Shown piece after piece: positions 1 to 64,000 of a stretch of 64,000 bases of DNA. This DNA comes from Sulfurimonas sp. (GTDB taxonomy: Bacteria; Campylobacterota; Campylobacteria; Campylobacterales; Sulfurimonadaceae). The notes below the pieces were generated by a model, which was not told the DNA's origin, searched no databases, and saw nothing but the letters and a program-made list of their open reading frames with translations. The position numbers and the translations under genes are program-made. Where the stretch lies: positions 1-64,000 of the forward strand of contig QNZS01000026.1 in the NCBI GenBank assembly GCA_003978465.1, read 5' to 3'. How positions within the stretch are numbered: position 1 is the stretch's first letter; the number at the start of each line of letters is the position of its first letter.

Positions 1-579
1 CACTTTATTTTTTGCTTGTGAGTGTTTAAAAGCTCTCACACCCATACTTATACCCTCACCTATCGCTGTGTTTTGACCAGCCATACCTTCACTAAGGTAA
101 GAAAGCATATCCACTACTATCTCTTTTTCATAAGTAATAGGTGAAGCGATGAAGGCGAAGTCTCCATACAGAACTATTCCAACATTGTCACTCTCACGAC
201 TAAGTATAAACTTTTTAGCCACTATTTTAGTAAGAGAAAATCGTGAGAGTCTCTCTCCTTGACTAAACTCATCTTCAACATCAAAGCCTGATGCATTCAT
301 TGAACCACTTGCATCTATAACTAAGACTATATCTTTTCCGAACCGATTAAGAGGATTTGACTTATCTATGATGATAGGTGAAGCAAGTGCTATACACAGT
401 AGTATAAAAATAAGAATTTTAACTATCCACTCTATTTTCATAAAGCTGCGTTTAACAGGCAAAAACTGTAAATGTACAAAGTAGCGTTGCTTGAGGTACT
501 CTCTACATCTATATAGGCACCAGATGATAGGAATAAGTAAAAGAATGAGGTATGGGTATTCAAAACTATAGTAATTCAT
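1..579 (-). CDS. BatA-like von Willebrand factor A membrane protein (partial)
   Basis: Partial gene: the reading frame is open from an ATG at 579 to the window edge, giving the first 193 residues. Two hydrophobic segments (about residues 9-22 and 50-70) flank a basic loop, followed by a von Willebrand A domain with the MIDAS motif DASGS at residues 89-93. This arrangement is typical of BatA/Aerotolerance-operon proteins, which sit in the inner membrane and usually lie beside a MoxR ATPase and BatB/BatD genes; those would be outside this window. The function of Bat proteins is poorly defined, with stress tolerance or chaperone-like roles proposed. The family call is good; the exact paralogue (BatA or BatB) is uncertain. 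Confidence 0.8.
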   Translation of the reverse strand, partial: MNYYSFEYPYLILLLIPIIWCLYRCREYLKQRYFVHLQFLPVKRSFMKIEWIVKILIFILLCIALASPIIIDKSNPLNRFGKDIVLVIDASGSMNASGFDVEDEFSQGERLSRFSLTKIVAKKFILSRESDNVGIVLYGDFAFIASPITYEKEIVVDMLSYLSEGMAGQNTAIGEGISMGVRAFKHSQAKNKV

Positions 580-663
580 TAGTCTTATTTTATCAAAATT
601 AATTCTGTATTATGTAAACATAAAACTTAATTTAACAAATATCACAATTCATGTCCCATAGTC

Positions 664-692
664 TTGACATCCTTTGTCTATTTGTCTATAAT
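664..692 (+). promoter_or_regulatory. Consensus sigma-70 promoter for the tRNA genes
   Basis: A perfect -35 box TTGACA (664-669) and a perfect -10 box TATAAT (687-692) are separated by 17 bp. Transcription would start near 699, about 20 bases before tRNA-Lys. A full -35 is unusual in Campylobacterota, where -35 boxes are usually poorly conserved, and fits strong stable-RNA expression. Confidence 0.85.
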
Positions 693-719
693 TTCGACCT
701 CTTAACAATAAGAGACTAA

Positions 720-795
720 GTCTTGTTAGCTCAGCTGGTAGAGCACGTCACTTTTAATGATGTGGCCGATGGTTCGAATCCATCACAGGACACCA
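720..795 (+). tRNA. tRNA-Lys (UUU)
   Basis: The cloverleaf can be folded by hand. Acceptor strands GTCTTGT and ACAGGAC pair, the D-arm has AGCTCAGCTGGTAGAGC, the anticodon stem CGTCA/TGATG holds the loop CTTTTAA with anticodon TTT, and the T-arm contains GGTTCGAATCC. The CCA end is encoded (793-795). It is probably co-transcribed with the tRNA-Glu that begins 17 bases downstream. Confidence 0.95.
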
Positions 796-811
796 TAACA
801 ACTACAAGAGT

Positions 812-886
812 GGCCCCGTCGTCTAGCGGTTAGGATCCATGGTTTTCATCCATGTCACAGGAGTTCAATTCTCCTCGGGGTCACCA
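812..886 (+). tRNA. tRNA-Glu (UUC)
   Basis: Acceptor strands GGCCCCG and CGGGGTC pair (one G-T). The anticodon stem CATGG/CCATG closes the loop TTTTCAT with anticodon TTC. The T-loop is GTTCAAT and CCA is encoded at 884-886. It lies just downstream of tRNA-Lys and has no promoter of its own. Confidence 0.95.
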
Positions 887-1003
887 CTTATACAAATATA
901 ACTCATAAACAGCATTAAATATTATCTTACACTCTTTTTTATCTTACACTATTTTTTAATTTAGTAAGATTACTACATTTAAGTTTTTAAATCGAGGAAA
1001 TAT

Positions 1004-1985
1004 ATGAATTTTCTTCAAAAAATATACTTATTGTAGATAATGTTAGTACTAACTGACTTTTTTTACATTCATTGATGGAGAAGGAGGGTTACACTAACCT
1101 ATATCAAGCGAAGAGTGCAGCAGAAGCCTTTAAAATCATTCTTACAGAAATATTTGAGTTACCCTTACTTAATATTATACTACCCGATATAGATGGATTA
1201 GAAGCTCGCAAACAGATATGTCAAGAGCTACACCTCGCAGAACTTTCTATTATTATGGTTACTGGTAATACCTGTGATGAAGCACTTAAAAAAATTTAAT
1301 GTGGTGCTAACGATTAGATGGTAAAACCTATAAATACAACTAATCTAAAGGTTCTAGTGCATAGTATCTCTTCAATTCTTATAAAACATCTTATCTTAAA
1401 CCAGCACAGACTCTTAGCCGTAAATGTAATAGTACATCTGTGAAGGCAAGCTCTCGTTCCTATTAGTGTAACTATGTTGCATATTTCACTTGAAAATCAG
1501 TTAGGTATACTCACTACACAAGACCTAGAAGACAATTGAAACAAGATTATCGGCTATACACAAGATCTTTCAAAAATGTAAGATGAATTTAGAAAATTTC
1601 CATAATAAAAACACCTGCATCACTCTTTTACATAAATCGTGTGCTCAATACTAGTTTCCCAATAATACCAAACTTCATACAGATTTACGAGATCAGAAAG
1701 GTTTACTCAACTACCCTAATGAACTCATTAAAATCTTAATAAGTATATATAAACTCAGTTGAAGCATTTAAAAATTTACCTACTAATATAAATAAATAAT
1801 TAAATATTACAACAAAAAGTAATGAGAAATTTTCTTATATTGTACTCGTTGAAAATGCTGGTGGTATCAATGAAAGTTTAATTAGTAAAGTCTTTGAACC
1901 TAGTGTAAGTGTAAAAAAGATAGTATTCGACTTGGTCTCGATAATCTATTTGTAACCTTTCAAAATATACGATGATTATACCTAA
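1004..1985 (+). pseudogene. Decayed receiver-domain/histidine-kinase hybrid gene
   Basis: An ATG at 1004 with a GAGGAA ribosome site begins a broken gene. After a one-base slip near 1016-1022 a single frame carries a receiver domain (start ILIVDN, later LPDIDGLE and MVTGN, MVKP) interrupted by stops at 1054 and 1297 and again before MVKP. The same frame continues into a kinase dimerisation region (RQA near 1444; later DEFRKF near 1585) and, after further slips, an ATP-binding domain (N-box NELIKIL near 1720; VENAGG near 1850; KVFEP near 1890; RLGL near 1930). The phosphoacceptor position of the receiver appears to be Asn instead of Asp. The gene cannot make a working protein. Its ancestor was probably a receiver-first hybrid kinase of the type common in Sulfurimonas. 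Confidence 0.85.
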
Positions 1986-2031
1986 GTAAAAGAGAATAGT
2001 GTGTTGAGAGAATATGTATTAGGCAGTGTTT

Positions 2032-2073
2032 AGAAGTACCAGAGGGGCAATCTCTTACCATTCTGATACTTCT
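2032..2073. repeat. Imperfect inverted repeat between two pseudogenes
   Basis: Twelve-base arms AGAAGTACCAGA (2032-2043) and TCTGATACTTCT (2062-2073) pair with one mismatch across an 18-base spacer. It lies just past the stop of the minus-strand membrane gene and just past the dead kinase on the plus strand. There is no T-run on either side, so a terminator call is weak; it may be an old mobile-element end. Confidence 0.4.
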
Positions 2074-2094
2074 TCTAAGCTATAACAGAAAGTT

Positions 2095-2518
2095 CTATGA
2101 CATAGCTGTTAAATAAGTAATTCCTAATGCTAACATTGCAGCACCAATATATCCTGCACCATAGAGAAATGATGAGATAACTTTAATAACTGGTTGGTAT
2201 GTCCACTTCACAAGTAAAATTAACCATGAACCAAATAAAGCAGGAAGCCAGCATTGCAGCAGCTCCAAAACTATCTGGTGTCAATACAAAATGAAACATA
2301 ATTACATCAAAAAACAACATAGCTACAGCATATAGTATCATATAGCCAATAGTGTTAAATTGACCAATACATTCTGAGAGCTTAAGCTCTTCGGTGAAAA
2401 GACCTTTCATGTCTGAGAAGTCTGCATTTGTTAATGACTTCTCTTCACAAATAAAAAATATAACTAGCCCAAATACCAAGGCTGATCCCAGTGCAATAAG
2501 TAAGATACCCATATCCAT
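2095..2518 (-). pseudogene. Frameshifted small integral membrane protein
   Basis: The ATG at 2518 follows AAGGATT at good spacing and opens a frame with hydrophobic segments near residues 3-22 and 58-77. A one-base shift near 2245-2255 diverts the frame, but the -1/+1 neighbour continues the same kind of protein (FGSWLILLVKW, then a final hydrophobic segment ending in TAMS) to a stop at 2095. Restored length would be about 140 residues with three or four membrane spans. The family is not recognised. Either the gene is newly dead or the shift is a sequencing error; read mapping would decide. It stands alone between a dead kinase and tonB. Confidence 0.6.
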
Positions 2519-2638
2519 AATAAATCCTTCGATGTTAACTTTGAATGAATAATATTGTATCATAAAACCTTATAAAACATTCCTTAAATTTAGTTATTTT
2601 TTTTATATTTCAAACATGCTCTAATTTCCTTATTTTTA

Positions 2639-3319
2639 TTAATGTATTCTATAAGAAATAGGTATATTAAAAGTGATTTTCTGTCTTGGTTTTGGAAGTA
2701 TATTATCTATATTATTTATTGTTTGGATTGCTCCTCTACTTAAGACCGTACTAGTAGAAGAGAGTACTTCTACATTTGATATTTTTGCACTACTTGAGAG
2801 GGTAAAACGAATTAAAACTTCTCCTTGTGTACCTCTTTTAATAGCTTGTCTTGGATAATATAAGTTCTCCATGAGTAAGGCTATGATTTTTGCAATATTC
2901 TCATCTATGTACTCTTTTTCTGGTGCTACTTTTACCTTGATAACCTTAACTACTTTTGGGCTTATTTCTGCACTCATTTTGGGTCTGACACCGAGTTTCT
3001 TTTGAGGAGGAGATTTTTTAACTATTTCTTCACTTACTAGAACATTTTGTTTTATAATAACTTGTTTTTTTACTATTATTTTTTTAATAGGTTCTTGCAG
3101 GTGTTTTACTTCAACTTTTTTTACTTTATGCATTTTAACTTGGGTGCTAGTTAGTTTTGGTATTTTATCTGACATCACTGTGAGATTTATGCATAAAAGA
3201 GTTTCTTCTTTTTGCTTTTTGTCTTCTGGTATTAGCTGCTTATATGAAAAGAACAGTGCTGTAAAAATAACAATATGAATAAAAATAGAAAATAGAAAAT
3301 AGTTTGAGTGCCTAATCAT
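2639..3319 (-). CDS. TonB-family energy-transducing protein
   Basis: This 226-residue protein has one N-terminal membrane anchor (about residues 7-27), a long lysine/valine-rich spacer in place of the usual proline-rich one, and a C-terminal TonB domain (about 145-226) with YPRQAIKRGTQGEV, the classic start of the fold. TonB couples the ExbB/ExbD proton motor in the inner membrane to outer-membrane receptors for siderophores or vitamins. No exbB/exbD or receptor gene is adjacent, so its partner system is not visible. The spacer, rich in KV, KK and IK pairs, is unusual, but such basic spacers occur in Campylobacterota TonB proteins. Confidence 0.85.
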   Translation of the reverse strand: MIRHSNYFLFSIFIHIVIFTALFFSYKQLIPEDKKQKEETLLCINLTVMSDKIPKLTSTQVKMHKVKKVEVKHLQEPIKKIIVKKQVIIKQNVLVSEEIVKKSPPQKKLGVRPKMSAEISPKVVKVIKVKVAPEKEYIDENIAKIIALLMENLYYPRQAIKRGTQGEVLIRFTLSSSAKISNVEVLSSTSTVLSRGAIQTINNIDNILPKPRQKITFNIPISYRIH

Positions 3320-3370
3320 AAAAGAATATTATCAAAATAAGTGTTATAAAAGTGTTAAGTTATTATAGAT

Positions 3371-3396
3371 ATAAAAAATTGCATATGCATATGCAA
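3371..3396 (-). terminator. Probable terminator after amtB-glnK
   Basis: A perfect 18-base palindrome (3379-3396, core TGCATATGCATATGCA) is followed on the minus strand by a run of six T. It lies 28 bases beyond the glnK stop, so it could end the amtB-glnK transcript. Because the arms meet with no spacer, a short internal loop must form. Confidence 0.5.
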
Positions 3397-3423
3397 AAGC
3401 ATACGCAGATAAAAAGGTATAAA

Positions 3424-3771
<348 letters not shown>

Positions 3772-3801
3772 TTAAAAATTATTTTATATACACTCACTCT
3801 A

Positions 3802-5106
3802 TTAAAAGTTAGTGTATTTTTCGCCGTGAACTGATTCATTAAGACCAATAGTCTCGCTCTCTTCATCTACACGAGACCCACCAGTTAATGCAGTAGCAAT
3901 ATAATAAACTACAACAGTACCAATTAATGTAAATAGACCAACAACTATAACTGATTCAACTTGAACCAGGAATTGACCTATTCTGTCTCCAGACTCTTTT
4001 AGCGGTCCGTCCCATAGTAAATCGTTATCTTTTACAGCCAAAAATGCAGTTGCAAGAGCACCAAATAAACCAGCTAAGAAATGGATACCAAAAGCATCTA
4101 AAGAATCATCATAACCAAGTTTCTTCTTAAGTACAGTAACACCCCAAAAAGCAAATAACGAGCCACTAGCACCTAAGATAATAGCACCAGAAGCATCAAC
4201 GAAACCAGCAGCAGGAGTAATAGCAACTAGACCGGCAACAGCACCCGAAGCAAGACCTAAAAGAGTTGGTTTTTTGTAAATCACCCACTCAGCAAGCATC
4301 CATGTTATTGCAGCGACTGCAGTGGCAAGAGTAGTAGTTAAGAAAGCTAAACCAGCGATTGCATTTGCACCAAATGCAGAACCACCGTTAAATCCATACC
4401 AACCAAACCATAGTATAGCAGCACCTAAAGCAGTAAGCATAACACTTGCAGGTTTCATTGCAGTTTTAGGGTAACCAACACGTTTACCAACTAAAATACC
4501 AAGAACTAAACCAGCTAAACCACCATTCATATGAACAACAGTACCACCAGCGAAGTCTAAAGCACCAGCGTCAAAAAGGTAAGCACCCTCTCCACCCCAC
4601 ACCATATGTGTAATTGGAGCATAAACTACGAGTCCCCAAAGAGCAACGAACACTAACCATGTAGAAAACTGAATACGTTCAATAACTGAACCAGAAGCAA
4701 TTGCAACAGTAATAGCAGCAAATGTACCTTGAAACACAACAAATACATAAGTTGGGTATGTACCACTAAGGTCATTCCAAGCAATACCACTTAACATTAC
4801 ATGTCCAAATCCACCTATTACCTTTTGAACTGTAGCCGACTCAGCTGTTCCAAATGCGATTGAGTAACCTGCAATAATCCATACCACAAATGCTACCACA
4901 AATGATCCAAAAACCATAGCATATGTATTTAATACATTTTTACTTCTTGTCATACCACCATAGAATAGCGCAAGACCAGCTGGTGTCATAAGTAATACTA
5001 ATGCAGTAGACATCATCATCCATGCAGTATCCCCCGTATCTAGTGTAGCTTCAGCAAATGTTAAAGATGGTAAAGTAAGTGCTAATACTACAAGCCATTT
5101 CTTCAT
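3802..5106 (-). CDS. amtB: Ammonium transporter
   Basis: A 434-residue Amt/Rh-family channel. It has a cleavable-looking signal (residues 1-18, ending TFAEA) and eleven hydrophobic spans. The family signature LALFYGGMTRSKN is near residue 65 and the pore twin histidines are in VVHMNGG (near 193) and IHFLAG (near 344). It imports ammonia/ammonium across the inner membrane and is gated by the P-II protein encoded just downstream. No clear sigma-54 promoter could be identified in the 191-base gap shared with gyrA. The identification is secure. Confidence 0.95.
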   Translation of the reverse strand: MKKWLVVLALTLPSLTFAEATLDTGDTAWMMMSTALVLLMTPAGLALFYGGMTRSKNVLNTYAMVFGSFVVAFVVWIIAGYSIAFGTAESATVQKVIGGFGHVMLSGIAWNDLSGTYPTYVFVVFQGTFAAITVAIASGSVIERIQFSTWLVFVALWGLVVYAPITHMVWGGEGAYLFDAGALDFAGGTVVHMNGGLAGLVLGILVGKRVGYPKTAMKPASVMLTALGAAILWFGWYGFNGGSAFGANAIAGLAFLTTTLATAVAAITWMLAEWVIYKKPTLLGLASGAVAGLVAITPAAGFVDASGAIILGASGSLFAFWGVTVLKKKLGYDDSLDAFGIHFLAGLFGALATAFLAVKDNDLLWDGPLKESGDRIGQFLVQVESVIVVGLFTLIGTVVVYYIATALTGGSRVDEESETIGLNESVHGEKYTNF

Positions 5107-5258
5107 GTGAATCCTTTTTTATAATTTTGAATTAAGTATGACATAAAATCTTTCATTATTATTTTTTATATTGCTTAATTTTTAATCACTTTTTTAGCTA
5201 TACAATAATTAAAATATTTCAGAGTAAATATATATATCCTTAAGATATTTTTAGATAT

Positions 5259-5264
5259 TATAAT
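5259..5264 (+). promoter_or_regulatory. -10 box for gyrA
   Basis: TATAAT lies 33 bases before the gyrA start; transcription would begin near 5271. No good -35 box is seen, as is normal for Campylobacterota sigma-70 promoters. An AGGGTG ribosome site precedes the ATG. Confidence 0.5.
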
Positions 5265-5297
5265 CAAAATTATTCTTAAATCTAATAGGGTGTATTA

Positions 5298-7784
5298 ATG
5301 AGCGACTTGCTAAATAATGACGATATACAACAGATAAATATAGAAACAACTCTTCAAAACTCTTACCTTGACTACTCAATGAGTGTTATTGTAGGACGTG
5401 CCTTACCAGATGTAAGAGATGGACTAAAGCCTGTACATAGACGTATACTATATGCGATGGATAAGCTCAACCTTTCTCATGGTGCAAAGTTTAAAAAATC
5501 AGCACGTATCGTTGGTGACGTGATTGGTCAGTACCATCCGCACGGTGATAACTCTGTTTATGATGCTCTTGTTCGTATGGCTCAAGATTTCTCAATGAGA
5601 ATGGAACTTGTAGATGGTCAAGGAAACTTTGGTTCTGTAGATGGTGACTCTGCCGCAGCTATGAGATATACCGAGGCACGCATGACAAAGTATGCTGGTG
5701 AACTTCTTAAAGATTTAGAAAAAAATACAGTTAATATGACGGATAACTACGATGGCACAACAAAAGAGCCAGATGTAATGCCTACTCGTGTTCCAAACCT
5801 CCTTATAAATGGTTCGTCAGGAATTGCAGTTGGTATGGCGACAAATATTCCTCCTCACAACCCTACTGAGATTATGAATGCCCTCAAAGCACTTCTTGCA
5901 AACCCCAATATAACACTTCTAGAAGTTATGGAACATGTAAAAGCTCCTGACTTTCCAACTGGTGGAATTATCTTTGGTAAAAAAGGTATCACTGAAGCTT
6001 ATGAATCTGGTCGTGGACGTATAAAAGTTCGTGCAAAGACTCACATCGAGCAGACTGCTAAAAAAGAAATTATTGTTATAGATGAGCTTCCTTACCAAGT
6101 AAATAAGTCTCGTCTTATTGAAAACATTGCAAACTTAGTTAAAGACAAAATGATAGAGGGTGTTTCACTTATCCGTGATGAGTCTGACCGTGATGGTATG
6201 CGTGTAGTTATTGAGCTTAAACGCGATGCAATGAGTGAAATTGTTCTTAACAATCTTTTTAAACAGACTAGCATGCAAACTACTTTTGGTATTATCATGT
6301 TATCTATCTTAAACCAAGAACCTCGTATTTTTGGAATTATTGAGATACTCAAGCAGTTTATTAATCACCGTAAAACTGTAATCATTCGTCGTACTATTTT
6401 TGATCTTGAAAAAGCAAAAGCTCGTGCACATATCTTAGAGGGTCTGGTTAAAGCTATTGATATCATTGATGAAGTTATCCGTGTTATTCGTGCTTCATCA
6501 AATGAAGAAGAGGCAAAAGAAAACTTAGTAACTGAGTTTGATTTCTCAGATATTCAAGCAGCAAGCATTGTTGCTATGAGACTTGGGCGCTTAACTGGTC
6601 TTGAGATAGATAAAATTGAGAATGAATTAGGCGAACTTAAAAAACTCATTGAGTACCTTGAGTCTATCCTTAAAAGTGAAGATGTACTTAATAGTATCAT
6701 CTCTGAAGAATTTGATGAAGTATCTGCAACATATACTGAAGGGCGCCGTACTGATGTTGAAGATGATTATGATGACATCGATATCGAAGACCTTATTCCA
6801 AATGAGCCAATGGTAGTAACTATTACTCACCGTGGGTACATCAAACGTGTACCTCTTGCGTTATATGAAAAACAAAAACGTGGTGGTAAGGGTAAAACAG
6901 CTGTAACTACATACGAAGATGACTTTATAGAAAACTTCTTTACATGTAACACTCACGATACCCTACTCTTTGTAACTGACCGTGGTCAACTTCACTGGTT
7001 AAAAGTATATCGTATTCCTGAAGGTAGCCGTATCGCTAAGGGTAAGGCAGTTGTAAACCTAATCAATCTTGTAGCTAATGAGAAAATTCAGTCTATCATT
7101 CCTACAACTGACTTTAATGAAACTAAAGGTCTTGTTTTCTTCACACAAAAAGGTGTTGTAAAACGTACTAACTTAAGCGAATTCTCTAACATTAGAAGTA
7201 ATGGTGTTCGTGCTATTGTTCTTGATGATGATGATGCTCTTATCACTGCTAAAATTGCAAACCAAGATATCAAGTACCTTTTCATTGTTACTAAATTTGC
7301 ACAGTGTATCAAGTTTGAGATAGAAAAAACTCGTGAACAAGGTCGTTCAACTCGTGGTGTCCGTGGTATTAAGTTCAAACATGAGGGTGATGAAGTAGTT
7401 GATGCTAACATCATTACAATGGATTCACAAGAGATTCTTATGATCGCTGAAAAAGGTATCGGTAAACGTACTGATGCTGGTGAATATAGACTTACTAACC
7501 GTGGTGGTTCTGGTGTTATTGCTATGAAAATGACGACTAAAACTGGTAAAAATATCATAGGTTGTCTTATGGTTGATGAAGCTATGGACATGATGGCACT
7601 TACAAAAAGTGGTAAAATGATTCGTGTAGATATGCAAACTATCTCAAAATCAAGTAGAAATACATCTGGAGTTTATATCCTTAAAGGTGATGATGTTGCA
7701 TCAATCTCACGTTGTCCAAAAGAAGAAAAAAATGAAAATGAAAATGAAACTGAAGAAGGCTCTGATACACTAATAGTGGAATAG
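5298..7784 (+). CDS. gyrA: DNA gyrase subunit A
   Basis: An 828-residue full-length GyrA. The catalytic tyrosine is Tyr124 in [10 protein letters not shown], which forms the transient link to cut DNA. The C-terminal beta-pinwheel carries a GyrA-box variant QKRGGKG near residue 533, needed for negative supercoiling, and ends in an acidic tail. The quinolone-determining stretch reads [10 protein letters not shown]; the position of E. coli Ser83 is Asn85, as in wild-type Helicobacter pylori, so this is natural variation and not a resistance mutation. The following flgP-flgQ-flgR-asd order matches other Campylobacterota. Confidence 0.98.
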
Positions 7785-7846
7785 TATTTGCTACATCTCT
7801 TTCAAATAAACAATGGGTGCTGCAATGCATCCATAAAGGATATTGT

Positions 7847-8290
7847 ATGAAATATTTATTAATCTTAGTAACGATTCTTAGTGCTGTAACTTTAAGTGCA
7901 CAGTATGTAGCAGTAAATGCACCTGCACCAGTTATGGCAGTTGATAGTAATATGAAATCAGAACAAAATGTACTTGAAGCAGAAGAGAAAATGCTTATAA
8001 GTGTAGTTGGTCAAGGTGTAGCTCCTATGAATACATCTTCACCAGCACAAGCATATGCCCTTGCTAAACGTGCAGCTGTAGCAGATGCATACAGGCTTAT
8101 TGCAGAAAAAGTAAAAGGTGTTCGTATTGATGGGCAAGACCTTATCAAAAACATGATGGTCAAACATTCAACTATCCGTACTTCAGTTGCTGCTATGGTT
8201 AGAAATGCAAATATTGTTGAAACTACATTTAAAGAAGGGCTTTGTGAAGTAGAGATGGAGATTTTAATATTTCACGCTCAGTTCAAGTAA
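7847..8290 (+). CDS. flgP: FlgP-like LPP20-family flagellar protein
   Basis: The ATG at 7847 is preferred over an in-frame upstream codon because AAGGAT precedes it. The 147-residue product has a signal peptide (about 1-18) and an LPP20-type domain (about 54-147, GQGVAP...ALAKRAAVADAYRLIAEKV). In Campylobacter jejuni, FlgP forms a periplasmic disk beneath the outer membrane that braces the flagellar motor, and the gene lies between gyrA and flgQ, exactly as here. Unlike that protein, no cysteine is present at the end of the signal peptide, so this one is probably not lipidated. It overlaps the next gene by 22 bases. Confidence 0.82.
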   Translation: MKYLLILVTILSAVTLSAQYVAVNAPAPVMAVDSNMKSEQNVLEAEEKMLISVVGQGVAPMNTSSPAQAYALAKRAAVADAYRLIAEKVKGVRIDGQDLIKNMMVKHSTIRTSVAAMVRNANIVETTFKEGLCEVEMEILIFHAQFK

Positions 8291-8658
8291 GTTTTCTTCT
8301 CCTTCTTCTTTCACTTGTAGCTAATGCAGGTGAATACTTCATCTCATATAGATACCTTGTTAAAGATGCTACTCTTTATAATGAAACACTAAAGATTTCA
8401 CATGCTATGCAAAAATGTGATGGTACAGCTTACAATCCTATCATATTTGAAACAAGAAATGATAAAAATCTTAAAAAAATCCTCTTTAATAATAAAGAAG
8501 AATTTATAAACTACATACATAAATTAGGCCTAATAATAGAGCATAAAGATAGTACAATAAACTTTGTATACACCTCTACAACTATTCTCACACTTAAAAC
8601 AAAATGCTTCAAAGTCGACTTTAATGATAATTTTGTTAGAATTTCACCATTAAAATAG
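8269..8658 (+). CDS. flgQ: FlgQ-like flagellar protein with probable ATT start
   Basis: The frame between flgP and flgR runs from a stop just before 8257 to the TAG at 8658. A hydrophobic signal sequence (VSFLLLLLSLVANA) lies upstream of the first ATG (8407), so that ATG cannot be the start. No ATG, GTG or TTG occurs in the extended part; an ATT at 8269 sits eight bases after GGAG, giving 129 residues. Position matches flgQ of Campylobacter jejuni, whose product acts with FlgP in motility. The identification rests on synteny and the exported character; no domain is recognised. A plain ATG-only gene caller would truncate or miss it. Confidence 0.65.
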   Translation: MSRSVQVSFLLLLLSLVANAGEYFISYRYLVKDATLYNETLKISHAMQKCDGTAYNPIIFETRNDKNLKKILFNNKEEFINYIHKLGLIIEHKDSTINFVYTSTTILTLKTKCFKVDFNDNFVRISPLK

Positions 8659-8677
8659 GCGTTAGATAGGACATCAA

Positions 8678-9817
8678 TTGAAAATTGCAATCGTTGAAGA
8701 TGATATAAATATGAGAAAATCTCTTGAAATCGCTATGAGTGATTATAAAGAGTTTGAAGTTCAAACATTTAAACATGCGAAAGATGCACTCAAAGGTCTT
8801 GATAATAGCTTTGATTTAGTTATCACTGATATAAATATGCCTGGTATGGATGGCATAGAGTTAGTCAAAGAGTTAAAAGGTCGTTATGAAGTTATAATTA
8901 TGACGGGTAATGCGACACTTTCAAAGGCAATAGACTCTATCCATCTTGGTGTAAAAGACTTTTTACTCAAACCTTTTGATGTTGATGCACTGATCGGTGC
9001 GATTAAACGTGAGAGTAAGGTTCAAATAGTTCAAAAGACAGCACCTAAAACTAAAAAAACTACAAGTGGATTTTTAGGTAAAAGTGATGCTCTAGCAAAA
9101 GTACTAAACATTGCTGATAAAGCATGTAAAACTGATGCGAGTATTTTACTTTTAGGTCAGAGTGGTGTTGGTAAAGAAGTTTTCGCTTCATACATTCACA
9201 AGAACTCACCTAGAGCTAAAAAACCATTCATTGCTATAAATATGGCTGCTATTCCAGACAACCTTATAGAGAGTGAGCTTTTTGGCTTTGAAAAAGGTGC
9301 TTTTACAGATGCAAGTGAAGCAAAAGCGGGTCAGTTTGAGTTAGCGAATGGCGGTACTCTTTTTCTTGATGAGATAGGGGAGATGCCTTATGGTGTTCAA
9401 GCTAAACTGCTTCGTGCCCTACAAGAAAAAGAAGTACGCCGTTTAGGTGCATTAAAGAGTATAAAAATAGATATAAGAGTTGTATCTGCTACAAATGCAA
9501 ACCTAGATGAGAAGATAAAAGACGGAGCCTTTAGAGAGGATTTATATTACCGTTTAAATACTATACCTCTTTATATCCCTCCACTCAAAGAGAGAAAAGA
9601 TGAGATACTTCAAATTGCAGAAGCAACTTGTAAAAGTAACTGCGAAAAATATGGCTTTAAATTAAAGAGTTTTTCAAATGAGGCCAAGAGTGAACTACTG
9701 GACTACAATTGGCCGGGGAACATTAGAGAACTTATCTCTGTAGTTGAACGCTCTGTAATTTTAAGTGAAACATTAGAGATACAAAGAGATGAACTCTTTT
9801 TGAATGTTAGAAAATAA
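8678..9817 (+). CDS. flgR: Sigma-54-dependent flagellar response regulator
   Basis: A 379-residue NtrC-type activator starting at TTG. It has a receiver domain (phosphoacceptor Asp51 in ITDINMPG, Lys98 in LLKPF) and an AAA+ domain with Walker A GQSGVGKE at 160-167 and the sigma-54 contact loop GAFTDA at 207-212. It ends soon after the AAA+ lid and has no C-terminal Fis-type helix-turn-helix, as known for H. pylori FlgR, which activates without a DNA-binding domain. FlgR, phosphorylated by FlgS, turns on the RpoN class of flagellar genes. Synteny with gyrA, flgPQ and asd supports the name. Confidence 0.92.
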   Translation: MKIAIVEDDINMRKSLEIAMSDYKEFEVQTFKHAKDALKGLDNSFDLVITDINMPGMDGIELVKELKGRYEVIIMTGNATLSKAIDSIHLGVKDFLLKPFDVDALIGAIKRESKVQIVQKTAPKTKKTTSGFLGKSDALAKVLNIADKACKTDASILLLGQSGVGKEVFASYIHKNSPRAKKPFIAINMAAIPDNLIESELFGFEKGAFTDASEAKAGQFELANGGTLFLDEIGEMPYGVQAKLLRALQEKEVRRLGALKSIKIDIRVVSATNANLDEKIKDGAFREDLYYRLNTIPLYIPPLKERKDEILQIAEATCKSNCEKYGFKLKSFSNEAKSELLDYNWPGNIRELISVVERSVILSETLEIQRDELFLNVRK

Positions 9818-9841
9818 ATAATAAATATAAAGAGAGTAATT

Positions 9842-10882
9842 ATGAATCAAAAAAAATATAATGTAGCGATAGTTGGAGCCAATGGAGCAGTTGGAGAAGA
9901 AATACTCAATGTCTTAGCTGAGATAGACTTTCCCCTAGAGAGACTTATCCCTTTAGCAAGTTCAAGAAGTGTTGGTAAAAGTGTAGAGTATAATGGTGAA
10001 TCTTTACCTATTATCGAACTTACTCATGATGTATTTACTGAGTACGGTATTGAGATAGCTCTTTTTTCTGCCGGTGGATCTGTCAGTGCTGAATTTGCTC
10101 CATCTGCTGTAAAAGCAGGGGCGGTAGTTATTGATAATACTTCTCATTTTAGAATGGATAAAAACACACCTTTAGTTGTCCCTGAAGTAAACCCACAAGA
10201 TATAAAGAAGTGGAGACAGACAGGTATCATCGCAAACCCTAACTGTTCTACTATTCAAATGGTACAAACACTTAAACCTCTTGATGAAGCATACGATCTT
10301 CTTCGTGTTGATGTGAGTACTTACCAAGCAACTTCTGGTGCTGGAAAAACTGCTATGGAAGAGTTAGTCAAGCAAATGCAAGCATTCTTTGCTTTTACTT
10401 TAGGTGATGCTGAACATAAAGTTTTTAACCAACAAATCGCTCTAAATGTTATTCCTCAAATTGATGTATTTACTGACAATGGTTACACAAAAGAAGAGAT
10501 GAAAATGCTAAATGAAACTGTTAAAATTATGAACAAAGATATAGCACTTTCTGCAACTTGTGTTCGTGTTCCTACTCTTCGTGGTCATGCTGAATCACTG
10601 ACTTTAACTTTTGACTCTGAAGTAAATGCGAATGAGGCTAGAGAGATTTTATCTCGTGCTCCTAATCTTGTTATACTCGATAAACCAGATGAAGCACTCT
10701 ACCCAATGCCTGCTACTTGTGTAGATAAAAATGAGACTTTTGTTGGTCGTATACGTCGTGATGTATATTCAAAAAACATGTTACACCTTTTTGTAGTAGC
10801 TGACAACCTTAGAGTTGGTGCTGCAACAAATGCAGTACGCATAGCCCAAAAATGGATAGAGTTCCAAGAAGAGGAAATTTAA
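9842..10882 (+). CDS. asd: Aspartate-semialdehyde dehydrogenase
   Basis: This 346-residue NADPH enzyme reduces aspartyl phosphate to the semialdehyde on the way to lysine/diaminopimelate, threonine and methionine. The N-terminal nucleotide motif is GANGAVGEE (13-21) and the catalytic cysteine is Cys135 in NPNCSTIQM. AGAGAGTAAT precedes the ATG. It ends three bases before hemE and starts 24 bases after flgR, so it likely belongs to the gyrA-flgR-asd-hemE transcription unit. Confidence 0.96.
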   Translation: MNQKKYNVAIVGANGAVGEEILNVLAEIDFPLERLIPLASSRSVGKSVEYNGESLPIIELTHDVFTEYGIEIALFSAGGSVSAEFAPSAVKAGAVVIDNTSHFRMDKNTPLVVPEVNPQDIKKWRQTGIIANPNCSTIQMVQTLKPLDEAYDLLRVDVSTYQATSGAGKTAMEELVKQMQAFFAFTLGDAEHKVFNQQIALNVIPQIDVFTDNGYTKEEMKMLNETVKIMNKDIALSATCVRVPTLRGHAESLTLTFDSEVNANEAREILSRAPNLVILDKPDEALYPMPATCVDKNETFVGRIRRDVYSKNMLHLFVVADNLRVGAATNAVRIAQKWIEFQEEEI

Positions 10883-10885
10883 ATA

Positions 10886-11929
10886 ATGGAAAAAATATTT
10901 GTAGATGCATGTTTTGGCAAAGAGACAGCATACACACCCGTATGGATGATGAGACAAGCTGGTCGTTATCTTCCAGAGTATATGAAAGTGCGTGCAGTGG
11001 CTGGAGACTTTCTGAACCTTTGTCACGACCCTAAGGCTGCTGCTTCTGTTACTATTCAACCCCTTGATATTGTAGGTGTTGATGCAGCTATTCTTTTTAC
11101 AGATATTTTAGTTATTCCTGATGAGATGGGAATGAACTTATCTTTTGTTAAGGGTGAAGGGCCTCGCTTTTCAGATCCTATTAAAACACAGACTGACTTA
11201 GATAGACTTATCGGTGGAGACGAAGCTGCAAGCAAACTTACTTATGTTTTTGATACAATTAAGCTCCTTCGTAAAGAGCTTGACGAACGCAGTGACAATA
11301 TCGCACTTATTGGTTTTGCCGGTGCACCTTGGACTCTTGCTACTTACATGATAGAGGGGCAAGGGACAAAAACTTATAATATCTGTAAAAAGATGATGTA
11401 TTCTAACCCTGAACTTTTACATAATATTTTAAGAGAAGTAACAGAAGTTTTAAAACTTTACTTAGAGAAACAAATTCAAGCAGGAGTAGATGTTGTTCAA
11501 ATATTTGATTCATGGGCAGCTGCTATTGAAGTTGATAACTATGATGAGTTTTCTTGGAGTTATATGGTTGAGATCGCTGAATACATTAAAGTAAAGTACC
11601 CCCATATTCCAATTATCATGTTTCCAAAAGGTATCCCTGCATTTTATGACAAGGTATATGGAAATTTTGATGTATTTGGTGTTGATTGGGCTACTCCGAT
11701 GGAGTATGCTAAAGAGAAACTCGGAGACAAGTATGTGCTTCAAGGAAATATGGAGCCATGCCGTCTTTACTCACAAGAGAAAACAACTGAGTCAGTTAAA
11801 AAAATTCATTCAGTTATGAATGGTAAACGTCATATCTTTAACCTCGGTCACGGAATACTTCCCGATGTACCAGTAGAGAATGCTAAGCACTTTGTGGCAG
11901 AGTGCCAACGTGTTAGTGGTAAAAAATAA
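10886..11929 (+). CDS. hemE: Uroporphyrinogen decarboxylase
   Basis: A 347-residue enzyme that converts uroporphyrinogen III to coproporphyrinogen III in haem synthesis. The signature [10 protein letters not shown] is at 23-32, and the second signature [12 protein letters not shown] is near 144. Length is normal. GAGGAAAT before the start overlaps the end of asd, and the end overlaps the radical SAM gene by 14 bases, indicating translational coupling. Confidence 0.97.
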
Positions 11930-12857
11930 TATAATATTCGGACCTATTAACTCACGCCGTTTTGGTATGAGTTTAGGTATCGACCTCTCCCCTATGCTTA
12001 AACAGTGTAACTTCGACTGCCTTTACTGTGAACTTGCTCCCGCTCTGACTATGGATAAGCAGTCACATACTATAACAGTAAATGAAATTATATATGAGCT
12101 TAAAAAACACCTTAACACCTCTATCGATGTCATTACACTCACTGCAAATGGGGAACCAACTCTATACCCACAGATGAGTGAACTTATAGATGCTATTGAC
12201 AAGGTTAAAGGTAATACTGAGACACTCATACTTACAAACAGTGCTACTCTTGTTGATAAGAATGTTTATAACTCTTTACTCAAACTAGACCAAGTAAAAC
12301 TTTCACTTGATGCTATAAGTCCGGATATTTTTAAAAAAATAGATAGACCTCATGAGAGTATAAAAGTAGCAGAGATTGTAGAAAGAGTTACTGCGTTTAG
12401 TAAAGAGTACAAGGGAAAACTTTTTATTGAGATTCTTTTTGTACATGAGTTAAATAATACAAAAGAAGAGATACAAAAACTTAACAATGTTTTACTAAAT
12501 ATTAATGCTCTGAGAATTGACCTTGGGACAATTGATAGACCTCCTGCATATCCTGTTGTCGGTATTAGCTACAAAGAGCTTCATGAAATAAGTATGGTGT
12601 TTGATAGCTCCCTACCTATACATATAGCCTCTCGTATTCATGCTGAACCTAACAATGCTCCTTATACAACAGAAGAGATACTCAATACTCTTAATAAACG
12701 TCCTCTAACACAGGATGATATAAATCTCCTACTTGATGAAGAGAGTAAAATAAGGCTTCAAGACCTTATAAAGACAAAAGAAGTGAGTATAAAAAATGTT
12801 GTTAATTTAGAGTTCTTAGTACCGAGTGAAAATTTAAAAAGAAAGAGAATAAAATGA
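11916..12857 (+). CDS. Radical SAM protein
   Basis: A roughly 313-residue radical SAM enzyme with the cluster-binding motif CNFDCLYC (CxxxCxxC) about 32 residues from the start. The GTG at 11916 is chosen because the conserved core begins right after it; other GTG/TTG codons lie within 6 bases upstream and an ATG at 11880 would overlap hemE much more. The family resembles COG0731-type oxidoreductases; its substrate is unknown. The C-terminal part looks like a winged-helix tail ([12 protein letters not shown]). It overlaps the following esterase by 4 bases (ATGA). Confidence 0.8.
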
Positions 12858-13483
12858 AATACCAAAACCTAGAACTAGAAAATGTGTTTATCCCCGCTAA
12901 AGTGCCTTCAAAAAAATTAATGATTATTTTACATGGTAGAGGAGACTCTTCTGAGGGCTTTTTAGGCTTCCCTCCATTTTTAGCACTTGATGATATGAAC
13001 TACATACTTTTTGATGCACCTTTTGAATACTTCACCGGCCACTCATGGTATCAACTCCCTCCTGAGCAACTCCCAGGTATAGAGTACTCATCAAAACTTC
13101 TCACAAAAGACTTAGACACTCTTTTTGAGAGTGACTTTAATGCCAATGAGAGTTTTCTTTTTGGTTTTTCTCAAGGTTCACTACTTACATTTGAGTTTGG
13201 AGCGAGATACCATAAAGTTCTTGCGGGTTATATCGCTATCAGTGGTTACATTTATGATGTTCCTACACTGCTAGAAGAGATGAACCCAGATGTAAACGCG
13301 AAGAATTGGTTATGTACTCACGGAACTAGCGATCCAGTTTTATCATATGAGACATCTAAAGAGCAGGTTGAACAACTTCAAGATGGTGGTTTTGACATAG
13401 AGTTTGTTACTTATGACAAAGACCATAGTATTGATAGGGATGAGTTAAGTATGATATCAGAGTGGATTAAAAAGAGAAAGTAA
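12854..13483 (+). CDS. Phospholipase/carboxylesterase (alpha/beta hydrolase)
   Basis: A 209-residue serine hydrolase of the Abhydrolase_2 type. The oxyanion-side motif HGRGDSSEGF lies near residue 27, the nucleophile elbow is GFSQGS near 103, an Asp in HGTSDPVL lies near 157 and the catalytic His is in KDHSID near 194. Substrate specificity cannot be read from sequence. It is coupled to the radical SAM gene by an ATGA overlap and is followed by a strong terminator. Confidence 0.88.
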   Translation: MKYQNLELENVFIPAKVPSKKLMIILHGRGDSSEGFLGFPPFLALDDMNYILFDAPFEYFTGHSWYQLPPEQLPGIEYSSKLLTKDLDTLFESDFNANESFLFGFSQGSLLTFEFGARYHKVLAGYIAISGYIYDVPTLLEEMNPDVNAKNWLCTHGTSDPVLSYETSKEQVEQLQDGGFDIEFVTYDKDHSIDRDELSMISEWIKKRK

Positions 13484-13494
13484 CTCACTGTTAA

Positions 13495-13521
13495 ACATAC
13501 ACTTAATTTTTAAGTGTATGT
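13495..13521 (+). terminator. Rho-independent terminator after the esterase
   Basis: A perfect 12-bp stem (ACATACACTTAA / TTAAGTGTATGT) with a 3-base TTT loop begins 12 bases after the stop and is followed by T-rich sequence. It probably ends the gyrA-to-esterase run. Confidence 0.8.
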
Positions 13522-13666
13522 CTTCATTTTATATATATATCCCACTTTTAGAGCTACAACATCATATATAGTATTTTTATCTATTTAAGTTTGTATATCT
13601 ACAAATAAATTTTAAATCAATCTTTAGTTAAAATATGAATAAAATAAAATTAATTGTCTAAAGTAG

Positions 13667-14005
13667 ATGCAGTATCTAAAACCTGAAAATAAAGCTATAA
13701 ACTACAACGATGAAACTGTATGACTTACACAAAAGCTTGTTTCTAAACTCTTTGATATGTCCGTAGCTACTGTAAATAAACATCTAAAAAATATCTTTAA
13801 AACAAATGGATTACAAGAAAATTCAGTTATTAGGAAATTTCTAATAACTGCTAGTGATGGTAAAAATTATAATACTCAATATTATAATTTAGATGCTATT
13901 ACTCCTCTAGGATATAGAATAAACTCCAACAAAGCCACAGAGTTTAGACGATGGGCAACACAGGTCTTAACTCACTTTCCTATGTACTTGATAATGATAG
14001 CCTAA
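13667..14005 (+). pseudogene. RhuM-family protein remnant
   Basis: From an ATG at 13667 the frame reads like the N-terminus of a RhuM/virulence-type protein (YNDETV, LTQKLVSKLF, then VNKHLKNIF, SDGKNYNTQYYNLDAI, GYRINSNKATEFRRWATQVL) but has TGA at 13721 where the family has Trp, and it breaks off after ATQVL into an unrelated short tail. Full-length relatives are about 300 residues, so roughly two thirds is missing. RhuM proteins are common in accessory islands and beside mobile elements. The rest of the 518-base gap between the esterase and the next gene is AT-rich with no other feature seen apart from the terminator. Confidence 0.82.
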
Positions 14006-15021
14006 ACAACCCAAGCTTCATTCTCAAAAATAATTTCATCATCTAGTTTCACTGTAGTGATATCGACAAACACATCTATATGAAACTTCCCCTCACCTCT
14101 TTTGATGCCAGGTTTAGCATACATTCCATGTTTACGACCAAGGGAGAGGTGAACACCATTCATTCTCTCATAAGTTCCAGTATCACTTACTATCCGTGTT
14201 TTACTAAACGCACGGTTGAGACCAAAGCCTAGTTCTCTTACTTGTATACTTCCCTCACCCTCACGGATGAGATTAAGAACTTCATCAAACGCAGGTGTTG
14301 TGTTCTCAGTTGCTACCACCTTGCCTTTTTCTATGATAAGGATTGCTGAAGTGTCTGGTTTATTAGTTCTATAAGTAGTATTACTAAAGACCGATATTTT
14401 CACCCTACCATGCAAAGCCTCTAAGTCTTTTCCTTCTGTAAACACTTCACCTATAGGAAACTGTCCACCAGTATTTACCATTTGAGAATAATCCCCGATG
14501 TTAAGTTTCGTACTCTCAAATGCGCAGTCATAGTAAAGATACTCACCCTCACTCTCAATCACAGCACCATTAGCATTATCTATTTTTTCTTTAAGTGCAT
14601 ACCCAACACCTCGATAGTACTCTTTATCATAGAGTAAAGAATCTATATAAGCAGGAATCTCCTTCTCACTCATACGACTTACATGAGGATGTTCTATGAC
14701 TTTTATCTTGCGTTTAAAGAGTTCTACTCGAATTCTAAAAGCATTTAAACGGAAGTTCGTAGACTGTATAAGAGCAACAAGGTCTGACTCTTCTAAGGCT
14801 GTAAGTATTTTTAAAATTTCTTCTGGTGGTGTTGTATCAAAGTCGATGAAAGTAGCTTGTGGAAGTGCAGCTTTATAAGCGTTATATAAAATATTAGAGA
14901 GACTAGAGTTTGTATCATATACAACTACTGCGTTTTGATTGTTCTTATGTTCAAAAACATCTTCAACTATACTACTTATATTTTTGTGTGCATTTGTGTT
15001 TATACTATCATCTATGTTCAT
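14002..15021 (-). CDS. M29 aminopeptidase-like protein
   Basis: A 339-residue protein whose C-terminal half resembles the M29 (AmpS/PepS) metallopeptidase fold: GGQFPIGEVFTEG, then RELGFGLNR, MNGVHLSLGRKHGMYA and FHIDVFVD, in the order of the family's metal ligands (Glu, Glu, His, Tyr, His-x-Asp). The N-terminal half (VVVYDTNSSLSNILYNAY and SDLVALIQSTNFR) also fits that fold. It is shorter than canonical members (about 410), so the activity is an inference. It stands alone between the RhuM remnant and divergent tex. Confidence 0.6.
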   Translation of the reverse strand: MNIDDSINTNAHKNISSIVEDVFEHKNNQNAVVVYDTNSSLSNILYNAYKAALPQATFIDFDTTPPEEILKILTALEESDLVALIQSTNFRLNAFRIRVELFKRKIKVIEHPHVSRMSEKEIPAYIDSLLYDKEYYRGVGYALKEKIDNANGAVIESEGEYLYYDCAFESTKLNIGDYSQMVNTGGQFPIGEVFTEGKDLEALHGRVKISVFSNTTYRTNKPDTSAILIIEKGKVVATENTTPAFDEVLNLIREGEGSIQVRELGFGLNRAFSKTRIVSDTGTYERMNGVHLSLGRKHGMYAKPGIKRGEGKFHIDVFVDITTVKLDDEIIFENEAWVV

Positions 15022-15097
15022 GGCTAGAATAATACTATATTATTAATGAAAAGATGAATTATTGTAAGTATAATACAAAATATATATAGAAGGAAGA

Positions 15098-17197
15098 ATG
15101 ATGTCATCAAGTAACTTAGTTTCAGTACTAGTAAAAAAAACTTCACTCAAATATGAACAAATACAAAATATATTAAAACTCTTAGATGAGGGTTCAACTA
15201 TTCCTTTTATCGCGAGATACCGTAAAGAGATGACAGGTGGAGCTGACGATGAAGTACTTCGTAAGTTTGAAACACTATACATAAGTTCTAAAAAACTACT
15301 AGAGCGAAAAGAAGAGGTCTCTCGTTTGATAGGAGAAAGAGCTACTTTAACGGAAAGTATAAAAAGAAGTATAGATGAGGCTGATGATCTTAGGACTTTA
15401 GATAGTATCTACAGACCCTACAAAGAGAAAAAGTCCTCTCGGGCGACTGTTGCCATGGCAAAAGGTCTGAGCTCTTTAGCGAATATCCTACAAAGTGCAA
15501 GACTTTCAAAAAACGACTTCATGAAGGAAGCTAAAAGGTTTGTAAAAAAAGATGTGACTTCTGTTGATGAAGCAGTCAAAGGTGCGCAAGATATACTCGC
15601 TGAGAGATATGCTGAACAAGTAAAAGAAAGAGAAGCTATACGAAACTCAATGTTGCAGTATGGTTTGATAGAGACAAAAAAAACAAAAACTTTTAATGAG
15701 TCTGGTGTTTACAAAAACCTAGCTCCCAGTTCTCAAAAAGTAGCCTATATCCCTTCTCATAGATACCTTGCCATCATGAGGGGTACAAAAGAAAAAGAGT
15801 TGTCTGTAAAGATAAGTGTAGATACAGAGCGAATCTTAAAAAATATCAAACACTATAAAATCCCTAAAGATGCTTTTAGTTCAAAAGACTTACTATTTTT
15901 AGCTTACAAAGATGGACTTAAACGCTTACTCCTTCCTTCTATTGAGAGAGAAGTACAAAACGAACTCAAAGAAAAAGCTGACATCGCTGCTATCTCTGTT
16001 TTTGGAAAAAACCTTTCACAACTTCTCATGACTCCACCTGTGACTAAGATGGTACTTTTAGGTGTAGACCCAGCGTTTGTGAGTGGCTGTAAACTTGCTG
16101 TCATAGATGAAAATGGAAACTATTTAGAATCTGCAGTCATTTACCCAACACAACCAAGAAACGACTATGAAAACTCTAAAGCTGTCATTTTAAAACTCTC
16201 TAAGAAGTATAAGATAAGTGGTATAGCCATAGGAAATGGTACTGGTTCAAGAGAGACACAAGAGTTTTTTGCAAAAATAAATATACAAGAGAAGACTAAC
16301 CTCAAATATACAGTAGTCTCAGAAGCAGGAGCATCAGTTTACTCAGCTTCGAAGCTTGCACAAGATGAGTACCCTAACTTGGATGTAACTATAAGAGGTG
16401 CTATCTCAATAGCCCAAAGACTCCGTGACCCTATGGCAACACTTGTAAAAATAGACCCTAAATCTTTAGGAATCGGACAGTACCAACACGATGTAGACCA
16501 AAAACTCCTGCAAAAAAGACTCGATGATGTAACTAGTGACCTTGTAAACAGAGTAGGAGTAGATATCAATTCGGCCTCAGCATCCCTTCTTTCTCATGTA
16601 GCAGGTATTGGTGCGAAAATTTCAAAAAATATCATAACTTACAGAGATGAAAATGGAAATTTTACTAGTAAAAATGGGCTCTTAAAAGTAAAAGGTTTAG
16701 GGGAAAAAGCATACGAGCAAGCAGCAGGATTTATACGTATAAAAGATACAAAAAATATCTTTGATAATAGCGGTATCCACCCTGAGAGTTATGAGATAGC
16801 AAAAAAGTTAGTAAAACTAGACTTAGATACTTTAAATATCAAAGAGACTGCTCAAGTTTTGGGAACTGGTGAAGCTACTCTTAGAGACATCATAAAAGAG
16901 TTACAAAAACCAGGATTTGACCCTAGAGAAGACCTGCCTATCATCCCTTTTAAAGAAGGACTTACCGATATAAAAATGCTTAAAGAGGGTAGTTTTGTTT
17001 CAGGAGTGGTGAGAAATATAACTGATTTTGGTGCATTTGTGGATATTGGGCTTAAAAATGATGGCATGATTCATATCTCTAAAATGAGTGTAAAAAGAAT
17101 CAAGCATCCACTAGAAGTACTTTCACTCAACCAATACCTTCCCCAAATTGAAGTAGTCTCAATTGAGAAAGACAAAGTTGGACTTAGTCTAAACTAA
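15098..17197 (+). CDS. tex: Tex-family RNA-binding transcription accessory protein
   Basis: A 699-residue Tex protein with the usual order: N-terminal helix-rich region, YqgF-like RNase H-fold domain (about 325-450, LLGVDPAFVSGCK), helix-hairpin-helix segment (about 485-560) and a C-terminal S1 RNA-binding domain (about 625-697, GSFVSGVVRNITDFGAFVDI). Tex binds nucleic acids and affects transcription and stress tolerance. GAAGGAAGA precedes a double ATG; the first is used. Its 3' end overlaps the convergent PNPOx-like gene by 14 bases. Confidence 0.93.
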   Translation: MMSSSNLVSVLVKKTSLKYEQIQNILKLLDEGSTIPFIARYRKEMTGGADDEVLRKFETLYISSKKLLERKEEVSRLIGERATLTESIKRSIDEADDLRTLDSIYRPYKEKKSSRATVAMAKGLSSLANILQSARLSKNDFMKEAKRFVKKDVTSVDEAVKGAQDILAERYAEQVKEREAIRNSMLQYGLIETKKTKTFNESGVYKNLAPSSQKVAYIPSHRYLAIMRGTKEKELSVKISVDTERILKNIKHYKIPKDAFSSKDLLFLAYKDGLKRLLLPSIEREVQNELKEKADIAAISVFGKNLSQLLMTPPVTKMVLLGVDPAFVSGCKLAVIDENGNYLESAVIYPTQPRNDYENSKAVILKLSKKYKISGIAIGNGTGSRETQEFFAKINIQEKTNLKYTVVSEAGASVYSASKLAQDEYPNLDVTIRGAISIAQRLRDPMATLVKIDPKSLGIGQYQHDVDQKLLQKRLDDVTSDLVNRVGVDINSASASLLSHVAGIGAKISKNIITYRDENGNFTSKNGLLKVKGLGEKAYEQAAGFIRIKDTKNIFDNSGIHPESYEIAKKLVKLDLDTLNIKETAQVLGTGEATLRDIIKELQKPGFDPREDLPIIPFKEGLTDIKMLKEGSFVSGVVRNITDFGAFVDIGLKNDGMIHISKMSVKRIKHPLEVLSLNQYLPQIEVVSIEKDKVGLSLN

Positions 17198-17606
17198 AAT
17201 CTACAACTATTTTTTTGCCAAAACCTAAAGAGTTATCAGTCAGTTTAAAGTGTTTCACTTTTATCTGCCATAGTTTAGGGTTTAGTTCTTTTGCATATGG
17301 AAAATCTTTCAAATAGAGTTCTTCTAGTTCTTTATCTACTAAAGAAATGAACTCACCACTAAACTGTAAACCTTGTATCTCAGCTACATTCTTTGTCTCA
17401 AGTAAAATATTGCCTGCTATGTTTTTGTTTAAAAGAATATTTTGTATATGGAAGGTTTTCTCACTACTTGCAACTATAAAACTTTTTGTATTTGTGTCAT
17501 ATGAAAAAAAAAGAGAACAGACACTTAACTCATCTGGGGTAGATGTAGCTAGACTCATAACATGGTGTAAACCTATAAAGTACTCAATTCTCTCTAAATC
17601 AGTCAA
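17184..17606 (-). CDS. PNPOx-fold (pyridoxamine 5'-phosphate oxidase-like) protein
   Basis: A 140-residue single-domain split-barrel protein, with the N-terminal strand pattern MSLATSTPDELSVCSLFFSYD typical of FMN-binding PNPOx-like proteins. Members bind FMN, F420 or haem, or have lost cofactor binding; nothing here fixes which. It starts at TTG two bases after the preceding small gene, so it looks like the last member of the ovoA-ovoB unit. That position hints at a redox-related role but does not prove one. It overlaps the end of tex on the other strand. Confidence 0.7.
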   Translation of the reverse strand: MTDLERIEYFIGLHHVMSLATSTPDELSVCSLFFSYDTNTKSFIVASSEKTFHIQNILLNKNIAGNILLETKNVAEIQGLQFSGEFISLVDKELEELYLKDFPYAKELNPKLWQIKVKHFKLTDNSLGFGKKIVVDFSLD

Positions 17607-17608
17607 AA

Positions 17609-17830
17609 CTAGAATCTATCTAAAAACTGGTTCATACTTGCTGCACTTGTAATTGAGCATTTATTTAACATCATTATAGCTGTATCATCATTTTTTAAAG
17701 TATCAAAAAGCTCATCAGGATTATGCATGTTATAGTAACTTTTCATAAATTCTATAAGTCTTTCAAAACTATCACTTCGTATACTCATTTTTTTATGTTC
17801 TTTATATTCATCCAACTCAATTCTAGTCAA
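17609..17830 (-). CDS. Small conserved-looking protein of unknown function
   Basis: A 73-residue soluble protein with no recognised domain, starting at TTG behind AAGGA with an 8-base spacer. It is helical, rich in charged residues, and has a segment DTLKNDDTAIMMLNKC. It lies 25 bases after ovoB and 2 bases before the PNPOx-like gene on the same strand, consistent with one operon. No function is proposed. Confidence 0.65.
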   Translation of the reverse strand: MTRIELDEYKEHKKMSIRSDSFERLIEFMKSYYNMHNPDELFDTLKNDDTAIMMLNKCSITSAASMNQFLDRF

Positions 17831-17855
17831 ATTAATATCCTTATTTTAATAATAG

Positions 17856-19031
17856 CTATTTTAGCGAAAGTGCTTTGTCTAACTTCTTAATAATCTCTAA
17901 TATTTTCTCTTGCGATACGGCAAAATTCAAACGCATATAACCTAAACCCTCTTTACCAAAGCTAATTCCTGCATTTAATCCAAGTTTAGCATCTTGGATA
18001 AAAAATTCTCTGAGTTTTTTATCCCTAAGACCTAAACCACTACAATCAAGCCATGCAAGATAAGTCCCTTCAATAGGCGTAATCTTTAAAAGTTTTGGAT
18101 ATTTTTGACAAAGAGTACGAAGCATTTCATAGTTTTTATAAAGATGTACTTTCAGGTCTTCTAACCACTCTTTTCCATCTGTATAAGCTGCTTCGTAAGC
18201 AACATGAGAAAGGACAGAACCTTGTGCAAAATGTACTTTTTTATATGCTTTTTTAAATCTCTCTCTTAAATCTTCATCTTGAATGATTACACTACTCATA
18301 GCAAAACCAGCCATATTAAATGTTTTTCCAACACCTATAGCTGTTAGTGTAATTTTTTTAGCCGCCTCACTTAATGTAGTAAAAACTGTATGCTTGTTTG
18401 GGGTGTACACAAGGTCAGAATGAATCTCATCTGCGAACACCACTATATTATGCTCGACACAAACATCTAAAATAGCTTCAAGTTCTTTTTTTTTCCATAC
18501 ACGTCCAACAGGGTTATGAGGAGAACAGAGTAGGAGAAGTTTAGTATTAGGTTTTATTTTTGATTTTAGATCTTCTATATCAAAAGTATACAGACCATCA
18601 CTATTTACTTTGAGGGGATTTTTTATAAGGGAGCGGTTTAGTCCATTTACAGAGTGAAAAAAAGGAGAGTACACAGGTGTTTGCACAATTACACCCTCGC
18701 CTTCTTCACTAAAAGCTTCAATAGCTACAGCCATAGATGCAACTACAGAATGAGAGTAAAACATATCTTCAAGTTCAAACTCAAAGTTATGCTCTTGCTT
18801 CATCCAAGTACGTTGTGCATTAAAAGCACTAGTTGGTACCTCTTCATAACCAACTATTGGATGCTCTAAGCGTTTTTTCACTGCATTTAATACAAAATCA
18901 GGTGTGTCTATATCCATATCGGCAACCCAAACGGGTAAAACATCGTCTGTACCAAAAAGTTCTTCTCGTAAAGTGTACTTCTCTGCGTTTGTATCTTTTC
19001 TACAAGCACTTACAGAGAAATCATAAGACAC
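17856..19031 (-). CDS. ovoB: PatB/MalY-type PLP lyase, probable OvoB sulfoxide lyase
   Basis: A 391-residue class-I/II aminotransferase-fold enzyme of the cystathionine beta-lyase type. The pyridoxal phosphate lysine is in GKTFNMAGF (about residue 236), with ADEIHSDLVY upstream as the cofactor-stacking segment. The GTG at 19031, whose first base is the last base of the ovoA stop, is preferred because GGAAG lies just upstream and the protein then begins SYDFS like its relatives; a TTG at 19046 is the alternative. In ovothiol synthesis a PLP lyase cleaves the cysteine-histidine sulfoxide made by OvoA to the thiol. Direct overlap with ovoA strongly supports this role; otherwise it would be called a generic C-S lyase. 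Confidence 0.85.
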   Translation of the reverse strand: MSYDFSVSACRKDTNAEKYTLREELFGTDDVLPVWVADMDIDTPDFVLNAVKKRLEHPIVGYEEVPTSAFNAQRTWMKQEHNFEFELEDMFYSHSVVASMAVAIEAFSEEGEGVIVQTPVYSPFFHSVNGLNRSLIKNPLKVNSDGLYTFDIEDLKSKIKPNTKLLLLCSPHNPVGRVWKKKELEAILDVCVEHNIVVFADEIHSDLVYTPNKHTVFTTLSEAAKKITLTAIGVGKTFNMAGFAMSSVIIQDEDLRERFKKAYKKVHFAQGSVLSHVAYEAAYTDGKEWLEDLKVHLYKNYEMLRTLCQKYPKLLKITPIEGTYLAWLDCSGLGLRDKKLREFFIQDAKLGLNAGISFGKEGLGYMRLNFAVSQEKILEIIKKLDKALSLK

Positions 19032-21130
19032 TACTTTTTCTTCCAAACACTTACTTCAGAGATAGTATGTTGGTACTTTCTCGCTGTCTCTTTGATAACA
19101 AACTCTAAGTCTTGAGTATGGATAAGCTCAAACTTTTCACCTAAAACTTTTTCTAATGAATCAATAGTTTTAACCTCTTCTCCTGCCTCATTAGTAAATC
19201 CACCTAACCAGAACTCTTTTGCAGTAGAGCTTTCTTGCCATGTGTATGGAGAAGTGATAACTAAGATACCATCTTCGTTAAGTCTCTCATTTATAGTCTC
19301 TAAAAATAACATAGGATTATAAAGTCTATCGATTAAGTTTGTAGCCATGATCAAATCATAACCTGTAAAGTTTGCTTTTAAGTTACAAGCATCACCCTGC
19401 CAAAAAGAGACTTTATCTTTTAAGTTCTCATAACCTAAGTCTTCTATTGTGATCTTTTTTTGTACGGCTATTTCACCCTCTTCTTTAGTACTAAACGCAA
19501 GATAACCATCATCTTTTAGTTTAGCTCCAGCCTGAACAAAACGTACAGAGAAGTCGATACCCTCAACATGGTCAAACTCACGAGCAAGCTCGTATGTTGC
19601 TCGTCCAGTTGCACAACCTAAATCTAATGCTTTTGTATTGTTTACTGCAAATGCGCTTGCTACTCTTGCTGTACTTTGTGCAAAATTTTCTACTCCAAAA
19701 TGTGAAGCTCCATATTGAAACTCACAGTACTGTGAAACTAACTCATCGCTCTCATATATATCTGACAATTCTTCTTCCTTTTTTTGACTTATAACATATC
19801 TAAAACCTGCATTTTGATAAAAATGCTTTCTAAATGCATAACGTGAATGTTTTGTGATAAGATTACCACTACTTGCCCATGACGAACCGAGTATCAGAGC
19901 ATGTTTTTCATCAAATGTTGGCACAGAAAAATCATCATATGCCTCATGAACTACAAAACCCTCAAATGCTCTGATAGGTGTACGGCTCCACTGCCATACA
20001 TTACCAACTACATCATAAATACCGTTAAAATTAAACTCATTTACAGGACAAGATGAGGCATAATGATAAAAATCAAGATTAGCTCTACTCTCATGAAATG
20101 CTGGTATATCTTTTAAGAGAGCCTGCTCATAAATAGCTCTATACTCTACTTCACTTGGCAACTGATAAGTAAAACCATCTTTTTGACTTTTGTAACGACA
20201 AAATGCTTCTGCTTCGAGTGCATTTACATCTACTGGCCAATCTTGGGGCATATCAATAATACTACTTAATGTTCTATATTTATAGTCATTTTTCTCTTTG
20301 ATCCAAAATGATGGATGTAGGGCTTTAGAGTTTTTTAAAAACTCTTTACCCTCATCATCCCAGAATTCTACTGTCTCATATCCAGCATCTTTAACGAATG
20401 AGAGGAACTCACCATTACTTACAAGATATTTAGCAGCCTTAAAACTCTCAACATTCTCTTCATAAATACCATACTCATTATCCCAACTATAGATAGGATG
20501 TGAGTTATTGACTCCGAGTTGTATATCTACTGTGTTTATATCTATCATCTCATTCTCGGGTGCATGGTTACTATGCTCACACACTTTAAACTCTTCTACA
20601 TCTTTTACCAACTCTATTGGCATTTGACGGTGAAGAACTAAAGAAGTCTCAAGATGAATCCTCTCATGCTCTATCCCCATAAGGATAACCCACAAAGGAG
20701 ACTCTTTTGTAATAGGCAAAGTAAGTGGTAAGTCTTCTATAAGTGTGTTGATTAAACTACGTACTTTTTGTCTATACTCACGAACCGCGTCTACTTTTGG
20801 CCAGTTGTATTTACTACCATCCATCTCATCCCAAGACATTTCATCTACACCAACAGCAAAAACTGACTCATAGTCTGCATTTATTCGTTCTGTTATTATC
20901 TTCATACTCATAAGTTTATTTATAAAAAATGTAGCAGTATGCCCAAAATAAAATATCATTGGATGACGTGTTATTTCAGATTTTTCATAAAAAGCTGTAT
21001 CGTCTTTTAAAATTGTAAAAACTTTCTCGAACAAGTCAGATGTATTATTAAAATACTCTTTTATTTCCAAGCGCTTGGTAGTTACACTTTCACCATCTAG
21101 TGAAACAGTATATTTACTTAGTTTACTCAA
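19031..21130 (-). CDS. ovoA: 5-histidylcysteine sulfoxide synthase / N1-methyltransferase
   Basis: A 699-residue bifunctional enzyme. The N-terminal DinB-like domain has the iron-binding motif HERIHLE (155-161), then comes an FGE-sulfatase-like domain (about 195-450, with VGNVWQW and GFRYV), then a SAM methyltransferase domain with ALDLGCATGRA at 501-511. OvoA joins cysteine to histidine oxidatively and later methylates the imidazole to give ovothiol A, a low-molecular-weight antioxidant. It heads a four-gene unit with ovoB and two small genes, and diverges from pgeF across only 32 bases. Confidence 0.93.
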   Translation of the reverse strand: MSKLSKYTVSLDGESVTTKRLEIKEYFNNTSDLFEKVFTILKDDTAFYEKSEITRHPMIFYFGHTATFFINKLMSMKIITERINADYESVFAVGVDEMSWDEMDGSKYNWPKVDAVREYRQKVRSLINTLIEDLPLTLPITKESPLWVILMGIEHERIHLETSLVLHRQMPIELVKDVEEFKVCEHSNHAPENEMIDINTVDIQLGVNNSHPIYSWDNEYGIYEENVESFKAAKYLVSNGEFLSFVKDAGYETVEFWDDEGKEFLKNSKALHPSFWIKEKNDYKYRTLSSIIDMPQDWPVDVNALEAEAFCRYKSQKDGFTYQLPSEVEYRAIYEQALLKDIPAFHESRANLDFYHYASSCPVNEFNFNGIYDVVGNVWQWSRTPIRAFEGFVVHEAYDDFSVPTFDEKHALILGSSWASSGNLITKHSRYAFRKHFYQNAGFRYVISQKKEEELSDIYESDELVSQYCEFQYGASHFGVENFAQSTARVASAFAVNNTKALDLGCATGRATYELAREFDHVEGIDFSVRFVQAGAKLKDDGYLAFSTKEEGEIAVQKKITIEDLGYENLKDKVSFWQGDACNLKANFTGYDLIMATNLIDRLYNPMLFLETINERLNEDGILVITSPYTWQESSTAKEFWLGGFTNEAGEEVKTIDSLEKVLGEKFELIHTQDLEFVIKETARKYQHTISEVSVWKKK

Positions 21131-21150
21131 ATATCTACCTTTTAGTTTGA

Positions 21151-21156
21151 TATAAT
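21151..21156 (+). promoter_or_regulatory. Extended -10 box; pgeF probably leaderless
   Basis: TGATATAAT forms an extended -10 (TGnTATAAT). The ATG follows only six bases after the box, so transcription should start at or within one base of the start codon. No ribosome-binding sequence precedes the ATG. Confidence 0.65.
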
Positions 21157-21162
21157 GATTAT

Positions 21163-21888
21163 ATGCAAATTATTCAAAGTAACTTATTAAAACAATTTTC
21201 AAAACTCTTACAGGGTTTTACAACTAAGAATAATGGTAACATCGCTTTTCATGTTAATAATGACAAATATAAAGTTATTTTAAACCATAAAACTTTAGCT
21301 AAAGAGTTAAAATATGATGTAGACACTTTAATTCATATGAAACAAGTCCATTTAACTAAAATAAAAATTATTGATAAAAACGATACATTCTTGACTCCTC
21401 CAACTTGTGATGCACTCATTACTGACAAAAAAAACATTCCCCTTATGGTTATGGTTGCGGACTGCTCACCTCTTCTTTTTTATGATGCAAAGAAAGAAGT
21501 TATAGCAGTTGTACATGCCGGTCGAGCAGGAGCATTTTTTAACATTATAAAAGTTACACTTAACAGTTTTAGAGAAGATTTTGATTCAAATATAAAAGAT
21601 ATCTATGTAAGTATTGGACCTAATATATGTGAGTGTTGCTATGAAGTAGGTAGTGAGATTTATGAGCAAAGTAAAAAATTATATCTAGACTATGCCATAA
21701 GTACTAAGAATAACTCTTATTTTTTAAATATCTCTAAAATACTGCATAAACAGCTTTTAGAAGAGGGGATTTTAGAGGATAATATAGAATTTTCTGAAGA
21801 ATGCAATGCATGTAATACAGATAAATATTTCTCCTATAGAATGGAAAAAGAGGCAGGTAGGTTTTGTGGTTTACTTATGCTTACTTAA
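21163..21888 (+). CDS. pgeF: Purine nucleoside phosphorylase / peptidoglycan editing factor (YfiH, laccase-domain)
   Basis: A 241-residue Cu-oxidase_4/YfiH-family protein with metal-site motifs HMKQVH (near 64), VVHAGRAGAF (near 116) and a Cys-rich CECCYEVG (near 157). Members act as purine nucleoside phosphorylase or adenosine deaminase-like enzymes, and in E. coli the protein edits peptidoglycan precursors. It is probably translated from a leaderless message. Its end overlaps the convergent Rrf2 gene by 4 bases. Confidence 0.85.
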   Translation: MQIIQSNLLKQFSKLLQGFTTKNNGNIAFHVNNDKYKVILNHKTLAKELKYDVDTLIHMKQVHLTKIKIIDKNDTFLTPPTCDALITDKKNIPLMVMVADCSPLLFYDAKKEVIAVVHAGRAGAFFNIIKVTLNSFREDFDSNIKDIYVSIGPNICECCYEVGSEIYEQSKKLYLDYAISTKNNSYFLNISKILHKQLLEEGILEDNIEFSEECNACNTDKYFSYRMEKEAGRFCGLLMLT

Positions 21889-22289
21889 ATCTCATAAAAG
21901 AAAGTTTGATACGACTTATCTAAATCACAGAGTTTTATATCAAAAACCTTACGAGTCTGTTCTTGCATATCAGCCCAAAAAGAGTCTAAAACTATACTAG
22001 CACCTACATTTTCATTTGGAACGAAGAGTTTACCTTCAAGTGATTCAACTATATCTAACACGATAATTTTCTCTGCATCATGCGCCAACTTATATCCACC
22101 ATGAATACCGCGGATGCTCACTACTAAAGAACTTTTCTTCAAACTAGAGAGAATTTGTTCAAGATAACCGTGTGAGATATGTGTCATAGCTGCTATCTCT
22201 TTTATCTGCATTAGCTTTGCATTTGGAGACTTATAGAGTGCATGCATAGCTGCCACTCCATAAATCCCCTTAGTAGAGATACTAACCAT
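21885..22289 (-). CDS. Rrf2-family transcriptional regulator
   Basis: A 134-residue winged-helix regulator (GYLEQILSSLKKSSLVVSIRGIHGGYKLA is the family core, about 47-75). Unlike IscR or NsrR it has only one cysteine, near residue 119, and lacks the three-cysteine iron-sulfur cluster of those sensors, so it is more like CymR-type or otherwise clusterless members. It begins one base after the DUF4395 gene and is probably co-transcribed. Its target genes cannot be seen. Confidence 0.85.
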   Translation of the reverse strand: MVSISTKGIYGVAAMHALYKSPNAKLMQIKEIAAMTHISHGYLEQILSSLKKSSLVVSIRGIHGGYKLAHDAEKIIVLDIVESLEGKLFVPNENVGASIVLDSFWADMQEQTRKVFDIKLCDLDKSYQTFFYEI

Positions 22290-22290
22290 T

Positions 22291-22725
22291 TTAGCTCAAG
22301 AATCTTTTATAAAGATGATAAATCTCGCAACCTAAACAGTAGTTGAAAACAACTTCTAAAAAAACACAGACTAAAAGAATAATTACCAAACTATACATAA
22401 TAGCTGTAAGGTTTAAAAGAGCTGTTAGTGTAATCAAAACTGCAAATATAAGCCCAAAATAATTTGCTAATCTTTTTGGAGCTGCATCGACTTTTACAGA
22501 TTTTAATTTTAAAATATTTTTTGTTGCAGCTGAGAGTATAAAAAGAAAACTGTACTCGCGTTTGTAAAACAGTCTTGTTGAAAAATCAAGAATTAAAAAG
22601 TATAGAATTGGAACTTGCAGTGTAAGTGCATAAGTAACAATAAACATCCCTGTATAAAATGCATTGATTCTAGCGACATTTGAATCAATTGATACAAGAG
22701 AAACTGGACAAGATATATTATTCAT
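22291..22725 (-). CDS. DUF4395 membrane protein
   Basis: A 144-residue integral membrane protein with about four hydrophobic spans. It carries the family marks: N-terminal CPVSLVSID with an Asp-Asn-Arg cluster, a central basic PKRLANYFG, and the C-terminal FNYCLGCEIY with a CxxC-like pair. The function of DUF4395 is unknown; proteins of this family often lie near sulfur or thioredoxin-type genes. Here it sits 82 bases after dxs and is followed by the Rrf2 regulator. Confidence 0.75.
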   Translation of the reverse strand: MNNISCPVSLVSIDSNVARINAFYTGMFIVTYALTLQVPILYFLILDFSTRLFYKREYSFLFILSAATKNILKLKSVKVDAAPKRLANYFGLIFAVLITLTALLNLTAIMYSLVIILLVCVFLEVVFNYCLGCEIYHLYKRFLS

Positions 22726-22807
22726 AACTTACCTTCATTATTAAATTTTTGTAATAATAGTAAGTTAGAGTTTTAAAGTCAAGTTAACATAGTAATTCAC
22801 TTAGGTA

Positions 22808-24622
22808 TTAGGCCTTTATTGTTAGGGCTAGCTGTTTTGGAAGGATTCCAAGTGACTCTTCAATAAGTGTAGTATTTCCATGTGTGATGAAACAGTCTTC
22901 ATACTCAAAGCTAGTAACTTCTACATCTAAAATTTTTTCTTTTGCTAAAAATTCTAAAATAGCAGAACCTACACCGCCCATTTTAGCACTATCAGAAAAT
23001 ATGAACCATTTTTTATGCTCTTTTACCATACCTCTAAGCATAACTTCATCTAGTGGTTTTACAAAACGTAGGTCTAATATACTCACCTTTTCATCAAGAA
23101 GTTCTGCTGTCTCATATGCTCGTCCAACACCTTGACCATATCCAATAAGAAGAGTATCACTCTCACTTGATTGAAGCAGTTGTGACTTTGCTAAAACAAA
23201 TGGAGTAGCCTCAACCAAAGAAGTCTTTTTAAAAGAACCTCTAGGGTAACGAAGTGAGCAGGGATGTTCATACTCCGAAGCAAATTTCATTGCATAATGA
23301 AAACTTTTTTCATCCCGAGGTGCGAATAGTGTCATATTTGGAATAGCCCTCAGGAAGCTAATATCAAATGCACCCTGATGAGTCTCCCCATCCTCACCAA
23401 CAATTCCAGCGCGGTCTAGTGCGAAAACAACTGGTAAATCCATAAGACAGGTGTCATGTATAACTTGGTCAAAACCACGTTGTAAAAAAGTTGAGTATAT
23501 AGTACAAAAAGGTTTAAACCCTTCCTTCGCTAAAGCACTCATAGAAGTTACAGCATGTTGTTCTGCTATAGCTACATCCCAAAATCTATTTGGATACTTC
23601 TCAAGAAGTTTAGTAAGTCCTGTTCCGCTAGGCATTGCAGCAGTTGCTCCAACTATTTTGTCATTAGTTTCGCATAACTTTAAAAGTGCCTCTGTGTAAA
23701 TTTGTGTAGCACTTTTATCTGTACTTTTTTTAGCACTTGAACCACTTTTTAAGTCAAATGGGCCTACACCATGCCACTTCTCTTCTTTACCCTCTGCAAT
23801 AGCATAACCCTTGCCTTTAATAGTTTGGGCATGTACAATAACAGGCTGTCCCATATTTTTTGCTATCTCAAATATATTTATAAGTTGTTCTATATTGTGT
23901 CCATCAACGGGGCCAATATAGTTAATACCCATCTCTTCAAACATAAGTCCTGGAGTGATAAGTTTGAGAGACTCTTCCATGCGTTTAGCAATGTAGTGTG
24001 CACCCTCTCCAAAATTATCAACAAAACTCTCTGTCGTTTTTTTAAAACGCTGGTAAAAAGGTGAAGCCATCGCAGAAGACAACATTCTACTTATCGCTCC
24101 AATAGGTTTAGCAATACTCATCTCATTATCATTGAGAATAATTACCATTGGGTATTTTCTATCACCAAGTTCATTAAGTGCTTCGTATACCATACCAGCA
24201 GTCATGGAACCATCACCAATCATTACAACCGGAATACGACTCTCTTGCTCACCTTTTATAGCTATAGCCTTAGCTGCACCAACACCCAAAGAGATGGACG
24301 TTGAACTATGACCTGCAACAAAATAATCAGCATCATTCTCACTTGGTTTCGTATAGCCACATAAACCATTAAACTCACGTAAAGTATCAAACTCTTCCCA
24401 TCTACCTGTTAAGAGCTTATGTGCATAGGATTGATGACTAACATCAAAAATAAAGGGGTCTTTCTTAATGTCAAACACTTTATGCATAGCGACTATCAGT
24501 TCTGTAGCACCTAAAGTTGAGCTAAGATGTCCACCATTTTTACTTACGACTCTAAGTATTTCATCTCTTATATCTTGACATACCACTTCTAATTCTTTTG
24601 TATTTTTATCTTTTATATTCAT
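22808..24622 (-). CDS. dxs: 1-deoxy-D-xylulose-5-phosphate synthase
   Basis: A 604-residue thiamin-diphosphate transketolase-like enzyme that joins pyruvate and glyceraldehyde-3-phosphate at the entry to the MEP isoprenoid pathway. The thiamin-binding motif runs from GDGSMTAG (near residue 146) to the NDNEMS stretch near 175; the pyrimidine-binding domain begins near 305 and the C-terminal domain near 475. It starts six bases after fliH, the same fliF-fliG-fliH-dxs order known in Campylobacter jejuni, so its transcription is tied to flagellar genes. Confidence 0.96.
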   Translation of the reverse strand: MNIKDKNTKELEVVCQDIRDEILRVVSKNGGHLSSTLGATELIVAMHKVFDIKKDPFIFDVSHQSYAHKLLTGRWEEFDTLREFNGLCGYTKPSENDADYFVAGHSSTSISLGVGAAKAIAIKGEQESRIPVVMIGDGSMTAGMVYEALNELGDRKYPMVIILNDNEMSIAKPIGAISRMLSSAMASPFYQRFKKTTESFVDNFGEGAHYIAKRMEESLKLITPGLMFEEMGINYIGPVDGHNIEQLINIFEIAKNMGQPVIVHAQTIKGKGYAIAEGKEEKWHGVGPFDLKSGSSAKKSTDKSATQIYTEALLKLCETNDKIVGATAAMPSGTGLTKLLEKYPNRFWDVAIAEQHAVTSMSALAKEGFKPFCTIYSTFLQRGFDQVIHDTCLMDLPVVFALDRAGIVGEDGETHQGAFDISFLRAIPNMTLFAPRDEKSFHYAMKFASEYEHPCSLRYPRGSFKKTSLVEATPFVLAKSQLLQSSESDTLLIGYGQGVGRAYETAELLDEKVSILDLRFVKPLDEVMLRGMVKEHKKWFIFSDSAKMGGVGSAILEFLAKEKILDVEVTSFEYEDCFITHGNTTLIEESLGILPKQLALTIKA

Positions 24623-24628
24623 TCGTTT

Positions 24629-25405
24629 TTACTCATTTAAAGCTGCTCGCCTTACCCTCTCAAATCTTTTAGTAATTTGTGAGTCAATATTACCAGCATC
24701 ACTTAGTACAATAACTCCGCCTTCACTTATAGCACTATCACTCATTACACTCACATGCTCTAGTTTACCAACATGTTCTGAAACTACACCATGATTATTT
24801 GGATTTACTTTAAGTGTAACCTTTGAGGCACTTTGTAAATCTTGAAGTAACTCATCTGAGAGTACTTTTGCAATTTTATTTGCACTGACACCTATTTCTA
24901 CTTTAATAACCTCTTTAGCTATGTCCAAAGCAGCTGTGATTAACTCTTTTTTTATACCTTCTAGTGATTCTTTAAACTCATTAGCACTCACTTCAAGTTT
25001 TTTTACTGAACTAGAAAAAAGTTTTATACTCTGAGATGCTTCTTTTCTCACATCTTCTTCTGCCTTAGCAATTCCAGCTTCTATTCCCTTCTCAAAAGCT
25101 TCTTCTTTAGCTTTTGTGAGTGATACTGCATACTCTTCTTCTTTTTGTTCTAACTTCATCTGTAACTTGATAAAATTAGATGACATTTCATCTGTTTTTT
25201 GCATTAAAGATTCAATGAGAGACTCTTTTGAACTACTACTTAAAGCACTAGAGTCTACATCTTTAATTTTAGCCCGTGGTATAAGCTCTTCACCTACAGT
25301 CAAGACATTTTCATTTTCACTCTTATTTCCACTAGATATAACTTTAAAGTTATACTTGTTTACATTATGTTTTTCAAGGTTACCCTCTCTAATTACATGT
25401 TCCAT
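24629..25405 (-). CDS. fliH: Flagellar assembly protein FliH
   Basis: A 258-residue protein, charged and helical in the middle (about 65-160) with a conserved C-terminal domain (about 150-255). FliH controls the FliI ATPase of the flagellar type III export machine. The sequence is divergent, as FliH proteins usually are, so the name depends also on its place directly after fliF and fliG, with a 3-base gap. Confidence 0.9.
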   Translation of the reverse strand: MEHVIREGNLEKHNVNKYNFKVISSGNKSENENVLTVGEELIPRAKIKDVDSSALSSSSKESLIESLMQKTDEMSSNFIKLQMKLEQKEEEYAVSLTKAKEEAFEKGIEAGIAKAEEDVRKEASQSIKLFSSSVKKLEVSANEFKESLEGIKKELITAALDIAKEVIKVEIGVSANKIAKVLSDELLQDLQSASKVTLKVNPNNHGVVSEHVGKLEHVSVMSDSAISEGGVIVLSDAGNIDSQITKRFERVRRAALNE

Positions 25406-25408
25406 ATA

Positions 25409-26443
25409 TTACTCAACCATCTCTTCTGTAGAACCCAGTTGTATCGCACCAGATTCCGCAAGACTATTCACAGCTTCAACAATTTTTCTTTGTGCTGTTT
25501 CAACATCTTTCATTTTAACAGCACCAAGGAACTGCATCTCTTCTTCAAAGGCAATACGAGCACGTTCACTCATAGCGGAGAAGAACTTCTCTTTTAATTC
25601 TTCTGGTGAAGATTTCAGTGCGAGCATTAACTCACTGTTTTCCACGGCTTTAAGTGTCTCTGATATTGCAGCTTTATCAAGGTCAACTATATCTTCAAAA
25701 GTAAACATCATCTCCTTAATGAGTGATGCTAACTCTTCATCCACCTGCCCAATACTAGCAAGGGTTAATTTAGAGCTTTTTGCACCAAGACGGTTAAAGA
25801 CATCAGCAACTGCACGTGGACCACCAACTTCAACCTTATACGAAGCAAGAGATGCTAGTTTTGATTCTAGAACTGCTGAGACACGTTTAATAACTGATGG
25901 TGATATATCACCAAGTCTTGCCATACGCATAGCCACTTCACTTTTTAAATCATCTGAGAAAAACTGTAATGTATCTGCGGCCTCAGCTGCATCCATGTGT
26001 GCTAAAATAAGAGCAATAGTTTGAGGGTGCTCACCTTGAATAAAGTCAGAGAGTTGTTGCGGTTGAATTTTTGAGAGATATTCAAAGTTTTGTACTTCCT
26101 GCATATTTGTACTGAGTTTATCAAGAACTTTTTTAGCTTCTTCTGGACCTAGTGTTTTATAAAGAAGTTCTCTAGCATACTCTAAACCACCACCACCAGA
26201 TGTAAGATACTCACCTGATTGAAAAATTGCATGAAATTCTTCAAGAATAGCAGTAGCAACACCTCTATCAATAGCTTTATAAGCTGCAATGTATTTTGAT
26301 ACTTCAGTTATGCTTTCAACATTCATAGCTGAGAATATACTCGCAGTTGTATTCTCGCCAAGTTGAATTAGTAAGACTGCAATTTTTTCAGCCATCTTCA
26401 TCTTATCAAATACTTCATGCTGTTGTTGTGTTAAACTTACCAT
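25409..26443 (-). CDS. fliG: Flagellar motor switch protein FliG
   Basis: A 344-residue FliG of normal length. The central EHPQT motif (near 140, GEHPQTIALILAHM) and C-terminal charged torque helix are present. FliG sits on the MS-ring and contacts the stator proteins to generate and switch rotation. The start follows AAGGAGA. It lies between fliF and fliH with gaps of 9 and 3 bases. Confidence 0.97.
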   Translation of the reverse strand: MVSLTQQQHEVFDKMKMAEKIAVLLIQLGENTTASIFSAMNVESITEVSKYIAAYKAIDRGVATAILEEFHAIFQSGEYLTSGGGGLEYARELLYKTLGPEEAKKVLDKLSTNMQEVQNFEYLSKIQPQQLSDFIQGEHPQTIALILAHMDAAEAADTLQFFSDDLKSEVAMRMARLGDISPSVIKRVSAVLESKLASLASYKVEVGGPRAVADVFNRLGAKSSKLTLASIGQVDEELASLIKEMMFTFEDIVDLDKAAISETLKAVENSELMLALKSSPEELKEKFFSAMSERARIAFEEEMQFLGAVKMKDVETAQRKIVEAVNSLAESGAIQLGSTEEMVE

Positions 26444-26452
26444 GTATTCTCC

Positions 26453-28162
26453 TTATCCAACTCTAGGAAGATTTACATCTGCCTCTTCACTTAGAAGTGC
26501 TTGAAGCAGTAAAGCGATGTCTTCAGGTGTTTCATCAGCAATAGTTTTTACCCTATCTAAGACAACATCATATTTAAGTTCATCTTCGTTAAAAGTATTT
26601 CCCATACCTAGTTGATCTTCAACTTTTTTACGCATCTTTTCTACTTTTTGAACTAAGTCTTCTTCTTCATTATCTTCAATATCAAGAAGAGGTGCCTTAA
26701 GATTATCTTCCTCTCTTGATATTTCAAGCATTCTATCTGCAAAAGGTGAGATAACTTTTTTATAAAGGATAAGTAATAGTAGGAGTACAAATAGATACTT
26801 AAACACCCCATAGAAAGGAGCTATATAAGTTGCTATAAATATTTTACTTTGAGTTACACCATCCATAGATGCTACAGTTTTCACTCTATCAAACTGAAGG
26901 TTTTGTACTGTTATTTGATCACCCCGATTTTCGTTGATACCAATTGCACGACTTACTAATGAAGAGAGTGCATTAATATCTGTCTCATTAAGGGCAACAT
27001 ACTCTATTTTTTCTGTAACTTCACCATTTTCATCAAGTGCAGCTTTGTACTTACCATCAACAACTACTGCTGCAGTAATTCTTTTGATTCTTGCAAATTG
27101 ACTTTTTGTAGTGCTAACAGTTTTTCCGACTTCATAGTTTGTTGTTCCTGAATTTTTAACATACTCTTCACTTGTCTGATTACTTGAGAGACCTTTTACT
27201 GGGCCAATATTACTAACAGTGCCAGGGACACCACCTACTTCTGAAGGTTTACTTCCTGTGCGTTTCTCTTCACTTACCTGCTCACTTCTTACAACATTTT
27301 CAGGATCATATGTTTCACTCGTTGAGTTTTTAATAGAAAAATCAAACTCAATTGTAACCTGAGCCACTACTTTTTCAGCTCCACCAACAAAAGGGGAGAT
27401 GACTTCAAGAATTTTTCTCTGTCTCTTTTTTTCTTCTTTAAGTTTATAACGTTGCTGCACCAATGAAAGCTCACCCATTTGAGCCATTTCATCTTCGTCA
27501 CCAAGAGTATAACCATCACTACTTACAAGTATAACATTTGATGAAGTCAGTTTAGGAACTGCTGATGCTACAAGATTTTTTATTCCTCTTATCTGTTTGG
27601 AGGAGAGACTTCTTCCCTCGCTCACCACAACCATAACCGATGCCGTAGGATCTATCTGTGTTGAAACGAAGAGTGTATCTTTTGGTAAAGCTAAACTTAC
27701 AGTTGCACTCTCAATGGGTCCAAGTGCATTAATAGTACGGGAGAGTTCACCTTCTATTGCACGAAGATATTTAATCTTTTGATCAAATGAAGTTGCTCCA
27801 AACTCTTGTTTATCAAAAAGTTCAAAACCAGTACCAGTATCATTAGGAATACCTAAAGAAGCGATATTTATTCTTTCTTTATAAACAACACCTTTAGGAA
27901 CTTTTATAATATTATTTGCTTCAAGTTTGTATGGAACTCCATCTTTTTCAAGTTGTGCTACAACTTTTGCAGCATCACTAGAACTAAGAGAATCAAAAAG
28001 AACTTCATAAGAATCTTTTGCATTTTTAGTTGATGTAGAAACAATTAAAAAAATTAAAAAACTGACAATACCTACAATAGCAGCTGCTATAATCATTTTT
28101 TGCTGTTTAGTTAACTTATCGTAAAGGATAACCAGTTGTGAAAAAAGTACATTAAAGTCCAT
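26453..28162 (-). CDS. fliF: Flagellar MS-ring protein FliF
   Basis: A 569-residue protein with two membrane spans (about 23-43 and 430-458) around a large periplasmic YscJ/FliF domain; its cytoplasmic tail binds FliG. It builds the membrane base ring of the flagellum. The ATG at 28162 is chosen because GGGAAA lies seven bases upstream; a TTG precedes it directly. It follows hisC by 18 bases. Confidence 0.97.
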   Translation of the reverse strand: MDFNVLFSQLVILYDKLTKQQKMIIAAAIVGIVSFLIFLIVSTSTKNAKDSYEVLFDSLSSSDAAKVVAQLEKDGVPYKLEANNIIKVPKGVVYKERINIASLGIPNDTGTGFELFDKQEFGATSFDQKIKYLRAIEGELSRTINALGPIESATVSLALPKDTLFVSTQIDPTASVMVVVSEGRSLSSKQIRGIKNLVASAVPKLTSSNVILVSSDGYTLGDEDEMAQMGELSLVQQRYKLKEEKKRQRKILEVISPFVGGAEKVVAQVTIEFDFSIKNSTSETYDPENVVRSEQVSEEKRTGSKPSEVGGVPGTVSNIGPVKGLSSNQTSEEYVKNSGTTNYEVGKTVSTTKSQFARIKRITAAVVVDGKYKAALDENGEVTEKIEYVALNETDINALSSLVSRAIGINENRGDQITVQNLQFDRVKTVASMDGVTQSKIFIATYIAPFYGVFKYLFVLLLLLILYKKVISPFADRMLEISREEDNLKAPLLDIEDNEEEDLVQKVEKMRKKVEDQLGMGNTFNEDELKYDVVLDRVKTIADETPEDIALLLQALLSEEADVNLPRVG

Positions 28163-28180
28163 CAATTTCCCGTATAATTT

Positions 28181-29275
28181 TTATAGTAACTCTGCCGTTA
28201 ACTCAAAGAAACGACTATTTTGTTCTGGTGTTCCTACTGTTACACGTATGGCATTCATACCATAACCACTCAAATCTCGCACTATTATACCTTGACGCAG
28301 TAATGCATCAGCAATTTGAGTAGAATTATTGTCTTTATTTAGACATAAAGTAACAAAATTTGTATAACTCTCTATTATATCTATTTTTTGCTTAGTTGCA
28401 AACTCTTCGTAATGTTTCATCTCACTAAAACATAAAGAGATACAATTATTAACAAACGCTTGCTCCTCTACCGCTACTGATGCCGCTTCTAGTGAGAGTG
28501 TTGTAATATTAAAAGGAGGACGAAGTTTATGTAACTCTTTTATAATTTCAGGACTACTAATTCCATATCCAACTCTCATCCCACCAAGACCATAAGCCTT
28601 AGAGAAAGTTCCTAAATAGATTACATTAGAGAATTTTTTTATTAGTTCTTTTGGTGAAATAGCTTTCTTTTTATCTTTAAATGCAGCATACTCCATATAA
28701 GCACCATCAACAACAACTAAGGTGTTTTCATCAATTTTTGCGATAAAGTTCATCATATCCAAAGCATCTATAGCATCACCTGTTGGATTGTTTGGTGTAC
28801 AGAGAAAAATTACATCTGGTTTTTCACTTTTATATAACTCATAAAACTCATTTAGATTATGTTCTTGTGAAGCTGTTCTTACTATCTTAGCCCCAATATG
28901 TTTAGCATAAATTTCATACATTGCAAAAGTAACAGAGTTTATAAGTATTTTTGAGTTTGCATTTGCTTTTGCATGCATGATAAACTCTATAACCTGATCA
29001 CTTCCACTTCCGATAATTAAATTCTCTTCTTTTATCTCAAATCTAGATGTTAAACCATTTTTGAGTTTTCTCATACTATCATCAGGGTATAGTGCCATGT
29101 TTGAGACTATCTTTGTTACTGCCTCTTTTACTTTAGGTGCACAACCATAAGGGTTTTCGTTTGAAGCCAACTTCACTATATCTTTTGGCTCAATTCCAAA
29201 CTCACGAACAACTAGCTCTATTGGCTTACCAGCCTCATATATTTTTATATTTTCTAATTTTTTATTAAATTTCAT
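28181..29275 (-). CDS. hisC: Histidinol-phosphate aminotransferase
   Basis: A 364-residue PLP aminotransferase with NENPYG near the N-terminus and the cofactor lysine in [15 protein letters not shown] (near 225). It transaminates imidazole-acetol phosphate in histidine synthesis and may also serve phenylalanine/tyrosine synthesis, which would suit its place two bases after pheA. Confidence 0.93.
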
Positions 29276-29277
29276 AC

Positions 29278-30381
29278 TTAACTCTCACCCTTTACATAAG
29301 ATCCTAACCAAGTCACTTCTTTTGAGTGTTTTCTTAGTACATTTTGGATTTTTTCTTCATCAATATGACCATAAAAGTCTATATAAAACCAATAGTCGAA
29401 ACCACCATCTTTATCTTTTGATGGCCTTGATTCAATCTTACTAAGATTTATGTCCTCATCATCAAAGTCTTGAAGAAAGCCAACAAGAGCACCTGCTTCT
29501 AGTGCACCTGTTAAACGCACTAGTATTGAAGTTTTATCATCTCCACTCACTCCATTCTTAAAATCACTCAGGATTACAAAACGTGTTGCGTTATCTGCTT
29601 CATCTTCAATATTGTTAAACATAGTAGGTACACCATAAAGTTTTGCTGCTATATGAGAACAAATTGCAGCGGAATTCTCATCCTTAGCTGCAAGTATCGC
29701 AGCCTTCGCTGTTGATTCAACAGGGATTTGTTCTATATTATCAAAACCATGTTCACTCAAAAACTCTCTTGTTTGACCAAAACCCTTATCTTTTGAGTAT
29801 ATTTTAGTTATATCTTCTAGTTTATGTGCTTTTGTGACAAATGCCATGTGAATGGGCATATAAAGTTCAGCAACTATTTTTACAGATGATTTTGAAAGAA
29901 GGTCTAGAGTCTCTCCAACTATACCATCTCGTGAGTTTTCTATTGGAACAACTCCAAACTTCGCACTCTTTGTTTCAAGTGTTTTAAATACAGCCTCAAT
30001 AGAATTAAGTGATATATAATCACTCATAGCACCAAAACGACTCTCAGCTGCTTGATGGGTAAAACTTCCCTCAGGTCCTAAGTAAGCGATACGTTCAGGA
30101 AGTTCAAGGTTACGAGAAACTGCAAAAATTTCTAAAAAAATTGCTTCAATTGCATTAGCATTTAAAAGACCATCTTCTGACTCACTTATGCCTGTCAAGC
30201 GAGAGATAATAGCCTTTTCTCGTTCAGGTCTATAAATAGTTCCACCTGTATCATTTTTAATCTCACCTACTCTATGCACTATATTCATTCTTTTATTTAA
30301 AAGTGTTAAAATTTCGGTATCTATTGAATCTATTGAATTTCTACAATCTTCTAAAGTCTGCCAGTCGCTTCTCGCTTTCAT
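29278..30381 (-). CDS. pheA: Bifunctional chorismate mutase / prephenate dehydratase
   Basis: A 367-residue P-protein: chorismate mutase domain (about 9-88), prephenate dehydratase domain (about 98-278, [13 protein letters not shown] and [18 protein letters not shown]), and a C-terminal ACT domain (about 286-360, with ESRPSKD as the phenylalanine-sensing motif). It makes phenylpyruvate and is expected to be inhibited by phenylalanine. It overlaps the HAD gene by 4 bases. Confidence 0.96.
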
Positions 30382-31154
30382 ATGTTCTCCATTATCTCTT
30401 GCATATTTTGATATACTAGGTCAGGTTTTAAATTTTCTTTTAAGAAAGGAACTATCTCTTGTTCTGTTTTATACTTACCACTTGTTACAAAGATAGTCTT
30501 CATACCAAGCTCTTTAGCACCGCCAAGATCACCTTTAACATCATCACTAATCATAGTAATAGAATCATACTTAGCTTTAGTTTCTTGTTCTTGTAACTTT
30601 TTTAGTGCTTTTTCATAAAATGCAGTACTTGGTTTACCCACTACATCATAAGAGACACTTGTAGCGAACTCGAGTAATTTAAGTATAGCTCCTACACCAG
30701 GGTAGTGTTTGTCATTTTTTACATAAATAGATGTCTCATGCATGCCTACAAGCACTGCACCTCCAAGTAAAAAATCTATAATTTGAGCATATTCCTCAGA
30801 ATTAAAGTCCTCTTTAATAGAGATTAGAACAGTTTTTGGTTTTACAAAATCAAATGAATATTCCATAGACTCCAGAGTTTTTAAAAAATCAGGTGTGCCA
30901 TAAGCAGCAACAGACTTTTTATCCACTCTTGTTTCTAAAAGCATCAAAGGGTCAATGTACTTATCAAAACTAATATCAAAACCTATTGAGATTAGGTACT
31001 CATAAAAATCATAAGAAGCTTTTTTTGTGTTATTTGTAACTATAATGTAAGGAATATTATTCTTATTTAAGTGTGCTATAAATTCGACACTTCCTTCTAT
31101 TGGGGACTTGTCTATATCACTGATTAAAGTACCTTGAACATCTATGAAGTACAA
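30378..31154 (-). CDS. HAD-superfamily (NagD-like) phosphatase
   Basis: A 258-residue HAD hydrolase starting at TTG behind AGGAG. The nucleophile motif is DVQGTL at residues 5-10, the threonine motif is TNNTKK near 40, and the C-terminal metal motif is ISDDVKGDLGGA near 203. The large type-II cap suggests a NagD/p-nitrophenylphosphatase-like phosphatase for nucleotides or sugar phosphates. In Campylobacter jejuni a HAD gene occupies the same place before pheA. Confidence 0.85.
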   Translation of the reverse strand: MYFIDVQGTLISDIDKSPIEGSVEFIAHLNKNNIPYIIVTNNTKKASYDFYEYLISIGFDISFDKYIDPLMLLETRVDKKSVAAYGTPDFLKTLESMEYSFDFVKPKTVLISIKEDFNSEEYAQIIDFLLGGAVLVGMHETSIYVKNDKHYPGVGAILKLLEFATSVSYDVVGKPSTAFYEKALKKLQEQETKAKYDSITMISDDVKGDLGGAKELGMKTIFVTSGKYKTEQEIVPFLKENLKPDLVYQNMQEIMENI

Positions 31155-31166
31155 ATGCTATCTCCT

Positions 31167-32378
31167 CTACTTTTCTAAGAACTCAGTCTCTAACGCGATT
31201 AGATCTTCAAATGTCTCACGTCTACGTATAAGTCTAGTCTTACCATTTTCTAATGCAACTTCAGCACTACGGCCACGAGTATTATAGTTACTACCCATAC
31301 CAAAACCATAAGCACCAGCACTATTGACTATCACTAAATCATTATGCTCTAGTGGAGGTAGTGGATAATCTTTTGCAAAAAAGTCTCCACTCTCACATAC
31401 TGGTCCAACAATATCAACAGGACGGGACTCTTCTTTTGAGTCAGTAATAACATCTATCTTATGATATGCACTATAAAGAGCTGGACGAAGAAGGTCATTC
31501 ATAGCACCATCAATTACTACAAACTTCTTATCCCCATTTTGCTTCTCATAGAGTACTTTACTTACAAAGTATCCTGCATTTGCAGTTAAAAAGCGCCCTG
31601 GTTCACAGAGTATAGTAAGGTCAAGTGCATTTAAACATCCTAAAATAGCCTGTGCATAATCGTATGGTTTAATAGTAGTTTCATTATCATACTTTATTCC
31701 TAATCCACCACCAATATCAAAGAACTTCAGTTCTATACTGATACCAGATAAAGAACGTACTAAGTCAGCAACTATCTCAGCTGACTCGCGAATAGGGTCA
31801 AGCTCTGTAAGCTGAGAACCAATATGGAAATGAATACCCACAGGGTCTAATAACTCTGAGTTATTTGCTTTAATATACATACGTTTAGCTGAACTTAAAT
31901 CCACACCAAATTTATTATCGTGTAAACCAGTTGAAATGTAGGGATGAGTCTTTGGATCAATGTTTGGATTTACACGGACGCTGATACGAGAAACTTTTCC
32001 TAATTCCTTTGCGATGAGTTCAACACGGTCCAGTTCTGCTTCTGATTCAACATTAATGTAGAGAATATCTTTCTTTATCGCTTCACGAATCTCATCATCA
32101 GTCTTTCCTACACCTGAGAAGATAATTTTGTATGCAGGAACACCTGCTAAAAAAGCACGTCGAACCTCACCAATGGAAACACAATCAGCTCCACTTCCCA
32201 TCTTTGCAAAGTGTTTGACAACACTAAGATTTGAGTTTGCTTTTACTGCATAGGCTAAGATAGATTTTCGACCTTTAAATGCTTCTTTAAGTTCATTGTA
32301 TTGTTTTGTCATATAATTAAAGTCATAAATGTAAAGGGGGGTTTTGTATTCAGCTGTTATCGCTTTAAAGTCAATCAT
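31167..32378 (-). CDS. lysA: Diaminopimelate decarboxylase
   Basis: A 403-residue PLP enzyme of alanine-racemase fold that turns meso-diaminopimelate into lysine. The cofactor lysine is Lys46 in AYAVKANSN. The glycine-rich phosphate motif GGGLGI is near residue 223 and CESGDFF near 331 supplies the active-site cysteine from the partner subunit. It lies in the conserved run between the permease and the HAD gene. Confidence 0.96.
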   Translation of the reverse strand: MIDFKAITAEYKTPLYIYDFNYMTKQYNELKEAFKGRKSILAYAVKANSNLSVVKHFAKMGSGADCVSIGEVRRAFLAGVPAYKIIFSGVGKTDDEIREAIKKDILYINVESEAELDRVELIAKELGKVSRISVRVNPNIDPKTHPYISTGLHDNKFGVDLSSAKRMYIKANNSELLDPVGIHFHIGSQLTELDPIRESAEIVADLVRSLSGISIELKFFDIGGGLGIKYDNETTIKPYDYAQAILGCLNALDLTILCEPGRFLTANAGYFVSKVLYEKQNGDKKFVVIDGAMNDLLRPALYSAYHKIDVITDSKEESRPVDIVGPVCESGDFFAKDYPLPPLEHNDLVIVNSAGAYGFGMGSNYNTRGRSAEVALENGKTRLIRRRETFEDLIALETEFLEK

Positions 32379-32456
32379 AAAAATTCCAAATTATTTTTTA
32401 AATTATTTTAGCTAAAATGTGCTTATAGATGTGTTAAGGAATAGACCATAGATTAC

Positions 32457-33527
32457 TTAAGTAGTCATTCTATATTTTCGCCACTGCCTTAAAGCTATCA
32501 AAAAAAGTATGACAACAGGAGCTATCACTCCTACTTCACTTGAAATGGTTTTGTTGTTTGAGAGTTCTATCAACATAAATAAACTACCCCAAATAAGTAA
32601 GCTAGCTAAAATCGCTCCAAAACTAAACAAAGAAATATTTAAAAAGCGTGCACTGATAGGGACAAAAAAGAAGATAATAACAATTAAACACGGTACAAAA
32701 AATGGATATATAAATATCTTATATAAGGCACCTTGAATACTACTCGTATTCATATTCTGTTCTTTTAAAAGTACTATTGCATCGATAGCATTGTTAATGG
32801 TGAAATTCACTTTTCCTTCATATACTTGATCGAGTATTTTAGGGCGGAATCCTTCAAGAATTTTCAAGTCATTAATTTTGGTCACACTAATTCCAGCTTC
32901 TTTAAAACTTAAATCATCAGGTTTTCTGATGATATCTGCCTCTTTTATAAACCAATAATTATCTCTATATACTGCTTCTTTAGCAATAATCACTTCTTTT
33001 AAGGAATTGTTTTTTAGACTAAACACACGAATATTTTCTGCTTTTTCTTGTAGAGGTAGCATTTTTGAGAAGTAAACATACTGTCCTTTATATGTAAAAA
33101 AGAGGTCTTTTGTGGGGCTTAGGTATTGATCATTTTCACGAATATTCTTTGAAAATTCATCTGCTCTTGCAAAACTAGGCCAGGAGTGAAGAGAGATAAA
33201 AAGAAGAATAATTATAGTTGACACTACAACAAAAGGACGAAGAACATCAACCTTAGAGTAGCCTAATGAGAAAAACGAGACTAAAGCATTAGAACGAATA
33301 AGAAATATTTTTGTACTAATCATTGCAAAAACAAGTGCTAAAGGGAGTAGCATATCTATAGCGAAGAATACTTTATATACGATATAAATCAAAATAAGGT
33401 TTGCAGAGGATGACAGACTATCTGCATTTCCCATATAGTCTAAACCCACCATAAACAGAACAAGAGCTGTCATAATTACAAAAAAATACTTTAGATAATG
33501 AAATGCTATGTATTTAAATGCTAGCAT
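32457..33527 (-). CDS. LptF/LptG-family permease
   Basis: A 356-residue YjgP/YjgQ-type protein with three spans in the first 115 residues, a periplasmic domain (about 120-265) and three spans at the end. Such proteins form the inner-membrane part of the lipopolysaccharide export ABC transporter with LptB and LptC. Only one copy is here; the second would be elsewhere. It overlaps the pth stop by 1 base. Confidence 0.87.
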   Translation of the reverse strand: MLAFKYIAFHYLKYFFVIMTALVLFMVGLDYMGNADSLSSSANLILIYIVYKVFFAIDMLLPLALVFAMISTKIFLIRSNALVSFFSLGYSKVDVLRPFVVVSTIIILLFISLHSWPSFARADEFSKNIRENDQYLSPTKDLFFTYKGQYVYFSKMLPLQEKAENIRVFSLKNNSLKEVIIAKEAVYRDNYWFIKEADIIRKPDDLSFKEAGISVTKINDLKILEGFRPKILDQVYEGKVNFTINNAIDAIVLLKEQNMNTSSIQGALYKIFIYPFFVPCLIVIIFFFVPISARFLNISLFSFGAILASLLIWGSLFMLIELSNNKTISSEVGVIAPVVILFLIALRQWRKYRMTT

Positions 33528-34090
33528 TATTCTTCCAACTGTGGTTGTGCTTTTTGTGCAAATAGAGAACTCGTCTCCTGCATTGTATGCTCTAAAAGGT
33601 ATATAAGTGCATCACAAGTCTTGTCTATCCATTTTTTTAGATACTTTTCTTGTTCTAAAGTAAATTTTCCTAAAACATAAGAAGCCACTTCTCCCTTATG
33701 CTTAGGTTTTCCTATACCCATTCGTATTCGAATATATTCTTTACCTATATTTGCATCTATCGACTTTAAACCGTTATGGCCACCATGACCACCACCAAGT
33801 TTGAAACGTAGACTGCCAAAGGGTAAATCTAAATCATCATGTATTACAACTACATCTTTGAGTTTATAAAAGTTTTTCACCTTAATGACACTATCGCCAG
33901 AGAGGTTCATATAAGTTTGTGGTTTTAATAAAAAATGATTTTTTGCTTTATAGGTTTCACCTAAAAATGAAGATGAGGTTACATTATTTGCATTAAAGCG
34001 TTTAGTTAGTTCATCTATAAGCATAAAGCCTATATTATGACGAGTTTGTTCATAGTCGGTACCAGGGTTGCCTAGTCCGACTATTAACAT
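33527..34090 (-). CDS. pth: Peptidyl-tRNA hydrolase
   Basis: A 187-residue enzyme that recycles peptidyl-tRNA. Motifs: GLGNPG at 5-10, TRHNIGF with the catalytic His near 19, PQTYMNLSG near 57, and DDLDLPFG near 90. It starts two bases after rplY, a pairing common in bacteria. Confidence 0.97.
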   Translation of the reverse strand: MLIVGLGNPGTDYEQTRHNIGFMLIDELTKRFNANNVTSSSFLGETYKAKNHFLLKPQTYMNLSGDSVIKVKNFYKLKDVVVIHDDLDLPFGSLRFKLGGGHGGHNGLKSIDANIGKEYIRIRMGIGKPKHKGEVASYVLGKFTLEQEKYLKKWIDKTCDALIYLLEHTMQETSSLFAQKAQPQLEE

Positions 34091-34092
34091 AA

Positions 34093-34629
34093 TTACTTTG
34101 CTTTAATGATACTTATTAAAGCAACACGATCAGAATCAAGAATAGTGATATTTGCTAGTTCTGGAAGATCACGTACTAGTGTAGAAGCATTCACATCCAT
34201 CTCTGTAACATCAATTTCTATTTTGTTCATTAAGTTTTCTGGTGTACATCTAACAGTTAAACGTTCTTTCGCCATGTGAACAAGACCTTTGTTCTTAAGA
34301 CCAAGTGCCTCTCCAACTGCTACTATAGGGATATGAAATGTAGATTCAAGACCTGTTTGTGCAACCATTAAATCAACATGAAGTAAGTTTCCTGTAACTG
34401 CATGAGACTCATAACTTTGAACAACTACATTTAACTCTTTACCAGCAACTGTAACTGGGAATACTATAGTTTCTTTATTACGAACAGTACGGATATATTC
34501 ATTTGATTTGAATGCAGCATTGATATTTTCAAAACCTTTCCCGTAGATATTTGCGATTAGATAACCATCTTTACGTAGGGCTTTTGTAGCACCTGTGTTT
34601 ATACTCTCTCTAACGATACCTTCTAACAT
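34093..34629 (-). CDS. rplY: 50S ribosomal protein L25 (CTC form)
   Basis: A 178-residue L25/TL5/CTC protein with a 5S-rRNA-binding domain (about 1-95) and a C-terminal beta domain. GGAAAT precedes the ATG. It heads the long minus-strand run toward dxs and has its own -10 box 31 bases upstream. Confidence 0.94.
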   Translation of the reverse strand: MLEGIVRESINTGATKALRKDGYLIANIYGKGFENINAAFKSNEYIRTVRNKETIVFPVTVAGKELNVVVQSYESHAVTGNLLHVDLMVAQTGLESTFHIPIVAVGEALGLKNKGLVHMAKERLTVRCTPENLMNKIEIDVTEMDVNASTLVRDLPELANITILDSDRVALISIIKAK

Positions 34630-34659
34630 ATTATTTCCTTGTGTTTAAAAATGGTTGAA

Positions 34660-34665
34660 ATTATA
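34660..34665 (-). promoter_or_regulatory. -10 box for rplY and the downstream run
   Basis: TATAAT on the minus strand, 31 bases before the rplY start, would begin a short leader near 34653. It may drive much of rplY-pth-permease-lysA-HAD-pheA-hisC-fliFGH-dxs. Confidence 0.5.
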
Positions 34666-34684
34666 CCCATATATGCTTTAAATA

Positions 34685-34806
34685 TTACTTTAATTCGAAG
34701 ATATCTGAATTATCATACGTTATCTGTATACTTTCACTTGTACTTGTTTTTTTACTACCAAGACCATTGGTTTGAAGTTCCAAGTCAGATACAGATATCG
34801 TATTTT
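34685..34806 (-). other. Possible C-terminal coding fragment
   Basis: Between tal and rplY the minus strand has an open stretch of about 39 codons ending at a TAA (34685-34687), reading ISVSDLELQTNG, then a Lys/Thr/Ser-rich part and DNSDIFELK. The composition looks protein-like, but no start codon or family is recognised. It may be the tail of a deleted gene. Confidence 0.3.
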
Positions 34807-34836
34807 AAGAACCTGCTCACTAGAGATGACCCATCA

Positions 34837-35817
34837 TTATATCGACTCCAGTATCTCTTTAAATGCATCTTTAAATGCTTCTAGCCCCTCTTGTATTTGA
34901 GTATCTAATAGAGCCTCAAAATTTATACCTGCCTCACTTATTTTACTAAAATGTGCATCAATAGTTTCTTTTTTTATAGGTAAGGCATTTTTAGTAACAG
35001 AGTTTTTTGTAAAGGCAATAATTGTATCTACAGGAGCTGTATTTACAGTATTATATGCAAGAAGGTTTTCTATGTAATAATCAGGGGCTAAACCATCACC
35101 CTTGACACCTGTACTAGCAAATAGAGCACGACACCCTTTGACATCCATCTGCTCTATAGTCGCATAAATACTAGCTGTATTATAAATACCACTAAGAGCG
35201 ATATCTATACCTTTTGAAGCTAGTTCTGTATCCAAGGCCCTATCAATACGAGATACAAAGATGCTAATAACTGTGTCAACTATCTTATCATACTTATAGA
35301 CACCACGCTTAAAAGCATTTGCACAAGAAATAGCCTGCTCTTTTTTAAAAACGAGTGTTGCATTAACAGGAATTCCTACAGAAGTGAGTTCCTCCATTGC
35401 TATGTAACCAGCACTAGTCGCAGGTACTTTTATCATTATGTTTGGACAATTGATAGTTTTAAAAAGTCTTTTACCTTCTGCTATAGTTGCAATAGCATCA
35501 TCACATAAAGAAGGATCAACTTCTATGCTTACATAACCGTCATCTTTTTCATCGTACAGAGGTCTTAAAATATTAGCAGCTTTTTTTATGTCATAAATTG
35601 CGACTGCTTCATATTTATCTTTTGCTGAGATATCACTAAGAGAGTTTAGTTGTTCTTTGTATGCAGAGGAAGTCAAAATTGCATTTTTAAAGATAGCTGG
35701 GTTAGAAGTTGCACCATTTATAATTTTTTTATCTATTAAAGCTTTAAACTCATTATCTAAATAGTCTCTTTCAATAAAATCTGCCCAGAGGGAAAACTTT
35801 AAATTTTCTATGTACAT
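34837..35817 (-). CDS. tal: Transaldolase
   Basis: A 326-residue transaldolase of the pentose-phosphate pathway. The Schiff-base lysine lies in NIMIKVPAT (near 130), with SLWADFI and GATSNPAIF at the N-terminus. Length fits the type typical of Campylobacterota. It is followed by a 207-base gap before rplY, and preceded by the dead kinase. Confidence 0.93.
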   Translation of the reverse strand: MYIENLKFSLWADFIERDYLDNEFKALIDKKIINGATSNPAIFKNAILTSSAYKEQLNSLSDISAKDKYEAVAIYDIKKAANILRPLYDEKDDGYVSIEVDPSLCDDAIATIAEGKRLFKTINCPNIMIKVPATSAGYIAMEELTSVGIPVNATLVFKKEQAISCANAFKRGVYKYDKIVDTVISIFVSRIDRALDTELASKGIDIALSGIYNTASIYATIEQMDVKGCRALFASTGVKGDGLAPDYYIENLLAYNTVNTAPVDTIIAFTKNSVTKNALPIKKETIDAHFSKISEAGINFEALLDTQIQEGLEAFKDAFKEILESI

Positions 35818-35867
35818 TCCATACCTTCTCTATTATTTTTATTTTATTATAACGAAGAAAATATAAA

Positions 35868-36790
35868 TTATAGAAGTTTTTTCGGAACTTGTATGCAAAA
35901 CTGAATTCCATCGTTTGAGCTTTTAATTTCTATCTTGGAATTAAACTGTTTTTGCATAATCATTTGTGACATATACAATCCAAGTCCTGTTCCATTCATA
36001 CCTTTTTTACTATAGTAAGGCTCAAAGGTAGACTCTAATTTTCTAAAGGTATCCCTCTTTCATTATCATCTCTAAGAATTTCAAATCTACTTTTTTATCT
36101 AAGATTGTTATTATTATTTTGAACTAGCTTTTTTAGGCTCTACTAATTCATCAATTCCATTGTTAAGTATATTTAAGATCACTTGTACAAGTTCATTTGA
36201 GTAAGTTTGAATTAAACCATCTGTATATTCTTCGAAGCTAAAAGAGATTTCGGCACCATCCATCCTGGCTTTTGTAAAAATAGACAATGTAACTAATAAT
36301 TATTAAGACAATTGATATATAAATTATGTGAAATTGAGTATATGCAACATCTATAAAAGGTTAAACAAGAGCTATAGTGAGCATAAAAAAAAGCCAATAG
36401 ATAGGGCTATTCTCATTTTGAAGATAGAGTAATAGGATAGGATATATAAATATCCAAATATGTTTAAGTTGATTGGGTTCACTTATATACATTAGTACTA
36501 AAAATAGTAATGTAAACTATCCTGTTACAACGAGCGAAACTAGCTTTAAGGATGCTTTATTTTTACGAAGTAAAACAAATAAAAAAAGATTCATAGTCAA
36601 TAAAACAAATTCAAGTGGAATCAAACTTTGTATTTCATACCGTGCATTACTAAATATTTCTGTAAATAATTCAACTGTAGATAAAATAATAGCTATCTTT
36701 AGCATCTGAAACTTACTTTTAAAGTCGTACTCAGCCTCACTGTGGTTTCATCCACTTGTAAAAAAATTGTACTAGTTATCATTGTGTCCC
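35868..36790 (-). pseudogene. Decayed membrane sensor histidine kinase
   Basis: Read on the minus strand from about 36790, a multi-span membrane region (LLTMNLFLFVLLRKN; later HIWIFIYPILLLY) is interrupted in frame by TAG near 36515 and TAA near 36367. It then passes, with frame changes, to kinase motifs: N-box NELVQVILNILNNGIDEL near 36160-36200, then STFEPYYSKKGMNGTGLGLYMS near 35960-36030 and a proper end KIEIKSS...VPKKLL at the TAA at 35868. The dimerisation histidine region is missing. This is a dead seven-span-type sensor kinase occupying the whole gap between tal and pabB. Confidence 0.85.
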
Positions 36791-36791
36791 A

Positions 36792-37730
36792 TTATGGTAA
36801 ATAAATTTTATTTTGTAACTCACTATACTCTAAACCCACATCACTGTCTAAGGTAATGCCTCCTCCACTTTTGTAAACATAACCCTTCTCTGTTTTTTCA
36901 ATAAAACGGATCATCACACCACTGTCAAAACTCTTACCATCAAAAAGACCAAAGATACCTGTGAAAAATTTACGTTCATAATCTTCAACCTCTTCTATAA
37001 TTTTTAAAGTACTTTTTTTTGGAGCACCACTTATACTGCCCGCTGGAATTAAAGCATCTAAGATATCACCTATATTCTCATACCAATTTTCACTTAGTTC
37101 ACCACTAATCTTTGAGCTAACTTGTAAGAGTTTTTTGTCTCCTGCATTTATCTCACTGATATAACGAAATCTTTGTACTTTTACATTTTTGGCAACTATA
37201 GAGAGGTCATTTCTGAGTAAATCAACTATCATAATATGTTCTGCTTTCTCTTTTTCATCCCCTAATATTTTTTCCTTGGCATTAGGAATGGCATTATCTA
37301 TAGTACCTTTCATAGGAAATGTATAAATCTTGTTATCATTGATTTGTATAAATTTTTCAGGAGAAAAGCAGACGAACTCATCCTTGTATCGCAGCTTATA
37401 ATGGGCATTTGATATATCAAATATCTCTTTTAAAGATAAACTTGTTTGCACCTCGGTAGCTTGAGTGAGGTTAATCACATAAGTTTTTCCCTCTTTTATC
37501 TTCTCTATAATTTCGTCAAATTTCAAAGAGTAGTCCCAAAAGCTTATTGCTTTAGTTTGTAAGAAATGGGAGTGTCTTTTATAAGTAAAGTTTTCATTTA
37601 TACTAAAACTTATATCTTCTTTTTCTAAATCTTTAAGAAGAATAACATTAATATTTTCACCCTTGAAATCACTTATAAATAAAAAAGGTTCTCTACGTTT
37701 GCCTAAAGCATTTAAAAGTTCTACATCCAT
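36792..37730 (-). CDS. pabB: Aminodeoxychorismate synthase component I
   Basis: A 312-residue chorismate-binding enzyme, essentially only the catalytic domain. Signatures include YVINLTQATE, CFSPEKFI, FPMKGTID and PAGSISGAPK with the helix IIEEVE. It aminates chorismate to 4-amino-4-deoxychorismate for folate. The short form without the N-terminal tryptophan-binding domain is common in this phylum. It lies five bases after pyrB. Another folate gene, folP, is about 24 kb away. Confidence 0.9.
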   Translation of the reverse strand: MDVELLNALGKRREPFLFISDFKGENINVILLKDLEKEDISFSINENFTYKRHSHFLQTKAISFWDYSLKFDEIIEKIKEGKTYVINLTQATEVQTSLSLKEIFDISNAHYKLRYKDEFVCFSPEKFIQINDNKIYTFPMKGTIDNAIPNAKEKILGDEKEKAEHIMIVDLLRNDLSIVAKNVKVQRFRYISEINAGDKKLLQVSSKISGELSENWYENIGDILDALIPAGSISGAPKKSTLKIIEEVEDYERKFFTGIFGLFDGKSFDSGVMIRFIEKTEKGYVYKSGGGITLDSDVGLEYSELQNKIYLP

Positions 37731-37735
37731 AAAGT

Positions 37736-38605
37736 TTAGGCGATAAGTTTCTTTAAAATAGCCATACGGATATTTACACCATTCTTCACTTGGTCTAAAA
37801 CCTTACAGCGTTTATCATCCAAAAGAGTATCTGTTATATCTATATTTCTATGTACTGGACCTGGATGAAGTAAAATAATATCTCTATCCCCAAGTAGCTC
37901 TTCTGTGATACAAAAATCACTTGCATAGTCTTTAAGTGATGCATAATTTTGAGAAGAGTGGCGTTCAGTCTGTGTTCTTAAACTCATTATAACATCAACT
38001 TCATCTATAATCTCAGATAAAAAGTATGTTGATTTGAGTGAAGTTTTTGGTAAAAAATGAGGTGGTGCTACTAAAATCACTTCCATTCCAAAACGTGATA
38101 AAAGCTCTATGTTTGAGTTAGCTACCCTCGAATTTTTTATATCTCCAACTATAGCTATCTTTTTACCTTTTAAATCACCAAAGTGCTCTTTTAGTGTGTA
38201 TAGGTCTAATAAGGCTTGAGAAGGGTGTGCATGTGCCCCATCTCCTGCATTTAATATACTTGCATTTGTATATTTTGAAAGAATTTGTGGCACACCAGAG
38301 TTTTGATGGCGCACTATAATAGCATGAGGTCCCATAGCATCAAGGTTCATAGCAGTATCAACCAGGGTCTCACCTTTTTTAGTTGAGCTTTGTGATACAT
38401 CTAAATGTATAATCTCCGCCCCTAACCTTTTTGCTGCTATTTCAAAAGAACTTTTGGTACGTGTAGAGTTTTCAAAAAAAAGTGTAATGATGATTTTATC
38501 TTTGAGTATTCTCTCAAAACCACCCTTACTAAATTTTTTTGCATCAAGCAATATCGCTTCTATTTCTTCTATGCTAAAGTCATCAGTACGAATCATATGT
38601 GCCAT
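37736..38605 (-). CDS. pyrB: Aspartate carbamoyltransferase catalytic subunit
   Basis: A 289-residue enzyme of pyrimidine synthesis. The carbamoyl-phosphate motif STRTKSSFE is at about 47-55 and [11 protein letters not shown] near 127. No pyrI regulatory gene is adjacent. It lies between bioD (25 bases) and pabB (5 bases) on one strand. Confidence 0.96.
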
Positions 38606-38630
38606 TTAGTTCCTTTTGCTCATAAACATT

Positions 38631-39278
38631 TTAGAGATTATACAAGACATCACAAATTGTGTCAATGTCTTCATCTACTTTTAAAATCTCAATATCTTTA
38701 CTCAAAAAGTATGGTGCACTTATAATAGAGAAATCTCCATCTTCTTTGCGCTCATTAAACACCATCATTGCATCTATATTTCTACTTTGAAGTGCTCCTA
38801 AAGAGAGCATACTATCATTTATACACCCAAGTGTACAATGAGTAACAAGTAATCCTACTGCATTGAAGAATGGTATCAAGTCAATCATCATAAAATTACC
38901 ATCTACTGGAACCAGTAACCCCCCTGCCCCTTCAATAATCAAAATGTCACAAACCTCTTCTTGTCTTTCAATAGCATCGTTCAAAATAGTAAAATCAAGT
39001 GCCTTACCTTGTGAAGCGATAAAAGGTGCCGCTGGTAGTTCATAAGAGATAGGAACAACATCTGTAATTGTAAAATCACGACAGGCAGGATTGAGTTCTT
39101 TAAGTGTTTGGAGAAGGATATCTCCATCAGGATATACACCATTAATAACACCCGTCTCTATAAGTTTAATCACACCGACAGCTATACCTTTGGAAGCATA
39201 GTTTTGCATTAGTTTTAGACTTGTGTATGTTTTACCTATATCAGTATTCGTTGCAGTTACAAAGATTCTTTTTTTCAT
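38631..39278 (-). CDS. bioD: Dethiobiotin synthetase
   Basis: A 215-residue P-loop ATPase that closes the ureido ring of dethiobiotin. The modified Walker A is TNTDIGKTYTS at 9-19, and EGAGGLLVPV near 116 is a family signature. It follows ilvC after 168 bases and probably begins the bioD-pyrB-pabB set. Confidence 0.94.
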   Translation of the reverse strand: MKKRIFVTATNTDIGKTYTSLKLMQNYASKGIAVGVIKLIETGVINGVYPDGDILLQTLKELNPACRDFTITDVVPISYELPAAPFIASQGKALDFTILNDAIERQEEVCDILIIEGAGGLLVPVDGNFMMIDLIPFFNAVGLLVTHCTLGCINDSMLSLGALQSRNIDAMMVFNERKEDGDFSIISAPYFLSKDIEILKVDEDIDTICDVLYNL

Positions 39279-39409
39279 AAAGGAAGTATATCAATTTTAA
39301 TTAAAAGAAAGAAGAAAAAAATTGTGTTATTAAAAAACTATGGATTTTTACTTAGTATGCCTAAGATTTTGAAGTTAGGGTAAGGGAGTTTAAACTAATA
39401 AATGACTGC

Positions 39410-39430
39410 ACCCATCTTCGAAAGATGGGT
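39410..39430. terminator. Hairpin between ilvC and bioD
   Basis: A 9-bp perfect stem (ACCCATCTT / AAGATGGGT) with a 3-base loop lies 17 bases beyond the ilvC stop. It lacks a T-run, so termination may be inefficient or the hairpin may stabilise the ilvC message. Confidence 0.5.
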
Positions 39431-39446
39431 ACAATAAGTAAAAATA

Positions 39447-40487
<1,041 letters not shown>

Positions 40488-40515
40488 TTAAGAATATTGT
40501 CTTAAAATTTTCGGC

Positions 40516-40521
40516 ATTATA
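40516..40521 (-). promoter_or_regulatory. -10 box for ilvC
   Basis: TATAAT on the minus strand 47 bases before the ilvC start. No clear -35 and no attenuator-like leader peptide was seen in the leader. Confidence 0.45.
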
Positions 40522-40597
40522 ACCAATTATATGTAAAATGTTGATTAGTTTTTCCTTATATTTTAAAGCAGGTTTATATATTTAATCTCATACTCTG

Positions 40598-40603
40598 TAT
40601 AAT
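40598..40603 (+). promoter_or_regulatory. -10 box for the NYN-domain gene
   Basis: TATAAT lies 51 bases before the ATG at 40654, leaving an untranslated leader of about 44 bases. The two divergent -10 boxes (this and that of ilvC) are 76 bases apart. Confidence 0.45.
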
Positions 40604-40653
40604 ACAAGAAACTTTAACCCAAGCGTTTAAGGAATAGGTGGAACATTTTCTAA

Positions 40654-41391
40654 ATGTCATTACATAAACAACAAATAAGTATAGAACACAAATACCGTGG
40701 AAGTGTAGTCCTACCAGATAATACAGAAGCAAAAAATATTTTTTTTCGTACAAAACAAGCATATGCAAACCATGAAAAAATGGGTGTTAACATCCTTTTT
40801 TCAAAAGCCAAACTGACAAAACTTAAGCACTATCAAAAAGGTTCTTCTGAAATAGAGTTAGAAAACCTTGAACTCTACATAGAGATGGGAGATATTTTAG
40901 GTTTTAAAACTGATCATGCGGTTAAACTAAAAAATAGCATACTATTTACTAATGATAGTGCTCATACAAATTTTAATATCACTAAACGACTCAAACTCAT
41001 TAACAAAAAGCAAAAAGGTAAAACTAATAAAAATTATCTATTTTGGGATATAGAAAACTTTTCAAGTATCTCGTCTATTTTTAATGACATCATTGATAAG
41101 TATGAAATAGCAGATGAGTTTATCTATCTTGCAGCTAACCCTGACTCTTTGTATCTTAAACGAGCAGAGTGGGAAGCAAATCTTTATGATTATGGTAAAA
41201 CACTTAACTCTTTTAACTTCATCAAATGTGATCATGGAAAAGATGTAGCTGATGATGTTCTTTTAGGTAAGTATATTGATGCAAAAATTACAAATGCAAA
41301 TGTGTTTATACTTACATTTGACAGGGAACTAAAAGAGCGTTTTACGGATGCCACAGATGAGAGCAATAACCTCTTTATCCTGGGAAAATAA
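40654..41391 (+). CDS. NYN-domain (PIN-like) putative ribonuclease
   Basis: A 245-residue protein. The C-terminal half (about 127-245) shows NYN/PIN-like nuclease features: LFWDIENF with Asp132 and Asn135, then DHGKDVADDVLL with Asp197, Asp200 and Asp201, and LTFDREL with Asp223, spaced as in the acidic metal site of that fold. The N-terminal half (1-125) is basic, begins with a segment like a small cold-shock-type strand region (HKYRGSVVLPDNTEAKNIFF), and is not recognised. The likely role is RNA cleavage, but target and partners are unknown. It stands alone between ilvC and an IS remnant. Confidence 0.65.
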   Translation: MSLHKQQISIEHKYRGSVVLPDNTEAKNIFFRTKQAYANHEKMGVNILFSKAKLTKLKHYQKGSSEIELENLELYIEMGDILGFKTDHAVKLKNSILFTNDSAHTNFNITKRLKLINKKQKGKTNKNYLFWDIENFSSISSIFNDIIDKYEIADEFIYLAANPDSLYLKRAEWEANLYDYGKTLNSFNFIKCDHGKDVADDVLLGKYIDAKITNANVFILTFDRELKERFTDATDESNNLFILGK

Positions 41392-41599
41392 AATCCTCTA
41401 AAACTTCTGCCTCAGCTTTATCTAGGTACTAGCCATTCCTAGTTCTCTAACCGCACTACACACAGCTTCATATGTACATATTCAGCAACTACTTTTTATA
41501 AGACTTCCATCTATGTTCATGATACCTGAATGCATTTTTGTCATATCCTCCAAGTTAGTACATCCAGAGCAAAATCCATAAATATATATATTTTCAATC
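41392..41599 (-). other. Degenerate minus-strand coding trace
   Basis: On the minus strand this stretch reads as protein-like pieces (YIYGFCSGCTNLEDM, NIDGSLIKSSC, CTYEAVCSAVRELGM) broken by stops near 41487 and 41430. Cysteine pairs hint at a metal- or cluster-binding ancestor, but the family is not recognised. No other feature is seen here. Confidence 0.3.
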
Positions 41600-42180
41600 T
41601 AAAAATTTCTTATAAAGGATTTTAGAGTAGGATTAAAAAGATACTTTTGTAAAGATTGTAAGACTTCTTTTAGCTCAAAGAGAAGACTAGAACAGCTGCA
41701 AAAAACAATCTTAAAAGAATTTTTTACACCGTCTAACATTGAAACGACTATTAGAAAAATATAATAAATCACACTATGGACAGTGTAGTAAAGAGATGCA
41801 CGAAAAAGCATAAACAAGTATATTGTGGATGTAAATGTACATAATCCAAGAGCAGTAAATCTTATTTTCGATGCTACTTTTTATGGAAAATAAAAAGACA
41901 AACTGAGTACCTTGGTTTTAAAGGATAAGAAGATCAAAGTAATCCTAATTTGGAAGCATATTGAAAGAAAATAGTTTTAAAACTAACTCAGACTACAGAA
42001 ATAATCTTTACTCAGAAGATATAAGTATCTATCAATTTAAAATACAACTAATGTACTAGAAGGTAGTGTCTTTTCTCGTATGAAGAATATGATTATTTTA
42101 GATCGTGGACTTAGTAAAATTTGAAGTTGAGTCTAATAGATTTTTATCTTGTGCATTATATGAAAAAGTAGAAAATAAGC
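41600..42180 (+). mobile_element. Dead transposase (zinc-ribbon IS256-like variant)
   Basis: The plus strand carries a transposase shredded by stops. It starts with a zinc-ribbon piece RYFCKDCKTSFSSKRR near 41640, then NPRAVNLIFDATFYGK near 41840 (the first catalytic Asp of a DDE domain), TLVLKDKKIKVILIWKHIE near 41910 and a C-terminal LEGSVFSRMKNMI...RGLSK near 42060-42120. The pattern fits the IS256-like variant with an N-terminal zinc-binding domain; IS1595 or ISL3 cannot be excluded. No terminal inverted repeats could be identified, so the element is an old relic. Confidence 0.7.
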
Positions 42181-42238
42181 ACTCATTTTTTTAATTAAGT
42201 CATATTTTTAAAATCAAAATCAACATATCCAAAATTGT

Positions 42239-42316
42239 CTAAATCAAAACAGAAATGAAAAAAGCCATAAGAACAATGGCTATACCACGTAATATATCTA
42301 AATCCTGTAGTTTCAT
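42239..42316 (-). pseudogene. Truncated acyltransferase-3-like start fused to IS relic
   Basis: An ATG that overlaps the ruvX stop (ATGA) opens a 25-codon frame reading LDILRGIAIVLM, the typical first helix of acyltransferase-3 membrane proteins, and then stops at 42239 next to the transposase relic. The original gene was probably co-translated with ruvX and lost all but its start. A hairpin AGCCAT/ATGGCT followed by six T on the minus strand (42258-42281) lies within this fragment and may now end the ruvX transcript. Confidence 0.55.
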
Positions 42317-42714
42317 TTTTTTTGTTTTAGTTTATAGAGGTATCGTTGAAGAATTATCATAGCAGAGATAGAATCAATCCTACCATCTCTAATGTACTTT
42401 ATCTCACCCTTCATTAAGTTCTCAGCTTCAAGTGAACTGCCGGCCTCATCTTGAAAAATGACTTCACCCTTAAAATCTACAAGGTTCATAAAATGCTCAA
42501 TACGTCGTCGCATCTCATTTTCACTACTTCCACCAAGAGGGATACCTATGACTACAGTTTCAATCTCCCACTCAGTTATAGCTTTTTTTACTTCACAAGA
42601 AGCTTGATTGCGGTTTTTTCTTATAACTGCTGGCAGTGGTGTCACTAAATCTTTGTGTGCAGAGTAAGCAAGCCCTATTCGTTTTAGTCCAAGGTCTATA
42701 GCAATGTACTTCAT
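42313..42714 (-). CDS. ruvX: RuvX/YqgF Holliday-junction resolvase-like RNase
   Basis: A 133-residue RNase H-fold protein. The first catalytic Asp is in YIAIDLGLKRIG (residues 3-14), VVIGIPLG is near 55 and the last Asp is in RDGRIDSISA near 111. Family members process the 5' end of 16S rRNA or act on junction DNA. It starts one base after mnmE ends. Confidence 0.9.
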   Translation of the reverse strand: MKYIAIDLGLKRIGLAYSAHKDLVTPLPAVIRKNRNQASCEVKKAITEWEIETVVIGIPLGGSSENEMRRRIEHFMNLVDFKGEVIFQDEAGSSLEAENLMKGEIKYIRDGRIDSISAMIILQRYLYKLKQKK

Positions 42715-42715
42715 T

Positions 42716-44056
42716 TTATTTACCTAAACAAAAAGAGCCAAACATTTTGTCTAACATCTCATCATTTTCAAAAGGTCGTGTTATACTTGCCATCTCTTTA
42801 ACAGCTTCATTAAGATGAAAAGAAAATATCTCCAACTCTTGGTCTTCTAAAGGGATAAATGATTCTTCTACATTTTTCATAGTTTCTTCCACTGCATTTA
42901 TTTGACGTGAAGATATAAGCATAATTTCATCACTACTATTATTCCTATCCATAATAGCTTCTAGAGCCTTTACTAAACTACTAACATCATCTTTTGAGTT
43001 GAGTTCTAAGTCAAAATCTAATGATGGAAAAGAGAACTTTTCTTCTAAATCAATTTTATTTTTTATTACTATAACTTTTTTAGATTTTTTGGCATTTTCT
43101 AGGAGTGTAATAATTTTCTTATCTTCTGTGTCAGCTGCACGAGAACTATCAAACAGAGCTACAACTATATCACTTAAATCTATCGCTTCTAAACTACGCT
43201 CTATCCCAATTTTTTCTATCTCATCATTTGCTTCACGGATTCCAGCTGTATCCACTATACGGATAAGATGTGTACCAATTTTCACCTGTTCTTCTATAGT
43301 GTCACGAGTTGTTCCTGCTATATCACTCACAATCGCTCTATCAAAATTAAGCAAGGCATTTAAAAGTGAAGATTTACCAACATTAGGTTTTCCAATTATT
43401 GCGACACGAAAACCTTGCATAAGACCTTCTCTTGCTTTTGAAGCTTCTAGTGTTTTATTTAAAAGTTTATAGAGTTCATCTAGTTTGGACTTTATCTGAA
43501 CAACTAAGTCCTCAGGTAAATCTTCTTCAGCATAATCAATAGTCACCTCACTAAATGCAAGTATATGAATTATTTCATCACGAATATTTTCTATAAAATA
43601 CTTTAAAGAACCCTTCATCTGAGCTGCTAGTATTTTAGCTGCATCTTCACTTTTAGCTTCTATGAGTTGTGCTATAGCTTCTGCTTCACTCAGGTCAATT
43701 CGACCATTAAAAAAAGCACGTTTGGAAAACTCTCCCGGAGTAGCGAGTCTTGCTCCTGCATTTACAGTCGCTTTGAGTATACTTTGAGCCACGATAAAAC
43801 CACCATGACACTGTATCTCAACTACATGTTCTGCTGTAAAAGAGTGTGGTGCTTGAAAGTATATAATGATTGCTTCATCAATAAGAGTATTATTTGAGTC
43901 ATATACACAAGAGAGTGTCGCATATCTTGGCTCTATTTCTGTTTTTTTTGTGAGTTTTTTTACGATTTTTAAGGCGTTATCCCCACTTATACGGATGATT
44001 GCGATAGAGCCTATTCCATTTGCTGTTGCAATAGCACTAATAGTATCTGAGTGCAT
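42716..44056 (-). CDS. mnmE: tRNA modification GTPase MnmE
   Basis: A 446-residue GTPase that, with MnmG, adds the 5-carboxymethylaminomethyl group to wobble uridine. The formyl-THF-binding N-terminal domain (1-118) precedes the helical domain with an inserted G domain (G1 GKPNVGKSS near 223, DIAGTTRD near 248), and the protein ends in the required CLGK motif. It follows jag by one base. Confidence 0.96.
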   Translation of the reverse strand: MHSDTISAIATANGIGSIAIIRISGDNALKIVKKLTKKTEIEPRYATLSCVYDSNNTLIDEAIIIYFQAPHSFTAEHVVEIQCHGGFIVAQSILKATVNAGARLATPGEFSKRAFFNGRIDLSEAEAIAQLIEAKSEDAAKILAAQMKGSLKYFIENIRDEIIHILAFSEVTIDYAEEDLPEDLVVQIKSKLDELYKLLNKTLEASKAREGLMQGFRVAIIGKPNVGKSSLLNALLNFDRAIVSDIAGTTRDTIEEQVKIGTHLIRIVDTAGIREANDEIEKIGIERSLEAIDLSDIVVALFDSSRAADTEDKKIITLLENAKKSKKVIVIKNKIDLEEKFSFPSLDFDLELNSKDDVSSLVKALEAIMDRNNSSDEIMLISSRQINAVEETMKNVEESFIPLEDQELEIFSFHLNEAVKEMASITRPFENDEMLDKMFGSFCLGK

Positions 44057-44057
44057 T

Positions 44058-44999
44058 TTAGTTGTTGTAATCGTTTATGATTATATATTTTAATCCATCA
44101 CGAGTTGAACGAATTACTACATATTTTTTAGGATACCTTGAACGAAGTTCTTTAAGTGCAATTTGTACTAAAATTCCATCAAGTATTTTCGTCTGTGCTC
44201 GTCCATCTCTATCTATATTTTCATATACATTTACAAGGTACCGTCCTATAGATTCTTCTTGATTTTTCAAGAACTCTGCTATCTCTAAACGCAGATGTAC
44301 TTCATACTTGGAGTTTATCCAGTTAAAAATCATATATGAGAGTGCCTTATATCTATAACCCTCTTTACCTATAAGAAGTGCTGCATCATCACCTTTAAAT
44401 TCAATCAAAAGAGTTTCACTATCATATGCACTTACATTAATACTATCAATTGCAAAACAAGTGAGTTTAAAAAGTGCATTTATTTTAGTCTGTACTTCTT
44501 CTATAATAGAATCTAAATTTGTGCCTGGTTGAACTTCATCCTCATCATACTCATCATCATAGTCCGCAGTAAAATCTAGTCCGTTTAAATCATCATCTTC
44601 ATCATCCTGATCACTTACAAAAGAAGCCGGCATAATCGTATCGTTTAAAATAGTCTGTTTTTTATGATTTTTTGGAGATTTTTCTTTATCATTTTTTTTA
44701 GGTTTTTTACTTTCATTTTTTTTTGGAGAATCTAAAGTCCCTTTAGTCTCCTTTGTACTTTTCTTCTCTTGTTTTACCTCGGTTTTTTTTTCGTTTTTTG
44801 TCTCTTTTAGAGGTTTAGAGTCTAACTCTTTTTCTTTTAAACGAATAACTACAATAATTGCACTTTTTTTAAAGAAACCTAAGAAACCTTTACTTGGGAC
44901 CTGCACAACTTCAATTTTCAGTTCTGTAATCGAGCATTCTAGTTTACTTGCAGCATTTTGATATGCTACTTCAAGTGTACTTGCTTCAATTTTTAACAT
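44058..44999 (-). CDS. jag: Jag/KhpB-type RNA-binding protein
   Basis: A 313-residue protein with an N-terminal Jag domain (1-50), a long linker, a KH domain (about 195-245, GKEGYRYKALSYM) and an R3H domain (about 250-310, LEIAEFLKNQEESIGRY). The linker is split into a Lys-rich part (about 70-115) and an Asp/Glu-rich part (about 130-158), which is striking but common in type for this family. Jag/KhpB binds RNA and is nearly always encoded beside yidC, as here (2-base gap). Confidence 0.9.
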   Translation of the reverse strand: MLKIEASTLEVAYQNAASKLECSITELKIEVVQVPSKGFLGFFKKSAIIVVIRLKEKELDSKPLKETKNEKKTEVKQEKKSTKETKGTLDSPKKNESKKPKKNDKEKSPKNHKKQTILNDTIMPASFVSDQDDEDDDLNGLDFTADYDDEYDEDEVQPGTNLDSIIEEVQTKINALFKLTCFAIDSINVSAYDSETLLIEFKGDDAALLIGKEGYRYKALSYMIFNWINSKYEVHLRLEIAEFLKNQEESIGRYLVNVYENIDRDGRAQTKILDGILVQIALKELRSRYPKKYVVIRSTRDGLKYIIINDYNN

Positions 45000-45001
45000 A
45001 A

Positions 45002-46591
45002 TTATTTCTCTACTTTAGCTGCTTTAAGTGCATCTTTTGCATTTTTGAATTGCTGATTAACAATAAACTGCTGTAAAATTGAAAAGAGATTATTGACAAA
45101 CCAGTAAAGGACTAAACCTGCTGGAAAAGTTACAAAGAAAAATGTAAATATCACAGGTAACCATTTCATAACTTTCTCTTGCATTGGATCTGAAAAATTA
45201 TTTGGTGTCATACGTTGCTGTAAAAACATAGAAGCACCCATTAGTACTGGCATAACATAGTATGGATCCATACGAGAAAGATCATTAACCCATAAAATCC
45301 ACTCTGAACCTTGAAGTTCAACTGCATTTAGTAGAACACGATAAATCGCGAAAAATACAGGAATTTGCATGAGCATTGGCAGACAACCACCTAAAGGATT
45401 TGCCCCATTTTTCTTGTACATATCCATAGTTGCTTGGTTTAAACGCTGAGGCTCACCCTTATACTTCGCTTTAAGTTCTTTGATTTTAGGTGCAAGATCT
45501 TTCATCTTCTGCATAGAAACCATACCCTTATAAGTTAATGGATACAGTACAAATCTAATAATAGCAGTAAGAGCAATAATCGACCAACCCCAGTTTCCAA
45601 AAATTCCATATAACCATAAAAGAAGTGCAAAAAGTGGTTTAGCTGCAAATGTAAACCAACCATACTCTATTGCATTTGTCAGGATAGGATTAATTGACTC
45701 TAATTTTTTATAATTTTTTTGACCTATATAACCACTAAACTCTATATTTTGTGTGCCATCAAAATATACAACTGGATTATCTTCAGTATCTCTTTCAACG
45801 ATTATAGTTCTATCTTTAGAGAGTCCATACATAATTGTTGCTGTGTATTGATCAAATGCAGAAAGGAGTTCAACACCTGAAAAAGACTTACGTCCCTCAG
45901 CATCTCCATCAGCTATAATTGTTACAATTTCATCATCAGTGTAAACCAGAGCACCAACAACTGTCATCATCTGCTCATCTTCATTTACACGAGGACGTTG
46001 CCCTAGATATATATAATAACGTTTATCTTCACTCATAGAGATAACTATATCATAATGGCCATCATCAAAAAATGTTATCTTTTTACTCACGGTAAGTGCA
46101 GAGAGTTTCTGTGTTAAAGTTACACTTTTTGCATTACCATCAATGTTAAGCTCATTAACACTTGCTGTATAAGCAACTGATGCTGCTTCTTTATTTAAGT
46201 TCTCATCCATAAATCTAATATAAAGAGGTTTAGTACCTTTTGAAGGTATTAACTGTGCATGATTATCTTCTTTATCTCTAAACTTCTCTTCACGTAACTC
46301 TTTAGAAGAGATACGTCCTAGTGTGTCTATTTTAAGTATAAAATGCTCATTCGTAACTGTTACAAGATTATTTGAACTACTTGTTTCTACTGCCGCGATT
46401 ACACGTCCAGCATCTGCTTCTACATTAACACTTGGAACTGTACCTACACTACTTTGTCCTGTTTGAACTTTAGTATCCTGTAGTACTTCTGATGCTACTG
46501 GTGGAAAAATTGCTGTATACCCTACGAAAAAAATTACTGATAACAGTACCGCTACTATTAATCTCTGGTTTGGTGACATTTTGTCTAACAC
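45002..46591 (-). CDS. yidC: Membrane protein insertase YidC
   Basis: A 529-residue Gram-negative-type YidC: an N-terminal anchor (7-24), a large periplasmic domain (about 65-310) and the conserved insertase core (about 320-510) with NPLGGCLPMLMQIPVFFAIY. It inserts inner-membrane proteins, with or without Sec. It lies in the conserved run rpmH-rnpA-yidD-yidC-jag-mnmE. Confidence 0.97.
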   Translation of the reverse strand: MLDKMSPNQRLIVAVLLSVIFFVGYTAIFPPVASEVLQDTKVQTGQSSVGTVPSVNVEADAGRVIAAVETSSSNNLVTVTNEHFILKIDTLGRISSKELREEKFRDKEDNHAQLIPSKGTKPLYIRFMDENLNKEAASVAYTASVNELNIDGNAKSVTLTQKLSALTVSKKITFFDDGHYDIVISMSEDKRYYIYLGQRPRVNEDEQMMTVVGALVYTDDEIVTIIADGDAEGRKSFSGVELLSAFDQYTATIMYGLSKDRTIIVERDTEDNPVVYFDGTQNIEFSGYIGQKNYKKLESINPILTNAIEYGWFTFAAKPLFALLLWLYGIFGNWGWSIIALTAIIRFVLYPLTYKGMVSMQKMKDLAPKIKELKAKYKGEPQRLNQATMDMYKKNGANPLGGCLPMLMQIPVFFAIYRVLLNAVELQGSEWILWVNDLSRMDPYYVMPVLMGASMFLQQRMTPNNFSDPMQEKVMKWLPVIFTFFFVTFPAGLVLYWFVNNLFSILQQFIVNQQFKNAKDALKAAKVEK

Positions 46592-46594
46592 ATA

Positions 46595-46918
46595 TTACCC
46601 TTTATATGAAAAATTTTTTATTATGTAATGTTGGTTCTTTTTATTTGGAACCAGCCAATATTTTATACTTCCTACTTCTAATTGAGCAGGCTTACAGTGG
46701 AGTTTATACAGCAATGCATACTCTATCCCTCCATCAAATAATTGATTACAACGTAGTATTCTAGTTAAAGAGTGGTAAAACGCACTTGAAATTGAGTTAT
46801 TTTCGAAATTTAATCGTGCATATTCACTACAAGTGGGATAATACCTACAAGAACCGAAGCCAATGAGGGTAAAATACTTCTGATAAAACCATAGAAGTTT
46901 AAGTAATAGTTTTCGCAT
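46595..46918 (-). CDS. yidD: Membrane protein insertion efficiency factor YidD
   Basis: A 107-residue YidD protein; the hallmark is FGSCRYYPTCSEYA (near 21-34) with an amphipathic start, followed by RILRCNQLFDGGIEY. It is believed to assist YidC. Its first 20 bases overlap the end of rnpA, and it ends three bases before yidC. Confidence 0.94.
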   Translation of the reverse strand: MRKLLLKLLWFYQKYFTLIGFGSCRYYPTCSEYARLNFENNSISSAFYHSLTRILRCNQLFDGGIEYALLYKLHCKPAQLEVGSIKYWLVPNKKNQHYIIKNFSYKG

Positions 46919-47237
46919 TTCTTAATACTTTGATAAAATCATTTTGGAGTTTTTCATGGTTAGAATCAAAGAGACCGACTTTTGCAACGAATACATAAGA
47001 GCCTGCTTTGAGTTTTGGAGAGTATTCACGAAATAGTGCTCGCATGCGACGCTTTGCTCGGTTACGCTTTACAGCATTTCCTAACTTTTTTGTTGCAGTA
47101 AAACCTACTTTATGAGTTTCATTTTGAGGAAGGAAAAAAAGGACAACACTATTAGAGTGCTGATTCTTCCCTTTGTTATATACATATTGAAACTCTTTAT
47201 GGAGCTTCAGTGTATAGTATCCGCCTAAACTGACAAT
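46899..47237 (-). CDS. rnpA: Ribonuclease P protein component, probable ATT start
   Basis: The frame between rpmH and yidD encodes RNase P protein: [38 protein letters not shown] (the conserved RNR core) and YVFVAKVG. No ATG, GTG or TTG lies between the preceding in-frame stop (47241) and the conserved start; an ATT at 47237, with AAAGG nine bases upstream, is the best candidate, giving 112 residues. CTG further in is an alternative. It overlaps rpmH by 13 bases and yidD by 20. RNase P protein aids the RNA subunit in maturing tRNA 5' ends. Confidence 0.9.
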
Positions 47238-47359
47238 CTTTTACGACCTTTAGCTCTACGACGGTTTAAAACTCTACGACCGTTCTTAGTTGCCATACGT
47301 GCTCTAAAACCGTGAGTTCTTTTTCTAGGTGTTGAATGGGGTTGGTATGTTCTTTTCAC
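47225..47359 (-). CDS. rpmH: 50S ribosomal protein L34
   Basis: A 44-residue L34 with the invariant pattern [20 protein letters not shown] and [12 protein letters not shown]. The start is GTG, which is unusual for this very highly expressed gene. It heads the rpmH-rnpA-yidD-yidC set. It is too short for most length cut-offs. Confidence 0.97.
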
Positions 47360-47418
47360 TACATATCCTTATGTAAAATTAAGTTCGAAATAATACAAAA
47401 AATTTACTTAAAGTGTTG

Positions 47419-49998
47419 TTAAGTCACTACAACTTCTATATTTTCACCTTTTTTTATAAACTCTACATTCGATCCTTCTGCAACTTCCCCGCCTAAAATC
47501 AAGTCAGCTAGTTTGTCTTCAACTATCTCATAGAGGGCTCGCTTGAGTGGTCTAGCACCATAAACAGGGTCAAATCCAGCTTCAGCAATATATCTTTTTG
47601 CCTCAGGACTTAAAGAAAGTGTGATATCCCTGTCTTTTACTTTTTTGACAATACTTTCAAAGAAAATATCAACAATTCCGACTATATCTTCTTGTCCAAG
47701 TGCATTAAATATGACAACATCATCAAGTCTATTTAAAAATTCTGGCTTAAATGCCTGTTTTAATTCATTCATAACCATAGCATCAAGTTCTTCACCTGGC
47801 TCATTTGCGATTATCTTATCGCTTGCAAGATTCGATGTTAATATAATAATAGTGTTTGAAAAATCAACTGTTACACCTTTGTTATCAGTCAAACGTCCAT
47901 CATCTAATACTTGTAGTAAAATATTAAAAACATCTGGATGTGCTTTTTCAACCTCATCAAATAAAATTACCGAATACGGTTTTCGCCTAACAGCTTCTGT
48001 CAGTTGTCCACCCTCTTCATAACCAACATAACCGGGAGCAGCACCCACAAGACGTGATACTGCATGTTTTTCCATATACTCACTCATATCTATTCGAATA
48101 AGCGCTTCTTGATTATCAAATAAAAATTTAGCAAGTGTTTTAGCAGTCTGTGTTTTACCTACTCCTGTAGGCCCTAGAAAGAGGAAACTACCTATTGGAG
48201 AGTGTTCATCACTTAAACCGGCTTTATTGCGTTTAATAGCACGGGAAACAGCATGAGTAGCTTTTTCTTGGCCGATTACTGTTTTGTTTAACTCATCTTC
48301 TACATGCAGTATTTTTGTCTGCTCTGATTGAAGCATTTTATTTACTGGTATATGTGTCCAGCGAGATACAACTCCTGCAATAGAATCTTCATCTACACTA
48401 TTTTTAAGAAGTGTACCCGCTGCTTGTAATCTATCCCAGTTTTCATTTATAGTTTTTTCTTTTTCTATAAGTTTAGGAATATCTCCATACTCTATCTCTG
48501 CTGCCTTGTTAAAGTCACTTGTATTTTTCGCAAGTTCTGCTTCTCTACGCTTAACTTCAATCTCGCCTTTTATAGAAGAAATTTTTTCAAAGACCTCTTT
48601 TTCTGTCTCAAATTGAGATGTGAGCTTTTGAACCTCTTCCTCTACATCTGCGAGTTCTTTTTCTATCTCAAGTAGACGTTTTTTATTTGCAGGAGTATCT
48701 TCCATTTTAAGTGCTTCTTTTTCTACCATCAGTTCTGAACGCTCACGCTTTGCACGAGAGAGTACTGTGGGTTCTGACTCTATCTGCATCTTTAATTCGG
48801 CTGCTGCTTCATCGATAAGGTCAATCGCCTTGTCTGGTAAAAACCTATCTGCTATATATCTATCACTTAAACGTGCGGCTGCTACAAGAGCACTATCTGT
48901 AATCGTTACATTATGGTGAGTCTCTAAACGCTCTTTGATACCACGAAGTATCTGAAGCGACTGGTTAACAGTAGGCTCATCCAAGTTTATCGGTAAAAAA
49001 CGACGCTGAAGGGCTGTATCTTTTTCAAAATATTTTCTATACTCCTTTAGTGTAGTCGCACCAATAGTATTTAACTCACCACGTGCTAGTGCTGGTTTTA
49101 AGATATTTGCAGCATCCATACTTCCCTCAGATGCACCTGCTCCAACAATAGTATGAATTTCATCAATAAAGAGAATAATATTTCCATTCTTTTTTACCTC
49201 TTCTATTACTGCTTTGAGTCTATCTTCAAACTCTCCTCTATACTTTGCACCAGCAATCAGTGAACTCATATCAAGGGCTATTACTCGTTTATTTTGCAGC
49301 GAAGTTGGAACATCCCCTGCATAAATTTTTTGTGCAAGTCCCTCAACTAGTGCTGTTTTTCCTACTCCAGGTTCACCTAAAAGCATAGGATTATTTTTAG
49401 TTTTACGAATAAGAATCTGCATCATACGTGTTATCTCTTCATCACGACCAATTACAGGGGAGAGTTTTCCTTCTGCTGCCTCAGTTGTTAAGTCAATACC
49501 ATACTTAGCTAAAGAGTCTAGTGTTTCATCTGCACTTTGAGAGTCAATCTTAGATCCCCCACGTAAAGCCTCTATATTTTTAGTAAGCTCTAATGTATTT
49601 ATGTACTTTGGAAGTATGCTCGAATATGGTGCAGAACTTAGGTTTGCAAGTAAATAAGTATCTACAGCTACAAAAGAATCCCCATTTTGCTCCATAAGTC
49701 CAGCAGCTTTTTCTAAAGTGTCTACAAAACCCTTAGAGAGTCGGATACTTTCTTTTGTTACACTTGAAGATTTTGGAAGTTTTTCACTTAAACTTTTTAC
49801 ATCTAATTCCATTGCCACTTTATCTACATTCATCTTTCGTAGTATCTGATTTAAAATAGAATCAGAGTTAGTTAGCAGTGCCCATAAAAAATGTTCACTC
49901 TGTACCTCTTGATTTTTATTATGTAAGGCTAAAGAGATAGCACTCTCAATTGCTTGTGTTAAATTATGTGTTAATTTCTCAAAAATATTGTTACTCAT
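47419..49998 (-). CDS. clpB: ClpB protein disaggregase
   Basis: An 859-residue Hsp100 ATPase: N-terminal substrate domain (1-145), AAA-1 with Walker [15 protein letters not shown] (near 202), the ClpB-specific coiled-coil middle domain (about 405-520), and AAA-2 with [12 protein letters not shown] (near 605). It lacks the IGF/L loop used by ClpA/ClpX to bind ClpP. It resolubilises aggregated proteins with DnaK after heat or oxidative stress. The 131-base upstream gap has no evident heat-shock operator. Confidence 0.96.
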
Positions 49999-50133
49999 TT
50001 GATTCTCCTTTATGTAATCACATTATAGCAAGTTGAGTCACTAACTGTCAAGTTTTCTATATAGTTACTATCATATCTATCTTTTATAAATATCTTAATA
50101 TTATTTCACTATAATTCCATTAAAGGATTGTAC

Positions 50134-50814
50134 ATGCCAACTGTTTTAGAAGCTTTACAAAATCGTTCTTCAAAAAGAGCGTACAGTGATAAAAAAATAC
50201 CTCAAGAAACACTAGAGAGTATACTTACTGCTGCGGGGATGACACCTAGTGGTGCAAATATGCAACCATGGGTCACCTATGCTGTTAGTAATGCTGATAC
50301 ACTTAAACGTGTTGGTGATGCAGTCATTACTAAAATGGATGAAGGCATCACAAATGATCAATTTATTCAGTACTATCCAGTAAAATGGACAAATCCATAT
50401 AAAAAGCGTCGTATAGTAACAGGTTCAAATCTTTATAAACTTATGGAAGTGGATAGAAAAGACAATGATACACGTATAAAAATGTGGAAAGACAACTTTA
50501 GATGGTTTGGTGCACAAACTGTTATATTTGTATTTACAAATAAATCGAATATAGATGGCTCTCAAGGAGCACTTATTGATTGTGGTGCATATATGCAAAG
50601 TGTTATGCTTGCAGCACAGGATTTTGGTATAGACTCTTGTCCTCAAGGTTCTACCACTGAGTTTGGCCGAGTTGTTGCTGAGGCACTTGAAGTCTCAGAT
50701 GACTTAGCTCTCCTTTATAGTGTAGTATTAGGTTATTCAGACGGAGAAGCAAAAATAAACTCTTATCAACCAAAGCGTGTAAATTTACACGAGTCTGTAA
50801 CTTTTATAGATTAA
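50134..50814 (+). CDS. Nitroreductase-family FMN oxidoreductase
   Basis: A 226-residue flavoenzyme, with the FMN-phosphate motif RSSKRAYSDKKIP near residue 10 and the family pattern AAGMTPSGANMQPW near 36 and GACMQ-like GAYMQSVMLAAQDFG near 150. The ATG at 50134 is used because AAAGGA is six bases upstream. Substrate is unknown. It ends 4 bases inside the convergent desulfhydrase-like gene. Confidence 0.88.
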   Translation: MPTVLEALQNRSSKRAYSDKKIPQETLESILTAAGMTPSGANMQPWVTYAVSNADTLKRVGDAVITKMDEGITNDQFIQYYPVKWTNPYKKRRIVTGSNLYKLMEVDRKDNDTRIKMWKDNFRWFGAQTVIFVFTNKSNIDGSQGALIDCGAYMQSVMLAAQDFGIDSCPQGSTTEFGRVVAEALEVSDDLALLYSVVLGYSDGEAKINSYQPKRVNLHESVTFID

Positions 50815-51677
50815 TTTTTATGCTTGTAGCGCTCAAGCATACTTCTATTACCACTCAGTCCTCCACTATGTATATACAAAACACTCTCTCTTGTATTTTC
50901 TAAGAGAGATAGCCACATAGAGGGTGCATATAATAAATCAAACTCTACACCACTCTCTTTAAGTTTTTCATATATATCAAAGAACTCATCATATAATTTT
51001 GCAAAATGATACTTTTTTTTAGGATCTAAAATAATTAAGTTTTTAGGAATACTATGAAGTGCTTGCATCTGCTCTTTTAGATATCCTACATTACCTATAC
51101 AGGGTATTGTATAAATTGTATATTCAGGTAAAGAGAGTGCAAGATAAAGTGCTGTAGTCCCTGTTCCTGAAGGTGTAGCTATAGCTTTTATGTTAGAAAA
51201 CTCTTCTTCTTTAAACTGTACTCTTAGCTCCTCTGCTAATACTTCTAATCCCTCTTTTGCCCTTCTATCTGCCCCACCCTGGTCTATAAGTAATGTCAGT
51301 TCATCTAAGTTTAAACGTAGTCCTGATATATACTCTTTATATAAATCATTATCAAGCTCTACTATATGCATACCAAGAGAGAGTGCTTCATAATAATTTC
51401 CGTATTCTTGTGCTTTTATAATTGGGCTAATTGTTTTAGTGTAGTAGACAAACTCCCACTTTTTACTCTTACATATTGCTGCAAGTGCAAGCATTGCATT
51501 TGACTGAGTACCACCATAGGAGATGACTTTAGTAAAAGTATTTTTAGGAGTTTGAAGAAGAATATAGAGTTTCCTATATTTATTTCCAGAAAGATAAGGG
51601 TCTATAGTCTCATCTCTTTTTATAAAAAACTCTCGTCCTTCTAAAGTAATTTTAGAGATTTGAGAGACAGTGTACAA
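50811..51677 (-). CDS. D-cysteine desulfhydrase / ACC-deaminase-family PLP enzyme
   Basis: A 288-residue fold-type II PLP enzyme starting at TTG. The cofactor lysine is in LSGNKYRKLY (near 32) and YGGTQSNAML (near 55) is the substrate-binding segment. ATPSGTGTTALY (near 165) holds the phosphate. It is shorter than most (about 330). The family includes D-cysteine desulfhydrase and ACC deaminase; the choice is not possible from sequence alone, though the former is more likely in a bacterium of this kind. Confidence 0.8.
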   Translation of the reverse strand: MYTVSQISKITLEGREFFIKRDETIDPYLSGNKYRKLYILLQTPKNTFTKVISYGGTQSNAMLALAAICKSKKWEFVYYTKTISPIIKAQEYGNYYEALSLGMHIVELDNDLYKEYISGLRLNLDELTLLIDQGGADRRAKEGLEVLAEELRVQFKEEEFSNIKAIATPSGTGTTALYLALSLPEYTIYTIPCIGNVGYLKEQMQALHSIPKNLIILDPKKKYHFAKLYDEFFDIYEKLKESGVEFDLLYAPSMWLSLLENTRESVLYIHSGGLSGNRSMLERYKHKN

Positions 51678-51687
51678 GTGTAATTCT

Positions 51688-52518
51688 TTACTTAATTGTA
51701 GCTTTTTTCTGAAGTGCTTCCATTTTTGATTGCATGACAGACTTGAATTTTTCCATCTTTAAACGTTGTTCTATAAAAGGCTTTACCGTTTTAAAATTTC
51801 TAGCTACTGCATTAGTTTTTTCTTGAAGATAAATAATATGGTACCCAAACTGAGTTTTAACAGGTGTCATTGTAATAGTACCTACTTTCATTGTAAATAC
51901 TTTATTATTAAATGCTGGAACCATTTGTCCTTGAGCGAAGAAACCTAAGTCTCCACCTTTTGATCCACTAGGTCCAGTTGACTTAGACTTTGCTAATTCT
52001 TCAAATTTTGCTTGTAGTTTTTGACCACTTAAAGGCTTTAACTCATTAATGATTACTTTAGCATCTACCGCTTCTTTAACTAAGATATGACGAGCATGAA
52101 CTGCTTCTTTTTCATTAAATTCTTCTTTGTTTTTATCATAATAGTCTTTGAGTGCAGCATCTGAAATTTTTATACCATCTACAACTTTTTTCTGCCATAC
52201 TTTAATAGCCAGTTCTTTTTTCATACGTTCTTCAAGTTTTTTGTATTCTTTTTTATACTCTTTAGTTTTCAAAACACCTGTTTTTTGTGCATCACCATAG
52301 ATCAATTCTTTACCAATTAACTGTTTAAGTACCTGCTCCCTAAATTCAGATTGCTTCTCCGCTGGAACTTGGTTAAATCTTCCTTGAGTCGCATTCATAA
52401 GTTCGGTATCAACGGCTTGTTGTGTAATTTCCGTTCCATTTACTGTTACAAGAGTGTTAGCTGAAGCAACAACTCCTATCAATAATACTGCAGATAAAAT
52501 TTTTGTAGCTAATTTCAT
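51688..52518 (-). CDS. Periplasmic parvulin-type peptidyl-prolyl isomerase
   Basis: A 276-residue SurA/PEB4-like chaperone with a signal peptide (1-19, ending ASANT), a SurA-type N-terminal helical domain and a parvulin domain (about 130-225: VHARHILV, GGDLGFFAQGQMVPAF, TQFGYHIIYL). The second ATG is chosen because AAAGGA lies at proper spacing from it. It corresponds to PEB4/Cbf2 of Campylobacter and assists outer-membrane protein folding. Confidence 0.9.
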   Translation of the reverse strand: MKLATKILSAVLLIGVVASANTLVTVNGTEITQQAVDTELMNATQGRFNQVPAEKQSEFREQVLKQLIGKELIYGDAQKTGVLKTKEYKKEYKKLEERMKKELAIKVWQKKVVDGIKISDAALKDYYDKNKEEFNEKEAVHARHILVKEAVDAKVIINELKPLSGQKLQAKFEELAKSKSTGPSGSKGGDLGFFAQGQMVPAFNNKVFTMKVGTITMTPVKTQFGYHIIYLQEKTNAVARNFKTVKPFIEQRLKMEKFKSVMQSKMEALQKKATIK

Positions 52519-52778
52519 TCCCATTCCTTTGTTTTATACAGTTATTTTATTATGTATTAACTAATAGTTATTAAACGATATGGATTATAAACTTAAAGTT
52601 ATTCATTATTCCATCATAGAATCCTTTATTATACTGCTTAACAGGAGTTTACTATCTGTGACTAAAAGTTATTTCCTTATCTTTTTTGATTAAAAACAGT
52701 AAAAGAACATCCATCTCTATTACTTTTATTTTAAAAAATTTTACTTGCTTATATCGTAAACAATGCTAAACTACCGTT

Positions 52779-53423
52779 ATGATAAAAAAAGCCACAAAAA
52801 AAGAAATTTTAGAGATTCACCAACTCTTTATTGAGCGTTATGATGATGCAGTAACTGAACTTTCTTATACAAATGCTTATGAGTTAGTTGTAGCAGTTGC
52901 ACTCTCTGCTCAGTGCACCGATAAGCGAGTAAATATTTTAACTCCACCTCTATTTGAAAAATACCCAGGAACAAAAGAGTTAGCAAATGCAGAGCTTGAT
53001 GATGTTAAGTCTTTTATCAATTCATGTTCATTTTTTAACAATAAAGCAAAAAATATCATTCTTTTGGCACAAAGAGTTGAAGAAGTGTACGGTGGAGAAG
53101 TGCCGCTAGATACAAAAGAGTTACAAACACTTGCAGGAGTTGGTCAAAAAACTGCGAATGTTGTAATGATAGAGTACACAGGGGCAAACCTTATGGCTGT
53201 TGACACTCATGTATTTCGTGTTGCACATAGACTTGGACTTAGTGATGATAAAACTGCTATAGCAACAGAAGCTACACTTGTTAAAAAGTTTAAAAATGAT
53301 CTACATGCATTGCATCAAGGTATGGTATTATTTGGTCGCTATATATGTAAGGCTAAAAATCCAGACTGCGAGAAATGTTTTTTAACTGAGTTTTGTAAAA
53401 CAAAAGAAACTTTTAAAGTTTAG
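52779..53423 (+). CDS. nth: Endonuclease III
   Basis: A 214-residue DNA glycosylase/AP lyase for oxidised pyrimidines. The helix-hairpin-helix has the catalytic lysine at Lys124 (LAGVGQKTANVV), the catalytic Asp is Asp142 (VDTHVFRV), and the C-terminal iron-sulfur loop is CKAKNPDCEKCFLTEFC (C-x6-C-x2-C-x5-C). No ribosome site precedes the ATG; an extended -10-like TGCTAAACT ends six bases upstream, so the message may be leaderless. The gap of 260 bases before it holds nothing else seen. Confidence 0.97.
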   Translation: MIKKATKKEILEIHQLFIERYDDAVTELSYTNAYELVVAVALSAQCTDKRVNILTPPLFEKYPGTKELANAELDDVKSFINSCSFFNNKAKNIILLAQRVEEVYGGEVPLDTKELQTLAGVGQKTANVVMIEYTGANLMAVDTHVFRVAHRLGLSDDKTAIATEATLVKKFKNDLHALHQGMVLFGRYICKAKNPDCEKCFLTEFCKTKETFKV

Positions 53424-53432
53424 GTATAAAAA

Positions 53433-53666
53433 ATGCTACAAATAAATATGATAAAAATAAGTCTTTTAATAATGGTAAGCATACTCTTTAGTGGCTGTGT
53501 GAACAAGCATGGTATATCTGCAAAGTATTATAGTGATTGTAAAGAGTATTACGATCTTCAAGGCTATTACCACAAAGAGTGTGGCAAAGATGATATTATT
53601 ACTTATAAAGAGATTGGCGAAGCTTTAAAGAAAAAAAAGCCTGAACCTACTGGAAATGTTTACTAA
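53433..53666 (+). CDS. Small lipoprotein
   Basis: A 77-residue protein with a lipobox LFSGC at 18-22, so a mature lipoprotein of about 56 residues with two further cysteines and Tyr/Lys-rich sequence. The family is not recognised. It begins nine bases after nth and is followed by a still smaller membrane protein gene, apparently in one unit. Confidence 0.7.
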   Translation: MLQINMIKISLLIMVSILFSGCVNKHGISAKYYSDCKEYYDLQGYYHKECGKDDIITYKEIGEALKKKKPEPTGNVY

Positions 53667-53678
53667 AGGAGACTAAAG

Positions 53679-53804
53679 ATGAGCACAGGGTTAATTGTAT
53701 TTTTTGTAATCACTACCATTATTGGTATTGCAGTTGTGGTTGTATTTAGTGTTGATAGTATCGGGGCTAAATGTTTTGGGGCAGACGATAAAAGGAAAGA
53801 GTAA
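53679..53804 (+). CDS. 41-residue single-span membrane protein
   Basis: A short gene with a strong AAGGAG eight bases before the ATG. It encodes one hydrophobic span (about 4-25, GLIVFFVITTIIGIAVVVVF) and a short charged tail with one Cys. It begins 12 bases after the lipoprotein gene and abuts cmoA on the opposite strand with no gap. No family is recognised; the good ribosome site makes it likely to be translated. Confidence 0.6.
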   Translation: MSTGLIVFFVITTIIGIAVVVVFSVDSIGAKCFGADDKRKE

Positions 53805-54512
53805 CTACTTTATAGCTATAAAAGTTGCAAAGTTTGCCCAACGAAATAAAACCTCACAGTGAGTAAATCCTGCATTTTTCGCCATTTTAATATTCTCTTC
53901 TTCACTATAAGGGACAAGAACATTCTCTAAAGCCTCGCGCTTTTGCATTATCTCGTACTCCGAGTAACCCTGTGTTTTTTTAAAGTTATAGTAACATTCA
54001 ATAAGGTCTTTGTTTAGTTTTGATTCATGACTAATCACTTTTTCACTAAATATAAATACACCCTTGTCTTTTAAACTAGTCACTATTTTTTTTACAAGTT
54101 CTTCACGCACCAGTGGTCTGATAAACTGAAGAGTATAGTTACTGATAAAAATATCAGCTGTTTTGTACTCATACTCCAATATATCTGCATTTACGACTTC
54201 TATATCAGCTCCATATGCTTCGCATTTTCTACGTGCTTGTTTTAACATAGCTTCTGAATTGTCTAAACCTACTAAGCTGGCATTTACATCCAAGTCTCTA
54301 TGTATATTTAACAAAAGAGTAGCCGTGGAGCATCCTAAGTCATAAACAATACCACCCTCACTCAAATTTTTATGTGTAAAAAATTGTGTGATTTTTTGGC
54401 TCTCTTTATAAAAGGGAACACTCCGTTCTAACATATCGTCAAAAACAGCTGCGACCTCTTCATCAAATTCAAACTGTTTTTTTATCGGTTTTGTAAATAC
54501 TTTATCATTCAT
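53805..54512 (-). CDS. cmoA: Carboxy-S-adenosyl-L-methionine synthase
   Basis: A 235-residue SAM-fold enzyme that makes carboxy-SAM from SAM and prephenate for tRNA wobble-uridine modification (cmo5U). Signatures: [20 protein letters not shown] near the N-terminus and [12 protein letters not shown] (near 57) for SAM. Its partner cmoB is not adjacent. The stop directly abuts the convergent 41-residue gene. Confidence 0.92.
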
Positions 54513-54903
54513 AGATATAATTTTATCCTAAATAGCCTATAATTATTATATTTGTAAAAAAGGTTTTATATAGAACTTGGTATGAAAACACTTGTGTTAC
54601 TTTTCCATATACTTTTTTTAAAACTGAGCATATAGAAAATATGGGCTTTTTCACCCAATAAACAACTCAAATATAATGCTATCTTTTAGAAATCAGAAAA
54701 AAATTAAGCTTTATACTCAAAGTCATCAAATAAAAAGATGTAGTGCTAGGTGTTGAAGAACTATTTTTAGCAATGAAAAAGATAAGACTTTTGATTCAAA
54801 AGTTTTTTGGTGTTTTGATCAAAATCGTCTTAAGCACCTACTTGACTTTTGCTATATAAACTACTCCCCCCCGGTACTCCAAGCATAAGGAGATCACCAA
54901 AAA
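54513..54903. other. Non-coding gap with imperfect inverted repeat
   Basis: This 391-base gap holds no convincing gene. On the plus strand a protein-like stretch (GVEELFLAMKKIRLL, then IKIVLSTYLTFAI, about 54750-54860) may be a coding relic. An imperfect inverted repeat (AAGACTTTTGAT at 54784-54795 against ATCAAAATCGTCTT at 54818-54831) lies inside it. A run of seven C (54868-54874) is unusual for such AT-rich DNA. Confidence 0.35.
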
Positions 54904-55143
54904 CTAGCTCTTTCTCTTTAGTCTCTCTTTATAGGCAGAAATAGAGTACTTACCCTGAGTATCATTTGCACCTGACTCATGCTCATATATAATACCTTGT
55001 CTTTGAGGTTTATAGTGTGTCTTTTTTATTGAAGTACTTAAGTTAGTCTCAATAGAACTAATAAGTCCACTTTTTAAATTCTTTAAAATACTTAAAACTA
55101 TCTTTATATTTACATCATCAACTGTTAATTTTATTTCACTCAT
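54904..55143 (-). CDS. Small hypothetical protein
   Basis: A 79-residue soluble protein without a recognised family. The ATG at 55143 is chosen because TAGGAT precedes it; a longer frame from 55188 would overlap fbaA. It has an N-terminal KLTVDDVNIKIVLSIL helix and a basic C-terminal tail. It starts 25 bases after the fbaA stop and may be co-transcribed. Confidence 0.55.
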   Translation of the reverse strand: MSEIKLTVDDVNIKIVLSILKNLKSGLISSIETNLSTSIKKTHYKPQRQGIIYEHESGANDTQGKYSISAYKERLKRKS

Positions 55144-55168
55144 TTTTATCCTAAGAATACAAGAGATA

Positions 55169-56248
55169 CTAGTTTCTATCCATCGCATTTAAGTCTTTAA
55201 ATGCTTGAACAACTCTATCTACAAGAGTCTCTTGACCAGCACGAAGCCATTTACGAGGATCATAGTACTTTTTATTTGGTTTATCTTCACCCTCTGGATT
55301 TCCTATCTGAGATTGTAGATAGTCATTATATTGTTTTACATAGTTTTTAGTCCCAAGCCATGTAGCCCACTGAGTATCTGTATCTATGTTCATTTTTATA
55401 ACACCATAACCGATTGCTTCGCTAATCTCGCTAGGTTCAGAACCAGATCCACCATGAAACACAAAATTTACTGGTTTGTTTGAAGTATTATGTTTTTCAT
55501 TAATGAATTTTTGAGAGTTATCAAGAATTTTTGGAGTAAGTGAAACATTACCTGGCTTATAAACACCATGCACATTTCCAAATGAAGCAGCAATAGTAAA
55601 GTGAGGTGACACCCCACCTAAAACTTCGTAAGCTAAACATACATCTTCAGGTTGTGTATAAAGAAGTGTGTTGTCCATATCTGTGTTATCTACACCATCT
55701 TCTTCTCCACCAGTACAACCAAGTTCTATCTCTATACTCATACCAATTTTACTCATACGTTCTAAATAAGCTTTACAAGTAGAGATGTTGTAGTCTAATG
55801 GCTCTTCTGAGAGATCAAGCATATGTGATGAGAAAAGTGGTTTGCCCTCTTTTAAAAAATGAGCTTCACCTGCATCAAGAAGTGCATCTATCCAAGGAAG
55901 TAGCTTTTTTGCGGCATGGTCAGTATGGAGGATAACAGCAACTCCGTAGGCTTCAGCCATCATATGAGTATGGAGTGCACCAGAGATAGCACCTATTATT
56001 GCAGCTTTTCCATTCTCGTTACTTAGACCTTTTCCAGCATAGTAAGATGATCCACCATTACTAAACTGAATGATTACAGGAGAGTTTACTTTTGCAGCAG
56101 CTTCAATTACACCGTTAATTGAGTCTGTACTTACTACATTAACTGCAGGAATTGCAAACCCCATTTTTTTTGCATGTTCATACACTTTTTGTACATCTTC
56201 ACCAAAAAGAACTCCGGGTTTTACAATATCTAAAATTCCATTACTCAT
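55169..56248 (-). CDS. fbaA: Class II fructose-bisphosphate aldolase
   Basis: A 359-residue zinc-dependent aldolase of the long class IIA type. Zinc and active-site motifs: LHTDHAAKKL (near 110), ELGCTGGEEDGVD (near 176), NVHGVYKPGNV (near 228) and FHGGSGS (near 267). It interconverts fructose-1,6-bisphosphate and triose phosphates, chiefly for gluconeogenesis in these autotrophs. A long hairpin lies 31 bases upstream of its start. Confidence 0.96.
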   Translation of the reverse strand: MSNGILDIVKPGVLFGEDVQKVYEHAKKMGFAIPAVNVVSTDSINGVIEAAAKVNSPVIIQFSNGGSSYYAGKGLSNENGKAAIIGAISGALHTHMMAEAYGVAVILHTDHAAKKLLPWIDALLDAGEAHFLKEGKPLFSSHMLDLSEEPLDYNISTCKAYLERMSKIGMSIEIELGCTGGEEDGVDNTDMDNTLLYTQPEDVCLAYEVLGGVSPHFTIAASFGNVHGVYKPGNVSLTPKILDNSQKFINEKHNTSNKPVNFVFHGGSGSEPSEISEAIGYGVIKMNIDTDTQWATWLGTKNYVKQYNDYLQSQIGNPEGEDKPNKKYYDPRKWLRAGQETLVDRVVQAFKDLNAMDRN

Positions 56249-56278
56249 AAATACTCACTTCAAAAAAATAATTCTGTT

Positions 56279-56320
56279 ATTATATTTAAAAGTTCATTTA
56301 AAAGAACTTTTAAATATAAT
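56279..56320. repeat. Perfect 17-bp inverted repeat upstream of fbaA
   Basis: Arms ATTATATTTAAAAGTTC (56279-56295) and GAACTTTTAAATATAAT (56304-56320) are perfectly complementary, with an 8-base spacer. A second, shorter repeat (ATTCGT at 56319-56324, ACGAAT at 56334-56339) overlaps its edge. It lies in the fbaA leader or promoter and could be an operator or an mRNA structure. Confidence 0.7.
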
Positions 56321-56514
56321 TCGTATACAAATAACGAATATTAAACAATGATAAAAAGTATGTTAGTCAATTCAAATATAGCTTTACCAAAATTTATTAT
56401 TGGTCATGGATTTTAATGTATCTTAAATCCAATGTTCAAATGCTTTGACCCCATTTTTGGTTTAAGTTTTACCACTTTTCAGAACATATTTTTAAAAATG
56501 TAATTCTTTTGAGG

Positions 56515-56755
56515 GAATTAGAATAGCTGCACATACTGGTGAAGTTAATGAATTTGAAGATATACTAGCGATTAAGAACTTTATAGGTGATCGGCTCAAT
56601 GTCTGTGCAAAGTACTTAGAGATTAAAAGTTTTCCTATTGCAACTGTTATGGTCTTAAATGCAGCCTAGTAAAATTTAAAAAATCAACTGTACAACATTT
56701 TAAAATAAACATGAATATGAAGACGAGACTGTCTGATTTGCTTGAAGAAGTCTAG
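56515..56755 (+). pseudogene. Remnant resembling a nucleotide-cyclase-type domain
   Basis: From about 56530 an open stretch reads RIAAHTGEVNEFEDIL, KNFIGDRLNVCAKYLEI and FPIATVMVLNAA before TAG at 56667, and a further piece with HEYEDETV near 56715. The HTGEV ... FIGDxLN ... A+YLE order recalls the C-terminal half of class III adenylate/guanylate cyclase domains. No start or N-terminal half is present, so it is a relic. The rest of the 560-base gap before the DUF3972 gene has only the inverted repeats next to fbaA. Confidence 0.45.
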
Positions 56756-56808
56756 GATTATTAATTCTCCAAACATTAACTACGATTCAATTATGTAAAA
56801 GGAACAAG

Positions 56809-57477
56809 ATGAGATTAACAGTAGATGAATACTCTAAACATTTTAAAATGTCAAAAGAGATGATACATTCAAAACTTCGTAATGGAAAGCTAAACTACAT
56901 TATAGAGGATGGTATTACATATATAATAGTTCCACGAAGTTCATTAAATCCGGAATTAAGAAGTGAAATACCTAATAATACACAAGATACACTTACGAAA
57001 GAAAAAATACTACCAAGCATAGCTATAGTTACAAAACCTAAAACGACTGTTGCTATGGTGTTAGGACTTTATCAACAAGAGAATCAACAACTCAAAGAGA
57101 AAATACTCCAACTTGAAACTAAGATAGATAGACTTATAGATGATAAAGAACAGATGTTACGTGACGAGATGGCAAAAATTGAACAAGTATATAGTTCAAA
57201 AGATGAGCAACTTAAAAGTATCTTAGAACTTGTAAATGCTAAACTTGCAGCTGGAGAGTCCCAGACAATTCACGAAATAGAAACTATTGAGAAAAAACAA
57301 GAGATTATAGAACTTAAACAGTATCTTAAAATACTTGATTTAGAAACCTATCAGAAAAAAGTAATAAAAAAAAGATTTTTAGCAGTATATGGTAAAGATA
57401 TTCGTGTTATCAAACAAAATGGTAAGCTTTACTTAGACTTCTCTAAATATGATTATAGTGATTTGCTAGAATACTAG
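56809..57477 (+). CDS. DUF3972 protein
   Basis: A 222-residue protein with an N-terminal winged/HTH-like segment (LTVDEYSKHFKMSKEMIHSKL), a coiled coil (about 90-150), and the C-terminal conserved region ending KRFLAVYGKDIRVIKQNG and YLDFSKYDYSDLL, which I associate with DUF3972, a family largely confined to Campylobacterota. The function is unknown. AAAGGAAC precedes the ATG. Good coding quality contrasts with the relic just upstream. Confidence 0.7.
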   Translation: MRLTVDEYSKHFKMSKEMIHSKLRNGKLNYIIEDGITYIIVPRSSLNPELRSEIPNNTQDTLTKEKILPSIAIVTKPKTTVAMVLGLYQQENQQLKEKILQLETKIDRLIDDKEQMLRDEMAKIEQVYSSKDEQLKSILELVNAKLAAGESQTIHEIETIEKKQEIIELKQYLKILDLETYQKKVIKKRFLAVYGKDIRVIKQNGKLYLDFSKYDYSDLLEY

Positions 57478-57582
57478 CAAATCCGTTCTCCCCTAAACTC
57501 AATTTCTCCTCCTTTTTAAACATTCATCAGTAATTTTCCTTTTAATTTTTTTTCAATCTAGTTTACTCAGCTCAGCTTTATA

Positions 57583-57610
57583 TATAATACACGGTAAACC
57601 GTATATTATA
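57583..57610. promoter_or_regulatory. Large dyad upstream of the small HTH gene
   Basis: TATAATACACGGT (57583-57595) and ACCGTATATTATA (57598-57610) form a dyad of twelve paired positions plus one mismatch around a 2-base centre. It lies 129 bases before the HTH gene in a 261-base AT-rich gap and has the size of a repressor operator. Confidence 0.45.
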
Positions 57611-57682
57611 TTCATTAAAACTATTATTATAATATTTATATATTATATATATACTCAATATAATATAAATTATACAATTAAT

Positions 57683-57696
57683 ATACAATATTGTAT
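57683..57696. promoter_or_regulatory. 14-bp palindrome upstream of the small HTH gene
   Basis: ATACAATATTGTAT is a perfect palindrome centred about 49 bases before the HTH gene start, near the expected -35 to -50 region of its promoter. It is a candidate operator, possibly for the HTH protein itself. Confidence 0.4.
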
Positions 57697-57726
57697 TATT
57701 AAATGTATACTTAAGCATTTAATCCG

Positions 57727-57732
57727 TATAAT
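57727..57732 (+). promoter_or_regulatory. -10 box; small HTH gene probably leaderless
   Basis: TATAAT ends six bases before the ATG at 57739, so transcription would begin at the start codon. No ribosome site is present between them. Confidence 0.6.
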
Positions 57733-57738
57733 AGTTCT

Positions 57739-57972
57739 ATGCAAATCAATGATCTTTTTAATATCCTCCATAACTCATTAGAGTCTCAAAACAACGGAAG
57801 AAAAATATCTTTAAAAGATATGGCTTCAAATTTTGGTATCTCAATGCGTACATATCAAGACTGGAAATTAGGTCGGGCTAAACCACAGGCCGCTGCTACA
57901 GTTATGAAAATGTTAGGAAGTTTAGAAGATGCTGAAATTATTAGAACTGTGAGAAAAATAAATAAGTTATAG
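57739..57972 (+). CDS. Small helix-turn-helix (XRE-like) protein
   Basis: A 77-residue protein that is almost entirely one HTH domain (SLKDMASNFGISMRTYQDWKLGRAKPQAAATVMKML). Such proteins act as small repressors or antitoxins. It begins directly after a -10 box and is followed, 11 bases on, by a small basic gene. No toxin-like partner is evident. Confidence 0.75.
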   Translation: MQINDLFNILHNSLESQNNGRKISLKDMASNFGISMRTYQDWKLGRAKPQAAATVMKMLGSLEDAEIIRTVRKINKL

Positions 57973-57983
57973 GAGTTAAGCAG

Positions 57984-58211
57984 ATGAGTGCACTAACAAC
58001 AAATGAACGAGATGGTCTAGATGAAGTATTTTTATCCATACATACAAATCAATATAAAAAGATAAAAGAAATTTCTTCTTTACTCATTTTTAATAAGCCT
58101 AAGCTTACCTTGAAAAAGCTCCTTAAAGTGGCTAAGAATGGACTCCAAGAAACAAAAACATCACAATTTATCCTAAAATTAAGTAAAAAGAAGAAAAATT
58201 TAAGCGAATAA
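57984..58211 (+). CDS. Small basic hypothetical protein
   Basis: A 75-residue Lys-rich protein starting behind AGGAG. It has no recognised family. Being 11 bases downstream of the HTH gene it is probably co-transcribed with it, and it could be a partner protein. It is not clearly a toxin. Confidence 0.6.
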   Translation: MSALTTNERDGLDEVFLSIHTNQYKKIKEISSLLIFNKPKLTLKKLLKVAKNGLQETKTSQFILKLSKKKKNLSE

Positions 58212-58286
58212 AGTATAAAGTACACCTAGCTGAATTATTTCGTTCTTAACGAAAGTTCGGAAATATTTTAATCCAAGGGTAAATTT

Positions 58287-58571
58287 ATGAACAAAGCTCA
58301 ATTCGTTGAATTAGTACAAGCAAGTGGCGAGTATAAGACTAAAGTAGAAGCAGAAGCTGCTATTAAAGCATTTACAGATGCAGTTACAAATGCATTAGTT
58401 AAGAAAGAAGATGTTTCTTTAGTTGGTTTTGGTAGTTTTACTGCTGCACTTCAAAAAGGAAAAAGTGGTAAAGTTCCTGGTACTGATAAGACTTATACTA
58501 CTCAAGATAAAATGGTTCCTAAGTTTAAAGCTGGTAAAGGTCTTAAGGATCGTGTGGCTTCAGGCAAATAG
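58287..58571 (+). CDS. hup: HU-family DNA-binding protein
   Basis: A 94-residue HU/IHF-family protein: MNKAQFVELVQASGEYKTK start, VGFGSFTA near 52, and the DNA-clamp arm with KVPGTDKTY. It bends and compacts DNA. The arm lacks the usual RxGRNPxTG wording and has GKSGKVPGTDKT instead, as in some Campylobacterota members. It ends at a good terminator. Confidence 0.93.
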   Translation: MNKAQFVELVQASGEYKTKVEAEAAIKAFTDAVTNALVKKEDVSLVGFGSFTAALQKGKSGKVPGTDKTYTTQDKMVPKFKAGKGLKDRVASGK

Positions 58572-58577
58572 TAACTC

Positions 58578-58609
58578 AAAACAATACCAACTTTAGCAGG
58601 TATTGTTTT
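58578..58609 (+). terminator. Terminator after the HU gene
   Basis: An 11-bp perfect stem AAAACAATACC / GGTATTGTTTT with a 10-base loop starts six bases after the HU stop; the downstream arm ends in four T. Confidence 0.75.
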
Positions 58610-58699
58610 ACCATCACAATAAATATATCTTCTCTCACATCTTTTTTAAAAAATCTACATAACTTGCTACTCTAGCTGCAATTATTATCAAAAGACTTA

Positions 58700-59155
58700 C
58701 AATCTCTCTAAAGAAAGAAATCCACTTCAGTACTCGTTAGTACCCTAGACAATACTGCAGACCTTAGTACAAATTTTAGAATATTAGATAGAGAAATTAA
58801 TTTTCATAACACTAATCAATATGCTAAAGTACTACACCTTATTGCAAAAAAAATTAAAATATTCTTATCCTTAATAACTCTATGAGTAGAGAAAAACTTA
58901 GAGATGACCTGACTTAATTTATAGAAGACAAATCTGAATTTATCCATAGTGATACCGCTCCAATTAATCAAAATTTAGATAACTTACTCTTTTGTAACTA
59001 TTCAAATATAAATTGCTCAATACGAATAATATTATTCTTATTGATTTATGTTTTACAAGCGAAAATGAGATAGAATATGTCTTTAATTTAACATATACAT
59101 CAGGTGATGTAGTGTACGAAAAGAGTGTCAAGAGATTAAGGAACCAAGGAATAGA
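58700..59155 (+). pseudogene. Shredded remnant upstream of msrB
   Basis: The plus strand shows protein-like pieces in changing frames: DNTADLSTNFRILDREINFHNTNQYAKVLHLIAKK near 58750-58850, MSREKLRDDLT then FIEDKSEFIHSD near 58880-58960, and [28 protein letters not shown] leading up to the msrB start. Stops and slips separate them. The family is not recognised; helical content suggests a sensory or signalling helical domain. The remaining gap holds the HU terminator only. Confidence 0.5.
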
Positions 59156-59156
59156 T

Positions 59157-59546
59157 ATGAACAAGGTCAAAAAAAGTAATGAAGAGTGGAAAGCACAGTT
59201 AAGTTCTGAGGCCTATTCAGTATGTAGGGAGCATGGAACAGAAGCTCCATTTTCCGGTGAGTTTAATGATAATAAAGCAGATGGTACTTACAAATGTGTA
59301 TGTTGTAGTACTCCTCTTTTTGAGTCAGCTGCAAAGTTTGACTCAGGCACAGGTTGGCCAAGTTACTTCGAAACAATCGAAGATACAGTTACTGAAATAA
59401 AGGATGGTACTTACGGAATGATGAGAGTTGAAGTCGTTTGTAGTACTTGTGATGCTCATTTAGGGCATGTTTTCCCAGATGGTCCAGAGCCAACTGGTCA
59501 AAGATACTGTATCAATTCTGTCTGTTTAACATTTGAGGAAGAGTAA
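59157..59546 (+). CDS. msrB: Peptide methionine-R-sulfoxide reductase
   Basis: A 129-residue MsrB domain. The ATG at 59157 is used because AAGGAAT precedes it; the open frame extends 48 codons upstream, but that part is a relic. Zinc is bound by CVCC and CSTC, and the catalytic cysteine is in RYCINSVCL. It reduces methionine-R-sulfoxide in proteins. It is followed 1 base later by the cyclophilin gene. Confidence 0.94.
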
Positions 59547-59547
59547 T

Positions 59548-60147
59548 ATGCATAAGTTTACTGCACTATTTTTGACATTTCTTTTAAGTTTTAGTGTGAT
59601 TTCATGTAGTTCTGAACCTACTCAAGCTAATAAAAGTGCAACTCCTATAACAAAACAAGTCAATATTGTACATCCTATAATAGTACTTAAGACAAGCGAA
59701 GGTGACTTGGAGATAGAACTTTTTTCTGATGTTGCTCCTTTAGCTGTTGAAAACTTTATGACTCATATCAAAGATGGATATTATGATGGTATTGCTTTTC
59801 ATAGAATTATCAAAGACTTTATGATTCAAGGTGGTGATCCTACTGAGAGTGGTACGGGAGGAGAGTCCATCTGGCATATCGATTTTAAAGATGAGTTTGT
59901 AGACAAAACATTTAATAAGTCAGGTGTTTTGGCTATGGCAAACCGTGGTCCTGCTACAAATGGTAGTCAATTTTTTATCACAACAGCTGCTACACCTTGG
60001 CTCAATGGTCATCATACTATTTTTGGTCAAATTACTGCTGCATCATTTATAACTCTTACACAACTCAATAACACTGCACTAAATGGTAGTAAACCAATCA
60101 AAAGAGTACAAATCGACAAAGCCTATATAAAAAGTGAAGGAAAATAA
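59548..60147 (+). CDS. Lipoprotein cyclophilin-type peptidyl-prolyl isomerase
   Basis: A 199-residue cyclophilin with a lipoprotein signal peptide (lipobox SVISC, Cys near 20) and a cyclophilin domain (about 45-195: AFHRIIKDFMIQGGDPTESGTGG, GPATNGSQFFITT). The ATG at 59548 follows GAGGAAGAG. The enzyme would act in the periplasm. It overlaps the phosphate permease by 1 base. Confidence 0.92.
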   Translation: MHKFTALFLTFLLSFSVISCSSEPTQANKSATPITKQVNIVHPIIVLKTSEGDLEIELFSDVAPLAVENFMTHIKDGYYDGIAFHRIIKDFMIQGGDPTESGTGGESIWHIDFKDEFVDKTFNKSGVLAMANRGPATNGSQFFITTAATPWLNGHHTIFGQITAASFITLTQLNNTALNGSKPIKRVQIDKAYIKSEGK

Positions 60148-61790
60148 TGGAAATCCAAACAATGAAAAAGCTCGAAGAAGAAGCACTTAAAAAAAGTGGT
60201 ACAGATTTTACACGCTTAGGTTTTGCACTATTTTTTATGATTGGTGTACTTACTTTTAGTTTTTTAAGTAATGGCGGAATTCCTAACAATATGTTCTTAG
60301 CAGTAGCTGCACTTATCGGTGCATATATGGCTATGAATATCGGTGCAAATGATGTAGCAAATAATGTTGGACCTGCTGTTGGTTCAAAAGCTATGACTAT
60401 GACTATGGCAATTGTTATTGCTGCTGTATTTGAAGCAGCTGGTGCACTTATTGCCGGTGGAGAAGTTGTAAAAACAATTAAAAAAGGTATTATCGACATC
60501 TCTGCATTTGGTGGTAATGCTGATCCTTTTATCTGGGCAATGATGGCTGCACTCTTAGCTGCTGCACTTTGGCTGAACTTCGCAACTATGATGCGTGCTC
60601 CCGTTTCAACTACTCACTCAATTGTTGGTGGTGTTATGGGTGCAGGTATTGCAGCTGCTGGATTTGATATAGTAGACTGGGGTACAATGGCAAAGATTGC
60701 TGCTTCATGGGTTATATCACCTGTTCTTGGTGGTGTAATTGCTGCAGCATTTTTGTTCTCTATTAAAAAGTCTATCGTATTTCAAGATGACAAGGTTGCC
60801 GCCGCAAAAAAATGGGTTCCCATTTTTGTTTCTATCATGTCATGGGCTTTTGTAACATACCTCACACTTAAAGGTCTAAAAAAAATATGGCCTCAAATAG
60901 TTGAGATACTTAACTACTTACCACTTGTAAGTATCGAGATGACAAACAAACCTTCTTTACTTACAGCTTTAGTTATGGGTGGAGTAGTTGCTCTAATTGT
61001 ATTCATTTCAGTAAGAGTGAAACTATCTTCCAATACTACAGCTATAGAAAACACAAAGGCATCAGTAAATACTCTTTTTACTATTCCTCTTGTTTTTGCC
61101 GCTGCACTTCTTAGTTTTGCTCACGGTGCAAATGATGTTGCGAATGCAATTGGTCCCTTAGCTGCGATTAATGATGCAATTGTAAATGGTGGTATCTCAA
61201 GTAAGGCTAGTATCCCACTATGGGTTATGGGAGTTGGTGCATTAGGTATTGCCCTTGGTCTTGGTCTTTATGGTCCTAAACTCATTAAAACGGTAGGAAC
61301 AGAAATAACAGAACTTGACCAAATTAGAGCTTTCTCTATCGCTATGGCTGCTTCTATTACTGTTATTATTGCATCACAGTTAGGTCTGCCGGTTAGTTCA
61401 ACTCATATCGCCATCGGTGGTGTTTTTGGTGTTGGTTTTTTAAGAGAATATCTACACCTCAGCGACACTACTTCTATTGAAGAAGACAAAAGTATCATCA
61501 AGGATGAGAAGTCAAACCTCAATGCTTACAAGGCTGAACTTTCTAAGTTAGATAAACAAGATGAAAAAAGTACAACACAATATGAAAGAGTACTTGAGCT
61601 TTATAAGTTCATCGCTGATGAAGAAAAAATCATTAAATCTGCTAAAAAGCATATCAAACAGATAAAAAGAGTAGAGTATGTGAAACGTGATGCTGTGAAA
61701 AAAATAATTGCAGCATGGTTGATCACTGTTCCCGCTGCTGCAATACTTGCAGGTTTATTATTTTTCATGATTAAAGGTATTATGGTTTAG
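60147..61790 (+). CDS. PiT-family inorganic phosphate permease
   Basis: A 547-residue transporter. The two family repeats are plain: NIGANDVANNVGPAVGSKAM (near 65) and HGANDVANAIGPLAA (near 325). About twelve membrane spans are predicted. Between the last two spans a charged, coiled-coil-like insert (about 445-515) is inserted, a known variation in this phylum. It imports phosphate with cations. GAAGGAAA precedes the start. Confidence 0.9.
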   Translation: MEIQTMKKLEEEALKKSGTDFTRLGFALFFMIGVLTFSFLSNGGIPNNMFLAVAALIGAYMAMNIGANDVANNVGPAVGSKAMTMTMAIVIAAVFEAAGALIAGGEVVKTIKKGIIDISAFGGNADPFIWAMMAALLAAALWLNFATMMRAPVSTTHSIVGGVMGAGIAAAGFDIVDWGTMAKIAASWVISPVLGGVIAAAFLFSIKKSIVFQDDKVAAAKKWVPIFVSIMSWAFVTYLTLKGLKKIWPQIVEILNYLPLVSIEMTNKPSLLTALVMGGVVALIVFISVRVKLSSNTTAIENTKASVNTLFTIPLVFAAALLSFAHGANDVANAIGPLAAINDAIVNGGISSKASIPLWVMGVGALGIALGLGLYGPKLIKTVGTEITELDQIRAFSIAMAASITVIIASQLGLPVSSTHIAIGGVFGVGFLREYLHLSDTTSIEEDKSIIKDEKSNLNAYKAELSKLDKQDEKSTTQYERVLELYKFIADEEKIIKSAKKHIKQIKRVEYVKRDAVKKIIAAWLITVPAAAILAGLLFFMIKGIMV

Positions 61791-61792
61791 AC

Positions 61793-62938
61793 TTACACCT
61801 TATTCAGGGCCTCTTGAAGTTTGATAGCTTGAGAGTGCTCTGCAACATCATGTACTCTAAGTATTGATGCACCATTTCTTACTGCTTCAAGATGTATAGC
61901 AAGAGTTCCACCTAGTCTTTCATTCGCTTCTTTGTTATTATCTAACTTCGCTATCATTGACTTTCTAGATCCACCTACTAAAAGAGGTTTTCCTAAACTC
62001 ATAAAATGTTCTAAATGTTTTATAAGTTTAAGGTTATCATTTAAAGTTTTTCCAAATCCAATACCCACATCTAATATAATATTTTGTATTCCATAAGACT
62101 CGGCCTTTTTCATTCGCTCTTGTAAAAAGAGATATACATCATCTAAAATATGAGTATACTCTGGCTTATCTTGCATAGTTTGAGGTGTACCTTGCATATG
62201 CATTATAACTACGGTAGCACTATATTTGGCACAGAGTTTACAAACCTCATCATTGAGTAAACCAGTTATGTCATTGACTACTTTAAAGCCTGCATTTAAT
62301 GCTTCTTCTATAACTATGGGTTCATAACTATCTATACTGAACTCCACTTTTTCATAAAGTTTTTTCTCTTGTATCATCTCTAAAAGTGGTTTAACACGAA
62401 ATAGTTCTTCTGCTGCACTAATTTTTTTTGCATTAGGTGCTGATGAAACAGCACCTATATCTATAATACTCGCACCTTCTTTTATCATTGACTCTATCTT
62501 TAACACTGCATCTTCTGCATTAAAACGGCTATCTGCATAAAAACTATCATCATTAGCATTTATAACACCCATTACTTGTACAACTTTAGGCATTTCTACT
62601 AAGACTATTTCTTTTAGTTTATGTGCTAAGTCTTTTAAACCAAAAGGCTGTGCTAACTCTTTTCGTCCTAATATTTTAAGTTGTGAACTTGTAGCGATAA
62701 GTAGACATTCTACAGTTGGGGTTTTTGCGAGTACTGTTCCTCGAGGTACAGCTAAATCTGCACCTATTGAGAGAGCATCTTGTTTTAAGATATTTGCTGC
62801 ACCAACATTGAGGTCTTTTATTTTTATTATATGAGTTTTAGCCTTAGCACCTAAAATACTTATACCACCTGCATCTACATTTATATCTTTTAAATATTTT
62901 TTTATATCAATTGTATTACTAAGGTGCTCAACTATCAT
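61793..62938 (-). CDS. folP: Dihydropteroate synthase (long form)
   Basis: A 381-residue protein with a core dihydropteroate synthase domain (about 115-375: VMGVINANDDSF, INDITGL, GGSRKSMI) and an N-terminal extension of about 110 residues that is common in Campylobacterota. It joins 4-aminobenzoate to dihydropterin; pabB elsewhere in the window supplies the first. It overlaps the delta-prime gene by 4 bases. Confidence 0.93.
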   Translation of the reverse strand: MIVEHLSNTIDIKKYLKDINVDAGGISILGAKAKTHIIKIKDLNVGAANILKQDALSIGADLAVPRGTVLAKTPTVECLLIATSSQLKILGRKELAQPFGLKDLAHKLKEIVLVEMPKVVQVMGVINANDDSFYADSRFNAEDAVLKIESMIKEGASIIDIGAVSSAPNAKKISAAEELFRVKPLLEMIQEKKLYEKVEFSIDSYEPIVIEEALNAGFKVVNDITGLLNDEVCKLCAKYSATVVIMHMQGTPQTMQDKPEYTHILDDVYLFLQERMKKAESYGIQNIILDVGIGFGKTLNDNLKLIKHLEHFMSLGKPLLVGGSRKSMIAKLDNNKEANERLGGTLAIHLEAVRNGASILRVHDVAEHSQAIKLQEALNKV

Positions 62939-63558
62939 TTCTTATCTCTCGCGAAACTCATAAGTAGCATTGCTAAAACACTTTGTGGCCGGGAGTTCAG
63001 ACTTAACAGTCTATATGCTTTATCAAAGTTATCTAACTGTAAAGGTGATAAGATAAGCATATCAACAACTGTCGCTCTATGAAAGAGTGCTTGGACTAAG
63101 TCTTTTGCTTCCTCTTTTTTAACTTTACTATTCTCTTTTAAAAAACTAAATACATCTTTATAATCAAGCTGTGCTAGATTTAACTCTATCTCATGAACTA
63201 TGTGGTGATTATTTATTTTTAAGATTGGAAGACGAGAACGGACAGTTCTTAAAAGATTTGACTTTGTTGGGCTTATAATGATAAATTCAATGTTTTTGGG
63301 AGGTTCTTCAAGGAGTTTTAAAAGAGAATTTTGTGCTACATCTGAGAAATCACTCGAACCTAAGATAATATACTTTATATTTGACTCACTAATATATGCT
63401 TCAGCTAAAATAGCCTTTGCATGTTCTAACTTAAAAACCTCTCCTATAATAATAAACTTCACAATACGAAAGGGTTTTAACTGCTCCTCAAGTCTACTTA
63501 CTTCTGACTCAATATCATCAGAGATAATAATATGACCTTTAATGTTAGGAGCTTGCAT
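62935..63558 (-). CDS. holB: DNA polymerase III delta-prime-like subunit
   Basis: A 207-residue short clamp-loader subunit. It keeps the SLLKLLEEPPKNIEFIIIS stretch and the RS-R finger (TVRSRLPIL), the diagnostic parts of delta-prime/DnaX proteins, but lacks most of the N-terminal ATPase region, as in other Campylobacterota. It overlaps hobA by 14 bases and folP by 4, the conserved hobA-holB-folP order. Confidence 0.8.
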   Translation of the reverse strand: MQAPNIKGHIIISDDIESEVSRLEEQLKPFRIVKFIIIGEVFKLEHAKAILAEAYISESNIKYIILGSSDFSDVAQNSLLKLLEEPPKNIEFIIISPTKSNLLRTVRSRLPILKINNHHIVHEIELNLAQLDYKDVFSFLKENSKVKKEEAKDLVQALFHRATVVDMLILSPLQLDNFDKAYRLLSLNSRPQSVLAMLLMSFARDKK

Positions 63559-64000
63559 CTACTTCTCCAAACATGGTAGCATTAAGTGACGCATCAAAAA
63601 GTCTGTAAAGCTGTAAGAGTTTTACATCTAAATCTTTATCATAGGACTTTAGAGTAAAAGCATTATTAAAGTCTTCATCAAACATCCAATAGTAACTATT
63701 ATCCTTTCTTTTGGCAATATCGCAACGTTTATCATTACCCTTACCAATATACCAAAAAAAACAGTCTTCTTTGTAAGAGAGAGAAATCATATCATCAACG
63801 ACATCTATCATGTCACCACCATTAATACTATTGTAATGTACACAGATGTTATCTATACTTATGATTGGGATAAGAGGACGTTCCAACTGCTGCGTATTAA
63901 CAGATGAGAGTATATATGTTTCTAGCCATTTATGTTTTTCATCTGTAATAAGAATAATTGTCTTACCTTGAAGTATTTGTTCTAGGGCATATGCAGTTGT
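63545..64000 (-). CDS. hobA: DnaA-initiator-associating protein HobA (partial)
   Basis: The frame continues past its apparent first codon to the window edge, so the 5' end lies outside. The 152 residues visible match HobA: TIILITDEKHKWLETYI, then RPLIPIISID, FFWYIGKGNDKR, WMFDEDFNNAFTL and LLQLYRLFDASLNATMFGE. HobA binds domain I of DnaA and promotes initiation; it is restricted to Campylobacterota and replaces DiaA. Start codon and full length (about 180) cannot be seen. Confidence 0.92.
   Translation of the reverse strand, partial: TTAYALEQILQGKTIILITDEKHKWLETYILSSVNTQQLERPLIPIISIDNICVHYNSINGGDMIDVVDDMISLSYKEDCFFWYIGKGNDKRCDIAKRKDNSYYWMFDEDFNNAFTLKSYDKDLDVKLLQLYRLFDASLNATMFGEVDASS

Follow-up and report, generated by a model that had tools for sequence, protein, structure and literature searches.

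The route to ovothiol through OvoA, OvoB and OvoC has already been described (PMC12631010, PMC9103826), OvoA-like proteins without the methyltransferase domain have been mentioned, and a Sulfurimonas has been cited among the bacteria with ovothiol genes (PMC9103826). A genuine accessory gene beside ovoA, the one that encodes the 5-thiohistidine N-acetyltransferase of Proteiniphilum, was found by neighbourhood analysis, in which a gene found with ovoA in more than 50 genomes was kept and neighbours that also occur without ovoA were rejected (PMC12631010).

Here, the ovothiol locus of a Sulfurimonas sp. is compared with these systems. The window, i.e. the whole stretch of DNA analysed, comprises 64 000 nucleotides of contig QNZS01000026.1. 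The identities and order of the genes, together with the patterns of their co-occurrence and retention across genomes, make it likely that the locus consists of a standard ovothiol pair, a YhbP protein that is a neighbour rather than a pathway component, and a small, perhaps accessory protein that is tied to ovoAB more probably than to YhbP.

The ovothiol locus

Four tightly packed genes, ovoA, ovoB, the gene for a 73-residue protein (hereinafter S73) and yhbP, occupy positions 17184–21130, all on the minus strand (Table 1).

Table 1. Genes of the ovothiol locus in the window.
Gene	Position	Strand	Features
ovoA	19031..21130	minus	TTG start, 699 aa; TIGR04344 and TIGR04345 over cut-off; motifs; alignment A3
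ovoB	17856..19031	minus	PatB-type PLP C-S lyase; GTG start; TIGR04350 over cut-off
S73	17609..17830	minus	TTG start, 73 aa; five-helix protein; alignment A1
yhbP	17184..17606	minus	TTG start, 140 aa; PNPOx-like split barrel; NF002900 match

The four-gene arrangement proposed in the sequence-only reading is confirmed by the gene coordinates: the ovoA stop codon overlaps the GTG start of ovoB in a TAGTG junction (19031), a gap of 25 nt separates ovoB from S73, whose start codon has AAGGAT about 8 nt ahead of it, and yhbP starts 2 nt past the S73 stop. The GTG of TAGTG is the simplest choice for the start of ovoB; an in-frame TTG lies 15 nt upstream. Apparently, none of the four genes starts with ATG: the start is TTG for ovoA, S73 and yhbP, and GTG (or TTG) for ovoB.

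The N-terminal part of OvoA matches TIGR04344 with 630 bits (cut-off 400), its C-terminal SAM methyltransferase part, OvoC, matches TIGR04345 with 322 bits (cut-off 170), and OvoB matches TIGR04350 (PatB) with 523 bits (cut-off 340). OvoA carries the iron motif HERIHLE, with H155, H159 and E161 of the HxxxHxE pattern invariant in alignment A3, and the methyltransferase motif LDLGCATGR; in most relatives, ovoB comes directly after ovoA. The identification of the two genes as an ovoA-ovoB pair therefore stands, given that both proteins exceed the curated cut-offs and that the genes are adjacent and overlap. By family assignment, OvoA is predicted to be a 5-histidylcysteine sulfoxide synthase fused to the OvoC N-methyltransferase, and OvoB is the predicted lyase for the cysteine-histidine sulfoxide. 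OvoA would join cysteine to histidine, using iron and oxygen, OvoB would release 5-thiohistidine, and the OvoC domain would methylate it. This is an ordinary ovothiol locus, with the standard ovothiol A pathway.

Between ovoA and ovoB, 7 of the 29 genomes belonging to the window's genus carry additional genes. Loci with extra genes at ovoA/ovoB are L078, L081, L082, L157, L160, L183, L186, L189, L191 and L197, and L086 has at least one extra gene between ovoB and yhbP. Many of the extra genes are of the restriction-modification or another defence type (cytosine methylases, NgoPII, Eco47II, MmeI, ApeA, KilA-N, ORF6N). A functional connection of the genes in this position was considered and rejected because those that could be identified are mostly of this type; for the same reason, they appear to be insertions, and the ovoA-ovoB junction looks like an insertion hotspot.

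Across the Sulfurimonadaceae, the locus is part of a conserved block: dxs, pgeF, ovoA, ovoB, S73, yhbP, dut, ABC ATPase, crcB, plsC. In most relatives, dut lies downstream of yhbP in the same direction. In the window, the 3' end of yhbP overlaps by 14 nt (17184–17197) a convergent gene, tex, at the place that dut holds in relatives, and the dut of this genome is on other contigs, away from yhbP; the abutment of yhbP on tex is a local rearrangement. The earlier statement that yhbP ends the unit is thus correct for the window but not for most relatives, where the co-directional dut comes next. A scan for promoters and terminators gave matches at chance level only, so transcription units were not drawn from it; yhbP is probably co-transcribed with ovoAB here.

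Split ovothiol synthases in the same family

In another genus of the Sulfurimonadaceae, that of genome G170, most OvoA proteins are short (open frames of about 448–516 aa) and come without the methyltransferase part; such loci include L166:391-2232, L268, L269, L270 and L271. A stand-alone OvoC over cut-off is present in 18 of the 41 genomes of this genus, in some of them beside a gene of the ADP-ribosylglycohydrolase family, and in about half of the 41, no OvoC exceeds the cut-off. In G170 itself, OvoC is fused to an ADP-ribosylglycohydrolase-family protein (613 aa in total). In a Sulfurimonadaceae MAG (L210:12884-14201), a gene of the ADP-ribosylglycohydrolase family (12884-13798) lies downstream of ovoAB-S73 and overlaps the yhbP frame at its start. 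In the literature searched, with partial coverage, no paper joining ovothiol with ADP-ribosylglycohydrolase was found. The split ovothiol synthase with a partner of this family is probably the more promising lead.

Identity of the PNPOx-type protein

The last protein of the locus matches the NCBIfam YhbP family (NF002900) over 133 residues with 95.5 bits (E 2.4e-27); this does not reach the equivalog cut-off, which is 176, so that the protein qualifies as a YhbP-family member and not as a proven equivalog. It is 33% identical to E. coli YhbP over 137 aa, including the stretch TDNSLGFGKK (the TDN-LGFGKK motif is common to both); the alignment of the family comprises 31 sequences. On the strength of the NF002900 match and the identity to E. 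coli YhbP, a new protein family was rejected: the protein is, by sequence similarity, a Campylobacterota form of E. coli YhbP. The PNPOx fold named in the sequence-only reading gives only a weak match to Pfam PNPOx_N (E 0.058) and is upheld by a confident AlphaFold2 model of a PNPOx-type split barrel (mean pLDDT 94.3). A Foldseek search with this model retrieves split barrels that have haem, flavin or F420 as ligands, and, judging from the model, YhbP would most likely be a small redox protein with flavin or haem as its cofactor. No paper on YhbP/UPF0306 was found in the literature searched, with partial coverage.

Genomes without ovoAB

Gene loss in close relatives offers natural experiments. 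Many inner branches of the YhbP tree are weak, so only one strongly supported pair, G063 and G076, was used. Along 5.8 kb of sequence that runs through yhbP, the two genomes are 91.7% identical. G076 has the complete series ovoA-ovoB-S73-yhbP; G063 has no match to ovoA, and a 3' remnant of S73 runs into an intact yhbP, with a tRNA-like sequence (seen by eye) upstream. The two yhbP genes differ by 28 synonymous and 11 replacement codon differences, with most changes at third positions, a pattern of codon changes that points to purifying selection on the G063 YhbP. In G049, too, ovoA is missing while YhbP is kept, and yhbP is preceded by an S73-like remnant. In the two ovoA-less genomes, the remnants before yhbP lie at L094:6152-6607 and upstream, and in L093 upstream of 6674. 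An S73 remnant is also found after ovoB in L188 (8740-8830), although ovoAB is intact there.

S73, a small helical protein

The alignment of S73 (A1) has 15 members and six invariant columns, and the AlphaFold2 model consists of five helices (mean pLDDT 90.6). Comparisons with Pfam and PDB, by sequence and by fold, gave no convincing match, and membership in a known domain family was accordingly rejected. In the pairs where dN/dS was computable, the ratio is mostly low, similar to that of ovoB: six pairs have values of 0.08–0.23, and one, G419/G441, has 0.48. S73 is a genuine protein family of the Sulfurimonadaceae without a recognisable homologue. It could be a small helical accessory, a regulator or an adaptor.

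The phyletic pattern ties S73 to the ovothiol genes incompletely. In the 30 family genomes with S73, ovoB directly precedes it in 28 and yhbP directly follows it in all 30. For its place in the ovothiol locus, claimed in the sequence-only reading, the evidence is mixed: gene order speaks for it, but several ovoA genomes lack S73 or have it only in decayed form, and the ovoA-less G034 carries it, next to YhbP. In a tentative reading, which we rate below even chances, S73 would serve ovothiol synthesis in the Sulfurimonadaceae as a dedicated accessory, a small helical regulator or scaffold of OvoA/OvoB. The position after ovoB and the ovoB-like dN/dS agree with this, as do the persistence of S73 with ovoA in three genomes that have no YhbP match (the completeness of these genomes is not stated, and the absence of YhbP is accordingly provisional) and its reduction to mere remnants in the two genomes that lack ovoAB and keep YhbP. 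Against it stand the absence of S73 from the ovoA genomes G230, G239 and G248 and from other Sulfurimonadaceae genera, the remnant in L188, the intact gene in G034 and the distant S73-like genes (about 30% identity) in the ovoA-less G022, where the gene lies beside dprA, and G038. In its most specific form, with S73 as a Sulfurimonadaceae-specific, five-helix regulator or scaffold of OvoA/OvoB that has no Pfam or PDB homologue, the proposal is possible but doubtful. An effect of S73 on OvoA or OvoB, if there is one, would place it among the very few known proteins that act on thiohistidine metabolism outside the core enzymes.

It is rather unlikely that S73 is instead a partner or regulator of YhbP, unrelated to ovothiol. 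The unbroken adjacency to yhbP in the whole-genome set, which includes the ovoA-less G034 and G413, where ovoAB has moved, is what one would expect of such a partner, but S73 is absent over most of the range of YhbP, and the fates of the two genes diverge in both directions, S73 persisting in the three genomes without a YhbP match and decaying in the two that keep YhbP. A tie of S73 to ovoAB is more likely than one to YhbP.

YhbP as a neighbour of the ovothiol genes

Among 249 genomes of the order, ovoA, counted when over cut-off, is present in 102 and YhbP in 89; both genes occur in 37 genomes, ovoA only in 65, YhbP only in 52 and neither in 95. In these counts, which ignore relatedness, there is no co-occurrence of the two genes (odds ratio 1.04, p 0.89), and none outside the Sulfurimonadaceae either (odds ratio 0.58, p 0.10), where the 19 genomes with both genes never have them close together (0/19). 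Within the Sulfurimonadaceae, as delimited by the nearest named records, 46 of 50 genomes examined have both genes, and in 39 of the 46 these lie within about 10 kb of each other. Of the others, four belong to a single genus and have ovoA at a great distance from yhbP; in G413, ovoAB is on a separate contig, in G405 the two genes are on different contigs, and in G484, where linkage may still hold, the contig ends at this point. All three ovoA-less members of the family, a small sample (G034, G049, G063), have YhbP. YhbP is widespread among bacteria, many of them without ovothiol: E. coli, for instance, has YhbP, and a control search there finds no ovoA. Of the 80 named ovoA loci that were fetched, about 38 are, going by record titles, from outside Campylobacterota, and within the fetched flanks (<1 kb to 8 kb per side) none of these has YhbP or S73, with the proviso that the YhbP profile was built from Campylobacterota and could miss a very divergent YhbP.

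The neighbourhood of yhbP is better described by dut. This gene is close to yhbP in 41 of 45 Sulfurimonadaceae loci, including those of the ovoA-less G034, G049 and G063, of G192 and G395 (the two loci examined from the genus with distant ovoA) and of G413. In other families, dut lies within about 3 kb of yhbP in 6 of 11 loci, five of them in ovoA-less genomes. Thus, dut is a steadier neighbour of yhbP than ovoA, also in genomes where ovoA is missing or lies at another place; the association of yhbP with dut reaches more widely than that with ovoA and is probably older. YhbP would then be a resident of this neighbourhood with a general, ovothiol-independent job and no part in the pathway, and the ovothiol genes lie upstream of yhbP within the conserved Sulfurimonadaceae block. 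In some loci of other Campylobacterota families (L105, L108, L110, L103), yhbP has another neighbour in the same direction, a gene for a DUF1294 protein (weak match in L110) or a VTT-domain membrane protein.

A place for the PNPOx protein in the ovothiol system, as suggested in the sequence-only reading, is therefore not supported despite the linkage within the family: the two genes do not co-occur, they are unlinked in 19 of 19 genomes outside the family, and YhbP stays intact in family members without ovoA. As far as YhbP is concerned, this is the outcome that the sequence-only reading had named as refuting it. A dedicated role of YhbP, alone or together with S73, as a partner in the ovothiol system of the Sulfurimonadaceae, e.g. 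as a flavin protein recycling ovothiol disulfide, is improbable: the linkage in 39 of 46 genomes, the near-overlapping genes and a modelled split barrel of a kind that can bind flavin or haem would suit such a role, but YhbP exists in E. coli, where no ovoA is found, there is no YhbP match in three ovoA genomes of the group, and dut is the steadier neighbour. Against the neighbour-only reading, tight or overlapping ORFs and such strong linkage can reflect shared function, and a general flavin protein may have been recruited to the ovothiol locus in the Sulfurimonadaceae. The locus shows that close spacing of genes and synteny throughout a family may be misleading, for here a conserved ‘ovothiol operon partner’ fails the co-occurrence test.

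Comparison with known systems

YhbP resembles E. coli YhbP (‘putative FMN binding protein’, UPF0306) in length, in the shared motif and in the split-barrel model, and differs from it in gene neighbours, which in E. coli are yhbO and yhbQ. The haem-binding split barrels of the HugZ/ChuZ/HutZ and At3g03890 types share the fold of the model (TM to query about 0.68–0.83 at a Foldseek probability of 1.00), but the sequence identity is just 14–17%, and a haem or flavin cofactor of YhbP is a prediction from the fold. Compared with the accessory acetyltransferase of Proteiniphilum, YhbP belongs to the kind of neighbour that was rejected in that study (PMC12631010). The pathway genes themselves are no different from those of the bacterial ovoA-ovoB pathway to ovothiol A, with the same fused OvoA and adjacent PatB-type lyase (PMC9103826, PMC12631010); what is lineage-specific is only the flanking S73 and yhbP.
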